A stretch of 64,000 nt of DNA from Rhizopus arrhizus. Its lineage: Eukaryota; Mucoromycota; Mucoromycetes; Mucorales; Rhizopodaceae. Both the position numbers and the translations under genes were made by a program. Positions within the stretch are counted from its first letter, which is position 1. Each line of letters starts with the position of its first letter. Where the stretch lies: assembly GCA_024220505.1 (NCBI GenBank), contig JAKZZE010000004.1, positions 1,922,001-1,986,000 on the forward strand, in the 5' to 3' direction. Shown piece by piece: positions 1 to 64,000 of the stretch. The notes below the pieces were generated by a model. The model was not told the DNA's origin. It searched no databases and saw only the letters and a program-made list of their open reading frames with translations.

Positions 1-1
1 T

Positions 2-1486
2 ATTGAGTTTGAAGGTGGAGCTCATGTTATTGTAAGGCCTAATCGAATTGTACGTGGACAAGTGATATTAAAGGCAATAGAAAGGTTATATGCGACTAAG
101 CTTGTGATAAAGGTAAAGCGGTGCTATTTGATCAAGAAGATTGTCTTACAGGTTTGTTAGTTTCGTGCAGAGGAAGTGGCGACAGTGAAAGTAAATGAGT
201 TGACAGGTGATGGGAAATCCAGTGATAGAGTACACAAAGTGATCACTACTTTTTTCCGCACTGAATATAGATTGTGGGGAAATGAAGCACCGGGTAAAGG
301 ATAACGAGAGATAAAGATGACGTGGATATTAACAGAGTTGTAGCCTATGGACATGCTGGTTGGGATGAGATAGAACCAGGAAATTACGAATTCCCTTTTG
401 CATTAAAAGTAAGCGATTGGTTATAGGCTATAGTTATTGATTCCTATTTGTAGTTCCCTAATGTGAATTATCCTCCGTCAATAGAAGAACCAAAAGGATT
501 TCATATAAGATACATTTGGACAGCACAATTGATAGGAGCAGGACTTGAATCAGGAATAAAGAGTAGTGAATATTATACACCTTATAGACCACTCTTAGTT
601 TGTGCAAAAGGTAATAGTTTATTAAAGTATGAAATGTGTACTTAGAAAGAATAGATCGTGAGACTGTATACAAGACCACTGTTTATACAAAAGATAAATT
701 AAAGCCAGTAGCCAAAGTAGAAGCTAGATTATTAAAGCAGTGTTATTGTCCAGGTAAGATGAGATAGTAATTTATAGTGAAAAGTGAAATTAATGATTTA
801 AAATAGATGACCCTTTCTTTATGCATCTAAAGATAGTCTTATTACAAACAGATGCTAAAATGACAGATGTCACTTATAGATTTCGAAAGATGCACGAAGG
901 CAAGATGATCCTTGTTAGTGGAACAGCTGTAAGTGACTATATGCGAATTATTGCAGGTGGAAGATGTCCAGTGGATGAATCTGGTTCACATTATGCGACT
1001 GATATTGCATTCACAATACCCACTCGACTCGTCTCGCCTTCATTCACCACAACACATACACGTGTGCACTATGATTTGCTGTTTAATGTGACTTGTGAAA
1101 ATAAGGGCTTGTTCAAGACAACGCATGAGATTGAATTTTCTGTACCTGTTATGATTGGCAATCTGAAGCATGAGCAGATGCTCTGTGTGAATGGATTGAC
1201 ATCGATCGGTCATTATCGCCACAATAAAGATCTGCCAATGTTCTTTGATCATAACCTAGAGGAACCACCAGAATTAGTGACGAACGATGGTGATCAAGAA
1301 GCACAACCACTGACATCAACACCAAGAGAGGAACCACCCAATTATTTTAGTATACCAACCATACCACCTCAATTAGAATTACGTAGACAAAGAGAAGAAA
1401 CAGTGGTTTATTTAACAAGTTCAGCTAAAGGATGTGATTTACCTGAGGCTACAATGTTTTATAGTTTATTTGATGAAAATTGGTAG
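2..1486 (+). CDS. Alpha-arrestin (arrestin-domain trafficking adaptor), 5' end outside window
   Basis: Alpha-arrestins recruit Rsp5/Nedd4-type ubiquitin ligases to plasma-membrane transporters to trigger endocytosis. Exons read 2-112, 161-293, 338-408, 454-610, 646-753 and 807-1486; each junction keeps phase and has GT/AG ends. The N-terminal arrestin strands are visible (glycine-rich start, then an FRTEY region and a GNYEFPFAL-type strand), followed by an Arrestin_C-like region (YRFRKMHEGKMILVSGTA, then SVPVMIGNL). In the tail the motif PPNY, encoded near 1336-1347, is a PPxY WW-domain ligand, as expected for a Rsp5 adaptor. The first exon is cut by the window edge, so the true start is not visible. 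Assignment to the family is from recognised motifs; which transporter it serves cannot be told. Confidence 0.85.
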
Positions 1487-1625
1487 AAAAGTGTATTGTG
1501 GTCAACTAGTGATTTTATATTTTTAATTGACAACAAATCTGTTTCATCTATTTATTTACCCCTTTCCCCCTGTTTCTCTCTTTCTCTCTTTTATATATAA
1601 AATTGATAATAAACAAATACTTTCT

Positions 1626-1862
1626 ATGATTCCAATCACAAAATGGTTAGATGAAGGACAATATGATGATGAAAAGACACTGGAAGAGATTGAGTTACCA
1701 AGAGTGATCAGATTAGATTGCTTAAAAAGAGAGTTATTCACAAGAACAAGTATAATTGGAATTTCACTTTATGATGACCCAGTACCAGTCAAAGAAAGAA
1801 AAAGACCCAACCTGTTTATAAGATTGTTTTTAAAATTCTTTTTTAAAAAAGAAATAAAATAA
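1626..1862 (+). CDS. Small hypothetical protein, 78 aa
   Basis: A 78-codon ORF starting MIPITKWLDEGQYDDEK and ending in a very basic, hydrophobic tail (RLFLKFFFKKEIK). The frame is open further upstream to 1527, but that part is pyrimidine-tract translation, so the ATG at 1626 is preferred. No domain is recognised. The acidic first half looks like real coding sequence. The stop codon ends at 1862, one base before the stop codon of the opposing universal stress protein gene, so the two genes meet tail to tail. It could be a lineage-specific small protein or the last exon of a longer gene. Confidence 0.4.
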   Translation: MIPITKWLDEGQYDDEKTLEEIELPRVIRLDCLKRELFTRTSIIGISLYDDPVPVKERKRPNLFIRLFLKFFFKKEIK

Positions 1863-1863
1863 T

Positions 1864-2416
1864 TTATTTTATAATCAACACTGGACAATTCACATGGCAC
1901 TGTACATAGTCACTAAAACTACCCATAAAGAATCTATTTGATAGTTAACTAAAGCAACCACTCTAACCTTCTTACCTCTTCCAACCCAATAGATTTCTAC
2001 TTCCCATAATTAAACAATCCATCGATTTACTGTTCAAGTAATCGATCAGGACAGTACGAGCATGAGATGAATCAGTTTTAAATACGTGTGTTATGACTTG
2101 ATATCCTGATCGTTCCATGTCCTTTACAATCTCATTCATCGCATTCACTTTTTCTGCTGTCATTTCTTTTTCTATTTCCTTGAATGAATCTGTTGGTGGT
2201 AGTTCTATTGGATCTTCTGTTTTCAAAAGTGAGTGATGGTCTACAATACGAAGAATGTACCTTACCTTGGTCATCAAGGAATTCACTATCCATCACAAGT
2301 ATCATAATAGCATGAATTTCATCTTCTGACCTTAAAAAATTTTGTTTAGACCACTCAATCGTCCTTTTGGCTTCATCTGAACATGGATCGATAGCAAAGG
2401 CAATTTGACGTGACAT
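1864..2416 (-). CDS. Universal stress protein (UspA-like), three exons
   Basis: USP-domain proteins are small nucleotide-binding stress proteins. Exons are 2266-2416, 1976-2216 and 1864-1933, separated by introns of 49 nt (2217-2265) and 42 nt (1934-1975), giving 153 aa. The start MSRQIAFAIDPCSDEAKRTI shows the typical first beta strand with D and a W in the following helix. The end carries the USP signature: DCLIMGSRN, then across the second intron GSFSDYV and CPVLIIK, matching the G-S-x-S-x-Y-V and C-P-V-L pattern of the family. Without the second intron the protein would stop at WKR and lose this signature, so I am confident in it. It is the last gene of a compact minus-strand block. Confidence 0.85.
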
Positions 2417-2527
2417 GATTGATAAAAAAAAGACAAAAAAAAAGACAAAAAAAAAAAAATAAAAAAAAAAATAAAAAAATAAAAAAAAATAGCATGATTT
2501 TATTCAATAGATGGGCCACAAATGATA

Positions 2528-3345
2528 TCATAAAATTCTTCTTTTTCTTTTTGATTTCTTTTGTAAATATTCCTCTAATTCACGTCTACGTTCTGCTTCT
2601 TTCTCTTCTTTATTCTATAAAAATATTTATATTCTCTAGTCAACAGTAACCTCATTTACCTTTTCATCTGTTGCTTCTTGTTTTAATACAAGATCTTGTT
2701 TTGGTTGTTGTACGATCAAGTTGTTTTCATGATGTGATATGTTATATTTTTGTCTTTGATTTGATAATAAACTTAATGTGTCTAAAGACAGTAGATCGTT
2801 CTTTATCCTATCTGTACTTGTGCCCTGTTTAATACAATAATGATTCATAAAGTATAAACTTGGTTTCATGAATTCATCAAAAAGAATATCAGGTCCACTT
2901 ATGAAACTGTCATCGGTTGATACTTGATCCACTAACTCACATTCAAATATCCAGTGAAGCACATTCAGTTTCTTTTCTTCTTTATCCTTTTCACAATGAA
3001 TTTCCAACTAGTTCTTGATTAATAACAATCATAAAATACATGTCTGCGTACCACTTGATTATTATTCACCACATCACACTTGTCCAACTTGTCCATCAAC
3101 ATCTCTTTTAATCGAATCAGCAACTTTATCAGTTCTTCTTCTTCTTCAATTTCAATATTAGGTCCTTTTATTGCACCCCTCTTTATCTTTTCAATATCAC
3201 CCAATTCAAACCAAACAAGTTTTAAATTTGTGATGAGCATCAAGTAATAATTTCTGTCAAACACATATTTAATACAATATTCTTTGTGTAGCAATTTCCA
3301 CGGAATATCTTTTAATTGTTCATAATACAATTTATTAATCAACAT
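2528..3345 (-). CDS. XLF/Cernunnos (Nej1)-like non-homologous end-joining factor
   Basis: XLF stimulates ligase IV-XRCC4 in DNA double-strand break end joining. Three exons (3052-3345, 2660-3007, 2528-2614) give 242 aa, near the family size. The N-terminal PWKLLHKEYCIKYVF followed by YYLMLITNLKLVWFE matches the XLF head pattern PWxxL...(Y/G)xLLxSDLxxVWxE. A later strand has EIHCEKD and the helical stalk begins near MKPSLYFM. The last exon encodes a highly charged helix ending KKSKRKRRIL, which resembles the basic C-terminal Ku-binding/NLS tail of XLF proteins. The 44-nt intron 3008-3051 uses donor GTACGC; a nearer GT would give an implausible 32-nt intron. Head and tail both support the call; sequence identity to known members is low. 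Confidence 0.7.
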
Positions 3346-3398
3346 TTTGTGAATAAATAAATAAAAAAAAAAAAAAAGGAAAAAAAAAGGAGTTTTAA

Positions 3399-4483
3399 TT
3401 ATTTCTTTTTATTGATTTTAAGTGAAAAGTCAATATGAGGAACACCTTGAGTGATTGTGCTCATGCTAAGGATATCGATATCTATCACACACACACACAC
3501 ATTAGTAACTCTTTCTCATCAATCAGCTCATTACCTTCACAAAAATAAGTAGCACAAGTTTCATAAGTAATGCCTCCACTACTCTCAATCAAAAAGTGAT
3601 TCTTTCCTTTAGCAGCCCAACGTTCCTTGATGTTCTTCGCAGCCACCTTCAATCCTTCTCCAGTAAAATTATCCAACATGATAATATCCGCACCTGCCTC
3701 AATTGCTTCATCTGCTTCCTCTTCACTTTGACATTCAACTTCAATCTTTAATGCAAATCCACATACACTACGAGCATTTTCAACCGCCTTGGTAATCGAA
3801 CCTGAACTCCAGATGTGGTTATCTTTTAACATCACCATGGCTGAAAGGTCCATACGGTGCGTGTCTAGACCACCTACGAGTACACCATACTTTTCAACCA
3901 ATCTGAAACCTGTCTGTCACTGTCAGTTTCTGTATGTCACCCCGTCCATCTCTCCTTGTTCTTACCTGGTGTTGTCTTTCGAGTGGCCGCAATGATCCCT
4001 TTGAACCCTTTGGCTTTTTTTAATTCATACACTTGACGTGCTCTGCACAACTATGTTAACTTTATACATAGACAGGGTAAATTACTTACCTGAAAGCAAT
4101 ACCGCTACAACGACAAATAATATTTAAAGCAGTACGTTCACCCAACAAAATCTTACGAGCACTACCATACACTCTAGCCATCACTTCTTTACCTTCAGGC
4201 TTAATATATTCACCTTCTTTATGACACCATTCCACTCTGCATTGAATTAGCCTTTTTTTTTTTTTTTTTTTTTTGCAAGTTACCTGCAGTCAAGTTGCTT
4301 GAATACTTCATCAAAAAAGGGAATACCAGCAAGCACACCTTCTGCCTTCATATATAAAACAGCTTCTTGTTCTTCTTCTCCTACAACGTATCCTCCATAA
4401 TCAAACGAAGGTACATCTTCTGCAAGGTATTGACTAACAAGTGCTTTGTAATTGGTGGCTAATAAGTCTGAATAATGGGCCAT
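3399..4483 (-). CDS. BNA6: Nicotinate-nucleotide pyrophosphorylase (carboxylating), quinolinate phosphoribosyltransferase
   Basis: The enzyme converts quinolinate and PRPP to nicotinate mononucleotide, CO2 and pyrophosphate in de novo NAD synthesis. Five exons (4284-4483, 4090-4236, 3966-4042, 3535-3909, 3399-3481) sum to 293 aa; human QPRT is about the same length. Family signatures are clear: [16 protein letters not shown], then [11 protein letters not shown], then [42 protein letters not shown], and ESSGGI near the end. The last exon adds [20 protein letters not shown], the family's closing segment. The intron at 3482-3534 contains a (CA)n/(TG)n microsatellite. The start codon at 4483 opens MAHYSDLL. 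It shares a divergent upstream region with the coiled-coil gene on plus. Confidence 0.96.
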
Positions 4484-4984
4484 GTTTTAAAAAAAAAAGA
4501 AAAAAGAAAAAGAAAAAAAGATGTGGGGTATCTGATCTTTTTTTTTTTCTCACCTTAGTCACAGCATCTGAAGTGACCATGGCGGAGTATATAAATTGCC
4601 ACTGAAAAGCACACATATGCTTAAAAAGGAAGGTATTCAGGTCCATCATCTTGTAATAAAACTCATATATCCCAGTATTCTTTCCGTTCACATTCTTTCC
4701 CTTCTCCTTTTCTGTGCACTGATAAAATAGATGTTACTTTAATACTTGATAAAATCAAGTGTAAGCAACATTTTATCATACTCGTTTCTTGTGTTTATTT
4801 TTTAACTTGGCATGAGACAACGTGTTTGCAGAGTAGCACAATGACAGTTCAAAAATATTTTTTTTTTTTTTCTAAATATTATTATTAAAAAATAAGCCTA
4901 TTTTCTCTCTCTCTCTTCCTCGCTTCTTACTTCCTTATTTTATAAAACTTTTTTTTTAGCTTCTTTTTTTTTTTTATTATAAAG
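4484..4984. promoter_or_regulatory. Shared divergent upstream region of the QPRT and coiled-coil genes
   Basis: About 500 bp between two genes that start in opposite directions, so promoters of both should lie here. A TATA-like TTTTATAAAA lies at 4939-4948, just before the plus-strand start at 4985, followed by pyrimidine-rich leader. On the minus strand an open stretch at about 4550-4700 reads as IYEFYYKMMDLNTF and on; I could not link it to any family or to the QPRT start, so I leave it unassigned. Poly-T runs occur at 4540-4549 and 4858-4872. Confidence 0.4.
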
Positions 4985-6761
4985 ATGAGTGCAGATGAAG
5001 AACAGTTGAAATTCATGATTCAAACCTTACAAGAGGAAGTTAAACACAATCAAGAACTTAATAATGAAGTATAGTTCATTTTATTTTTTTTAAAAAAAAA
5101 AAAAAATTCCCGAAAGACAGTTTTAGTTAAACATAGTATCATAGCTTCGAATGGATATTGATAATCAAACAAGACAACAAAACGCATTAAGCAACGATAA
5201 TCATTATTTAAGACAAGTAGGAGAAATAAAGTTTTATTGACAACAATTAATTATTTTCATACACAGAAAATTAATGCGATGCAAATGGATAATTCTAATT
5301 ACAGTAATATACAGACAAGACTTGAGACTCAAATATACAGTCAAGATCAAGAAATAGCGAAATTAAGAAAAGAAATTCATCAACTATCAAAAGCTAAAAG
5401 GGATGCTGAAAAGAAACTATCTTTAGAGGTATCGGTGTATTCTGATTGATTGTATACTTACTGTTTATTTAGCAACAAGAGTTTGAACAGGACAAAGTGA
5501 ATTGGCAGCAAAGGGAAGCAGACTTATACAACCAAATCAGATCCTTTAGTGTCGCTGAGCCTCGTACGCCTCGTACACCTCGAAGAAGAAGTGTGACCAC
5601 CTTGAGTCCCTTTGGTCTGGGCGATATCGAGGAAACAAAAGAGACGACGGCTGAAACCGTACCGACACTGAATGCACCCAAGCTTGCCTCACCTTCTTAT
5701 GCAAGAGAGGCCAAGATTGCTCAGAGAACGATCAAGGCTCAAGACAAACTGATCTCGGATCTCAAGCTCGAGTTGGACAAACAAAAGGGTATCTTGCAAG
5801 AACATCAAAATCAAGTACAGAATCAGTCACTCAAGATTGAACATCTGGAGCATGAGATTGCAAATGTCAAGCAACTCAATCGATCCTTGATGGAGGATAA
5901 TGAAAGCTATCAGATCTTGTTGCATGAAAAGACAATGAACGGTGAATTCATGATGAACCCAATCATGCAGGTAAATGAAACTCTATGGTTTGTATCTTGA
6001 CTAATGGTAACAAGGTGGAAGACCCTGACATGAAAGAATCAAGCAGTAGTAGTACAACATCCAATGGATTAAATCTAGCAGCCGAATTAAACATGGCTTC
6101 TGATTGGAATCAAAAAGATCAAGAGACCACAATACAGAGTAATTATAGAAAAGAGAGAGAGAGAGATGATGCTGACGATTTCCTTATAGAATTAAATGAA
6201 GAGATCAAGATACTTCAAGACACAAACCGTGCTCTTCAGCTGTACATGAACAAGATTCTGATGAAAATCATCAACAACAAACAACTGGAAGATGTCCTCA
6301 GTATCGATCAACCTAGCAAGGAAGAAAAAACACCAAAGCCGATTCGACCCAAGACGACAACCTTTGCCCCTCCTCCCATACCAACCGCCAGCCAAAGTGA
6401 ATCGGTCGCTACCAGTCGTCAACGTCGTCGTACGATTTCCTACTGGGGTTCTAAAACCAACAAGACCACACCCAGCCATCATGCGGCAGCAGAGGATGAA
6501 AAACGAAGACATTCTTCGATTGTCGCACCACATCCTGAACGATCCGTGTCGACCAGTACATCAGGTACCGGAGGCAGTAGTGGCTGGGCCAAGGCCTTGC
6601 GTCGTATGAGTGTCATCGGTTGGACGGCGACCAAGGAAACAGAAGTGGACAGCAGTGAAGAAGAACCCGGATTGGATCATTCAAGAAAGAGTCACTCCTC
6701 CTGCTCATCTACACCTTCCATTCGCCGTAGTAATGAGCTAGGCACACTTGCAGAAGAATAA
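4985..6761 (+). CDS. Coiled-coil protein of unknown function, 520 aa
   Basis: Five exons (4985-5068, 5145-5216, 5267-5428, 5473-5970, 6015-6761) join in frame. The first 120 residues and residues of about 175-260 are long heptad-rich coiled coils (LRKEIHQLSKAKRDAEKKL; KIEHLEHEIANVKQLNRSL). Between them is a basic, proline-rich patch (EPRTPRTPRRRSVTTLSPF) of the kind phosphorylated by proline-directed or basophilic kinases. The C-terminal third is Ser/Thr-rich and has repeated basic-Ser motifs (RQRRRTIS, RRMSVIGW). No enzymatic domain is seen. It may be a scaffold or cytoskeletal or polarity protein; that is a guess from composition only. Codon usage differs between halves: exon 5 is richer in CG-containing codons than the first exons. 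Confidence 0.8.
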
Positions 6762-7622
6762 ATTTTTGTATAAACCCAAACACAACCATTTTATGACTCT
6801 CATCCTGAACCTATTTGATATCCAATTGGGATAAAAACCAATAAAGGCAAAATGCGTATGTTGAATTATCTAAATTTGGAAATATTGAGCTTGAATATAA
6901 TTATGTCACTTTCATGGTGGATTCGCTATGCAAAAAAAGAGGGTGATACGATTGACAGATTCATGATGTGTCGCACAGACATGATGATTTTTTAGACCCA
7001 TTGTGTGTGAAGAGCGTGATAAAAATAAGTAGAGGATTGTTCAAGTAGACAGGTGATCAGAGACAATGTTCAACTTTTGAACCAGTGACACGGACCGAGG
7101 CACACTTGCGTTGAGAAAACAAAAGATGAAGGGATTCTTTCACCTGCCACAGTGGATCGGCAGAGAGAGAACACGGTGAAGATGGGCTTGTGATGGTACA
7201 TGTGAATGGTTAGCAGATGATTTCATGACGTCTTTCTTGGTCGAGTCATATGAAAACAAAAATGCCTGATGATGCCTCACTGCTCTTTTTTATACGTCAT
7301 AGTCGAGACCCTGATTGCCTAATTATGTCAATCAAAAACCAATTACCAAAAAAGGAAATTATTACAGCTGCACTGCCCACACGATGGATTTGACTAAACA
7401 AGACACATGAAAAAAAAAAAAAAAAGATTTGATTTTATTTTATTCATATTAAGGATCATAAAGAGTAAAAAGGGTATTTAAATTCTTCTTCTTATAGAAA
7501 ATAGGACCAAACAAAAGAACTTGCCTTGTAAGGAATATATAGAAAACAAAAAAGGGGGTTGCATATTGGCCTTATAAAATCATGAGTGAGAGGGTATATG
7601 TTTAAAAGGGGGGGAAAGGAAA
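6762..7622. other. Intergenic, no gene seen
   Basis: About 860 bp between the coiled-coil gene and the bHLH gene, which converge here. Both 3' UTRs must lie in it. No ORF with recognisable content in any frame. A poly-A run (15 nt) sits at about 7410-7425, and an AT-rich stretch follows to 7490. Confidence 0.5.
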
Positions 7623-8693
7623 TCAGTAGGGTGGATAGTTCCAAAGATGATTTGAATCTAAGTATTTTCGTTTTGGTTTTCAAAATACTTTGTCATAAAA
7701 TGAAAAGAAGAACAACATACCATCAAACGTATTATCATTTTGTAAAAACAAGTCAAGATTGAGTAATTGCTGCTGCTGCTGCTGCTGCTGCTGTGTGCCG
7801 GTATGAACGACAGGCATTCGAATGGCCGGAATGGATGAGACTTGAACAGGAGGAGGAGAATAGGCGAGGGGAGTGTACGATGGATCTTCATGAGGATAGT
7901 ACAGCTGTTCATCGCCAACAGAGGAAGTATAGGAAAGTGCTGAATGAACCGAGAGATCTGCGGCTTGTGCTGCCGATTGGACTGTGGCACAACTGGAAGA
8001 GGCAGAAGACCTACGGGTGTCTGGTTTGGATCTCTTTTGAACTGTTTCAGACTCTTGTTCTCTTTGCCTCTTTTGGGAAATGACAGGTGAAAGATCACGC
8101 ACTTGAGGCTTTAATCGACTACTGCTGCTGCTGCTTGCGTTGACAGGTAGGATGGGTTGCAGTCCTAATTTCTTTTGACGCTGCTTGTCTTTACGACTTT
8201 TGGAGAGTTTTGCCTGTCTTTGTAGCTGGGCATGTTCTTTTTGAAGCGCTTTGAGTTCATCTTTATATTCGTCTTCTCTTTCTTTTGCTTTGGATACTAT
8301 AGATTCAAGGAGAGGGTTAAGGAGAAGTAAGGGGATGAAAAAGAAGAGTTTAGGAATAGTTACCAAATTCAAGAGACTTTGTAACAATCATATTCTTGCT
8401 CGGTCTCTTTACTTCTTGTAGCGTAGGCAAGACATGAGCTAATTCTTGATATTTCGAATTCAAGCCTTCTCTTCTCTGTCTTTCCAGAGCGTTATGAGCA
8501 GACCTTTTTTCCATATAAGCCAGTTCTCGATGTTGACTGATAAAATGAGTAAAGAAGATGAAACATAAAGAATTTACCTTTCATCCACTGAATTAGAAAA
8601 AGATATTCCGTTTGGATAAGAAGAAGTTCTTTGACGTGTAGAAGACATATCAGAGCTAATAGAACCAGTCGATTTTTTTCGTTCACTATTCAT
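7623..8693 (-). CDS. bHLH transcription factor with polyglutamine tract, 299 aa
   Basis: Exons are 8578-8693, 8364-8536, 7721-8296 and 7623-7657; introns are 41, 67 and 63 nt. The start MNSERKKSTGSISSDM is Ser-rich. Residues of about 50-95 form the bHLH domain: KRSAHNALERQRREGLNSKY, a loop, and KRPSKNMIVTKSLEFV for helix 2. His, Glu and Arg at the H-x3-E-x3-R positions of the basic region are those of CACGTG E-box binders. A charged helix follows (SKAKEREDEYKDELKALQKE), a possible zipper-like extension, then a basic KSRKDKQRQKKL stretch and a long disordered tail. Near the end lies a CAG-encoded glutamine run (7771-7793). The final exon adds NHLWNYPPY. The target genes are unknown. Confidence 0.85.
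7771..7793 (-). repeat. CAG/CTG trinucleotide repeat encoding polyQ
   Basis: On plus the run reads as consecutive TGC/CTG triplets; on the coding minus strand it encodes about nine glutamines, mostly CAG, in the C-terminal tail of the bHLH factor. Such pure-codon tracts are length-variable. Confidence 0.85.
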
Positions 8694-9147
8694 TTGATTG
8701 GGGGAGTAAGAAGGGGGAGAAGGGAGTAAAGACGATGAGAAGAAGAGAAAAAGAGAATAATTGAAAGGGTATTTATATAAAGTATAATTTAATAGTTTAG
8801 ACTACAGAGAAACATGCACCGATCTACTGTAACGAATAAAGTAATAAAAAGAGCACTTTTGAACCAAATTTAAAGACATACAAATCACTTATTGTATGTA
8901 ATTTTATCGATCTACAAATCTATTAAATACTCCTCCCCCTTCCTCCCCCAATCAAGGAAAACAATAAAAAGTCTCTGTGCACACCTAAAAGATGATAGGA
9001 ACCATTCAGTTCAGGGTTTATTCTATCTCTTATGCATCACAGACATAAACTTTACTTTAATTATTTATAAGCTGTATGAGATAATCTCTATGTAACCCTC
9101 TCCCTTCTCTCATTTTTTTTTCTCTCCTTCCACTCACTTTCTCTCCC

Positions 9148-9178
<31 letters not shown>
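9148..9178. repeat. (ATT)n microsatellite
   Basis: About nine consecutive ATT units flanked by T-rich DNA. Confidence 0.85.
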
Positions 9179-9283
9179 TTCTCAGTCCTAAATAAAATAT
9201 GACTTGTTTTCTATATGCGCGATTACATTGGGGGGTATCTTTTTTTTGGGGGGTGACATTCAACGATGAGAAATAAGTGAATC

Positions 9284-9289
9284 CACGTG
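9284..9289. promoter_or_regulatory. CACGTG E-box upstream of bHLH gene
   Basis: A perfect palindromic E-box about 590 bp upstream of the bHLH start codon. The basic region of that factor has the residues expected to read CACGTG, so autoregulation is conceivable. A six-base site also occurs by chance, so this is weak. Confidence 0.25.
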
Positions 9290-10427
9290 TGGAGTGTATT
9301 CCAGAATGTGGGGACATTTATAAAGTATGAATGATATTTTATTGCTTCATTCATTTTATAAAAAGGATCATCAAACGAAAGAAATGATCAACAACGTACC
9401 TCTTTACCTTTCTATTTGTGTATCAAGCATGATGAACTGGTGTCTCTTGTCTATTCAAAAAAAGACAAAAGGGTTAAAATGACAATACATGTTGATGTGA
9501 TTAATACTATTCATACAAATTATAGTTCTGAAGCATGCATTTTGCTGCATAAGTTGATAATAAAAATGAATGTTCAAAAAAGGCAATAAAACAAAGGGCT
9601 CAGACAATTCCTCTCTCCTCAATAAGATCGGTGTATTTGTATCACACACATTTTCATAAAAGTCAAGAAAATAAAATAAAATTACGCCTCTTCTTTCCTC
9701 CTTTCCTCCTCCTCTTCTCCCTCTTCACAGGGCTCCTAAAAGTCTTTTAGAATTCATTTACCGTCTTATCACCTCGCACTACACAACTTCTCCTTTCAAG
9801 CCACATGTACTTTCCCAATAAAGAAAGTTGCCTTTTTAGCATCTCACTTCAAAAACCAAGTTTGTTTTGATTCAGCACAAAACTTTTTTTTTGACGGGAT
9901 GAATCCCAAGCTTAAAGTATTTTTATTGTCTTGTTGTGCTATCACGAACCTTATTTTTTTTTTTTAGAGGGAAATTGTCTACTTGAGTCTTTAGGGTTCA
10001 TGTCAACTCTTGAAATATCAGATTACAATGCCTCTTTGTACTCTTTTAAAAATTGTTTGTCTTTTAGCCTTTCTAGTCCACATTCATCCCCGTTCTCTCG
10101 GTCCTTCCACTGCTGATCACCCTGACCTTTACTGCCCTTTTCTCATCTATCTCAGCAGACGCTCTTTAAGGAACTTGTGAAACTTGATCGAAAGGCGTGA
10201 ATGACTGCCCGCAGGTTGTCATTCTCAAAAAGGATAAACTCGACTGGGCATGTTTGATCCATTCAGTTTTGTTTCTTTTGTATTCTTTATGAAACAAGTA
10301 TCCTTTTCTCCATTTACGATCACCAAGGATGACATTTGATATGAAGTGACATGTTTGATAAAAAGTCATGGTGCTCTTTTATTCGCACTGTGAAAATTTG
10401 GTTTGATTAAGCCAATCAAGAACTAAG

Positions 10428-10463
<36 letters not shown>

Positions 10464-10609
10464 ATCAAACTTTGAACGAGGGAGGATTGTGTGACAAAAG
10501 TGTGCTTTGGTTTCAATCAAACCTTAAATCGTTTTCCAATCTTTCTCCTTTTTCGGTCATAAAAAAAAGTGACTTTTTCTTTACAAAGCCAGCCAGCAGG
10601 GAGTAAGAA

Positions 10610-12318
10610 TCAGAGCTTGATTTCAATCGGTTCATCCTGTTCTTCACTATCAGAGCTTGAATCAAATTGATAATATCTGTTGATAAAAATACAAAAAGAA
10701 AAGAGAAAAAAAGAAAAAACAAGATTAAGTCTGAATTTTTTTTATTCATAAATGAATTTTTATTTACATTAATGGTTCATCACTATTGGATAATCTATTC
10801 AAATGTAAATAGACATCTGTTCCATAACTAAGAAATAAAAAGAGAGAGATCAGTCAATACAGTTTATTCAATAAATCTTATTACCCTTCCATCGAAATCA
10901 ACTTTAAATCTCCACCAAAATACCTTGCATACTATCGACTCTTTGTCAATCAAACACATCTCTCTTTCTTTCTTTTCTTACCAATCGTGAAATCGGTAAA
11001 CCATAACCAAATCCAGCCATAGGAGCTTTAAAATCACTTTGATTAAATCCTGGTTCTAATTCTTGTGCTTGAGCTGTTGTATACTATCAAAAGATATTAG
11101 GGGAATAGGTAAGGATAGAGAGTGATTACCATATAAGTCCAAACGAGTGGAATACCCGAACGAGGAATACCACCGCCTTCATCTGATATCTTGATTGTTA
11201 TATCTTCCTTTCCATGTGCAATCACCAGTTTGATCGGTGGGTATTCATCTTCATAATCAGGCCCATACCGTTCTACGACCGCACGAAGGGAATTCTTCAA
11301 GAGTTCAAAGATCATGTGACTCAGATGAGAAGGGACATACATGAATTCGATATCACCCGGACAAAACATGTGTACTTCGGGTGCCTTGAATAACCCATAA
11401 TGATCTTCACATATAAATTTTGCATTATCGATCGCGTCCTGCGCAACCTCACGTATGTTTGTCTTTGTACAGATCACACCCACATAATTCTTTGTGCTCG
11501 GTCCACGATAGAGAGCGACATGTTGACCAATCAACATTCGAATACCGATACGTGACATGTAAAATCGATCCAAGAATTGTTGTACTTCGGTATCAATCAA
11601 GGGTGAATTGAGATATTCTTTATATTCTAATATGCCTTGAGCTACAGTTGTCACTACTGGATCATGTCTTCTCTTTACTCTTTCTATTGTCTTTACAAAT
11701 TGATCCGTGTATTCAATGATCTCTGGTGAACATTCTACGTCATCTAAACTTGTATAATATCTAATCACATCAATACTCATCCTATCATCCTCATCATTTA
11801 CCTGTGTCCAATAGATCCAGATCGATGTAGACTAGATTTGATGATATTTGCCAGTGATGGATTAGGAATACTCGGTGGTAATTCTTCTACTTTAGAATAT
11901 AACCTTTGTTTGATGGTGGTGGGTATCTGTGGTGTTTGTAATTCGATCAAGTCTTGAAATGATTGAGCATACCAATCTTTGACTTTTATGATTGAAGGCA
12001 TCTTGCTTAAATTATTTGGTAATTCATCCAACTCTTTCACTCGATGGGCTAATCTTATCGGTAATTCCTCTATCATTCATGAGTGACAATGCCCAATTCA
12101 CTCTTTTTATTTTTTTTACCGTGTAAAAATTGTGATGCTTTAAATAGTGTTGCCTTGGATGGTTTTTGACCTATTCTTTCTTTCTTAGTCCCATCCCTTT
12201 CCTTTTTCTTTTTTTTTCTCTTACCAAACATCACCATCTGTCTTAAAGAGACACCCGTCTGAGGAAATTTAGCAAAATACTTTATTTTATCATAAAGTTG
12301 TGGTGAGAGTTGAAACAT
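10610..12318 (-). CDS. Mitochondrial protein kinase of the PDK/BCKDK family
   Basis: These kinases phosphorylate and switch off pyruvate or branched-chain ketoacid dehydrogenase. Eight exons (12225-12318, 12120-12170, 11802-12069, 11130-11748, 10982-11083, 10885-10931, 10768-10827, 10610-10676) give 435 aa, family length. Signatures in order: PQTGVSLRQMVMFG, FLHEELPIRLAHRVKEL, FLDRFYMSRIGIRMLIGQH, N box ELLKNSLRAVVE, G1 box ISDEGGGIPRSGIPLVWTYM, G2 box [20 protein letters not shown], then GYGTDVYLHL. The first intron (12171-12224) is free of stops and if retained would insert a lysine-rich segment. The final intron (10677-10767) decides between an acidic tail ending PIEIKL and an earlier stop at 10764. 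I cannot tell PDK from BCKDK; the usual C-terminal DW motif is absent. Confidence 0.9.
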
Positions 12319-12888
12319 GTTGACTGTGGGAAAAAAAAAAGAAAGAGAGAAAGAAGGAGGAATTAAATATTATGTCATGTATTAAAATATGTGAGTGAAT
12401 TCAAATAAACTTCACATGTGATTTTTTTTTCTTGTCTTAAAATTTTTACCCCACACTGCCGTTGGAACCCGATGGTTACACTTTGTGAGAAAAAAAAGAC
12501 ATCAAGCTTTCTATTGAATCCATCATCCCCTTATAAAAATCATCCATTTTGAACTTGTACCTGAAATAAAAAGACTTGTTCACCTTAATTTCACACTGGC
12601 ATCTGACGGATATTGAAAAGGAGTGGATGATATCATGTGACTCATTCCACAGAGACTTACTAAAAAAAAAAAAAAAAAAAAAAAAAACAGATGATGTTGA
12701 TGACTGTTCTTTATCTTTTAATCAATCAAACAGATCCCAGTTTTAATTTATAGAATAGAATCATGCAATTTTAAGAAATAAAAATAAAAAATAGGTTGCT
12801 TCGTTACACGGGCTATACCTTTGTCCGGGTACATGAATAGATTGAATAGATACAGTATTTAATTTACATTGTTAATTTAAACCAGTGA
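12319..12888. other. Intergenic between methyltransferase and PDK genes
   Basis: 570 bp holding the PDK promoter and the methyltransferase 3' UTR. Contains a 27-nt poly-A run at 12661-12687 and no ORF of note. Confidence 0.45.
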
Positions 12889-13688
12889 TCAAATAGATTG
12901 AACAGGTTTTCTACCCAAAGTAGATGCAAAATCCCACTCAACTTCTGGTTTCTTTTGACATTCTTGAACAAATCTATCCAAGAAATCATCGTATTCTTCA
13001 TCTTTCACCTTGACATGTTCTTTTAAAAATGGTTGACAATTCTTGAATACATGTTTCACGTCCCACAAAAATTCACGATTGAGACGATCCGAACGACCTT
13101 TATCGTAATTTAATTATTTATACCATCCAACTTATCCTTTCTTCTTTATACCTGGATAGGTTGGTAACTTTTTATAGTAAATCACATCAAATCCGGCTAA
13201 TTTCATCAACTCTTTCACTTTATCAATAATACAAGGCTCTTGTTCACGTTCAATCAATCTCTCTGTAACTATAGAATTGTTAACATCATTCACTTTATCT
13301 CTCTCAACATCATACAAACTTGGCCTGCCCACTGAACAAATGAATTTCCTTTCAACTAAATAAGGGGCATTAATTTATTTTTCTTTTTTCTTTATACACA
13401 TTTTACCAGCATGCTTGCTTCCCTTGAATGATATAATCCACCTGGTTTTAATATCCTCTTTACTTCTTTCATCACCGGAATCCACTGATCTTTCTTGAGT
13501 GCTAATATAAATAAACTAAAATTCACAAAATCAAATGTGTCATCTTCAAATGGTAGTGGCTCTAGCACATTCGCTATTTGAAATGTCACATTGGCAGGTC
13601 TAATATTATTCGGAAATACATCGCTCATGTCTATTCCTGTAAATTCACTATTTGGATACTCTGTAGCCATATCCTATGTCATCCAACT

Positions 13689-13722
<34 letters not shown>

Positions 13723-14184
13723 CTTAAATCAATCTACCATAATCCATGTTCCTGGTCCACAACCCAAGTCCAAAATCTTTATTCCTTTTTCCATGTCAAC
13801 ATGTTTATGTACTTCCTTTGGTATATTTCTATTATCAATCAGTACATCTTTCTCATCTATTTTCTTCATTCTCTTTACCCTCCAAACAAGGTTTTCATAG
13901 CAAAGTGTTGCTAAAAAAAGTAAGCATGTAACACAATAGAGGATTGACAGTGCATTACTACTTACTCCGACAAGTCTATCTAATTCTTCATCATCATTTG
14001 GTAACCAGTACACTGAGGATGCTTCACCATGATATGTTCTACCATCTACTACAACACTATCTGAAGATGCAAGTGGTGATCTTGTCAGTGTTGAACTACT
14101 TGAAACTGTTTCCTCTTGTTTTTTATTTTGATTCAATAAAGATTTTCTTCTCTTCTTTTCATGTTGTGATAAACTGGATCCCAT
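12889..14184 (-). CDS. SAM-dependent methyltransferase, class I fold
   Basis: Exons recognised: 13966-14184, 13879-13910, 13738-13828, about 13430-13673, about 13132-13330, and a last exon ending at 12889. Residues start MGSSLSQHEKKRRKSLL, then a YWLPNDDEELDRL segment joined by splicing to QHFAMKTLFGG. That motif precedes motif I, ILDLGCGPGTW, the SAM-binding loop. Motif II is FTGIDMSDVFP; post motifs include FDFVNFSLF and ILKPGG. This layout is that of the fungal LaeA/UMTA-like putative methyltransferases. Two introns are stop-free and would read through as junk (SSNALSILYCVTC). The junction between the exons ending about 13430 and starting about 13330 is ambiguous. The last exon begins RSDRLNREFLWDV and ends GRKPVQSI. 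Substrate unknown. Confidence 0.82.
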
Positions 14185-15240
14185 TTTCTTTTTTTCTTTA
14201 AAAAAAAAAGAAAAAAAAAAAAAAAGAGAAAAAAAAAGAAAGAAAAAAAAAAAATTGAGTTCTCATTAATACACACGCTCTTTGATTTTTTTTTATTGTA
14301 CAACTTGTCATCTTTTTCAAGTTGCTCAGAGACAGTGGGGCTGACAAGTACTTGTTTTAGTTGACAAATAATTTGAAGACTAAAGCTCAAACTAAAAGGT
14401 TATAGCCTACTTTTGAACGGATAAAGAGCCCATTGTTGGATTAGAATGGCGTTTGTTGAAAGCATGTCTTTTTAATGACTCGTGCTTCTCTTTAATGAAC
14501 CTTGTCATCAGAGACAGTAAACATCCATACAACTTCTTTTTTCAATCCTAACAGATGTATATCTTCATCCACAACAGATTACTATAAAATAGCAACGCTA
14601 TCCCCATCCGCCTTTCAGATAAACAGAGGGACCTGATCGGAGCACTGACAAGGTATGAAATCCTAATCCTCTTTTGATTTCATCTCCTTCGTTTCATTAA
14701 CAACACTACCTATTTTACCTCTCTCCAGTTTTCTATTCCTTCTCCTATTTGATTGAGTTCATAATCAAAATGGGACTAGTACAACAATAGTTTATTGATA
14801 AATATTTCACCGCAACTCCACATGAACCAACCCTAAACCAAGACATCACTCTCCATGGCAATCCAACACATGTTCTCCTCCGCAACAGACTCTCGCTTAT
14901 TCTCTTTATTTTTTTTTTGTTTGGATAACCCCATAGAATGTTTGTACAAACGCTCTGGTCTATCTGACTGAATCTGTGAATTTAAATCTAGATCGTTATG
15001 TCTGTACGTCAAATAGTCTCAATTGTAATTCTAGGTCAAAATGAACCACAACCCGTGGTTTCTATCCCGTTTCTTGCTTTTCATGCTTGATAAAATCCCA
15101 CATTCTGCCATTATCCTAGAAAGCCTTTTGGAAAGTTAACCCCTCCCTCTTCTTTTGCGTGTAAACTCACTGCATATAAAAAGAATAAAAATGTGTGTTC
15201 AAAGTTTAGAATACACAAAAATGGCTTGGTTGTACTCTGA

Positions 15241-15279
<39 letters not shown>

Positions 15280-16059
15280 AAAGTACAATAAAGCTTAAAA
15301 CAACATCAATTATATAAAGCAGTTGAAGAATTTCGCATTTCAAAAGATGGGTTACACAATATACATCAATTCCCACAACGAATATTTCATTCTATTTTTA
15401 CATTCAATAAAGTAAAATAAGCTTCATTAGCTTTTTAACCAAACGAATAAAGCAAGAGCATCATCCTACCTGTAACCTATCTTTATAGCATCAAACAGTC
15501 CCGTACTCGAATTCTGAGATCCTTTTGAACTGAGGCACCCGAAAGTTTCCTTTGGTTCCAATCCCTTGAATCGACGGATTTATAAAGCCGCGAGCTTTGT
15601 CAAATGTTTCTTGCAGTATGAGCTACACATGTCCAAGCCAGTGTAAATAATAAATGAACACATACCTTATCCACCTTCACACCAGTTCTCTTCTTTATTC
15701 ACTGTCTCCTTGATGGCCTTTCTTTACACTTTATCAGTACATCTCATCATTTGCTCTTTTTCTGTCTTCTCTTTAAAGTACTGCTGTTTGACTTGTTACA
15801 AGCGGATGCTCTTCTTATGCTCATCATTCGGCCAGTCACTCCATTTTGCTAATAATGCCTTTGATAAAGGATTTGTTATCCATCACTTTAGCTTGTATTG
15901 TAGTACATATTCAAACAACATGCATAAATTATCAATTTTAAATAACAGCTGTGTTTATTTCAACTTTTTTTTATTATTATTAGTCCCTCATATAAATAGT
16001 TTGCCCATAAACTACCTTATCTTCCTACAGTTTCCTGCTACTCTCTCTCTTCAAAAATG
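14185..16059. other. Intergenic, no gene seen
   Basis: A-rich low-complexity sequence at 14199-14255 and a 32-nt poly-T run at about 15246-15277. The plus ORF 15710-16060 translates to aromatic-rich sequence without a known motif. This stretch leads into repeat-derived DNA. Confidence 0.4.
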
Positions 16060-17740
16060 ACTGAAGCTTCAATTCAAAGCAGTAGGGCTGCTTGATATTT
16101 CTGAACTTTACAAAGACTTGCCATTTTACTACTCCGATCCAAACTTGTTAAAAAAAGGACCCTTCTATTCAAATGCAGGCTAATGCAATCTGTCCTACCT
16201 TTTATCCAGCCTAATTGAACAACCCCAAGCAACCGAAAATGCTACAAAACCTTGTTACGATAGGTTCACTGGATCCATTCATCTACAGATTTATGTTTTC
16301 TCTTGTTGAGGATCATCTACAGCACGCATCATTCTTTCAGGTTTGGTCGTTGGCATTTGACAGTGTCTGCATGTGCTCTATTCATCCTTGTCTACTGTAT
16401 TCCTGTGGCAAGAAAATGACAATTTATACTTTGGGAATCAAGAGCTCAAGGCTCTCTTTTGCAAACAAAGCTCGTAATCAAATACTCCATTCACTGTACA
16501 AAAGGTTTTGATCAGCACTTGTCTATTTGCTTTTCAAAGTTTCACAGACATGGCCGTCTTGAAGAGAAAGAGTCCAGGATTGGAAAAGATCAGCAAGCAA
16601 TCCATTTCTTCAGAGAGACTTTGATTATGATGCAAGTGGGCGATAGACATTTTGTATATAATCCATCTTCAGAAAGCAGAAGCCTCTTTTCTAGTGGACC
16701 CTTTTCATCTTTTTTCTATATTAGTACACTTATTTCTTATTTCGATATATCAATCCACTACTGTTAAGCTGTCGTCAAAGGATATCAGACTTCCTGTACA
16801 AGATGTTGATATTTACTCTGCAGTCTTCATTCCTTTGAACGAGATTTCCTTTCAAATGGTTTACAGTTCAAAAACAGACAACATTGTGACTTCCCCAATC
16901 TTTTACAAAAAATCAAAAATGCCGATCTTACTGGAAACCTTACTTTCAAATCGTATTTTGCATGTTTATTATCAGTTGAACAGCAGGATCTTGAATTTGA
17001 CAATGAAGGCAACCCAATTGAATCAAGTATCAACCTTGACCCATTCATTCAACAGATGAGCTATGACGATATCAATATAACAGCATTGAAGAATCGTCAA
17101 CTAAAGACAATGTTCAGATTCAACTCAAACTCACAAATCACAAACATAAGTCACAACAACTGGAAAGCTTTTATCAGTAGCTCTATGCATCATATTCCTA
17201 GAAATATATGGTACAGACTTTCTTCATAAGAAGTTATCCACTCGAGCCAATCTGCATAGAATCATACCAGCAAAGGTAGACGACGACTATTGCCAATTGT
17301 GCAAACTACCAGAAACAGAGAAGCATATGATCTTGTATTCAAAAACAAGACCTGTGGAACGCAGCCTTCAAGAAATACTTATCAAATCCTAAAGCTCCCA
17401 ACTGCAGCTCAATATTCGAGGACCTATCTACACTTAGATTATCCAAGTATTACATCATACACTACCATGACAAGTTTACAATCTATGATTTTTTTTGCTA
17501 CAGTCATTCGATTCATTTGGAAAGCCCACTGGCAACAATTCTTTGAACAGACTCCTGTCTTGGATGGGATTGTTATCAATCAAATCCAGAAAAAAACTAT
17601 TGAAATTATCTGCTTATCATTTTCTATGCTAATATTTTTGTATTTTTGTATTGAGGTTACTGCTTCATACGCTTGTGGCACTCTTAATTCTAATTCTCTT
17701 TAATGAATGTTAATACATTAAAATTTTTATTTATGAAAAG
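16060..17740 (+). mobile_element. Decayed LINE-type retrotransposon, copy A
   Basis: Fragments in shifting frames match copy B at 33190-34765. Shared stretches include YCQLCKLPETEKHMIL, the Cys/His zf-RVT knuckle that ends many LINE reverse transcriptases, preceded by a LHRIIP helix and followed by SKTRPVE and LQEILIKS. The sequence is broken by stops and frame changes, and a segment of roughly 230 bp present in copy B (about 33615-33850) is missing. The region 16060-16740 is less clear and may be earlier parts of the same element. The end near 17740 shows AATACATTAAAA, similar to the end of copy B. Not functional. Confidence 0.65.
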
Positions 17741-18190
17741 AAATTTTTTCATTACATGAAAAACATTGTAATAAGACACACCCCATCCTCTGGCTACCAC
17801 TGGCAAGAACTGAAAGAAATAGACGCGTACATTGACTGGTTACCAGGTGGAAAACCAGTACCCTGTCCAAAAAATTCTACTAAGATGCTTGCAAAACAGC
17901 CTGCAATAAAATGCCTCGATATGCAGCATCGCTTACAAATTCCAAAAACAGTTCAACATCCACTATCGTTCCTTCTCAACGAATTACCAAATAAAATACC
18001 ATGCTCCTCTCGCTCTGCCTTTGCATGATTTATTTGATGACCTTTTATCTGTACTATACTTTATGAATTTGACTGCCTGTTCCATGATAAGGACCAACCG
18101 TCACCGCCATTCTAACCAGGGCAAAGATTCCTCGATTGGCTACCCTCTTCCCCTCACTAATAACATTCACTTGTTTCCTTCACTCTTCCT
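17741..18190 (+). other. Repeat-derived coding remnant
   Basis: A plus-strand open stretch (17756-18028) reads MKNIVIRHTPSSGYHW and CLDMQHRLQIPKTV, then falls apart into frames with stops. It directly precedes the LINE-like 3' tail repeat at 18195-18350, so I infer it is the last coding part of that second element family. No domain recognised. Confidence 0.35.
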
Positions 18191-18194
18191 CCCA

Positions 18195-18350
18195 TATCTT
18201 TTTTACCCTTGATCCCCAAAGGGGTTTTTAGCTTCCATTGAACTTTTTATTGATCTGACCAGGGCGAAAACGATGCAATATTAGACGCCATGCGCTCAAA
18301 GTGGTTATTAATTTTTTATAAATAAAAATCAAAATTTAAACGTATATAGT
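18195..18350 (+). repeat. Dispersed LINE-like 3' tail repeat, copy 1
   Basis: Contains the shared string TTGATCTGACCAGGGCGAAA followed by ACGATG, a GC-containing block and an AATAAA/TAAA-rich end. The same arrangement recurs at 32965-33110 and, more diverged, at 57165-57290, all on plus. This looks like the 3' UTR and tail of a non-LTR family. Confidence 0.7.
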
Positions 18351-18550
18351 GATATAGGATCGGATTATGGCAGATGTAGAAAGCTAATGTTTTCACTAGT
18401 TTTCATGCCTGTCATAAATTAGTTAATGTGTTTCATGAAAAAAGGTGAACTTTTATGTACAAACGTGTACTGAATATACACTTAACAGAGATATTCGCGT
18501 AGTAATTAAAAATAATAAACAAGTATGATAAATTAAGGGGAGTTTTTATA

Positions 18551-20745
18551 ATGTCAAAAAAAAAAAAAAATGATGTCCGTATAATCACCCTTTTTTTTCC
18601 ACATTTTGTACCAACATGTATAAATCAATCATACAACATAAAAAAGCTGAAGTCATTAAAAAACGACAAGAATATAGTGCTTCAAGCAGCAGTAATGATA
18701 ATAAATAAAAAAAAAAACGCGATATTTCAGTTAGCTAACGCACTATAAAAAGACTCATTATGCAAAGACTGCAAAGAACCCGGTCATTATAGTAAACAGT
18801 TTTACAAGTGCAAATGTTATGTCGAAGCCACCGCAGATGATGGTAAGCATTATACTCTTTTCATGTATGCCTTTCCTAATTTTTCTGTTTAAAAAGTTGG
18901 TACCTCTAGAAAAAGAAAACAGGCCAATGAAATAAAACAGGACAAGAAAAAGGCGAAAAGGCTCAGAACTGGTAGCAATACGACTGAACCTAAGTGTAAT
19001 AGCTGTAAACAAGAAGAACATAAATCATCTCGTTCACCTGCTTGCCCCAACCATATACAAACAAAAAAGAAACGTTTCTGAGGCACTTGGGGCCTAAATA
19101 TAAGGCATATACGCGAAAGCTACCTTTTGACCAATGTGTACAAAGCACTTATCAAACTACACTTAAATCGAAAATTGTCTCTGCTTGTGAAGACGTGCGA
19201 AATACTGTAATCAGATCACAGCTATTCGTGAATTTTTATATACTCAGTTTGGCCCGTTTAGATAGTCCTATTCCTCATAAAATATATCAACAGAATTTTT
19301 GGTATTCAATCTCACAAATTATAAAAAACCAACGAGTCACGAATGGCATTTCTTTACAGCACGGATTACTTGATTATTAGAATAGTTTTAAAAAAAGTTA
19401 CCCTACTATTATTTATGAAAAGAAACTTGCTAGTGGTGTTAGCCATTGTGTATATCAGAATCGTCCAAACAACTACAAACAACATACACTAATAACGTAG
19501 TAGAACTCTTTGAATCAAGAATATGCAAGTATATATTTTATAAAACACAAAAAATCTTCATAGTAAGTAGGATACTATTATAAAAAGTACGTATAACTAA
19601 GACTACATAGTCAATGGATCATTCAGATGTTGTAAAAATTGTCCCTTACGTTTATCAACATGTTTGTCAAGGAGTTTCTGTGTGGCCATAAGGTCCTGTA
19701 TTTACCGAAGAAAGGAAACAAATTGTTGATGAAACCTTCCTGCCGCTAAAGAATATGATACCAACTCGAGTGACTCTTAAAACTCTGTCTGAATCTCCTA
19801 ACGGCTTTGTTCCTTGTCTGCTAAACATCTTATCGGAATACGAGATCGAGCACAACAATCACAAAGCCTATGACGTCAGGCGATTGCCGCTACCAAGGTT
19901 GTTTTCCCTGTCACCAACTCCGGGTATGCATTGGAGATTCGTGAATATAAGCGCCAACGCATTAGCACCCTTTATTAAGGAGACCCTGCCACAAGGCTAC
20001 CAGAATCAACTTAATATGTTTTACCGTGTTTTTAATTTTAAAAAATTACGTTTAAGGTATGATATGATATTATATAATAGACTTTTCTACTTAAATTTAC
20101 AATAGCATGGACGATCTCACACCCAACGAAAACAACAAGATACTATTCGGAAATACAATCAAATCTGATGGCTTTTCTGTTGACTTTGTGTTTTATCGAA
20201 AGGAAAGAATGAATAATGGCTCTGACGTTGAATCAACCCTCGAAGACTTCAACTACGAAGAAGTTCACAATCAATATCATCCAATGTTCCTTGACCCTGG
20301 GCGTAAATCATTATTCACGGCAGTTGTTGGCGTAGCTTCAGCCAAGCAGATCCGGAAGTCCTCTGTAAAAGAATATTATCATTTAACAGGTAGTACTGTC
20401 TATAGCAAAAAACTCGAGTTAAAAAAAAGTGTTCTAGCATCAAAACGATCGGGTCCCAAATTCCCACACCAAAGACAGCAGTAGTTGGAACATACGATCA
20501 ATGTGTTAAACACACGCTAACACACCTTGACAGGCTCCTGGATTTCTATGGCAAAGACACTGCGCATCACCGATTCCAGCTTTATCAAGGCCGACAGAGG
20601 GCACCGGAAATGATGGCTGACATGTTGACTCATGGAACAGCCAAGTACAAGAGATCACGGAGAAAGCGAAAGAAGAAGAAGAAAGACAAGAATGATAAGA
20701 AGGAAGATGAAGGGTTATCATTGCGTACTGACGAAAAGAAGTAAG
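18551..20745 (+). pseudogene. Fanzor-like (eukaryotic TnpB-like) nuclease pseudogene with zinc knuckles
   Basis: A broken transposon-borne gene. Order: a lysine-rich start (NIVLQAAVMIINKKK), a CKDCKEPGHYSK zinc knuckle (about 18763), a likely intron 18833-18898, a second cysteine cluster (CNSCKQEEHKSSRSPAC), then a long alpha-helical region (KLPFDQCVQSTYQTTLKSKI; QNFWYSISQI). There is a frameshift near 19070 and an in-frame TAG at 19378. It continues through 19620-20484 to MFLDPGRKSLFTAVVG, the same RuvC-I style motif as DPGRRDLMY in the intact Fanzor at 50754-53655. A further frameshift near 20470 precedes LDRLLDFYGKD and a lysine/arginine block ending about 20742. RuvC-II, zinc ribbon and RuvC-III are missing, so it is truncated. 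Attribution rests on the RuvC-I motif and gene layout. Confidence 0.6.
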
Positions 20746-20778
20746 CAATTAGCCTTTCTTTAATAGACGTTATTGACT

Positions 20779-20800
20779 TTTTTTTTTTTTTTTTTTTTTC
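20779..20800. repeat. Poly-T tract
   Basis: About 22 consecutive T directly after the pseudogene; it may mark the break point of the truncated element. Confidence 0.7.
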
Positions 20801-20991
20801 CGTCTGATTTCTACCTTTGTTTCATCCAAAAAAGGTAAGCTAAACATCTGAAAATTAGTCTTGGTTCGTCCAAAAAATACTAATATTGTCGGAAGTTAAA
20901 GTAGAATTACTGTAATTTAAACAGCGTAATTAAAATAATTTTTTGCATTTACTTTAAATATATTATCTTTTTTCTATTTACGTGTCAAAGT

Positions 20992-21719
20992 ATGATGCTC
21001 ACAAGTACGCTACTCCCCTCTGTCTTTTTGGGCCTATTACTTGCACTAGCTTCTTTCCCATCCTTTACTAATGCTACTGCAATGACATATAACGTTGCTG
21101 CAAACGAAAAGGCTTGTTTTTATGTCATGACAGACAAGCCCAGTAAGAAGATTGGCTTCTATTTTGCCGTAAGTTTCCTTTTTTCTTTTCCCCCCACCTT
21201 AATTTTTGTATTAAAACTTATTTTGTTATGTAAAAGGTCCAAGAAGGTGGTTCTTTTGATATAGATTACGAAGTAACAGGGCCCAGGGACAATGTCATTT
21301 TGAGCGGAGAGTCAGAGAAGCAAGCCGATTATGTTTTTACTGCTAACGATGTTGGAGAGTACTCATTCTGCTTTAACAATGAAATGTCTACATTTGCCGA
21401 AAAACTCATTGACTTTGAAATCCTTGTAGAAAACGAAGTGCGTCCTGAATTCCAAAAGGACAGTTCCGGAAAAGAGCAACCTGCAGCTTTGACTGAAATG
21501 GAAGAAACCATCTTTAGATTATCCGGTTCCTTAAATAATGTTGCTCGAACACAAAGATACTTTCGCACAAGAGAACATCGCAATGCAGTTACCGTTTCTT
21601 CAACAAAAGATAGAATATTTTGGTTTTCTCTCTTGGAAAGTATTGCTATTGTCTCCATTGCTGCTTTACAAACATTAGTTGTCAAAGGCTTCTTTAATGT
21701 AAAGAAAGGTGGTGTATAG
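20992..21719 (+). CDS. p24/emp24 family COPII cargo receptor (gamma-type, Erp/TMED)
   Basis: p24 proteins are type I membrane proteins that cycle between ER and Golgi and help package cargo. Exons 20992-21168 and 21237-21719 (68-nt intron) give 219 aa. A signal peptide covers about residues 1-29 (LLPSVFLGLLLALASF). The GOLD domain begins YNVAANEKACFYV; paired cysteines lie there and in GEYSFCFNNEMSTF. A coiled coil with TEMEETIFRL and RTREHRN precedes one transmembrane helix (LLESIAIVSIAALQTLVV) and a short cytosolic tail FFNVKKGGV, with the FF typical of COPII/COPI sorting. The FCFNNEMSTF form fits the gamma subfamily (Erp2/3/4, TMED5/7). Two ATGs stand at the start; I took the first. Confidence 0.92.
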
Positions 21720-22099
21720 ATATCAATAAAATGTTTGTTTGTATAGAAAAGAGAAAAAATGAAGAAAGGGGAAATAGGTACAGTTTCTGACATAATTTTG
21801 TGATCCGTTTATCCATAAATCTACATCTAAATTGGATATGGTCAAGAAAGGAAAGAAAAAGAAAGGAGGAAAGGCTTTTGTCCTCTATTTTGGCAGACTT
21901 TTTGTGTCTTATGTACTAAACAGAGACATGCATTCAATGGTAAACAAGCATAAGAAGCATAAGCCCTTTTGAGGTGATGTGATATTTCATATCCCGAACA
22001 TTAAATCAAATTAAGCATTTTTCTATATTTTTATTTCTATTTAAAGGGATTTGCTTTATCAACATTGTTGGCAATTCACAATAAACACCACATATATAA
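21720..22099. other. Intergenic between p24 and UNC80-like genes
   Basis: 380 bp, both neighbours on plus. Holds the p24 3' UTR and the promoter of the next gene; no other feature seen apart from a CATATATAAATG context at its start codon. Confidence 0.4.
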
Positions 22100-25000
22100 A
22101 TGTCTCAGGAAGATCAAAACGACTTCGTCAAAAACTATAAAGAAGGAAGTTCTCGAGATGCCACATTAGATAAACAATATAAAAAAAAGACAAAACATTT
22201 TTCTGCTTGGGACAAGCTTCGTGAAAATGTTAATGAATATAGCAGCGACACTTTATACCATACCACGTCCGATTCATCTCGTCCCAACGTGTCAAAAATG
22301 TCTAGTCCAATGCACAAAAAGCAAATGTACAACCCATTTTTACGCAATCAGCACGCTACAACAGCCGAAAATCCTTTTCATGATAAAATAAATCTCACCA
22401 ATACCACACTAGTGGCTGCTCAAGCCGCAGGTATGTCAAGCTTTGTCCGCAATTTCAAATCAAAGGTGGGGGCTGGGCGCCATAATGGCGCTATTTATGC
22501 GACCTCAACAGCCGTTCAGCAAGACATTTATAGACTTGAACGAGATCTAGAAAAGTTGTTGAGTCACATGAACAATCGATCTCAAAACGCTAGTTTTACA
22601 GAATCAGAAAGTTCAAACCACAATACTGTATATAGTAGTGACAGCCTTGCTTTAAACAACTTTTCCGTAAAGTCAGCGAGTAAAAAGACTATATTTCACA
22701 GGCATTCACAAGCAGTTCTTGATCCTTCTACACAACACAATGAAAAACATTTAGATGTGACAAGAATATCAGCAAATATCACATCAATTATGGATATCGT
22801 GAACAAGCACAAATCAGCTACACGTTTACCTTTTACAAGCGAAATATTAGCTGTCTTGTCTATTCCTTTTGATAGAAGGCCGCAAAAAAGTAAGACACAT
22901 AGGATAAATCGCTTTTATCTATTTCTTTAATTGTACTAACAATTTATAGCTGAGGATTGTACACAAGCATTGGATGCATTTGATCACATTAGGAGTCGTT
23001 TTACCCTTTTAGAATCCTCAGTAATTTTGCTTTTTCATTATTATCTTGTACAGGTATCTAATCTTTATGTTTCTTTTAGGAACATTTTGAGCAAGTTTTA
23101 TTTTGTTGTAGTATTTTAGGATCAAGTGGCATTGACTTAAAAGTACTGTACATCATATATATCTCCTCTTTTCCTGCTCTTCTAAGCGTTTTATTATATT
23201 TAGGAAAAGATGCTTGATATATTAAACAAACTGGTTGAACCTTGTTTTACATACCCTAATTATTTACCTTCCACACCTACAGCCTTCCATGCACTAGCGT
23301 ACGCACTTGCCACTTCATTTGCTAAGCAAACATTGAACATAGAGGTACAAGAAAAGAAGACAACTTATGACTTAGTGCGCTCTGGAATGCTATCCTTGTT
23401 AGACGACTTAGCAAATGGGAAGTTGATTTCCGTCCAAGGTGACCAATGGACTACTTATTATCATACTACACAGGCTGCATCAGCCTCCTTGGCCAAAATA
23501 TGTATGGTTGAATCGCTATGCAAATGTCTGATGGTTAGTATATGCAGGCAGACATCTTTTTATGAAAGAAATGCAGAGCTATCTTTAAACAATTTAATAC
23601 AAAAGGATCAAGACATACCAACTTTATTGGAACTCCTACAACGATACTGGACTGAACCAGATACAGAAATACTACCTGCTTACTTTAAAAGCTTAGGTTT
23701 ATTAACAGAGCTTGCTAGTGAGGTATCATTGACGTTATCCATAGAAAATCTCAAGTCATCAGCCATACCTTTACTGTTTACCTTCATCCTTGAAAAATCA
23801 GCACCTTCTAATGTCCATAATTATCTTAACCAAGCAATTTCTGGCAAAATACAAAAATCTGTCATTTCCAATATCATTACCATGTTACTATGCTTCCTAT
23901 CCGTAGATTTATTAACTGGCCCTTCTCGATCTGCACCATCATCCAACACGCCACGTACACCGCCTAACCTTACCCCTCAGTCTTCCTTAAATGATATGTT
24001 TATCAATTCACCTGTCATGGATGATTCTGGAAGCGAAGCACCGCATATTATTGTTTCACCAGAGGAGGCGTTTCTATCACAACTGTTAGAGACAGCTAAG
24101 GCTTATTTGATTGAGATGTGGAATTATGGATATAAAAGCCATATATGCAAATGTGTAGAAATCATGCTACAAGACACCAGCGAAAATCAACTCGCTCATG
24201 CTTATCAAAATCTTTTGTTCCATATTGATACTGCCATAGGAGAAGAAATAGCAAAAGTGACAATGCCCATATTATTCAAACGAATATTAGATACCTCTCC
24301 CGCACCCACACCTGACTTTTGCGGTATGTTATGTCAATTATCCCAGCGCTTCAGACCTCTGTTCTATAAACCTGTGGTATCATGCGTTGCCTCAGACGAT
24401 AATGATAAAGTGGCCAGCTTATTAAAGCTGATGACGAGCATTCGACAGTACCTTTCTGGGGTTCAGTTTTGGATGCAAGATGCAGAAATGATCAATGTTT
24501 TACTGCTGAGCGATGTAGGACCCAAGAAATTACAAAGAGAAACAAGTTCTCTACAGCAAAATCATACTAGTTCGACTAATTTACTAACGTGGGGGAGCAC
24601 AACTCTGGGTCAATGCATAATTGCTACTGAGCTCGTATGGGTATTAAAGGAGTTAAGGGAAAAACAAAAGGATCCAGATAGAAACATGGAAGAAGACGAA
24701 GTGGCAAAAAAGTTTTTGATTGATCTTGAAAGAAGATTAGCTTTGTTTTTAACTGCAAAGGAAAAGAAAGTCCTTGTACCATTGCCGTTGCGTATTATTC
24801 TTTGTAATTTATTTGCAGATACCCGCTTCTTTTGTTATACTACACATAGGCCAGGATGGCTGACATGCGCCATCAATTGGGCCACACAACCCAGAACGAA
24901 TGACATTGGTTCCCGAGCTATATCAGAAACTTTCTTGGATGAAAATCTGTCCGAAACTGGCTTTTGCTCTAATGACATGTCTTTGCCTGTACTTAATGTG

Positions 25001-28000
25001 AATCACGTAGAAGAGGCTTTAATCATGTTTCAAAGGATGCAGAACACATACTTGGATGTGGTTGAATATTTTCGTGATGAATCAGGCACTTCACATGGCA
25101 ATTCACATGGAATGAAACAAGCGGCTTCATCTGTCCTATTTAGCAATACTCAAATAATCGAGAGTCTAAAATACGGGCGTCAACATTTAGCAGAGACTAT
25201 GTATCCAATCAATCAGTCTTCCTCTGCTGCGCTTAATCTGAACCCTCCCGAATTTGATCATTTGGAAAATAATGAGGGAGAAAGTAATAGTATTATGCTA
25301 GATCTAGCAAAGCACAAATTTAATGGTATTGAAGAAATTAATCAGGACCCTTTTGGCTCGGTTTTTTCACTATTAGCAGCTGTATACTCAACCCTGTCTT
25401 CACATGAACTTGGACGTCTTCTCAAATCCTTATGGAAAACTTATATGGATGACAAAAAGGCAGCATCTTTCACACCTGCCGCGTTTCTATTAATGGAATG
25501 CGGTGAAAAAATTCCAAAGCCCACCACTGAAATGTTTTCGCAAGCTCTTCAAAGGTATATACGAATTTTTGGCATCTAGTTTTAAAATTAATTTTCCTTC
25601 TAACAAAAAAAATAAAAAATTTAGCAAAGATCCTTCAAGCCGTTTAATAGCAATCCAAAAAATATTGTCGCTTACTGGCTTTAGACTGAATATTCTCAAC
25701 CAAAGCTACATCCAAATTTCTTCACGCAACAAGCCTTTTCGCGGCGATGGCGGAGCTTTTGCAACTCCTTTTCTGCCTACTGACCTTGGAAGTAACGAGT
25801 TTTCGCTGGACGAACCTCGCTGGATGTCCAAGTTAAAAAATACGAGTAATTTGCCTATTGAACTCAAAAGACAGATTCAAGAACTTGGATGGAATGAAGA
25901 TGATAATGCAGAAGAACAGGAGGCGTTTAAAAAAGCATTAACGCCACTTGGTCTACTCCCTTCTTTGTTTCTAAAAGACGACAATGAAGATACAAATGAT
26001 GCTGATAACCCAAACATTGTTGTAATTCGTGAACGTGGTAAAATAGTCGATATCAGCAAAATCATCACTAGGAGAAAAAGAACAGCTACAGTGCATTCTT
26101 TTACTGCAATGTTTTTGACGACAGTGGATCTTTTGATGGATGATTTTGCGGGTGTAAATAACATTTTGCGAGAATTGATAGAGCAGTTTTTGAAAGACGA
26201 TCCTGCCTTGTTTTTGCGAGCTTTTTTGAACAATTTGGGAAAACACAAAGCGGACTCTCTCAAGGATACATTGACTCGTATACGCTACATTATCAGCATG
26301 CAAAGAAAATTACCTCCTGGATTGACACATATTTTGTTTAACTATCTGGCAGGGATGCTAAAGTGGATTGTTAGAGAGAATCAGCCCGATGGCCTCAAGT
26401 TTATGACACTAGTGCATCCAATTTTGGCTGAACTAACTCTTTCAACCAACGACCTATCTGTTCGAGACCTGCGCAAGAACAAGATTGAACATTTGCTGGT
26501 TAGTACAGGCAAATTCTGGTTTACGCATGAACAGCCTGCTGATATGTTTCCTCGGTATTTATCAAGTGAGCAGCATTCTTTTGCTGTGCTCAATATTCCT
26601 CAACAAATATTTTTTGTTGCTTGTCTTCGTATTAGTCATATTCAGTTCCTTATCAATTATTTAGCCCGGTTTCCCAGGGAGGTTTATGCTGTAAAGAAAA
26701 CATTACAAGATTATGAGCCTATGCCAGTACCTGGCTCAAAATGGGAAACAAGGCAACTGATGGAGAAAGCATATTATCCAGACCTTTCTCGCCGTAAAAA
26801 CCGACAGCCAAAACACAAACAAGAGTTCTTAGATACAGAAGATGGTCAACAACATTTTGACAAAGAAATGCTATCATTAATGCGTGCCCGTATTTGGTTG
26901 CGATTTATAGATGTACTGCTTAATGGCTTGAACAAAAATTATAACGACCACGATGAGCTTGAAAGAATATTGCAAGGCGTTAATACAATTATGACAGAGC
27001 ACAGCCATGACTTTGGTATTATTGGCCAAATACTTATATTATATACTCGTATGGTTACAAAATTCAAGCGTCTCTTCAAATCCAACAGAGGCTATATTAT
27101 ATTTTTGCCAGCATTATTCAAGATATTCTGTGAGTCAGAGGCTAACTCTCAAATTACCTCTGCTATCACATTTGCATGGTGTCGATTTTATGCTGTGCAT
27201 GAAGAGGCATTTGTGTTCCAAATGCTAGGAGCACTAGTTCCAAACATCTTGATGATCTATGGGAAATCAGATGAAGTTGGCCACTGGATGATTGAAAATT
27301 TGTTTAAATTGATGCAAGCCATGGACAATCCTCCTCATTTAGGATCTGCCCCTGATACATTGGGCTTACAGCTTCAAGTGGAACTTGACGATCACGAACG
27401 CAGTATTCAAGACCGAATAGATACAGCTAGTAGCCAAGTATCGTCAGCTCTATCTGTCTCGATCTTTAAACCGTTAGCAAGAGGAGTTACTGCACCTATC
27501 AGTCAAATGGAGATAAGCACTTATAACAACAGACCCTTCAAACTAGAAGATTTTATCAAACTATTTTTGACTGTGATTGCTTACGATCCAGGCTCACTGC
27601 GTGCAGAGCAATTTGTAAAAGTATTTACTTTTTTAATTCCGTTCTTTCTTGAACAATCCCATCTGAAAAGTATGATGCATGAAGGTGTTTCGGCATTGGT
27701 GAATGTATTTGTAAAGTTTAGTAAAAGTGTAAAGTCTGTAGTCACCACAAATTCGCATACTACTTCAGGGGAATATCAAGGAATATCTTCAAGTGATAGT
27801 CGATTACCTGGATCAAATAATGCTGCAAATGCAGGGATAAAAGCTGAATCTGCACAAAATGCATACGGCAAACAGTGGCAGCAAAATGATCGATTTACTA
27901 TCAAACAAGAATTTATCACACTAGTTCACAAATACATGAAACACGGTGGGACATTATCTGAAGTGTCTCATGAAAAGATGGCTCAGATCATTCGAATTGT

Positions 28001-29831
28001 CCTTCGCGACTATCGCAATATTAAGGGATTAACTGTCAAAACAGATTGGATAAAGGATTATTTGGTTGTTAGTATGTATTCCATGGTTGATACTCGCAAC
28101 TATGCGAAATCCCTTAAAAAAGTGTTAAGCGAGATTTATGCCCAATATCGTGTACAATGGAAGACCGTAGACGCTTCAGATTTGTATGAAGGCCTGGCAA
28201 TTATGCTTGAACAAGGACAAGGTAAAGCAATTATGATGAATGACCTAGCCGGCCTTGTAAAGGAAAAGTTTGTTTCATTCGGTTTAACTATGGCTACCTT
28301 GACCGATTGGCAAAACAATACTAAAGGACAAGTCAGATTTTGCAACTCACTCGTACGTCTCATTATTGCTATACTTGAAAACTCTAGTCAGGATGTGTTT
28401 GCTGAAATTGAACGTCAAGTACCTTCAATAGAGCTGATTGGTCGCGTTATTATTCCTCTTTGTCTTCAATATAATCTTCAATGGGAATACAGTACCGTAG
28501 GCATTTCGAGCGCCCCAGAGCTTAATTCTGCCAACAATTGGACACGTCTGTTAAACTTCATTGCTGGCGTTTGTAGTCATACATCTTTGTTAAAAAACAA
28601 ACCTTCAGGGTTTTCCCTATCTCAGCTCACAACCGCTATGGGTCAAACTAATATTGAAGATGAGGTTGACATGTCAGACTTCCCAGAAGCAAAAGATGGT
28701 AAACAAACTCCTCAGTCCGTTGCTGTGCTGTTCTCTCTCAGTTTGATCGCTATCAAGATTATTTTGGTCAGAAGCCATAACACATTCAATGACTTGAAAG
28801 GATCCTGGTCCCAGATTGCATTCTTCATCAGAAATACTTTGGTATTCGGACAGACCTTGAAGCTTCTTAAGGCCAAAGTTGGCCGATCAGATTCATATAA
28901 TTTAGCAAGTCCATCGGACGTTCTTTCACCAGGAATGCCTTCACCATCGTTTTTCTCGCCTCTTGGATTATCGTCCCCAGGAGCCTCACCTTACCTATCA
29001 AGTAATAATCCTTCTTTATCTCCTGATCTGCGTGCAAACTTCTCTTCTAATGCTCCCCTCGGTACAGGCACCATTTACGATTTCACAACTTGGAGATTTT
29101 TAGAGTTCGTTGTTTGCTTTCGTACTCCTCTTTTTGTTCTTCTAAAAGACTTTATACATGAAAAGCTTGGCCAAATGGGTCCCAACGTTGGTAGTCATCG
29201 AAATTCTCTTTATAGCCCAAGAGCAAGCTTTAACTTTTCACAAAGTGAAAACACACGCTGGAAAAGTTGGGGCGCAGAACACAGCAGTGTCAATACCTCG
29301 GGTGATGGTCACAGCAATGCAAATGCATCTGCTCATTCCATTGTGGTTCCCAAGTTAAACGTAGAAGATACGGGAGGTATTGATGCAGAAACTTTACCTA
29401 CTTTCGGCTTAGGCTTACATAAATCTAATTCTTCTACATCACCTGGCCACATTGCTCATTCCCCTACCGGATACTCAGAAACTGACAGCAGTAGCCCCCG
29501 CTCACCTACAGTCAATCCATTTTACAAACAGCAGCAACGCACGTCACCTGGTGCAGATGTGTCAAAAGAAAATATTTTGCATTTGTTACAAGCAGAAACA
29601 ATTACATCTGTCGTGAATGTACAGGTAGCTGTGGGCTTTAAGCCTGCTTTGCCCTGGATTGCCATGGACTCCCGAGATAGAACTAAGCCCTGGAATAAAA
29701 AGGAGGCAGTAGCAAGGATGGCAAATGAATGGCAACTCCTACTTCAATTATTAACTGAGACAGATCCTCTGGTTAACAAAGCTAACAATAATGAATCTTC
29801 AGCAAATATATCAGCATCACCTTTAGTATAA
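22100..29831 (+). CDS. UNC80-like giant helical-repeat protein, 2,504 aa
   Basis: Five exons (22100-22889, 22950-23053, 23080-23142, 23204-25554, 25625-29831) join in frame. UNC80 in animals is a large cytosolic subunit of the NALCN sodium-leak channel; the fungal relative of NALCN is the calcium channel Cch1. The N-terminal 260 residues are disordered and polar (MSQEDQNDFVKNYKEG). The rest is helical HEAT/ARM-like throughout. The segment KPFRGDGGAFATPFLPTDLG followed by a DEPRW motif, and a later VPGSKWETRQLMEKAYYP, are what I associate with UNC80-type proteins; this is recall, not a search. A 160-residue Ser/Pro-rich region precedes the C-terminus, which ends SANISASPLV. Intron 2 (23054-23079) is only 26 nt. 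Alternative: another large helical scaffold family. Confidence 0.6.
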
Positions 29832-30029
29832 TATCATGCAATTTCTTTGTTTTTCTCTTTCTTTTGCTTCTGTATGTACATAAAAGCAGTTAACTTATTA
29901 TATATTTTAAAAAATGATAAAAGTTACATATAGCGTTGTATATTTTCTTTTATTCTGTCAAATACTTTACGTGAGTCACTTTATAAACCTGTTAGTACTT
30001 TAAATACTAGAATTGTGTATTTTTCTTCC

Positions 30030-30073
<44 letters not shown>

Positions 30074-30208
30074 CAGTCGGCAAAAAGTTTGCTTCTTCAT
30101 TGCTGTATTGCTCATAGCTTCAACTACTAGGCAATAGCAAAGAAGAGAATTTTTTTCAGAAAAACAAAAATGTATGTTTATTAAAATTTATTTATAAGAA
30201 CTCTTTTC
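29832..30208. other. Convergent intergenic with 42-nt poly-A
   Basis: 3' ends of the UNC80-like gene (plus) and the CotH gene (minus) face each other here. A pure A run covers 30031-30072. Confidence 0.6.
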
Positions 30209-32042
30209 TTACTTTTGAAGAAAAAAATTTGCTGTATTTTGATGAATGACTCTAAACCATTCCTTAATGCCAGATAAAGTTATATGATCTGTTGGGCCAT
30301 TTATTGCAGCATTAAATGGAACACCATCAATCAATCGTTTAGCCATATCCAATTGTCCGGGATCTTTTAAAAAAGGTGCAAATTGAGGTGATGTAAAGAT
30401 GTCTGATGGCTGACTTATTCCAAAGCTTTCCAAAAGCTTTTTGTAAAGATCTTTGGTTAATTTCTGGTCCCATTCGACGTCCTCTTTGAGCATGATAGCA
30501 AGATCATCGATACGAGAATTTGTTGCATTGATATTAAACAATTTGGTGTTAAGATCTTGAAGGGTTTGCTCAAACTTTTGATTGAATTCAGGCACGCGCA
30601 TCATTTGATTAACCAATGGCCGCTTACCCCATCCAGGGAATTTGCTGTAGTCACCATTTGACAAGTTTGAATAACCCATAGCAGTATTACCGAGACAGAG
30701 ATCGAGATCAGCAGCGATATATGTATATTGATCACCGCTAAGGTTTTGATAAAGATAAAAGTTATTTGTGTTCGCTATGTAGCCATCACCATAGCCTCCC
30801 AAGATTTCAATTGCCATTCTAAAGAAAAGTTTATAAGCACATTTGGCTATAAAAAAACTACTGTCACTTACGATCGAACAACAGAATCCATATCAAACTT
30901 TTTGCTCCATTCGTTGACAGCATCTGAACTATTAGTTGGTGCTTCAGCAATAAATTTGGTCAAGTCCATCAAAGGCTTATAATTGTCTTTTTCCCCACCA
31001 GTAGCTTCTTCCTTGATCTTGTATTGCCCATCGGCATACGCCGTAATATTTTCATAGTAAGAAAGATCAGCAGTGTGGTTATTAGCACCAACAGACTTGG
31101 ATTGATAAAGATATCCATGTTTATAGGATGAGTCTCCACCTGCAAACACATTAGAAAGCCAAGGATCGTTGAAGGCCTCAACGATACCATACAAGCCAAG
31201 TTCTTGATCGTTCATGAAAACACGGACAAAGGAAAACTCGGTTGAGATTAAGCCGGCTGATTTAAGGATGTCGTAACCCAATTGTTCACGAATATAGGAA
31301 GGATCAAAAACTAAAGAGCGAAGTTTAAGTTTTCTATAGCCATACAATTCATCCTTCTTGTGCAGCTTGAGGTTGTATGATAACTTGGGCGCCAGTTTAG
31401 CACTGTTACCGGACAAAGAGATTTCTACTTTTTCAAATTGGAAAGCATCATGAAGTGAGAGATAGGAAACAGTAGTCTTGACAGATACATCTGCAGTGGT
31501 GTTGCCCTTCATCTGGTCTAATTCTGTTTGATTTCCGATGATGTGAATTGTGGGGATTTCGTTGTCTCTGTGCAAATTAGATTTGATGCGATGAATGGAA
31601 CTCAAAGGAGAATAGACCTGTGGTAATTGGGCATTATCATGTATGTTCCAGGTACGGTTGAAGAACTCGTGAGATGTGCTTTGGTTGACAGGCTGACGTT
31701 CAAATGGTTCCGCAAGTGTACTGTTATCACTAACATACATCTTTGCATAATGATAGCCTGATTTAGCAGAAGGAGCCTTTCCAGAGAAAAGGACAGGGAA
31801 TGTCTTGTTGGCCTCTAAAGGATAACTAATACTGTCCACTATGACAGCCATTGACTTGAAGGTAGTTTGATTTAAAAGAGCGATGACATTGTAGCTTATC
31901 ATAGAACCTTGATCTGATTGTGCATTAGTAACAGTCGCAAACAGTAACCCTAGAATGATTAATAGAAATCGATTAGAGCGTGTTAAATCATAAATTGACT
32001 TGAAACATTACATGTTGCTAATATATATTTCAAAAATAACAT
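30209..32042 (-). CDS. Secreted CotH-kinase (spore coat protein H-like) family protein
   Basis: CotH-domain proteins are atypical kinases abundant in Mucorales; some act as cell-surface proteins in host contact. Exons 32012-32042, 30872-31949 and 30209-30818 give 572 aa. The first exon is decided by splicing: it supplies MLFLKYILAT, continued by WLLFATVTNAQS, a standard signal peptide; the open frame alone has no upstream ATG. Later motifs are those of the CotH domain: KLHKKDELYGYRKLKLRS, a REQLGYDILKSAGL helix, FVRVFMNDQELGLYGIVEAF, then ILGGYGDGYIANTNNFYLY and IAADLDLCLGNTAMGY with metal-binding D residues. Many N-glycosylation sequons (NQT, NTT, NSS). No GPI signal is evident at the end (TANFFLQK), so it is probably secreted. 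Membership is sure; role in this organism is inferred. Confidence 0.92.
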
Positions 32043-32960
32043 TTTTTCTTTTGAAAACATGAAAATATAAAACAAAAAAAAGTTGTACCTTTTATAAATG
32101 TTCAGATGTTTATAGTCTGTATTGTAGCTAAAAAATAAAGCCAATAGAGTTTTCTTGAAAACAGCCCTTCATTTCGGTGCAATCGGCCCACTCTATCATT
32201 GGATTTGAGTAGTTACATTTAAGCTGGGATTGATTTCTTTCATTTAACACGATGTAAAATATTTTTAATAAGCCTGATCAGTTGATTGGTGTTGTATTAC
32301 AAGCTTATATAAACCAAAGTTCTGCTATTGTTCTAATGCCTGTTATTAATGTGGCTATTTATAATTTATCGCTTTTTAAAAGTCAAAGAAGGAAAAAAGA
32401 ACAAAGCGAGTGATATATCCAATCGTAACCTTTTGCACCAATTTTTGCGTAGACTCAACAATACATTGGGTAACTTTGTCATCGGTAAGGAACCGATGTC
32501 TTTTAATTTAATTTTCTATTTTCGACTAAATTTCTAAATAAAAAGAAAAGAAACGGTAACAGTAATCATGTTTCCCAGCCAATACAAACTTTTGTTGGAT
32601 TACATACAGGCGCATTCTTCGTGATGATGTAGTATCTATTCATTTTGTGTCTATTAAGAGGAATATAATGTTCGCCACAAAAGTAAGAAAACAATCTATT
32701 ATGGTGCCACTTCTGTTCTCTTTCTTTGCCTTTTTCTTCTTTTTATTATTATTATTTCATTTATTTTCCAAGAGACAAGCTTATCATTTTTACTATGGAG
32801 TCCACCGAAAATAACTTGAGAATCAAATACGTTAGTAGGAGCAATAAATTTGGCTATCTGTCCCTTTTTTTATGGATGAAAATTTTAATATTTACTAAAA
32901 CTCATCAAAAATCAGAAGGATTAAAAGTGTTGCAAGTGTATTAAACAGTTACCCCAAACA
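32043..32960. other. Intergenic, no clear gene
   Basis: Contains the CotH promoter and short open frames (32349-32537, 32726-32944 plus) without recognisable domains. It leads into the LINE-tail repeat. Confidence 0.35.
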
Positions 32961-32964
32961 TTTT

Positions 32965-33110
32965 TACTCTTGATCCTACAAGAAATTTTTAGCTTCCATC
33001 CATTTCTTGATCTGACCTGGGCGAAAACGATGAAAACTAAATCATCATGCACCTAATTGAGATTTAGTTTATTTATAAATAAAATTATTGTTTAAATATA
33101 TGTCATGTAG
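32965..33110 (+). repeat. Dispersed LINE-like 3' tail repeat, copy 2
   Basis: TTTTTAGCTTCCAT then TTGATCTGACCTGGGCGAAA and ACGATG, ending in ATTTATAAATAAAATT. Very close to copy 1 at 18195-18350. Confidence 0.7.
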
Positions 33111-33189
33111 ATTTACAGTACGCATATTATTACCCAAGAAAAAGTCGTCCTTATAGAAAAAAAAGCTGCGAAGTTTTGACAACTATCTT

Positions 33190-34765
33190 TCCACTTTTAG
33201 GATATATATGACGCGCTACGCTGGAAAGACTCTATAAAGAAACTATCAACAAGCTTGAAGGCTCGGTTAACATTCATTCACAACATCAAGTCTCTGTTTA
33301 TGGCAGAGCATACATTGCTAATACACTCATGCTCTCCAAGTTGTGGCATTTTCTACGTATTACAAGTCCCACAAAAGCTTCTATAGTAAGATGCCTTCTA
33401 TTGTGTATCAATTCGTGACTCATAACCTGTTTCCCAGGATCGCCCGAACAAATCAAAGAACCAAAAAAGAAAAGTAGTGCCTCATTACCGAACGTAGGAG
33501 CTCAGCAAAAGGTTTTCCAGTTTCTATATATCAATTCATTATTGTTAAACTGTCGTCAATGGATACGGACCTTTCTGTACAAGATGCTGCTATTTATTTT
33601 GCAAGCTTTATTTAATGTTTCTTCACATACTATCCCTATGCTATCCAAGCATTCCAAACCTTTGGTAACGTAATAGGCCTCCATCCACTAATCCCCGTGT
33701 TTAGTACCCTAGGCTCCTATCCTCATTCATCTACCGAAAGCCGTCTGACAACATTACCACAGACCAGTCTAATCATTCTCTTCAAAGATATACGCGAAAA
33801 ATACTCACATGAAAAATTCAATTTTTGCAAGTTTCTCCGAGCACAAAAAGCATATCATTTCTTTGAACAAAATTTCCTTTCAAATGGTATAAAATTCAAA
33901 AACAAGCAATATTGTGGCTCACCAAATATTCTACAAAAATCAAAAATTCTGTTCTTGCTGGAAATGTTATCTTCAAGCCGTTTTTGCATCTTTATTATCA
34001 TCTGAACCGAACGAGCTTAATTTTGACAATGAAGACGATCCAATTGAATCAAGTATAAACTTTGATCCATTCATTGAATAGATGTGTTATGACGATATCA
34101 GTGCAACAGTAATGAAGAATCATCAACCAAATACAATGTTCAATTTTAACTCAAATTCGCAAATCACAAATATAAACAACACTAATCAGAAAGCTTTTAT
34201 CAGCAGTCCTATATACCATATTCCTAGAAATATATGGTATGGGCTTTTTCATAAAAAATTACTCACTCGATTCAACTTGCATAGAGTTATCTCAATAAAT
34301 ATAGAAGACGAATATTATCAGTTGTGCAAATTATCAGGAAAAGAGCATCATATGCTCTACTTGTATTCAAAAACAAGACTTGTAGAATGCAATTTTCAAG
34401 AAATACTTATCAAATCCTAAAGATCCCAACTGCAGCTCAATATTCGAGGACCTATCTACACTTAGATTATCCAAGTATTGCATCTTACATTATCTTGACA
34501 AGCTTACAATATTTGATTTTTTTTTTTTTTTGCTACAGTCATCTGATTCATTTGGAAAGCCCACTAGCAACAATTCTTTGAACAGACTCCTGTCTTGGAT
34601 GAGCTTGTCATCAGCCAAATCCAGAAAGCCCTAATGAAACTATCTGCTTACAATTCTTTATACTAATATCTTCGTATTTTTATAAGTCACTGTTTTATAC
34701 ACTTGTATTACTTTTAATCCTTATACTCTTTGATGAGTTTTAATAAACATTAAAAATTTCATCCA
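33190..34765 (+). mobile_element. Decayed LINE-type retrotransposon, copy B
   Basis: Begins inside the post-catalytic part of a LINE reverse transcriptase: SVYGRAYIANTLMLSKLWHF, a motif (YGRA...LSKLWH) common to fungal non-LTR elements. It then runs in changing frames to the zf-RVT-like region (YYQLCKLSGKEHHMLY), here lacking the first cysteine found in copy A. Multiple stops (for example at about 33675 and 34079). The 3' end near 34765 is AATAAACATTAAAA. 5' truncation is the usual LINE outcome, so only the 3' part of the element is present. Confidence 0.7.
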
Positions 34766-34769
34766 TAAA

Positions 34770-36417
34770 AAAACATCTCATTTTATGCAAGTTGAAATCA
34801 GCTTCATCAATAAATTTACATTGTTTGATTACTTCTCAACTTGCTTTAATAAAAGATTGTACTTCTCTGGTACATGCTTATGAATGGTTGTTTTTGATAT
34901 TCTTAAATCACCAAATGATATACACAGGTTCTCAAGCATATCATTAATTATTGCAGTTGCATTTATTAAACAACTCTAAAAAAAAAGGCAATTACAAATC
35001 TTGCCATAGAATCTCTAAGTTCTGAGATATAATCCTCTATTATGTCTTCGTCTTAAATATACAATACTCATATATGACTTTTTGATATTTTAAAAACTAA
35101 TTTGAAAAAAGCATAAAGCAAAAGTATTATAAAAAGTACAAATTTGAGATCAAATTTGGTACTAAATTTTTGTGGAATTGCTCCAAATAAGAAAACTGAA
35201 AGCACAACATAAAGTTTCCAAACAATGGTATTTCAGAGGTTAAAACATCCCATTTAATGTTAATAAAAATTCCGAGAACAAGATTCCTTTTTATTCCTAA
35301 ACAAACAATGTAAATGTTTATGAAAGGAAATATATATTAGTAATGATATCAACTATACAGCTTATAAAGTATATATAAGTTTAAGGCAATTCAGAATATA
35401 AAGAGTATAAGGTACGTGAAAGAAAAAATATATTGCAAGGCTAATTGATGGCTTCTTTTTTCAAATTCAAAGCAAACAAATCAATTGACCCATTAGTAAA
35501 TATATCACTGTGCTCTTATTTTAAAAACAACATTTATGAAATATTGTAATCAGTCATTTCAAAAGTGAAGGAACAAAAAAAGAACTGAAATTGTTGCATT
35601 TTACTTTGTGGTAGCCGATCAGAACATTCTAATCACATTACCCTTTTTCCTTATATTTGCTTATTTTTATGAAATAAATAGATGAGGAAAATAAACTCGT
35701 ATCAACTGATAGTTATAATTTTTTTCTTTTTTCTTTTTTCTTTTTTTTTTTTTTTTTTTTTGACTTTATAAATTCAATTTGTATGAAATTTAATGCAAGT
35801 GATGATGCGAACTTTGTAATACATCCTCATTTGGTCCATTTTTTCGAACTTGAGTACATGATTTGTCAATTTCAGAATAAGTAATGCTTTCAGTTCGTAG
35901 CAACAGACACTACAGCTTCTATCAAAATCTATAGCACACTTTTTGCAATACCATTTGCTCATTTTGTATAAATTCTATTCTTTTTTCTTTTACAAGGGGG
36001 AAATGCTTCCTTTGCATATGATAAACAATAGCCAAGCATTTATAATTCCTTAAAGACCCCGTCATAAAGACAGGTGATAAAGCTGTGCCAAGACTAAAAG
36101 TATGATGCAGTTCAAACTTTCCACTTTCTTGTTCCTGTCAATCATGTATTATTAGCTGATGTTCCACAGCTTCAAATAATAATTTTATATTCATTAAAAT
36201 ATTTAATTGGATAATAAAGCAAGTGTTATATGCACACCAGTAGGATTAACCTATTCTGTTTGATAAATATCAAAATGCACGAATTAAGCTTAAACATCGG
36301 TAGTGTTCAAAAAGAAATATTAATTTTTTAGGCTGAAAATTGTCCAAATAAAGATAAAATATGAAAAAAAAAGATTGAAAAAAAAGGGGGGGGGAGGTTT
36401 AACTCAAGGTAAAGAAG
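34770..36417. other. Intergenic, AT-rich
   Basis: No gene with support, apart from a small minus-strand cysteine-rich ORF listed separately. T-rich run at about 35720-35760. Confidence 0.4.
35774..35962 (-). CDS. Possible small cysteine-rich protein, 62 aa
   Basis: Reads MSKWYCKKCAIDFDRSCSVC near the start, two CxxC pairs (CKKC and CSVC) spaced like a zinc ribbon, followed by hydrophobic and basic residues. No homologue recognised, no intron evidence. A chance ORF or transposon scrap is equally possible. Confidence 0.2.
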   Translation of the reverse strand: MSKWYCKKCAIDFDRSCSVCCYELKALLILKLTNHVLKFEKMDQMRMYYKVRIITCIKFHTN

Positions 36418-36424
36418 TATAAAA
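36418..36424 (+). promoter_or_regulatory. TATA box candidate
   Basis: TATAAAA about 100 bp upstream of the ATG at 36522, followed by a short leader without upstream ATG in the last 30 bases. Confidence 0.4.
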
Positions 36425-36521
36425 CCAGTTGTTTTTCACAGGAGATATTGCATTGAATTGTATAAAGTTTATTTCAAGATAAAACACTTTTTATTCCTTT
36501 TCTTTACAAAGTCAAATAAAG

Positions 36522-36749
36522 ATGACCACATCCACTATTTCTCGTACCTGGCGCCGTATCACTATTCAAATACAATATCTATCAAGAAAACATCCACATT
36601 GGTATAGGGCTTCTCATGGTAAAACCGTCACATTTTACACAGTTGATTCTATTTTCTATACACATTCAGCGGCGGAATATGATCGTACACCTTCTCAAAG
36701 GATGTTTGCCATTGACGATGATGACTGCTCATCTTGTAGCGATGAATAA
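36522..36749 (+). CDS. Small protein of unknown function, 75 aa
   Basis: Single-exon ORF. The N-terminal half is basic and aromatic (RTWRRITIQIQYLSRKHPHW), the end is acidic (FAIDDDDCSSCSDE). A TATA box 100 bp upstream, an A-rich context before ATG and an AATAAA-like signal downstream (about 36901) support a real gene. No domain recognised. It may be a lineage-specific protein. Confidence 0.5.
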   Translation: MTTSTISRTWRRITIQIQYLSRKHPHWYRASHGKTVTFYTVDSIFYTHSAAEYDRTPSQRMFAIDDDDCSSCSDE

Positions 36750-37438
36750 TTTAAAAAAATTATGTCTCATTCTTTGATTGTAAAATTGGTATTTTTTGAG
36801 AAAGAAAAGAGGTTAAATAACACTACCCAATGTACAGACATTTATTTGGTAGGCTTTATTTTTGTTTTATATTGCATAATATATTGATTGTATTATGATG
36901 TTAATAAAAAGAATGTTTTTCTGTTTCTATAAAAAGAAAAAAAAATGCATTAATGCGATTTTTGATACTAGCTTAAGGTTTTATTGCTTGGTAGAGATAT
37001 CTTCAGAAAACAGCCTACAGTCTATAAGCTGCCCTTGAAGTTAAAATAATAATAAAAATGGAAACTTGTTAGCCTTTATACTATTTTACCTTCTAAGTAA
37101 AGCTTCTCAATGCAATTCCTTTTTTTTTTTTTTAGTAAAGGTATTTCAGGTTCACTAATTATTTCTAAATTACTATTAGTAAAGGGTTCTCAATAAGTTG
37201 TAGCCACAAAAAAAAAGATTGACAGTAAAGCATTAATATTCTTGTTTGAAGTTTTGTAAACCATTATTTATAAAACAGAATGTCATGTAATGTTAAAATA
37301 CTTTTGTATCACTAGATTAAATGAATTACCGTGTGTTCGGATCAAACAAAAAAAAATGGTGCGGTATATTATTCTAATTCAAATTTTTGTTTATCTTATG
37401 CTAATTGTATTCATAAACTGAATATAGATCGCCTTTTT

Positions 37439-37490
<52 letters not shown>

Positions 37491-39955
37491 CTAATTGTTA
37501 TCATTACTGTTATTTCTTTAACATCAAGTTTGCTTCATATATATTCAGGCAATCTTGAGAGCAAGAGGTAAACGAAAACTTTTAGAAAAGCATGTGTTAA
37601 GTGTTCTTACTTATTCCATATATCATAGTGTTAGTAATTACATTAAAGTGCTTTTTATAAATAGAATAATACAAATAATATGCCAAGGATAATAGTGAAG
37701 GATTAATAGAAACAGACGAGAAAGATAAAAGGTGCTAAAGAGAATAGACAGGAAGAAGTATATGCATTTAAACTATTTCTTGATATAAGATTTAATTGTG
37801 AAATAAAAAAGCTATGCAATAGAAGGTTTGTTTGAACTGTAGCTAAGACTCAAGCACAAGCTTCATCTGTGATTGGTTTACATACTTGCTACAAACGTTT
37901 TATTTATTTATACGATCTAATCCTGCTTTCACTGCATCTATCAAGTATTTGTTTCATGGACGAAGGCAGTATTAATATTCTTTGACTTACTAAACGCATA
38001 AGCATGGATTTTGTACAAAAAAAAAGCATGCAAGCAAAAACCAGCAAATTTTTACAATTTGTTGCATACGTTATTTTACATGCCCTAAAGGACAGCGTGA
38101 AATTGAAAAAATCAGCAATAAGAGCATTTTTAAGACACATTTTGAAATGTTATAATATATAAAAAATGTGATATACACTGCGTTAATGTTTATGAACCTT
38201 TTTTTTTATTGTCAAAGATGAGAAACAATCAATTACTATTATTGTTCTATGTTTCTGTTACTTCATTGAGGTATGGTCTTCTAAATAACAAAACTGAGTA
38301 AAAGTAGACCATCGGATATAGCAATCTTATTTTATAGGTTTGCTGATCAAGTAAATTAAAGGATGAGTACAAATTAAGTAATCCTATTGCTTAATGAAGA
38401 CATTACAAAGTATTTATGTACAAATTTGTGCATTCTATATGTTAAAAACAGTCAAAGCCAAAAAAAAAGAAAAAGAAAAAAAAGAAAATGTAAGCCATAA
38501 GGATTATTCTATATTTAAGTGCAAAATTTATGATTGATATTTAACTAAACGATTGCAACCAAGCTTAGATGGATGCTCATATGAAGAACATAAAAGGTTT
38601 ATATCCGTCTGGGACAATTTGCCAGAAAAATGAAGTGCTTTACTTTACAACCGTATTATCTACCTTTTGTTTGACTAAATATTTTATACTTACTTCAACT
38701 TGTAGCTTTCATTATGTAGTGCATTGTTTAATTTAAGCAATTGGGTACTGAAAGCGCATTAATGTGTAAGAGCATCTCAATTTGCCTTAGAAGATATGAT
38801 TAAAGATATATTAATAAAAAAAAATTAAATGGGCATGTAGTGTCTTCCATACACCTAATCGCTCAAATCAGATCAAAGAAAATACAAAGAAATAATAATA
38901 ATAAAAAAATTGAATCAAGGGCGAAACAAAGGAAAAATGAAAATAAATGCGTAAGGAGGGAAGGATGTGTCATGGATGTTTATTTGAGTTTTAAGGCAAA
39001 TAATCGCAGAGTCATTTTCCGTGAAAAATCAGATAGAACGGAGCAATTTTTGGTTATGTAGGGCGTCAAGTTCAAGGAATATCTAACATACAGCCGACCA
39101 ACGACGAAACCAGGGGAAGGCAGAATGAAAGGAGCGAGGCTGCGGATGGGTGGTAATTTCAAAAGGAAAGACAAGAAACCTTTAATAGTGAGAAATATTT
39201 AATCAATTGTGCATATCAAGGCCCTATATAACGTGTTTCTTGGTAAGCGAGTGGCTTGCTGCCAAGCATTCAACCAAATCTTTGATCTATACACCTACTA
39301 CACTCAGCCTGGGACATAGGAACCCAGAGGGCGAAGTTCTAGTGATACTATGGTACGACAAAGGGACAGCAATTTCGAATGGGGTATCAAACTTCTTTGT
39401 AAAGAATTACCTTGCAAGAAGTTATACTTAAGAATCTTGAACGAAGAAAAGCTAATGATATCATTTAACTGAGAGTATAGTTTTCAGAGTACAGTCTTTG
39501 AAAACTTGTGCCATTGGTATTGACCAGGGTTTCGTTGATATAGTTAGAACATACAGGATTTTTCGTTTAAGATCTTGATTGGTTGTCTGAGATTTCTCGA
39601 TTTAACTGCTTTATATTAAATAGCCAATTAGAATCTCAAGCAGCTAACAATTTAAAAAATCCCATGCTTGTAATAATTCCTAAAATGAAACCAGATAATT
39701 GAAGCTCCATTTTCTTTTTCATGCAGATAATAGCTATCAACTTGTAAAGCTATATAACGAAAACTAAAGCTATAGATCGGTAAACATATTGTTAGTTGAG
39801 GACTGGTCAGAGAACAAGAGGCGCCATATTAAATGGCCGATCTAGGTATCTGCTGATTCAGAAAATCGACTCAGGCAAAACATCTCCTTCTTATTTACGC
39901 ACCCCTCCTTTTCCCGTTATCAAAAAAAATAGAATACAAAGTAGAAAACATAAGC

Positions 39956-39993
<38 letters not shown>

Positions 39994-40029
39994 TAACTTA
40001 ACAATCCTTTTTTATTCAGTTATTCTAAA
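36750..40029. other. Gene-poor region, 3.3 kb
   Basis: I see no gene in either strand. Open frames at 37904-38140 (minus), 38840-39061 and 39207-39431 (plus) have no recognisable motif. Notable only for homopolymers: 50 T at 37441-37490 and about 33 T at 39960-39992, the latter just upstream of the GSK3 gene. Confidence 0.45.
37441..37490. repeat. Poly-T tract, 50 nt
   Basis: Fifty uninterrupted T. Longest homopolymer in the window. Confidence 0.95.
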
Positions 40030-41537
40030 ATGGCACACGGACCGATGTTTGGAATGAAAGTAACTGGTAATACAAAAAGCATAATTCAATTGTGTCATTC
40101 TAAGATGAGCTTTTTAGGTGGAGACAATGATCGCACTAGAGTTCATGAAGAAGCAGCAAAAGATGGCAAAACAGGAGAAGATATTACGTTTAAATATACG
40201 ACGTATAAAGTAGCTGGTAACGGCTCTTTTGGCGTAGTATATCAAGCAAAAGTCGTTGGAACTGGTGAAAGTGTTGCTATAAAGAAGGTGTTTCAAGATA
40301 GACGCTTCAAGGTAAGGAAGAAAAAAAAAAAAAAAAAAGCAAAAGCAAAAGCGAACAGCTGAAGCCAACTAAAGAAGGACAAATGTCTAGAATCGTGAAT
40401 TACAAATTATGCGCTGTGTTTGGCATCCTAACGTCGTTGCTTTAAAAGCATTCTTTTATAGCCATGACGAAGTGAAGGTTCATAACAGCTCTGAAAATTT
40501 TACTACCTTGTTAGCTAACTGGCTTTTTAGAAAGACGATTTGTACCTTAACTTAGTGCTGGAGTATATACCAGAGACCTTATACCGAACTTCTCGTAACT
40601 ATGCTAAAGCTAGACAACCTGTTCCTATGTTATACGTAAAGCTTTACACATATCAACTAATGCGTGCTCTCGCTTTTATTCATTCGATCGGAATATGCCA
40701 TCGAGATATCAAGCCTCAAAACTTATTAATTGACCCAAGTACGGGCGTACTCAAATTGTGTGATTTTGGAAGGTAAAAGAAGAGTAGGAAGGGAGAGAAG
40801 AGGAGAAAAGAGTTGTAATGAAAAAAAAAAATACTGATATTTTTTATTCTATAGTGCAAAAGCTCTTCATGCAGGAGAACCCAATGTATCTTATATCTGT
40901 TCTCGTTATTACAGAGCACCTGAACTTATTTTTGGTGCTACAAATTACACATGTAGTATTGATGTTTGGTCTGCTGGTTGCGTGATGGCAGAACTCATGC
41001 TTTGTCAACCCTTATTCCCAGGAGAAAGTGCTATAGATCAATTGGTAGAAATTATTAAAGTATTGGGTACTCCCACCAAGGAACAGTTGTTAGCCATGAA
41101 TCCATCTTACACAGAGCATCGATTCCCTCAAATCAAACCTCACCCTTTTTCCAGAGTATTCCGCTCACGTACACCAGATGAAGCCATCAGTTTTATTTCA
41201 AAGACTCTGCAATACGAACCTCTTAAACGCCTTACAGCGTTCCAATCATTGGCTGATCCATTCTTTGATGAGCTCCGAGAACCCAATAAAAAAATGTTGA
41301 ATGGAAAGGATTTACCTGATTTATTCAACTTCACTCGTCATGGTAAGGTTCAAAAAAACATGCAAAAACACTGTATTCTCATTATTTAAATATATAGAAT
41401 TGTCGATACAACCTGCATTGATTCGCAAGATAGTCCCCCCTCATGCGGAATCCATATTATTAGCAAATGGTATTGATGTTCATAACTTTGTTCCTATGAC
41501 ACCAGAAGAAATGAAAAGTGTTGATGTACCTCGCTAG
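40030..41537 (+). CDS. GSK3/shaggy-type serine/threonine protein kinase
   Basis: GSK3 kinases (yeast Rim11/Mck1 relatives) act in nutrient, stress and developmental signalling. Exons 40030-40311, 40391-40477, 40531-40772, 40855-41342, 41398-41537 give 412 aa. Motifs: glycine loop [18 protein letters not shown] lysine, catalytic loop [15 protein letters not shown] split by intron 3, activation segment [19 protein letters not shown] with the regulatory tyrosine, then [14 protein letters not shown] and [20 protein letters not shown]. These are diagnostic of GSK3. A second in-frame ATG at 40105 ([10 protein letters not shown]) resembles usual GSK3 N-termini, so residues 1-25 may be leader or unspliced intron. 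A poly-T run lies just upstream. Confidence 0.95.
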
Positions 41538-42672
41538 ATACTATATATAAATATATACATATACACATCCTCCTTCCCTTTATAATAAATCTTTATTCCT
41601 CTCTGCAATCATACAGAAATTGTCAGTTTTTGTTGCATGAGTTTATTTAACCTGCTTCCGACTTTTTCAAGACCTGTTTATAAATTCAGCTCCCTTAGTT
41701 CTAATACTTTCATGCTCTATTAATATCTTCTCATTGATTTAATAGCCATTCCTAAAAAAAATATAATTTCACTTTTTATACGTTTGATTTGCTATTACTT
41801 AACTAGGAAGAAAGAGGGAGATCGGTTTTCTTGTTGATCTATATACACTGGAAGAAGGCGAAGAAAGGCGGTTTTTATAGATAGATAACAACAGCAGCGG
41901 TGGGCGGCAATGAATCAGAAGCTATTTCATTATTTTTAGCGAGCAAATCATTTAGATTATTAAGAGCATCATTTGTATCATTTCTAGTGGATGCATCAAT
42001 AACAGATCACTATATTGTCGAATTATTATGGAAGTAAACTGAATGATTTGAGATCACTAAACTCAATATTCAATGACTCCTTGATATTTTCTATAAGTAT
42101 ATCATTAAAACATTTGATAATGTTCACGACAAGAATTATATCCTTATCTAAGTTGCAAATTATGGAAATATGGTCTCTTGTGCTTTTTAGATTGTTTCAT
42201 AGTAGTTTTATACACAATAATATAATCCTTTTGTTTAGTATTCTTGATAAGTTATTCGCTCAAGCTTTTCAATCAATCATTCAGCTTTGCGTAAGGTTCA
42301 ACAACCTCCTTTTGGGAAAGTTCTTTTGAACGCGAGTAAGTTTAGTTCAATGCGTATTGGAAATGGGAGACGTTATGAAAATAAAACTTCGCCGGTTTCT
42401 TTAGTTCAGATAGGATAGCATTGTTATATTCATTTTTTATTGTTTACCACGCATATAAAAAAGAAAGAAGTTAAAGGAGGTGAGCCTGATTACAAAGAAC
42501 ACACTCCTTAAAGATATACTATAGTCTGTTTTGTTAAAAGAAAGGAAGGTGGTGAGTATTAAAGGCTGGGAAATGAGCAGTATTTTAAGACATGACTTAG
42601 TTTAAAATAGTAAAGCAATTTGTTCCAAACGTCACAGTTTGTTTTCTTTTTTTTTTTTTTTTTTCTTTTTAC
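41538..42672. other. Intergenic between GSK3 and MED1
   Basis: No full gene. On minus, about 41870-42010 is open and reads like coding sequence (NDALNNLNDLLAKNNEIA), but I cannot connect it to anything. The string TATACACTGGAAGAA (41841-41855) recurs at 57868-57882. Poly-T at 42648-42664. Confidence 0.35.
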
Positions 42673-45120
42673 ATGTCAAAGTCGACTGATCCATCAAAGA
42701 ACTCAATTAGTTCAGCTATATTTGGTCTTCAGGATACACTGCGTAACATTCAACAGCAATGGACACATCTTCAAAAAGATTCTGGCACGAAGCAACCTAA
42801 TGGCAAATGAAAAAAAGATATGTATTAAATTACCTGCTAACTTATACAAACGCGTTTTGTAGAATTTCACGCACTTGGTCCAGTGAATCTTGACAAAGCA
42901 AGGGATGAATTTTCTCAACAAATCAATTCTATTCGAAACATTTGTTCACAATTTGAGACTGAAGTGCTGGGTGATGTAATGAAGATGGGTGTTGGAGCTG
43001 ATCCTGCTTTTCGAAAGCACTTTACTCACTTAAAGGTATTACTAAAACATTATTCGAAAGCGTTTTATATAGAAAATTCTTTTTTCTTTATTAGGAACAA
43101 GCAGCTTTAGAAAGCACAGTAATTCGCTTAAAAGAAATATTAATCAGCTCGAAAGAACAGTTGGAATTACCACTTAAAGAAAAGGAGGAATCAAAGTCAA
43201 AGATAGAAATACAAAGGCTTGAAAAACTAGCACAATCTATGGGGTAGATATGCTGTTCTGAGACTTTGTTAGGAACATGCCTTAATGAACATTTGTACAT
43301 AGATTAATTACCTTTGTTGATTCTTCAAAAATGTTTGAATCAGATTCACCCACAAGTACAATCACTTTAGGTGGCACTTTGATTGTCATTGATGTAAATG
43401 CGCTTGATATCTTTATAATAGGCTCTGTAGTATACTTATACCTACTTTATTAGATCGACATTGATGATAAGGGGAAAGTGCAAAAGACGAAAGTAACTTA
43501 TGTGTCAGAATCAATGCAAAGTGATCAGGATGACAGAGTAGATAAAATATTAACAGAAAATCTTCAATTGCGCAAATTTGATTTATTCAAGAGGAATCTG
43601 TGGAGCTTAGCGTTATTGGATCAGTTGAATATCAAATACAAGCCTTTAGATTTCTTTTCCATTACGAAGAATTTATTACAAGACTTGAAGGCAGTTTGCT
43701 TAATCGAATCGTAAGATTATTTTCCTTTCTCATAAATATCAAATTAATAAGGTATTTATTAGAGAAATAGAATTCGACTTTTCATCAATCTTGACTGAAG
43801 GTCACGGTATACCTTGCTTACACTTGAGTTATCCCGGTATTTCAATCGCTTATTGGCTGGATAAGCCAACTATAGCCAGCACAGACTGGAATCAAGTTAA
43901 GCAATTACTTCAACAAAATGAAAATCATGATGTTTTAATAAGAGCATCGAAAATATTAATTTCATTTGAAGATTCTACTCAACTCATGCATTATTTGCCT
44001 TTATCACGACCCAATTATCTACTAGCATTTGATGAAACAGAGGATTCGATCAAAGAAGGAGTGGATGGAGAACACTTTAAGGTTGTATATGAAAACAGCT
44101 ATCCCAAATTTATGTCACCCATGCGATACGTAAAGCCATTATCAACCATTCCTGATTCAGTACCTGTACCTGTTCGATTTGTAGCAACTGTAGAACCTCC
44201 TATAGCAATGGCAGATGAGTTGTGCCAAACATTGATGAATGTAATAGGATTATTAAATACAGAAGCAATGGAGCAATACGCAATAAAGAATACAAGTCAA
44301 TGTCCATCACTGGAGGAAATATTAGTTCCCAATATTATGTTAAAAAAGCAATATGTAAAAAAAAATTTATATGCACAAACATGTCAGTATTTAATATCAA
44401 GTATCTTTTAAATATAGTCATGCGATAAACAAGTATATAAATGGATGTCCTCATCAAGCACAAGTGCAAAAATAGTTTCTAGAATTCCATTCCAGCATCC
44501 TGTACAAATTTATAATATTCTTCAGGTAAATCAACAAAAGAAAAAGAGAAATGATGTACTAACTGTGTTTTTTTTTTTTAAAAAAAAAAAAAAAAGTGCT
44601 TAAGGCAGCAGGAGATGTTTAATACATTATTTAAAAGTATATTTAATGAGACTCAATCAGAAGACAGATCGGCAGCCAGTGTTTCAGTATCCTTGAAGGA
44701 TATATTAGCCGGTACAAAAGAACAGGAAAATGAAGAGTTGTGATGCTGAATATGTAATTTATAGAAAATGAAAAGGACAGCTATCTGATACTTGAAGTTG
44801 CTACAATGGATGCGCCTTATTCTATACATATGACATTGGCCCCTCCACAGGGTTCATCATTTGTTATGGTGCCATTGTCTATCGATATCCCTACAGACGA
44901 TCCTACTAAACCTATTGTCCGATTGCATTCTTCACCTATTCATAAATGGAATATGAACGTGTTCAATCAGGATTTGATGACAAAAGAGCTTCAATCACAT
45001 TACAATGTACCTTTATTCATACGCTGGCTTTTTGATCGAATGAGTCAAGAAAGCTTTATTAAAAGAGAAAGGATGGACATTGATGATGATTTGTTTAAAA
45101 AATCAATAAAGACGGAATAA
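42673..45120 (+). CDS. MED1: Mediator complex subunit 1 (Med1)
   Basis: Mediator links activators to RNA polymerase II; Med1 sits in the middle module. Nine exons (42673-42802, 42863-43035, 43095-43243, 43303-43393, 43454-43710, 43763-44354, 44418-44525, 44609-44711, 44765-45120) give 652 aa. Family features: an ITLGGTLIVIDIDID strand, then a VQKTKVTYVSES strand, a helical LRKFDLFKRNLWSLALLDQL segment, and CLHLSYPGISIAYWL, the Med1 P-G-(I/L)-x-x-x-Y-W motif. Intron 1 seems to use a GC donor (see findings). Exon 8 depends on the GTACAA donor at 44712, which bypasses the stop codon in the unspliced frame. The 3' end faces the hydrolase gene 16 bp away. Confidence 0.85.
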
Positions 45121-45136
45121 AGCAAAGAAAAAAGTT

Positions 45137-46868
45137 TTAATATAAGCCATTCACTAGCAATTGCTTTCTACGATGAAACAGGTCCTTTTCAGTAGTAATA
45201 ATTTCTGCAACATGATCATCTCCTAATGCATTGACTGGCTTTTCTTGCGCATTATTCTGAATTTCAATCATCCAATCACCAAGTGTCTTGATTGCTTGCT
45301 TAGCTTCAGGAAGAAAGCAGAGCATCTGAAGGAATGCATGGCTTACACCTTCCAAAAACTTGACACGCACACCGTCACCTTGGGGAAAATGTTCATCCAG
45401 AGGATGTTCTTGGCGATATTTTAATCTTGCTTGTCGAATACGACCGGCTAAGATTACGGTGTCATCTACGAACGGATCCTTTTCACCACACATCATATAT
45501 GTTGTGGGAAATTGAGCTAGTATATTTTCGGGCGTATGAATAGGTGATAACAAACAATCTGTACCAAAGTCAAGAGGAGCATGAGGACCCAAATATACTA
45601 ATAAAAATAAAACAAAACATGAGCGATTTACTACAAGTAAAAAAAGAGTCTTACAAATAGCCATTGCACGCACCAGATCTGGTGGAATTATTCGGTCGTT
45701 AAAGAATGACATACGACTAGTCATTGCTACACGCGAAGTAGCCCAAGCTTCGTAGGTCTTGATTTTATCTTTTATAGGCTCTTCCTTACTTTTACCAAAC
45801 ATTTGCTTCCAACCGCTTCTCTCTGTATCTGGTACAACACTCAAGGGGCTTGCACGACTCAGATGATCTTTTGATTGTAAAATTGAACTGAAGGAAGTTG
45901 AACGAAATAGGCTCGTCTGAGATTCGGCACGTAGAAGTGATAATTGAGCAGGTGGCATCCAACAAGATAATTCAAAGTCAAGTGCAGGATAAATCAAGAT
46001 GATACCTATAGGCTTGGGAATTTGATGTGTAATTGCTTTCATAGTGACGCCACAAACGATATTACCACCTCTATATTTTTAAAGAATTGTAAAGAGCTGA
46101 AGCAGTAATATCGTTTATAACTTACGCAGAGTCGCCAGCAAGAATAATCTTGATCTCATTTTTACCTGAGAGACCAATAGCTTTACCTTTTGTCTGCAAA
46201 ATATTCGTGTAAAGTTCAAAACATTCCTCAATTGGCCAAGGAAAAGGATATTCAGGTGCTTTTCTATAATTGATACTGATTACAGGAAGGCTAGTATGTT
46301 TAGCCCATGACGTCAATGCATCTTCATGACAAGGAGGTGGCATAGATACAAAACCACCTCCAGGAATATTAAGCAGGACAGTATCTTGGTCAGCATATGT
46401 ATCCATTGATCCTGTATAGTATCGATAAATCTCAGTCGAAGGCTTACCATTATATCGTTCTACATTCATACGATCCCGAAGGACCATACGAGGCTGTATC
46501 ATGAGTCGGGAGATAGTCCTTAGAATTGGATTGTGATCGGCCTTTTCCCAGGAGTAACGCAACTGCTCAATGGAGATCGTTGCCCTAATTCTTCTCACTT
46601 TCTCATCTGCGGCATCTGCAAATACGAGATAGTAAAGTGAGAAAAAAATAGACAGAATTTCACGTAACCATTTAGGTCTTAGAGGCATAGCAGTAAAGAA
46701 ACCAGCATCAAGAGCTGTTAATATCCAAGTTGCACGATAAAAGTTGCGATTGTACTACACGAGTTTATATATATGCTGCTGTTTAATAATATCTATTTTA
46801 TGATTTACCGATCTTGCTAATGGATTAGGAGCTATTTGAGATATAAAGCTTAGATTGACTGTTGTCAT
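45137..46868 (-). CDS. Alpha/beta hydrolase, hormone-sensitive lipase / steryl acetyl hydrolase type
   Basis: Four exons (46809-46868, 46126-46754, 45655-46070, 45137-45597) give 521 aa. The oxyanion-hole motif NIPGGGFVSM replaces the usual HGGG histidine with P-G-G-G. The nucleophile elbow GDSAGGN spans the second intron. The acid is in CGEKDPFVDD and the histidine in GVSHAFLQM. A hydrophobic segment near residues 55-70 (LREILSIFFSLYYLVF) could anchor it in a membrane. A Ser-rich insert (SLFRSTSFSSILQSKDHLS) interrupts the cap region. The likely role is hydrolysis of an acyl ester, such as sterol acetates or lipid; the substrate cannot be told. Start at 46868 opens MTTVNLSFISQIAPNPL; an extra upstream exon is possible. 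Confidence 0.88.
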
Positions 46869-47400
46869 AAACAAAAATAAGCATCATACCATTGAGGTTA
46901 GCGAGTAAGAAGATGTTTCGAATAAAATATTGAATTAAATAAGCAGCTAACGCGATTCTCCAAGGTGATCCGCCCACTATATTGTTTGTTTTTAATTCTT
47001 TATTTTAATGTGAAATAGACGCTACTGGCTACCTGATTTTCGGTTTATATTTTGTATAATATTTGGCAACTGTCTTGTTCTGCCCTTTAAAATGATATAC
47101 CAGCTATAATTATCTTTAATATCTCTTGCTATAATATTATTTCATTATATTACCCTATAACCAAAGTAATCAATACTTGAGTTCTTTTCCAACTAGGCGA
47201 TGGTTTTCCTATTATGTGATCTAACATATCTAAATAAATAAATAAAAAAGAGAAAGAAATAAAACAAAAAATGGCAGTCTTTCATATACCAACTTTTTGA
47301 TGATCACATGCGTACTACGACGTACACGGTCGGGCATTGATTAAATATTACTACCGCGTTTTGGTGGCTTTCTACTTCGCTTTTTTTTTTGTGAACAAAA
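46869..47400. promoter_or_regulatory. Divergent upstream region of hydrolase and ORC4
   Basis: 530 bp between genes leaving in opposite directions. A pyrimidine tract CTACTTCGCTTTTTTTTTTG immediately precedes the ORC4 ATG. No specific operator recognised. Confidence 0.35.
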
Positions 47401-48881
47401 ATGTCAAAAAGACTTGCATCGGAAGAGCCTTATGTTTCAAATAAAACACTTAAACTTGATTTAAGCAGAAGTCAAATAAACTCACTCATATTAGGAAGGC
47501 TTAATGGCAAAGAATTACCCAACAAGCTTCATGGTCTTCATGATCAATACAATAAGCTATATTCCTTACTTAAGCAGACAGTATCTTCGGGAGAAAGCAA
47601 TTCTTGCTTATTATTTGGAAATAGAGGAACAGGAAAAACTGCTCTTGTCCAAACTGCACTGAGAGATCTTCGAAAAATATACCCTGATTTTTGCATTGTC
47701 AAATTAAATGGATTAACAGAAACAACTGATCGATTAGCCCTCAGTGAAATCTCTCGACAGTTAATCACTGAACAAACAGAGCAAGACCAACGTTCATTTG
47801 TACATTTCTCTCATAACCAAAATCAAGATACTTTGCTAATTTCATTCTTTGCGTAGACTTCTTTTGCCGAATCACTTGATTATTTATTATCACTCCTCAA
47901 ATCAGGCAACAAATCATCACTTCCCGTTATATTCATTCTTGACGAATTCGATTTGTTTGCACAGCAACCTAAACAGACTTTATTATACAACTTGTTTGAT
48001 GCGGCTCAAAGTGCACAGAACCCTATGGCAGTTATTGGCCTGACCTGTCGACTGGACGCACTGGATTTATTAGAAAAGCGCGTCAAATCAAGATTTTCAC
48101 ACCGACAAATTTATCTATTTTCTACAACAAACTTTGATGGGTTTATGGAGATGGCTAAAGATACTTTTATTATTCCTGAACATATTCATGGATATAAAGA
48201 ATTCAACGCTTCTGTTGAGGAATTATTTAAAACTCCTGTGATGATTGGTATTGTTCGAAAAATATATGATATTTCAAAAGACATTCGTTTATTTCACAAA
48301 ATTGCAGTAAAAAAAAAAAAAAAAAATACAGCTTATATAAACATATTGTTAATATAGTTTATTCTATAGTATTATCCAGCAATAAAGCTATACACACAAC
48401 TTCACTTATCAGCAGATGATTTTATAGAATCCAATCTAGCACAGAGAGCAGACGCGAAAACTGAATTACTGCAAGGGATTGCTTTGCTAGAACTCATTTT
48501 AATCATTAGTATGAAGAAATTGTTAGAAAAGGAAATTAGTACCTTTAATTTTCAAATGGTATATGATGAATATAAAGAATTCATGACGCAGACACAGGTG
48601 AAAGGGCAAGGATTTGGTATGAGACTCTACAAGCGTGCTGTGGCATTAAAGGTAGAAATTTTTTCTATTTTAGCCTGTGAATGAACTTTTGTCTCAATAT
48701 TTATTAGGCCTTTGAAAATCTTCAATTGTTTGAATTGGTTGCTCCAATTGAAAGCTCAGGCAAATGCCCCAAAGAATATCGTATGGCAAAATTAATGCTA
48801 GAAAGAGCTCAAATAACGGAAGCCGTTCTCAAATATAATTGTCCTGCTATCATCAAAAAATGGGGCACTGGTGGTGCATAA
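47401..48881 (+). CDS. ORC4: Origin recognition complex subunit 4
   Basis: ORC4 is an AAA+ subunit of the complex that marks replication origins. Four exons (47401-47799, 47857-48306, 48370-48651, 48708-48881) give 434 aa, matching the length of metazoan ORC4. Walker A is LLFGNRGTGKTALVQ, Walker B is VIFILDEFDLFAQQ, sensor/arginine region LTCRLDALDLLEKRVKSRFS. The winged-helix part includes FNFQMVYDEYKEF and ends with CPAIIKKWGTGGA. The intron at 48307-48369 starts inside an A-rich run. Its 3' end converges on the F-box gene, 48 bp apart. Confidence 0.95.
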
Positions 48882-48929
48882 TACTAAATAAAAAGAAAAA
48901 GCAGACATTTTTTACTCTATATTCACAAA

Positions 48930-50463
48930 TTAATTTAATCTCCATTCGACGATAGAATTATTCAATGGCTCATAGTCCGGGCCAGTTGTATCATCTTGTA
49001 AGAGTTTGTTAGCATGTCTCAAGAAATGTAATAAATATTTAATAATACCTGATGTATATGTGCCACCTATCAAACCATATGTATTGACAAGATATTCCCA
49101 TAAAGTTGGAGTAACAATTGAAAACCCTCCTTTGAATGATCCACGCGGTCTTGAAGCAGGATTCAATCGTCCAGGTACATCTGGATCTTCTAAACTATCA
49201 TTTGTTACTGGGCCTTCGCCCAGTTTACCATCACATAAATGTAAAAACCATGAGCACATCCACATTCTATCTACAAAATAGTATTTTTCCCCAATGTACA
49301 CCGAATACCGATCAGCCTGCTCTCTGTATAGCTCACGTTCTTTCATACATTGGTTTCTTCTTTGCAAGGCTTGTTTGCCCTGCACACTATCATAGGTCAA
49401 CGTCTGTAATAATAGATCAACATAATGTGCCTCACTTTTATCTCCTCGCATTTCGCCAAGCTATTGGGGTTGTAAATAAGATCAAAAATGACTCCAAGAA
49501 AAAAAAAACTCTTTTTCTTACTAATCTGTTACAAACAAAGCAATATAATTGTAAAACATTCATTCGAATCAGAATACCATGTCCTTCGACAGATTTGTGA
49601 AAAGTGTATGCACAATCTTTGCAACCTAACAATCAACCAAAAATCATTAATCTTGCGCACACCTCTAGCAAGTATACATACGATTTCTAACATTGCCTTT
49701 CCAGATATAGAGACACAACCCTGTGTCTTTGCAGTTCGTCCCACAAGTTGCACAATTCAAATTTTTAGGAAGCCAGTTGAGTACTTGTTGATATTTTGCA
49801 GCATAAGGTTTCAATGTATTTCCATCGACACAGCCAACATGAGGACATATTTTACAATCGTTCGGATCTTCTGATTTGCGTTCGTACATATCTTTCCAAC
49901 TTTCTTCGGGCAATTTGTAAGTCACGCCAAAAGTATTGTAAAGCTGCTCTTTCCATACAGCGTCACTGTGAGCAACAAGGGCCAATTTATGACACACTTG
50001 AGAAAACACTCTCAAGTCTTTGAGCGGCAAATGGCCTGCAATGCAAGTGAGCACTTCATTATTAATATCTGTTAAAAGCATATTGGTGTCAAAGCAACAA
50101 AAAAAAAATGTTTTTAGAATTTTTTTTTTTTTGGAAGTACCGCTTTGAAGATAATGTGTGCAATCTCCGGCTTTCGTCATTAATTGCCGCAGTAACTCTA
50201 AGCAAGCTACAGTCACTTGAAAAGAGGGAAAAAGCAGAATTGTAAAAGCTGCATAATTTGTATGATAAAGTATAAGCACACAATATTTACATTTAAAAAT
50301 TATAAGCTTAACTCTTTCATATTCTGTTGTAAATCTTGAGTTTATGTAAATGATAGTCCATGCAAAGGGTTTCCCAAAATGTATAGCGTTTGAAGCTGTG
50401 ATTGGTCGTTCGAGAACATTTTTATTTTGCAACAATTCAGCTACTTTTTTTTTCCTTTGCCAT
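48930..50463 (-). CDS. F-box / ZnF-UBP / DUSP domain protein (one-base frame anomaly in exon 1)
   Basis: Exons: 50291-50463, 50141-50215, 49682-50068, 49522-49625, 48930-49460. F-box: INNEVLTCIAGHLPLKDLRV then FSQVCHKL and VWKEQLYNTFG. A UBP-type zinc finger follows with C-x2-C pairs (CKICPHVGC, NCATCG, CKDCAYTFHK, HG, CFVC). Last is a DUSP domain: YFVDRMWMCSWFLHL, GPVTNDSL, VTPTLWEYLVNTYG. DUSP and ZnF-UBP normally belong to ubiquitin peptidases, but no peptidase domain is present, so this is likely an SCF substrate adaptor with ubiquitin-binding modules. Exon 1 reads ATG GCA AAG then nine A; with eight A the whole gene is in frame (422 aa), with nine it stops after eight codons. The Fanzor transposon ends 58 bp upstream of the ATG. 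Confidence 0.8.
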
Positions 50464-50520
50464 TATATTATTCAAAGAGCAATGTCACAAACTATTAATG
50501 TTTTAGTTGAGTTACAACTA

Positions 50521-50626
50521 CAGTGGGGCTGGTAAATTTTGTCGGTTTAAAGAAAATAAACTTCGTTTAGCAAAAAACAAATGTCGTTTCCAGAAAAATA
50601 AATGTCACTAACCTAAATGAAAATTT
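50521..50626 (+). repeat. Left inverted repeat with 21-nt subterminal repeats
   Basis: After the terminal 21 bp, four 21-nt units follow at 50542, 50563, 50584 and 50605, each starting TC and containing AAAA(T/C)AAA. The second and third units begin TCGTTT and end CAAATG or TAAATG. Probable transposase-binding sites. Confidence 0.8.
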
Positions 50627-50753
50627 CGTTTAGTACATTTATTGTTGTCGCTTTGTACTTGTTTTATTGCAATACCTGTATTAAATGACCAAGGCGATAA
50701 CCTTGGTGGTGAATTTTTTGTGATTTTCCTACTTTTGTTCTACTTAAAGATGA
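50521..50753 (-). ncRNA. Candidate Fanzor guide (omega) RNA source
   Basis: Established for TnpB/Fanzor: the guide RNA derives from the element end downstream of the nuclease ORF, with its guide reading into flanking DNA. Here 233 nt lie between the Fanzor stop (50754) and the element end. A transcript running on would take its guide from 50520 downward on minus. Position is the only evidence; no structure was computed. Confidence 0.35.
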
Positions 50754-53655
50754 TCAGTCTAAAGAATATTTTCTGGTGAAAAGGCTAGGGCGTTCGCCAG
50801 TCTTTCTCAAACTATTTAGGATCTTGAGAAAATTCAATACGGCTGCTTGATCGCGATTCCAAAGTCTTCTTTTTATTCCTGTGGTTTGTTGTTTAAGGCA
50901 TGAGAGGCTCTTACACCTAGTACTGCATTGGTTATCAAGAATTATTCTAGTTTATTTTTCCCTTTGGATTACCTCAGCAAACCATTGCATAGCACATCTG
51001 GCTTCTTTTTCTGTTGGTAAGGGCGAGGATTTGGCACGGTTTTGAATTTTTCCAAGTCATTTTCACAGGTTGGACAATGGGAAGATGTTTTGTATTCATT
51101 GATTAAGTAGACAACAAACCCATTCTTCTTTAACATCCTGATTAACCCCTTGCTTCTTGTCGGTTCTTGATACTTGACATTAGGGGCGGACCAATCTCCA
51201 AAAACTAAGACAGCATCTTGACCAAACTTTGCTTTTAAGTTACGCACCAGTTTTTGATCATTCTGGTCAAAGAAAAGTTTACTTGAAAATTTCAATTTTC
51301 GAAAAGGCAAAAGTTGTAGCTTTTCTAATGCTGTACTGATAGTCTTTTTGTAATTACTTTGCTGTGGTCGTCTACATATCTCTTTTGCCAGCTCTAGAAC
51401 TTTGCTTTTCTCACTATCATCTAGTCTTTCTGAAATATGCTTTTGTTGTAGCATTGTTTGTAGGTAGGTGGGATACAGTTGAGACTTTACAGAGCTATCA
51501 GTAGAGTAATTCTCAGGTTGAGGGAAAAAACCACGGATTCTTGCTATGAACAGATTTCCATAATACAAATTACATTTTTGATTGACTCGAAAGTCAAATT
51601 CGGATTCAGGGAAATATGTTTCTTTAGACTTTGTTGTCTCGTTTTCATAATATTCGTACAAGGTGTTTTTTACTGATGCTCTTGTTTTAATGTACTCTAC
51701 AAACTTTTTCAAGTCTACAGAGTTGGATTCAGATCTAGAAAGGATTGCTTCGGCTTTCTGGACCACAAAAGGTTGAGTACGCTTTCTTAAATATCTGAAG
51801 TGCCTTGAACATTGTGAGCGGTTGTTCTTGGTAAATATAAGTGTTCGTTTTTCTTCAACAGTGCTGGTTTCTTTCATGCTGTACATCAAGTCCCGCCTTC
51901 CAGGGTCTATCAAGACACACTTGCCTTCAGTGCTCTTTAAGTCGGTTTGACCTAATTCTTCAATATGCTCTGTTTGCTTACCGTCCACTTTCTTTTCAGT
52001 GTTGAGTTTAGGCGACTTTCTGCTTGTATCAGTGTTTTGCTTTATTATGGAGACACCGACTCCATCTGTTTCGAGAGTTCCTTGGAACCGCAAAGTCTTT
52101 TGAAATCCTTGATGCTTGAACGCCTTTTTATTTAAGTCTACGATGGCGCCCCATGTCTCAAACTTGCTTCCTGTTTTTGGATTCTTTTTGCTCTTGAGAA
52201 CATGGTGATGGATTATTTTGCTATCCAACGTCATGTAGCAAGGAATAAAGGTGGTGCGTAGCGGGAAACAAGCAAACTGTTTCATCTGTTCAGCTTCAGA
52301 CAATTCGGCAAGTCTGAAGAAGGCTTTAAAATGGTTTTTTGGACTAGCCATAATGTCATAGTAAATTGAGTTCTTTTGGAAGGTGTAGTCCTCTGGGTAG
52401 CTTGAGAGAAAGCCATTTAATTGTGTTCTTGATTGATCATCTAAAAGACCAACTTCAGGCAACTCTTTTTTTGTGATAGCAAGCTTCACCTGATTGCAAG
52501 GTCGATAAATCTTCTCTCGGATAGCTTCTTTTATCGCTTTACTACTAGACTTGTTTGCTTGCATTTCTCCTCTGAGACTCTCTGTCTTTTCCTTCTTTTT
52601 AAATAACTTGTTTATCAAACCACGCAGCCTATTTCCAAAATGAGCTTTGATGTTATTATAGTAGGCCGTTTGAATCTTCGTACACTCGTACAGGGCTATT
52701 TGCTGAGCATATGGTAAGTTGGAGGGAGTATAACCAGCATCTTCAAAGTAAGCTTCTTTATATTTTGATATTAATCGCCTATAGTTTTTGGTCGTATCCT
52801 TCAGCCTTGGGCTATTTCTACCCTTTGAGAGAACAAGACTCAGAAAAACTTCAACAAAGAAATCTTTTGTCACAAAGTTGTTCAGCGCAAAATTTTCATT
52901 TGCTGCCAGCTCTTGTAAATATATGTACTTTGTGAAGGCAAAGGTATGTGTAACTAGTAAGTTGGTAGTGTGAACCAAATCATACAATGGCTGTAAATAT
53001 GCTGGTTTCCAAATATTTTTTACAGTCGTTTTAATTGTCATCACACGCTTGCTTATCTTCTCAGGGCCTTCTTTAATGTCACTTGCCTTGTCAACAGTCA
53101 CAGGACAAAAACTTGACTTGACAGAAGTTGCAGCTGAATTGAAAACAGTTGGAACAGGTTTACTAGGCTTGAGGGAAGTTAGACTTGTTTTAGAAGCAGT
53201 CGTGCTTGACTCCACAGCAGCAGAAGTTAATTTGGTCATACGAAAAGCAGATTTGGTTGATTCACCCAAAAAGGGTCTTTTGACGACAGGTGCATCAAAA
53301 TCGTCACTGCTATATTCAAGATCATAGTCATCAAGAGTGATCTTATTGAACATGATAGTTTCATCTGTTGTAGAGATACCAGTACTACTCGTAGTAGTAA
53401 CTTCAGAAACTGTAGCTTTGCCTTTGCCTTTGAGCCTCTTTTGTAATCCACTCTGTGGAGTATTTTTCCTACCTATGATGGAGTTTCATACGTTAGACTA
53501 GCTGTTTACCTACATCAAGTTTGACAATGCAACTTACTTTTTCTTTTTCTAGCTGTTACAACGGGTTGGAAGTCGTCGTCTGAGTTGTCTTCTACATATA
53601 GTTCAAACAAGTCTATAACAGTATCAATTTTGTGGTCAGTGACATTTCGATCCAT
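50754..53655 (-). CDS. Fanzor: eukaryotic TnpB-like RNA-guided nuclease, 926 aa, apparently intact
   Basis: Fanzors are transposon-encoded, guide-RNA-directed DNA nucleases with a RuvC core. Exons 53538-53655, 50973-53472 and 50754-50916 total 2,781 nt (926 aa). The N-terminus is acidic then basic (ARKRKSRKN, an NLS candidate). RuvC-I is CVLIDPGRRDLMYSM with D at about residue 562. Later VLVFGDWSAP and GFVVYLINEYKTSSHCPTC carry E832, the shifted RuvC-II glutamate, and the first zinc pair. Exon 3 supplies the second zinc pair (RCKSLSC) and RuvC-III LWNRDQAAVLNFLKIL with D895. Without splicing at 50917-50972 the ORF stops before RuvC-III and looks truncated. No internal stops or shifts. It lies downstream of the transposase remnant, same strand. 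Confidence 0.9.
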
Positions 53656-54354
53656 TATTAGATATGGAGCCTACCGTTTTCGCTCTTAGATGGCTTCTTT
53701 TGGTTTGAAGAGAATAAAGTATCTTTTTGCTTTCCTTTCATTTTCTAATGTGTTTTCATGAGTGAAATATACGAACAAAAAGAAAAAAAAATGTCTTCCG
53801 AAATTGATTTGAATGTTAAAAGGAAATACTCCCATCCCATTTATATAGGTTTATTCAAACACAGCTACAACCGAATAATAGCAATGCGCCTACAATGAGC
53901 TTACACCATGTAGTAGCTTGTAATAGAAGATACTTGTTTTCTAGATTCACATAGAGTAGTAGGTAGGGCTCGAGAAGTTATTAGCGTCTGAATGTGTCAA
54001 GTTCTTTATGTTTTTTCATCAAATCTCAACGATAAATATGTTAAGAACATACTTGATGATCATAAAATGTTGGACCGTTATCTTGTAATGGCACTGCATA
54101 ATGATGATATATTAACTGATCAAAATATCCATTAAAAGTCCTTTGCTGAGACCAATAAAACTGTTTTAATCATATCAATTCTCGCAAGGTTTATATTCTA
54201 AAAAGATATGGTGTTTTGAAAATATCATAGTATAATTTTAAAAGCATGTTCACATGGGTGTTTTATTACAACAGTGGATGATTTGACTAGAGAAGCCATA
54301 AAGAATTTGATTATAACCATCAGGACTTCGACTCGATAAGTTTTCATTTGACGA
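53656..54354. other. Element-internal spacer between Fanzor and transposase remnant
   Basis: About 700 bp containing the presumed Fanzor promoter (minus strand). No ORF with content. No TATA box close to 53655 stands out. Confidence 0.4.
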
Positions 54355-55256
54355 TGTTTGAGTTTTCCTTTAACTATAGCCTAAAATTGCTCAATTGGGT
54401 TGGGCTCTGGCGAAAAAGAAGGTAAGTACGTTACTCTATAACCTCTACTCTCAATTTTTATTACATTGGATGAGACTTATGGATAGTACAGTAATCCATT
54501 ACAAGATAACTACCCATAAGACTTTCGTCCATGTCCATGATATCAAGAAGCTCACTTATAAATCTTACAAAGTGGGCAGTAGTTGTATTTTTTTGCTACT
54601 GGCTTGTTGTTCTCGATGGCAGTACTCTCCTCCACACCAGCGTACTCTATAGTAGACTCTTCAATAATAATGTCGCCTCCTCGTATCTCGTTTGCAAGTT
54701 ATTGTCAGAGTTTCTTATCATAGGGTCAAAGGTTGGCTTTATTGAAATGAGCATGTTATTTCTCAAGTGGTGGTTCATTTGAGACTTGAAATCTTCAAGT
54801 CCTCAAACTGCGATTTCAGAGAATCAATAATGTTATCAGAACAAAGTCGTGAGTCTTTTTCTACTATTTGTTGAATATACTGCTCATGTTCAGTAGTCAG
54901 TGAGTTAGGTCGGCCGGGATTTCTTTGCAACTTTTTGTAAACTACCTTCCCAGTTTCTTGATAGTGTTCCCACCAGCGCATAGCAGTACGAGGATTAATT
55001 CCAAGATCCTTTGCATGCAAAGTCACTTTTCCTCTTTCCGTAGGGCCCTCGATCATTCCGTCAATAAATATCTCTCTGGTTTGGTCGTTGTAGTCTTTGT
55101 AGACGCTGCTTTCTTGACCACTGTTATAGCCTTTTTTGTTGAATCTTTTGCAGTAGTTTCTTTCTCTGCTGGTTTGAGACTCAAATAGGACTTTTGGCTC
55201 ATTGTGGATTCAAGTATTACGTTTGGATAACTGATTTCGGTTAACACACCTTCCAT
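54355..55256 (-). pseudogene. DDE transposase, IS630/Tc1-mariner type, broken
   Basis: The helix-turn-helix part is clear: RGKVTLHAKDLGINPRTAMRWW, then GRPNSLTTEHEQYI. The start (55256, MEGVLTEISYPN) is in another frame, with a shift near 55070. After DLKISS at about 54780 frames break. The segment holding the first catalytic D is missing or unrecognisable. VRFISELLDIMD and YLVMDYCTIHK (second D) and SPEPNPIEQF (last acidic residue region, about 54390) survive with stops between. Therefore it cannot make active enzyme. It belongs to the same family as the fragment at 55815-56370. Confidence 0.85.
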
Positions 55257-55469
55257 CGGGTCGAAGACTCTCTCTCCATCCTTATTGTAGGCATTATTGT
55301 GTTCGTCTTCATAAAAAATGTATTTTTTGTCATGTTATTCAATTGTTAGAGCGAAGGGAAAGAAATAAAGCCTTTACATCGTAGCCGACAATAATCCCTC
55401 AGTAACGCCAATTTGACTCGGCCCAAAAAGACACAGTAAAACTTTAAGAGCGACAATTATTTGCTAGCA

Positions 55470-55580
55470 AAAGACTAAACATTTATCAGGTAGTGCCGTT
55501 TATTTTTAGGTAACCGCCATTTGTTTTTCGGAAGCTACCATTTATTTTTTCAAAATGGACAAAATTTACTAGTCGCATTG
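55470..55580 (-). repeat. Right inverted repeat with 21-nt subterminal repeats
   Basis: Read on minus from 55580: a 21-bp end, then units of 21 nt containing AAAAAATAAATG, AAAAACAAATG and AAAAATAAACG, mirroring the left end unit for unit. Confidence 0.8.
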
Positions 55581-55814
55581 TATATAATGTACAAATAGCA
55601 AATTTTTATTAGCTCAGTATTTTTGTGAGGAAAATTCATATAAAGTTGAAGTTTATTATTTTGTCAATGAACACATGTATTTACATAAAAAACATCGAAA
55701 TAACAGTATCTCTATGTTATTTGTAGATATTACAGATTGGCCATTTATAAAAAAAAGAAAAATATATATTTACTATTTTCATAAATTATTCGTACACCTT
55801 CAGAATATTACATT

Positions 55815-56370
55815 GGCTTACTGTTCAAGCAATCCTCGATCTAGCGGTTGAATATCTACAAAGTCCTTGAATATAGCTCAAAAGGATTCTATTGCATGCA
55901 TCTTCATTTCTAGACGATCATGTCCCTTCCTGCAAAAGCTCTTTTCTTTTAAGCTTATTTTTACATACTGACCAAAACTATCCAATTGGGTTGAGCTTAG
56001 GAGAGTAATCCGGAAGATAAACGCAGCCGTAGCAGCGCTTCTCAATGCATTTTCTGATATCAGTATTCTTATGAATAGGAAAATTGTCCATAACAATGCA
56101 CCTGCTCTTCAATTACTCTTGCTGATACACAATACCAGCAGCATTTGCAATGAAATTATAGTACTCAGTAACATTTTCTCTTTTGGCATTTTCAAAAGTT
56201 TGAGTACTACCTGCTGTCTTTCTCTTCTTCGAAAGAACAGGTGCTCTTGGTCTTTTTACTTTGTTTATTACACTATAAGGAGAAATAGCATTCAAATAGT
56301 TGTTGTTTTGACTCTTGTCTTGGGTACATATGCAGAAGCACATCAACCCCCTAATTTTTCTATCATTCCA
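55815..56370 (-). pseudogene. Second IS630/Tc1-type DDE transposase fragment
   Basis: Minus-strand pieces: VPKTRVKTTTI, NVTEYYNFIANAAGIVYQ, IVMDNFPIHKNTDIRKCIEK (second catalytic D), then GCVYLPDYSPKLNPIG with a stop in place of the next residue, and FWSVCKNKLKRKELLQE. The pieces lie in different frames with stops between them. Same family as the remnant inside the Fanzor element but a separate, more complete C-terminal half. Confidence 0.8.
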
Positions 56371-56583
56371 CAGAGCGCCTCATGTTCATTTAGTTTTATT
56401 CATTTATTGATACATTCATAATTATGTTTAGCCATTGGCTTTGTTTTAATATATTCCATAACAAAGAAAAAGTAATGCTATTGCAATCCTTTGAGAGAAT
56501 TGATAATCAAAATAAATTACAAGTAATATAACCTTTTTAATAAAAGAAAAATAACCAAATACTCTGAACAATGATTATCAAAA

Positions 56584-56841
56584 TTGTTTGCTGACGTTTT
56601 TTTTTTGTCTCTTAGATGTACAAATCAAAATTGTAAAGTAACTGTGCAAAACATTTCAGATGCTGAAGAGCTTCGTGAACGTTTATGGAATCGGGATTTG
56701 GCAGTATGTCTAAATATGATTCATGTTGTTCGTAAACTTCGCTTGAATGATGAAATACCAGAAATGCTTCAATGTGCTGAGGCCGAAAGAAGGGGTACAA
56801 CTAGAAGAAGAAAAAGATCTGAAGAGAATGAAGACCGATGA
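56584..56841 (+). pseudogene. Orphan Fanzor C-terminal fragment
   Basis: Plus strand: TTTGCTGAC, then a T-rich intron-like stretch ending TTAG at about 56616, then CTNQNCKVTVQNISDAEE and LWNRDLAVCLNMIHVVRKLR. This is the second zinc pair plus RuvC-III of a Fanzor, with the splice junction at the same place (LLR/C) as in the intact gene at 50916-50973. The rest of the gene is absent. It differs from the intact gene's last exon (LWNRDQAAVLNFL), so it comes from another subfamily. Ends RRKRSEENEDR. Confidence 0.8.
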
Positions 56842-57164
56842 GTTTTACCTAGAACTCTGTAATTTCCAACACAGTTATCGCCGTGTTACCCTAGATGCAC
56901 TTTGGTAAGCTTGGATTTAAATAATTTGGTACTTTATTTATTAATATTCAGTTTCTAAGCCTTTTATCATTGAATGTAGATTTCGAGTTATTAGTAAGTT
57001 TCATGTTATTGATATATTATCTATTTCCTACTCATTATTACTGTTATCCTTATTCCATATTTGCACCAATTTTTCTTGTATTTTCGCTCCTGCTTCTACG
57101 CTAAATTTATTTTTACTTATGCACCATTTTTTCTATTTTATTTGCATGAAGTGTATATCGATTT
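56842..57164. other. AT-rich spacer, no gene
   Basis: Decayed DNA between the Fanzor fragment and the LINE-tail repeat. Nothing recognised. Confidence 0.35.
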
Positions 57165-57290
57165 TGTTACCCTCAATCCCAGATACTTCTTTCACTCTTT
57201 GAACTGACCCGGGCAAAATTAGTATAAAAATACTGCGTGCCCACTTGGGTTTAATAAATAAATAAAAATCTGTTTAATCGTATATCGATT
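57165..57290 (+). repeat. Dispersed LINE-like 3' tail repeat, copy 3 (diverged)
   Basis: CTTTGAACTGACCCGGGCAA and later GTTTAATAAATAAATAAAAA correspond to the pattern of copies 1 and 2, with several substitutions and the same end TTTAATCGTATAT. Confidence 0.6.
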
Positions 57291-57997
57291 TTGAAGCCCG
57301 CACTCTTATCATTTTGTACTGTTACCATTTCATTTGAGTCGTTATACTGCTGATATTTTCACGACCACATTAAAAGGAAAATACAGCATTTGAGTAAATA
57401 AACTGATGGCATTACCAAGAGCACACCATTTGGACCCTCCATTTTCTGCTTAGTAGCATTTGAGGTACTCGCAGTTAATAAGATTAAGTAAAAAAATTAG
57501 TACTTAAAAGCCTAATGGATTTTTATATAATTTCCAATCAAACTAAGCCTTGATACACAATATGGAAATATTAAAGGTAATCCATTGTTTGAAAATGCAC
57601 TTCATGCTAGTTGATATTTTTGAAGTAGCACACCTGTCAATAGCGTTTTGGCCTCTACTTACTTTTCTTTGCGACCAAATATTTAATACACTAGAATACA
57701 AAAAACCACAAAGAATAGCTTATAATTTTAATGCGAAATTTTCTTGCTGATTTAATACATTAATTGCCATCATCTTCTCCTTTATTCTAATATTCATAAG
57801 CAATATGTGTATCCATAGCTAGGTATGGGACAGTTTTTCCGAGGGATAATGAGATTTCTATACACTGGAAGAAAGGGCATGGGAGTACTGTACGCATTTC
57901 CTTATAAATCAAGTATCTTAGCTTAAGCGGCAACTGAATTATATAAAGATAAAGCGACTATTAAAAGAATGTTATTTTTTTTATTCATATTTTCATA
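57291..57997. other. Region upstream of the LTA4H-type gene
   Basis: About 700 bp with the promoter of the next gene. Contains the TATACACTGGAAGAA string (57868-57882) also present at 41841-41855. No other gene seen. Confidence 0.35.
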
Positions 57998-60304
57998 ATG
58001 TGCATACCTAGAACCGCAATCGACATAAGTACTCAAGCCAACATTGATCAAGTCAAAACAACACATATTCATTTAAATTGGAATGTTGACTTTAAACACC
58101 AAATTATTTATGGAAATGTCGTGTTAAGTATGGTTACTTTGGTTAATGAAGTTGATAAGATTACTTTGGATACACGTTATCTTGACATTAAGTCCGTGAG
58201 CATGGAAGAACAAAGCTTGAAGGTATATTTTATGCCGTGCTTTGCTTAAAATTTATTTATTTTTTTGGATGTAGTTCAGCGTTGCCGAAGCATATGCAGG
58301 TCTAGGTTCTGCTTTGACTATTCATTTACCCAAGACTATTACTAAATCGGGTGAAAAGTTTCATATTAAGGTAGGTTATGCTACCACTGAAAAATGTACG
58401 GCTGTACAGTTTTTACATCCTGAGTATGTGTTTGAAAAATAATCTTTTGATACAATCACTCAAATTTTTCTGTTTTAGACAAACACTCGGTAAAAAATAT
58501 CCATACTTATTTTCACAAAGTGAGCCTGTAAGATAAACTTTATATGCAAACTACGTATCTTGGCTAAATATATGTGAATAGATTCACGGACGTGCTATGA
58601 TTCCTTGTCAGGATTCACCATCCGTCAAAGTAACCTACTCAGCTTCTGTCACCTCCCCTCTCCCTGTTGTCATGTCTGCTCTTCAAATCGGTAATGAAGA
58701 GACTAGTCAAGGTTTAACTACATATCATTTTGAGCAGCGCACGACAATCCCTTCCTATTTGATTGCTATTGCTGTAGGTAATTTGGTTGGTCGTGAAATT
58801 GGTCCTCGTAGTACAGTCTGGTGCGAACCTGAAATGATAGAAAAGGCTGCTTGGGAATTTTCTGTAGTGTATTTATTTAAATAAGAAACAGAAAAGACTT
58901 ACAAGCTTCAAAACATAGGACACTGAATCATTCATTGCTGTAGGTGAAGCATTGCTGACACCTTATGAATGGGGCCGTTATGATCTATTGGTTTTACCAC
59001 CTTCCTTTCCTTATGGTGGCATGGAGGTAAAGTTAAAAAGAACTGGAAAGAAGAACATTGAATCTCTTATACTTGCACATTAATGTACAGAACCCATGTC
59101 TTACCTTTGTTACACCTACTTTACTGGCTGGAGACAAGAGCGCTGTAAATGTAATTGCTCATGAAATTGCTCACAGCTGGATGGGCAATTTAGTTACGAC
59201 TAATTCTTGGGTAAAGCATTGGAAGAATATAAAGCATAGGAAAGATGGTTGATCCATTATATTAGAAACACTATTGGTTGAATGAAGGTTGGACTGTATT
59301 CGTTGAACGTAAAATCCTTGGTCGTCTTCACGGAGAGACTACTAGACAATTTGCAGCTCTGAGCGGTAAGTTCTTTTTACTTAATGTAAACAAAACCAAA
59401 TAATTTAAAATATTTTTCTTTCAAAAAGGCCTTAAATCGCTACAGGAAGATATTGACTTATATGGTAGCAGTTCTCCAAAAACTGTACTGAATCCTGACC
59501 TTAGCGGAGGCGTTGATCCTGATGACTTTTTCTCTGAAGTTCCCTATGGTAAGTTTCATAGTACGAATACGATTTGAGCTTACATTTTGTTTTTCAGAAA
59601 AAGGATTCAACTTTTTATACCATATTGAAAAGGTAGTAGGTGGACCCTCTATCTTTGAGCCCTTTATGAAAGCCTATGTAGAAAATTTTGCATCAACTTC
59701 TATTTCAACTGAAGACTGGAAAGACTTTTTATTCCATTTTATGGGCAAAGTTCACGGTTCTTCGATGATTGAAAAGCTTAATACCATCGACTTTGATACA
59801 TGGATTAATAAACCTGGTATGCCTCCGGTAGACAATGAATTTGACAGAACGCTTGCTAATGCCTGTATTAATCTTGCCATCCGTTGGGATAAGGCTCGTG
59901 ATCAACAAGATTTAAGTCAATTCACATCAAAAGATGTGGAAAGCTTTTCTGCTAGTCAAAAAATTGTGTTCTTGGAGCGTTTAACAGACTGCAAACCTCT
60001 ACCCCACCATCTTATAAGCAAGATGGATGATGTTTATCGTCTTACCCCAAATCGCAATGCCGACTTGCGCCTTCGCTGGCAACAAGTCTGTTTGATGGCA
60101 GATTATGAACCAATCTATTCTGAAGTTGTCAAATTCGTCACAGAACAAGGTCGAATGAAGTTTGTTCGTCCTCTTTATCGACTTTTGCATCAGGCCAAAA
60201 ACGGAGCACAGTTGGCTGTTGATACTTACTTGAAAAACAAATCATTCTATCATCCCATTGCTGCAAAATTAATTGAGAAGGATATTGGACTTATGAAGTC
60301 CTAA
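57998..60304 (+). CDS. LAP2: Leukotriene A4 hydrolase-type aminopeptidase (M1 zinc metallopeptidase)
   Basis: Nine exons (57998-58222, 58275-58423, 58479-58527, 58582-58863, 58919-59026, 59091-59210, 59266-59365, 59429-59548, 59598-60304) give 619 aa; human LTA4H is about 610. M1 signatures: PYGGMENPCLTF split by intron 5, zinc motif [12 protein letters not shown], then [20 protein letters not shown] with the third zinc ligand [19 protein letters not shown] is the LTA4H/Lap2 form of the substrate-site strand. The C-terminal helical domain ([24 protein letters not shown]) is specific to LTA4H-type enzymes, distinguishing it from aminopeptidase N. In fungi these are cytosolic leucyl aminopeptidases with epoxide-hydrolase ability. 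All introns are 50-65 nt. Confidence 0.96.
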
Positions 60305-60337
60305 ACAAAGCCTCTCAATTACGCACTCGTAGGGGGG

Positions 60338-60361
60338 AAAAAAAAAAAAAAAAAAAAAAAT
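60338..60361. repeat. Poly-A tract downstream of LTA4H-type gene
   Basis: About 23 A following a G-run. Confidence 0.7.
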
Positions 60362-60510
60362 AAAGATCAAGTAGAATTGATTAACAATTTTGAAAATAAG
60401 TGTACTGTAAAAATGTTTCCATTTGCTACTCTTCTGCGTTATTTAATCGAAAATACCGAAATACATATCTTATACAAATGGTGATAATAAGCTAATATTT
60501 TTATTGCTAA

Positions 60511-60886
60511 GTCACAATATAAGCATACATCATCAGATTCTTTCTTTTCTTCTTTGGCTTTAGCAGCGGAAACGTCAGCGGAGACAACAGAGGCACTAGC
60601 ACCAGCAGCAGAGACAATACCACCGGTAGGGACAGAAGCCATCTTTTCCTTACCTTCATCAATAAGCTATTTTGTTAACAGTAAATTGCTTGTTGTAAAT
60701 ACAAATTGAAATTTATCTTATTCTTACTTAATCTACATTCTTACCGTAAGGGAAGAGATCAAGGAGGTCTAAAGCTCTTCTGCGACTTCGACACCGATGA
60801 AAGTCATAAATGACTTCATATCATCAGCAGTGGAGAGCGGTCTTGCCACCAGCGATGAGGAGAAGCTAGAAAGCGAAATGCTTCAT
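60511..60886 (-). pseudogene. Acidic ribosomal protein P2 pseudogene
   Basis: Minus-strand pieces match ribosomal stalk protein P2: MKHFAF then a TAG, LLLIAGGK, a frameshift, STADDMKSFMTFIGVEVAEEL, another TAG, then after an intron-like gap (GTAAGAATG ... AACAAAATAG) LIDEGKEKMASVPTGG, an alanine-rich hinge, and AKEEKKESDD. The invariant C-terminal end is degraded to VCLYCDL. The apparent intron means it is a duplicated, unprocessed copy rather than a retrocopy. A fragment starting MASVPTGG stays open but lacks the stalk-binding end. Confidence 0.75.
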
Positions 60887-60889
60887 TTT

Positions 60890-61680
60890 CTAGATCAGTA
60901 GAATAAGAAAGTGAGAGAATTCATCCAAGCTACTAAAAACTTAATACAAAACTCGTTCACGTTCCTAATCCAACCTTGGTTACAGGATCCAGAAGCTGCA
61001 GCAACCGATGCATTGGTCCAGCATTGGTCCAAGAAGGGGCAGTATTTCCACTTATCTTATAAACTAATCTCGAGAACCCTACAATATTTCAAAGAATAAA
61101 AAGTATGGGAAGCAGAGTTTGTGACGTCCTTAAGGACAACAGAGTATTGGTATCCTATAGTTATAAATGACAAATCCACCTCCAGTTGTGATGAGGCTAA
61201 ACGAACACTGGATATTAGTCACCTGAAATACATTCAGCAAAGGCAATATAAACTCGGCTTAGAAGCAGACATTTTGTTTTTCACAAACTACCAAATCGGA
61301 AGGAGAACTTTTCATGTTTATAACCTTGTATGGCCAAAATGGATAAGGTAATGTACTTCTCAAGAGCCGAAACTCAACCCTTTGACCTATGAGCCAGAAC
61401 TTCTCTTACTATTTTTTATTTCTCATCATCAATAATCCATTCAACAATTGAAAGTGTGTCGTGTAGCGATGGCTTCAGTATTTCGAATACTTCATCCGAA
61501 GCACCCACCAATATTTTGATTCAAGATTTTTCCAAGCTAAGCATAAAACAGTGCCTCAAACCTCAAAGCAAATATAAAAAGAGATTTGCGGCCTCTTTAT
61601 TCTTACTAAATACTTTGAGGGCAACTTTAATGGCACGGACATGTCTACTTCACAGCAGCTATTATATATACTAACCAAAC
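60890..61680 (+). other. Degenerate coding-like DNA, possibly retroelement-derived
   Basis: Three plus-strand open stretches (60911-61099, 61121-61351, 61456-61674) broken by stops. Phrases such as ALVQEGAVFPL and YWYPIVINDK faintly recall the RNase H part of Ty3-type elements, but I cannot confirm it. Confidence 0.25.
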
Positions 61681-63487
61681 CATCATATGCAGTAACTTCA
61701 ATGCAAGAATGGAAGTTCATACTAGAGATAAAAACTCAAACCCTAATTAGCTAGATGCAAAACTGGATTTAACGAAACAATCTAATTTTGTAGAACGCAA
61801 GGCTATTCTATGGTCAGCCTACTTATATGACATGTCAGGACAGCAGCATAATAGTCTACTTTTTTTAACAGCAATGAATTGAAAACCATTGTTTAGTAAT
61901 AAGAAGCAGCCTGTACTTGGGTTTAATCACAGATTGATCACTTTATTTTTTAATCTGTCGGAAACCTCATAAATAAACGAACCACTTGGAAATTCAATAG
62001 ACTAAACAACAAAAAGAGCCCAAAGTAATACATAAAGAAATTTGAAGTGACTATAAAAATATATTATACAATCATACAATAACAACTGTTGCTCAACAAC
62101 TAGATCACCAAACACCAACTGTGTATATTGAACAGTTCAGCAGGAAAGCTTGTCAAGTAACTTATCATTCCTTGAACCTAAGTTATAAATGTCGGTCATA
62201 ATTAGTAAAACCATTGAAGGGCTTCTGGAAAGAAGTCATTAAAAGCAAATTTTAAATCTACTCTAAAAAACAGCAAACACTAACAATAAGAAACTATTTA
62301 GATAGTTCCATAGCATTAGATCAATATAGCTTGAATACGTTTTTAAATAAAAGAATATGGGGTCAATATGTATTGCCAATCATCATCTAATATTAGCACT
62401 TATCTTGCTAAATCGCGTATTTATTCATATACTACTATTACCCATTGTCATTTTATAAGAGAGTATCTAAGATCATACTATGCATCTATGCGATCCCCAC
62501 AATTTTCTATCAGATCATGCTGATGTACAAAGTACCCATTTAAAGAATAGCTTATATACAAATGTCTGAATACGATATCTCAGTAATACATTAAAGGTAC
62601 GTAATCATGATATAAAACTAAATCTTCTCTTCATCCATGCAGTTCAGAGCCTAAATATTAAGTAAATTGTTTATGCTTTAACAAAGAGCCGGTTAAGGAA
62701 GTAAATATTATATGAAGTAAACAAAATACCAGCGGGATTTGTGCTATTGTCTCACTAAGCATGTGATATAATAGTAAAAGAAAAAAAAAAAAAAGAAAAA
62801 GAAAAAAAACTTTGATGTGTCCATATTTGTCACAGATTTCAATTAAACCAAAACTTTATACATTGACTTTCTAATCAACCTATTTGTGTACAAAACTTCT
62901 GTTTTGATTTACAAATGAGCGAGAATAGAAATTTTAATGTTAATCTGTAGCAACTTACTAGACCTAAACTTGAATATTTCATCAAAAAAAAAAAAAAAAA
63001 AAAAAAAATCAAATTATAAAACATACCATTATCTTAAAAGTCCTTCACTGTATCAACTTTAAATCTTTATTAAATTATAATATACAAATTCCTTGAACAG
63101 ATAGACACTTAAGCTTTATGAAAGAAACTAAATTTAATAAAAGCAGTGCTCGAAGCCTCTTTCAATTGAAATTAGATAAATTACTGCAAGCGCATGCAAA
63201 TGCATTAATGCTACTAATGACTTTTATTTATATTCTTATGCGTATCCTGAAACAATAGACACAAATAAAAGTGTATAAAACAGAAAATAAGAATTTTAAA
63301 ATTCTATTGTTTATAGATCAGACTGGAGCAATTCTGTGAAACATGAATTATGCTCTTTTCTTTTATCTTCTGGACTGAATAAAAGGTATAGTAACACTTA
63401 CACTCAGTCTGAACTCATATGATCATACATGTATATATAAGAAATAGTCATCATTTCTTCTTTCTTCTTTTCTCTCAATTCATTAAA
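61681..63487. other. AT-rich intergenic, no gene seen
   Basis: 1.8 kb without recognisable coding content on either strand. Poly-A runs at about 62780-62808 and 62985-63008. Confidence 0.4.
63432..63440 (+). promoter_or_regulatory. TATA box candidate
   Basis: TATATATAA 48 bp upstream of the ATG at 63488, followed by a CT-rich leader, a common fungal promoter layout. Confidence 0.5.
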
Positions 63488-64000
63488 ATGTCAACAGTAA
63501 TCAAGCCATCCAGTTTCAACAGATCTTCTCCGATCATATTTCCATCTTCTTCACCTACGCCTAAATTGTATGCCACTCTTTCAAAAAAGATACCAGAGGT
63601 AGAGCCATGGCAAGATGCTACATTAGACTTCTGCCAAAGTCCAAATCTATTTGGCTATGAAGACAGCATATTAAAAATGAGGGAAAAGTACCATTTGTCA
63701 AGTACAGATTCGCCCTTATCTATGGTTAGTGATATTCAATTGGAAGAATCAGACCATTTATTAAATGAAGAAGTCCCAACTTCTTCTGTTGTCCTATCGA
63801 AATCTCCTATAAAAAGTATTGAATTACATCAAGCGGCTTCGTTGTCATCATCTGATGAAGAAAATGTTTACAAACAAGCTTCAATTGAATGTCCAACGAC
63901 TATAAAGACAACAAAACATTTTATTGATTTTCCTGATGCAATTGAATTAAAGAATAGAAGGTTTGGTAGCTTTAGGAAAGTTATCATATCAAAGATGAAG
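63488..64000 (+). CDS. N-terminal part of an unknown protein, runs off the window
   Basis: Open for 171 codons with no stop before the edge. Starts MSTVIKPSSFNRSSPIIFPS, Ser/Pro-rich and probably disordered, later LSSSDEENVYKQ (a casein-kinase-2-like acidic serine cluster) and a basic segment KNRRFGSFRKVIISKMK at the end. TATA box and pyrimidine leader support the start. No domain is visible in this part. Confidence 0.65.
   Translation, partial: MSTVIKPSSFNRSSPIIFPSSSPTPKLYATLSKKIPEVEPWQDATLDFCQSPNLFGYEDSILKMREKYHLSSTDSPLSMVSDIQLEESDHLLNEEVPTSSVVLSKSPIKSIELHQAASLSSSDEENVYKQASIECPTTIKTTKHFIDFPDAIELKNRRFGSFRKVIISKMK

Follow-up and report, generated by a model that had tools for sequence, protein, structure and literature searches.

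A transposon in Rhizopus arrhizus whose own transposase is broken likely relies on a Fanzor1 of the PpFz1 kind as a nuclease for RNA-guided homing (or retention), a reading to which we assign a probability of roughly 0.57. Fanzors are RNA-guided eukaryotic nucleases related to the cutting enzymes of CRISPR. The reading is put forward because sister copies of the element adjoin TATA mostly on one side only. This one-sided TATA, together with scar-like junctions at some copies, can be taken as a mark left by RNA-guided homing or retention, though it does not amount to proof.

The element occupies positions 50521..55580 (minus strand; 5,060 bp) of the window, by which is meant the whole analysed stretch of 64,000 nts. 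It is of Tc1/mariner type, with a transposase remnant upstream and a Fanzor1 gene downstream, both on the minus strand. End-to-end comparison delimits a 5′ terminal inverted repeat (55491..55580, minus strand); its 3′ counterpart lies within the conserved 3′ end. The outermost 23 nts of the two ends are identical at 19 positions and the repeats extend inward, with arms 50519-50560/55541-55582 at 79% and 50573-50610/55491-55528 at 82%. The TA target-site duplication is at 55581..55582 on the transposase (5′) side, where TA is present in 31 of 32 family junctions, and at 50519..50520 on the guide side, where it is predicted from the register to supply the last two letters of an RNA scaffold; TA is present at 46 of the 48 3′ junctions of sister copies. 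The element is not a chance assembly, since it matches 86 pieces within its own genome and both ends are widely repeated (at least 40 genomic matches each for the 3′ end and the transposase side). A retroposon tail is present at seven loci.

The inverted ends and flanking TA claimed in a preliminary description are thus borne out by the sequence, and the Tc1/mariner assignment is supported by them and by sister copy L012, whose transposase has a DDE_3 domain (43.5 bits against a cut-off of 28.6). The DDE transposase remnant claimed for the window copy itself survives only in part. What is recognizable there is a helix-turn-helix piece (54778..55209, minus strand; HTH_29, E 2e-5) which, at 25.0 bits against 28.1, is below the Pfam cut-offs. 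Further on, an NPIEQF motif is followed by TAG (54381..54402, minus strand), a stop common to 20 of 21 readable copies, the sole exception being L036 with GAG. L083, a relative that is 83% identical and keeps a long frame open, also has TAG after NPIEQF. No intact helper transposase was found among the copies read, which are a subset of 197 transposase matches.

The Fanzor gene, all on the minus strand, starts with an ATG at 53655 in exon 1 (53538..53655). Intron 1 (53473..53537; 65 nts) has GT-AG ends retained in 21 of 23 readable copies. Exon 2 (50973..53472) contains D562, E832 and the loop of the RuvC insertion and ends midway through the zinc ribbon; the second half of the ribbon, with RuvC-III D895 and the stop, is in exon 3 (50754..50916). 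Between them lies a 56-nt intron 2 (50917..50972), with GT-AG retained in 23 of 24 readable copies. Joining 53655-53538, 53472-50973 and 50916-50754 gives an ATG, 926 amino acids and a stop, so that the three-exon gene with RuvC-I, zinc ribbon and RuvC-III is as had been described, its introns at exactly the positions claimed. Both splices are supported by homology: PpFz1 and an annotated Rhizopus protein (P0002) are collinear with the predicted spliced product across the last junction. Another annotated Rhizopus protein (P0001) terminates at GLLR, the exact end of exon 2, and for that record the earlier guess that the final intron would cause truncated automatic annotation proves right.

Comparison with solved relatives places the protein on the Fanzor side, as had been claimed. 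A solved-structure search with E up to 1 matched only the Fanzor1 proteins of Parasitella parasitica (PpFz1; 1178 bits) and Spizellomyces (SpuFz1; 172 bits, E 1.3e-49). In the PpFz1 alignment RuvC-I D562, E832, cysteines 839/842/874/879 and RuvC-III D895 are all matched. The published Fanzor1 motif, D-X(125,275)-[TS][TS]-X-X-C4 zinc finger-X(5,50)-RD (PMC3627910), is found in the window protein, with D562, then T835 S836 and, two residues on, C839, the cysteines 839, 842, 874 and 879, and R894 D895. The proline pair of the RuvC insertion (FRI) is also present (GFFPQPE, P690/P692), corresponding to P613/P615 of deposited PpFz1, which are taken to be the P614/P616 of the paper (its R448 is likewise residue 447 here). 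In a profile search the zinc-ribbon/TNB Pfam model PF07282 gave 15.4 bits, below its curated cut-off of 26.3; it is a general model and is not taken as defining Fanzor1. PF26935 annotates most relatives among the matches listed and is absent from the Pfam scan output for the window protein.

The entire predicted Fanzor frame is open in five of the 25 copies that have most of the coding sequence, the window copy among them, and broken in the other 20. pN/pS is 0.39 in the five intact copies and 0.55 in eight dead ones; by region it is 0.35 for the core against 0.67 for the N-terminal tail. That the window copy may be active is reasonable, since five of the 25 are without a frameshift, stop or broken splice site and have a pN/pS of 0.39.

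A predicted TAM, 5′-TATA-3′ (55581..55584, minus strand), adjoins the 5′ end of the window copy. TATA is present on the transposase-side (5′) flank at 28 of 32 family junctions, but only 11 of the 48 Fanzor-side (3′) junctions have it (Fisher p about 1e-8; this and the other flank p-values assume independence of copies), with T at −4 in all 32 and A at −3 in 29. Where both flanks of a copy were read (18 copies), TATA is only 5′ in 12 and only 3′ in one (p = 0.003). The background frequency of TATA is 9.5% of the TA sites in the window. The TAM of PpFz1 is ATN (PMC11423790), which fits the flanks in the register −3 to −1; a shift by two letters needs A at −5, which is present in six of 32.

The 5′ count leaves out L064, whose end is unreadable, and L024, which has TATA and is outside the junction scan, and six of the eight 5′ ends added later are tied to the family via transposase-side DNA, not by Fanzor itself. 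For L041 the 5′ side is entered in the empty-site register (raw CATA) and the 3′ side as TGTA (raw TGTG), and L019 is counted raw as TACA, where a later duplication suggests a former TATA. Before L011, L028 and L084 were added and L041 corrected, the raw 5′ count of TATA was 24 of 29. L084 is entered as an ordinary 5′ junction; an empty-site test on a supposed nested insertion, L047/L084, was dropped, as the 5′ junction, which has TATA, is not the predicted mate.

Three junctions, at L011, L028 and L041, resemble what would be left if a cut empty site were repaired from one side only. There, chromosomal TATA plus the first 8–9 bases of the guide-side flank is joined to an element lacking 6–23 nts of its 5′ end. 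About 0.008 such scars are expected by chance among the 13 copies without a normal 5′ end, with letters shared with the element counted as matches; in two of the three, four of the retained letters are common to the element and the unshared match is 4–5 nts plus TA. The retained 8–9 nts are shorter than the non-target-strand cut positions determined in vitro, 16–17 for SpuFz1 and 14–17 for GtFz1 (PMC10432273). For the window copy no empty site was found in its own genome, where the joined flanks match only themselves.

The best-kept non-coding part of the element is its 3′ end, the expected location of a guide RNA. Among seven intact or near-intact copies the pairwise divergence of this end (50521..50630, minus strand), which contains the 3′ terminal inverted repeat and a predicted omega-RNA scaffold, is 1.0% versus 5.5% for the first 110 nts. 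By analogy with TnpB and Fanzor, the guide of the window copy is predicted to be the adjoining chromosomal DNA at 50499..50518 (minus strand). The omega-RNA of PpFz1 is 75 nts (PMC11423790). Together with TA, the last 45 nts give two small linker-separated hairpins on folding, in an order resembling that of SL1 and SL2 in PpFz1. Covariation lends this two-hairpin fold no clear support: with 44 of the 48 available 3′ ends aligned, 92.5% of cells pair compared with 92.2% in shuffles, with a single compensatory change, and one SL1 pair is disrupted in 17 copies. RNAalifold favoured longer alternative pairings upstream and retained the second hairpin alone.

In the proposed explanation the conserved 3′ end would be transcribed to give an omega-RNA, with the TA duplication as part of its scaffold and the adjacent chromosomal sequence as its guide. 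Guided in this way, Fanzor would cleave uninterrupted copies of that site next to TATA, and repair from an element-bearing template would fill the cut site. Insertions made by transposase at plain TA would persist mainly where a TAM happens to exist. As the guide RNA would sit at the 3′ end, a copy whose own Fanzor is broken could still be supplied in trans, provided that this end survives; the transposase would likewise need to be supplied from elsewhere. The fuller proposition, that the family spreads by Fanzor-guided homing in nature, that insertions survive almost only beside a TATA TAM and that the one-sided scars are failed homing, is more tentative, its chances being a little under even.

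The one-sided TATA could instead be the work of the transposase, if unequal ends orient the element on its target with Fanzor uninvolved and the scars are one-ended transpositions finished by host repair. The two element ends do differ in sequence, and TATA is mildly in excess on the 3′ side too (11 of 48, compared with 9.5% in the background; p = 0.005), which means that the transposase itself has a certain preference. Mirror scars were not found among the only four copies where they are checkable, too few to exclude one-ended transposition. We nevertheless think this account unlikely, for 11 further 5′-type ends with similar TIRs, untied to the family, have TATA in only five (p = 0.0096; these controls are ‘not tied’ to Fanzor but may still carry it, and L063, L065, L067 and L078 are near transposase relatives of 57–81% identity), and the motif agrees with the TAM published for PpFz1, the closest solved Fanzor. 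Elements at C37:1597229-1602616 and C8:434652-436861 have 5′-type ends at both sides. We also know of no oriented target preference in the Tc1/mariner superfamily.

The 5′ boundary was placed from the symmetry of the TIRs, from other elements whose TIRs are near-identical and from the three scars. Were the true end to start TACAGTG, the outer TA would be the duplication and there would be no TAM footprint. The invariant T at −4 is as this would have it, and the exceptions at −3 (L026, L042 and L074) are one-base changes, like those of a decaying TA duplication. This is improbable, as the chromosomal DNA joined directly to guide-side sequence in L011 and L041 still has TATA, the 3′ end reads CAGTG plus TA, and L070, L077, L078 and L079, with 1–3 mismatches in 24 to the 5′ TIR, are preceded by TTTA, TGTA, GTTA and CTTA. 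Least to be expected, with a very small chance of being right, is that the element is a decaying relic whose Fanzor frame is open only through the youth of the insertion and has no present role. The 20 broken copies and the shared transposase stop are in keeping with decay, and selection acts through copies that jumped, not through the window copy; against it are the five intact copies, the lower pN/pS of the core and the preservation of the 3′ end.

Homing would explain the native role of Fanzor in the transposons that carry it. Were the fuller proposition of Fanzor-guided homing true, it would provide evidence, at the level of the genome, for what a Fanzor natively does and for DNA transposons in which entry (by transposase, at any TA) is separate from persistence (by conversion of empty sites under RNA guidance). 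Because the family has many copies, intact Fanzors, a one-sided TAM mark and scar-like junctions, the role becomes checkable across strains, and the element allows TAM, guide start and omega-RNA end to be predicted in advance.

The Fanzor gene itself belongs to a known kind, as Fanzor1 was already described in mariner elements in 2013. Mariner elements published by Bao and Jurka in that year, like that in the window, have TA duplications, inverted repeats and a Mariner transposase plus Fanzor1, and some encode Fanzor only; according to the passages on these elements the Mariner carriers are algal-virus, Hydra and PUl elements, while for Rhizopus, Phycomyces and Mucor carriers of MuDr type with 9-bp duplications are mentioned (PMC3627910). 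The arrangement is thus already known; the novelty lies in the sister-copy flanks, with their one-sided TATA and scar-like junctions. The Mariner passages of that paper describe no TAM footprint or homing scar, and no report of either for a Fanzor transposon is among the literature matches listed (titles and abstract starts, with subscription papers mostly outside).

The closest solved relative is PpFz1 (PDB 9cf0-9cf3; PMC11423790), with 66% identity over 847 aligned residues. It shares with the window protein the triad, the zinc ribbon and the cyclophilin-binding proline loop of the RuvC insertion; the window protein has a longer N-terminal tail (926 versus 849 amino acids) and its flanks indicate a longer motif, TATA, than the ATN of PpFz1. 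The TnpB of IS200/IS605 and IS607 is likewise a transposon-encoded RNA-guided nuclease with a TAM at one end and its guide from the other flank, as proposed here, and available passages on the IS607 TnpB scaffold have it include a fixed flanking letter (PMC10711439). However, TnpB systems are bacterial and have other transposase chemistry, and homing by a Tc1/mariner element would be directed at empty alleles instead of a seamless donor joint.

The Tc1/mariner-type transposon at 50521-55580 of the window, with its genes on the minus strand, has an open Fanzor1 frame, a conserved 3′ end, a one-sided TATA in its flanks and, in three sister copies, scar-like junctions. As the preliminary description held, TA stands at each side of the element in the window sequence and its inverted ends are identical at 19/23 positions; the likeness extends over ~90 nt (74% in a 90-nt match). 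The three-exon Fanzor model was confirmed to the base, with exon 1 at 53655-53538, exon 2 at 53472-50973 and exon 3 at 50916-50754, all minus strand, giving a spliced frame of 926 aa plus the stop that ends exon 3, and two introns, both GT-AG. Beside the element, open pieces on the minus strand at 55878-56379 resemble, by eye in translations, fragments of another transposase.

The identity of the protein is borne out by a sequence search against solved chains, which at E up to 1 gives Fanzor1 proteins only: PpFz1, that of Parasitella parasitica (9cf0-9cf3, 1178 bits), and the Spizellomyces Fanzor1 (172 bits). The window protein and the deposited Parasitella protein are identical at 561/847 aligned residues. 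Conserved between them (numbered as in the window protein) are D562, E832, D895, all four cysteines of the zinc ribbon and two prolines, P690/P692, whose equivalents are described as touching cyclophilin in PpFz1 (PMC11423790). The best five database relatives, at 83-95% identity, all bear the name Rhizopus arrhizus or R. delemar, which makes a Rhizopus the likely source of the window. One annotated relative (P0001) has its C-terminus exactly where exon 2 ends, and a second, P0002, includes exon 3 but has itself lost E832 and C839, so the earlier expectation of truncated annotation holds for one record or more. A Rhizopus arrhizus protein named cellulase (P0082) unites PF02015 with the Fanzor-associated PF26935, probably through a gene model fused across a Fanzor copy.

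With the whole element as query, at least 86 matching DNA pieces are found in its genome, where at least 40 places match its 3′ end and at least 40 its transposase side, 40 being the number scored. Of the 25 copies in which the alignment covers 2,000 nt or more of coding sequence, five have a Fanzor without stop, frameshift or broken splice site (the window copy L001, L011, L012, L014 and L015; exon 2 of L011 and L015 is shorter by 17 codons), and L009 and L016 have one lesion each. Pooled pN/pS is 0.39 for the intact five (0.35 for residues 176-926 and 0.67 before residue 176) and 0.55 for eight dead copies. This points to constraint on Fanzor, the evidence being modest because intactness itself selects against stops. 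Among seven intact or near-intact copies the last 110 nt diverge by 1.0% and the first 110 nt by 5.5%. Transposase binding alone should keep both ends, and the stronger conservation at the 3′ end agrees with a guide-RNA scaffold; an alignment of the family's 3′ ends gave no clear structural support for the omega-RNA stems predicted there.

TATA stands outside the transposase side at 28/32 family junctions and outside the Fanzor 3′ side at 11/48, the background being that 9.5% of TA dinucleotides in the window have TA just before them. The 32 comprise 21 scanned ends, 8 ends tied to the family by matches in nearby DNA (two via the 3′ end, six via transposase-side DNA), two scar copies (L011 and L028) and L084; without the last three copies, and with one register left uncorrected, TATA stood at 24/29. 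In 18 copies read on both sides, TATA is on the transposase side only in 12 and on the 3′ side only in 1 (p = 0.003, copies being treated as independent). Eleven further 5′-type ends not tied to the family, which may or may not carry Fanzor, have TATA in 5/11. One extra TA belonging to the 5′ end would mimic such a footprint, but the evidence of L011 and L041, and of the ends L070 and L077-L079, goes against this. On the transposase side T is at −4 in 32/32 and A at −3 in 29/32. PpFz1 is reported to cut beside 5′-ATN-3′ (PMC11423790), with which A at −3 and T at −2 would fit if the motif beside which the enzyme cuts (TAM) ends at the transposon boundary. In that case the guide would begin just beyond the TA duplication, which would itself be part of the scaffold, much as a fixed flanking letter is reported inside the scaffold for IS607 TnpB (PMC10711439).

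Two arrangements of ends deserve separate mention. At L047 (C39:1888597-1888997) and L084, an inverted piece of a 5′ terminal repeat, 70 nt long, comes after the 3′ end of a copy, and TATA stands outside each of the outer ends; the arrangement may be composite or nested. Paired 5′-type inverted repeats, outer ends outward, lie ~5.4 and ~2.2 kb apart at C37:1597229-1602616 and C8:434652-436861, and are probably the two ends of sibling elements that carry this end type on each side.

L011, L028 and L041 all keep the 3′ end in position. Their 5′ junction runs from chromosome-TATA into the 8-9 nt that open the sequence found beyond the 3′ end, and from there into an element short of its first 6-23 nt; the switch falls, for L011 and L041, within a 4-nt stretch common to both sides. 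The simplest reading is that an empty site was broken a little way downstream of TATA, with copying from the right-hand side and closure by microhomology on the left. The non-target-strand cuts given for Fanzor1, at 14-17 nt (PMC10432273), lie beyond the 8-9 nt retained here. One-ended transposition may also give such junctions. Ten other copies with an abnormal 5′ end lack this junction type, and no mirror-image scar was seen in the four copies that have lost the 3′ end but have a readable 5′ flank.

We infer from these features that the 3′ end of the element would yield an omega-RNA and the flank beyond it the guide, with which Fanzor would cut empty sites, the element then being copied in. 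Such homing would work on insertions already made at TA by a transposase, in which case a bias to TATA would concern persistence and not entry. Copies with a dead Fanzor and a live 3′ end could benefit in trans; the internally deleted copies retaining this end agree with such a benefit. No empty allele of the window copy was found in its own genome.

In the transposase of L012, DDE_3 is above cut-off (43.5 bits, cut-off 28.6) and the HTH pieces are below it. The window copy is without a stretch of ~115-145 bp found in the transposase region of most sister copies, and TAG immediately after NPIEQF (window 54381-54402) is common to 20/21 readable copies and also present in L083, a relative, which looks as though the transposase was cut short before the family spread. 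No intact source was found among the copies read. Because of the gap and the common TAG, the family probably now moves by transposase supplied in trans, or has stopped moving.

A 5′-truncated retroposon-like repeat with the tail ATTCTTTAATCG sits exactly at the outer boundary of the inverted repeats (TIRs). Its 3′ tail was recognised in seven loci, all fetched for holding the transposon and not a genome-wide count. In 5/7 (L019, L033, L036, L041 and L058) the duplication flanking it, with 0-2 mismatches in 11 nt, has its start right at the TIR boundary, behind CACTG or CACTA; TTG precedes it in L009, and for the three tails of L012 no such duplication was found. A Pfam search of a 145-aa piece gave no domain. 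The repeat may be a target-specific non-LTR element parasitising transposon ends.

No report of a flank footprint or scars of this kind was found in the open literature, among the matches listed. The Fanzor gene and its carrier belong to a known kind: Mariner elements that carry Fanzor1 and have TA duplications have been on record since 2013 (PMC3627910), and for the 66%-identical PpFz1 the structure has been solved and cutting shown in vitro (PMC11423790). The same source gives the RuvC-insertion domain as found only in Parasitella parasitica and Rhizopus, with which the Fanzor of the window is consistent.
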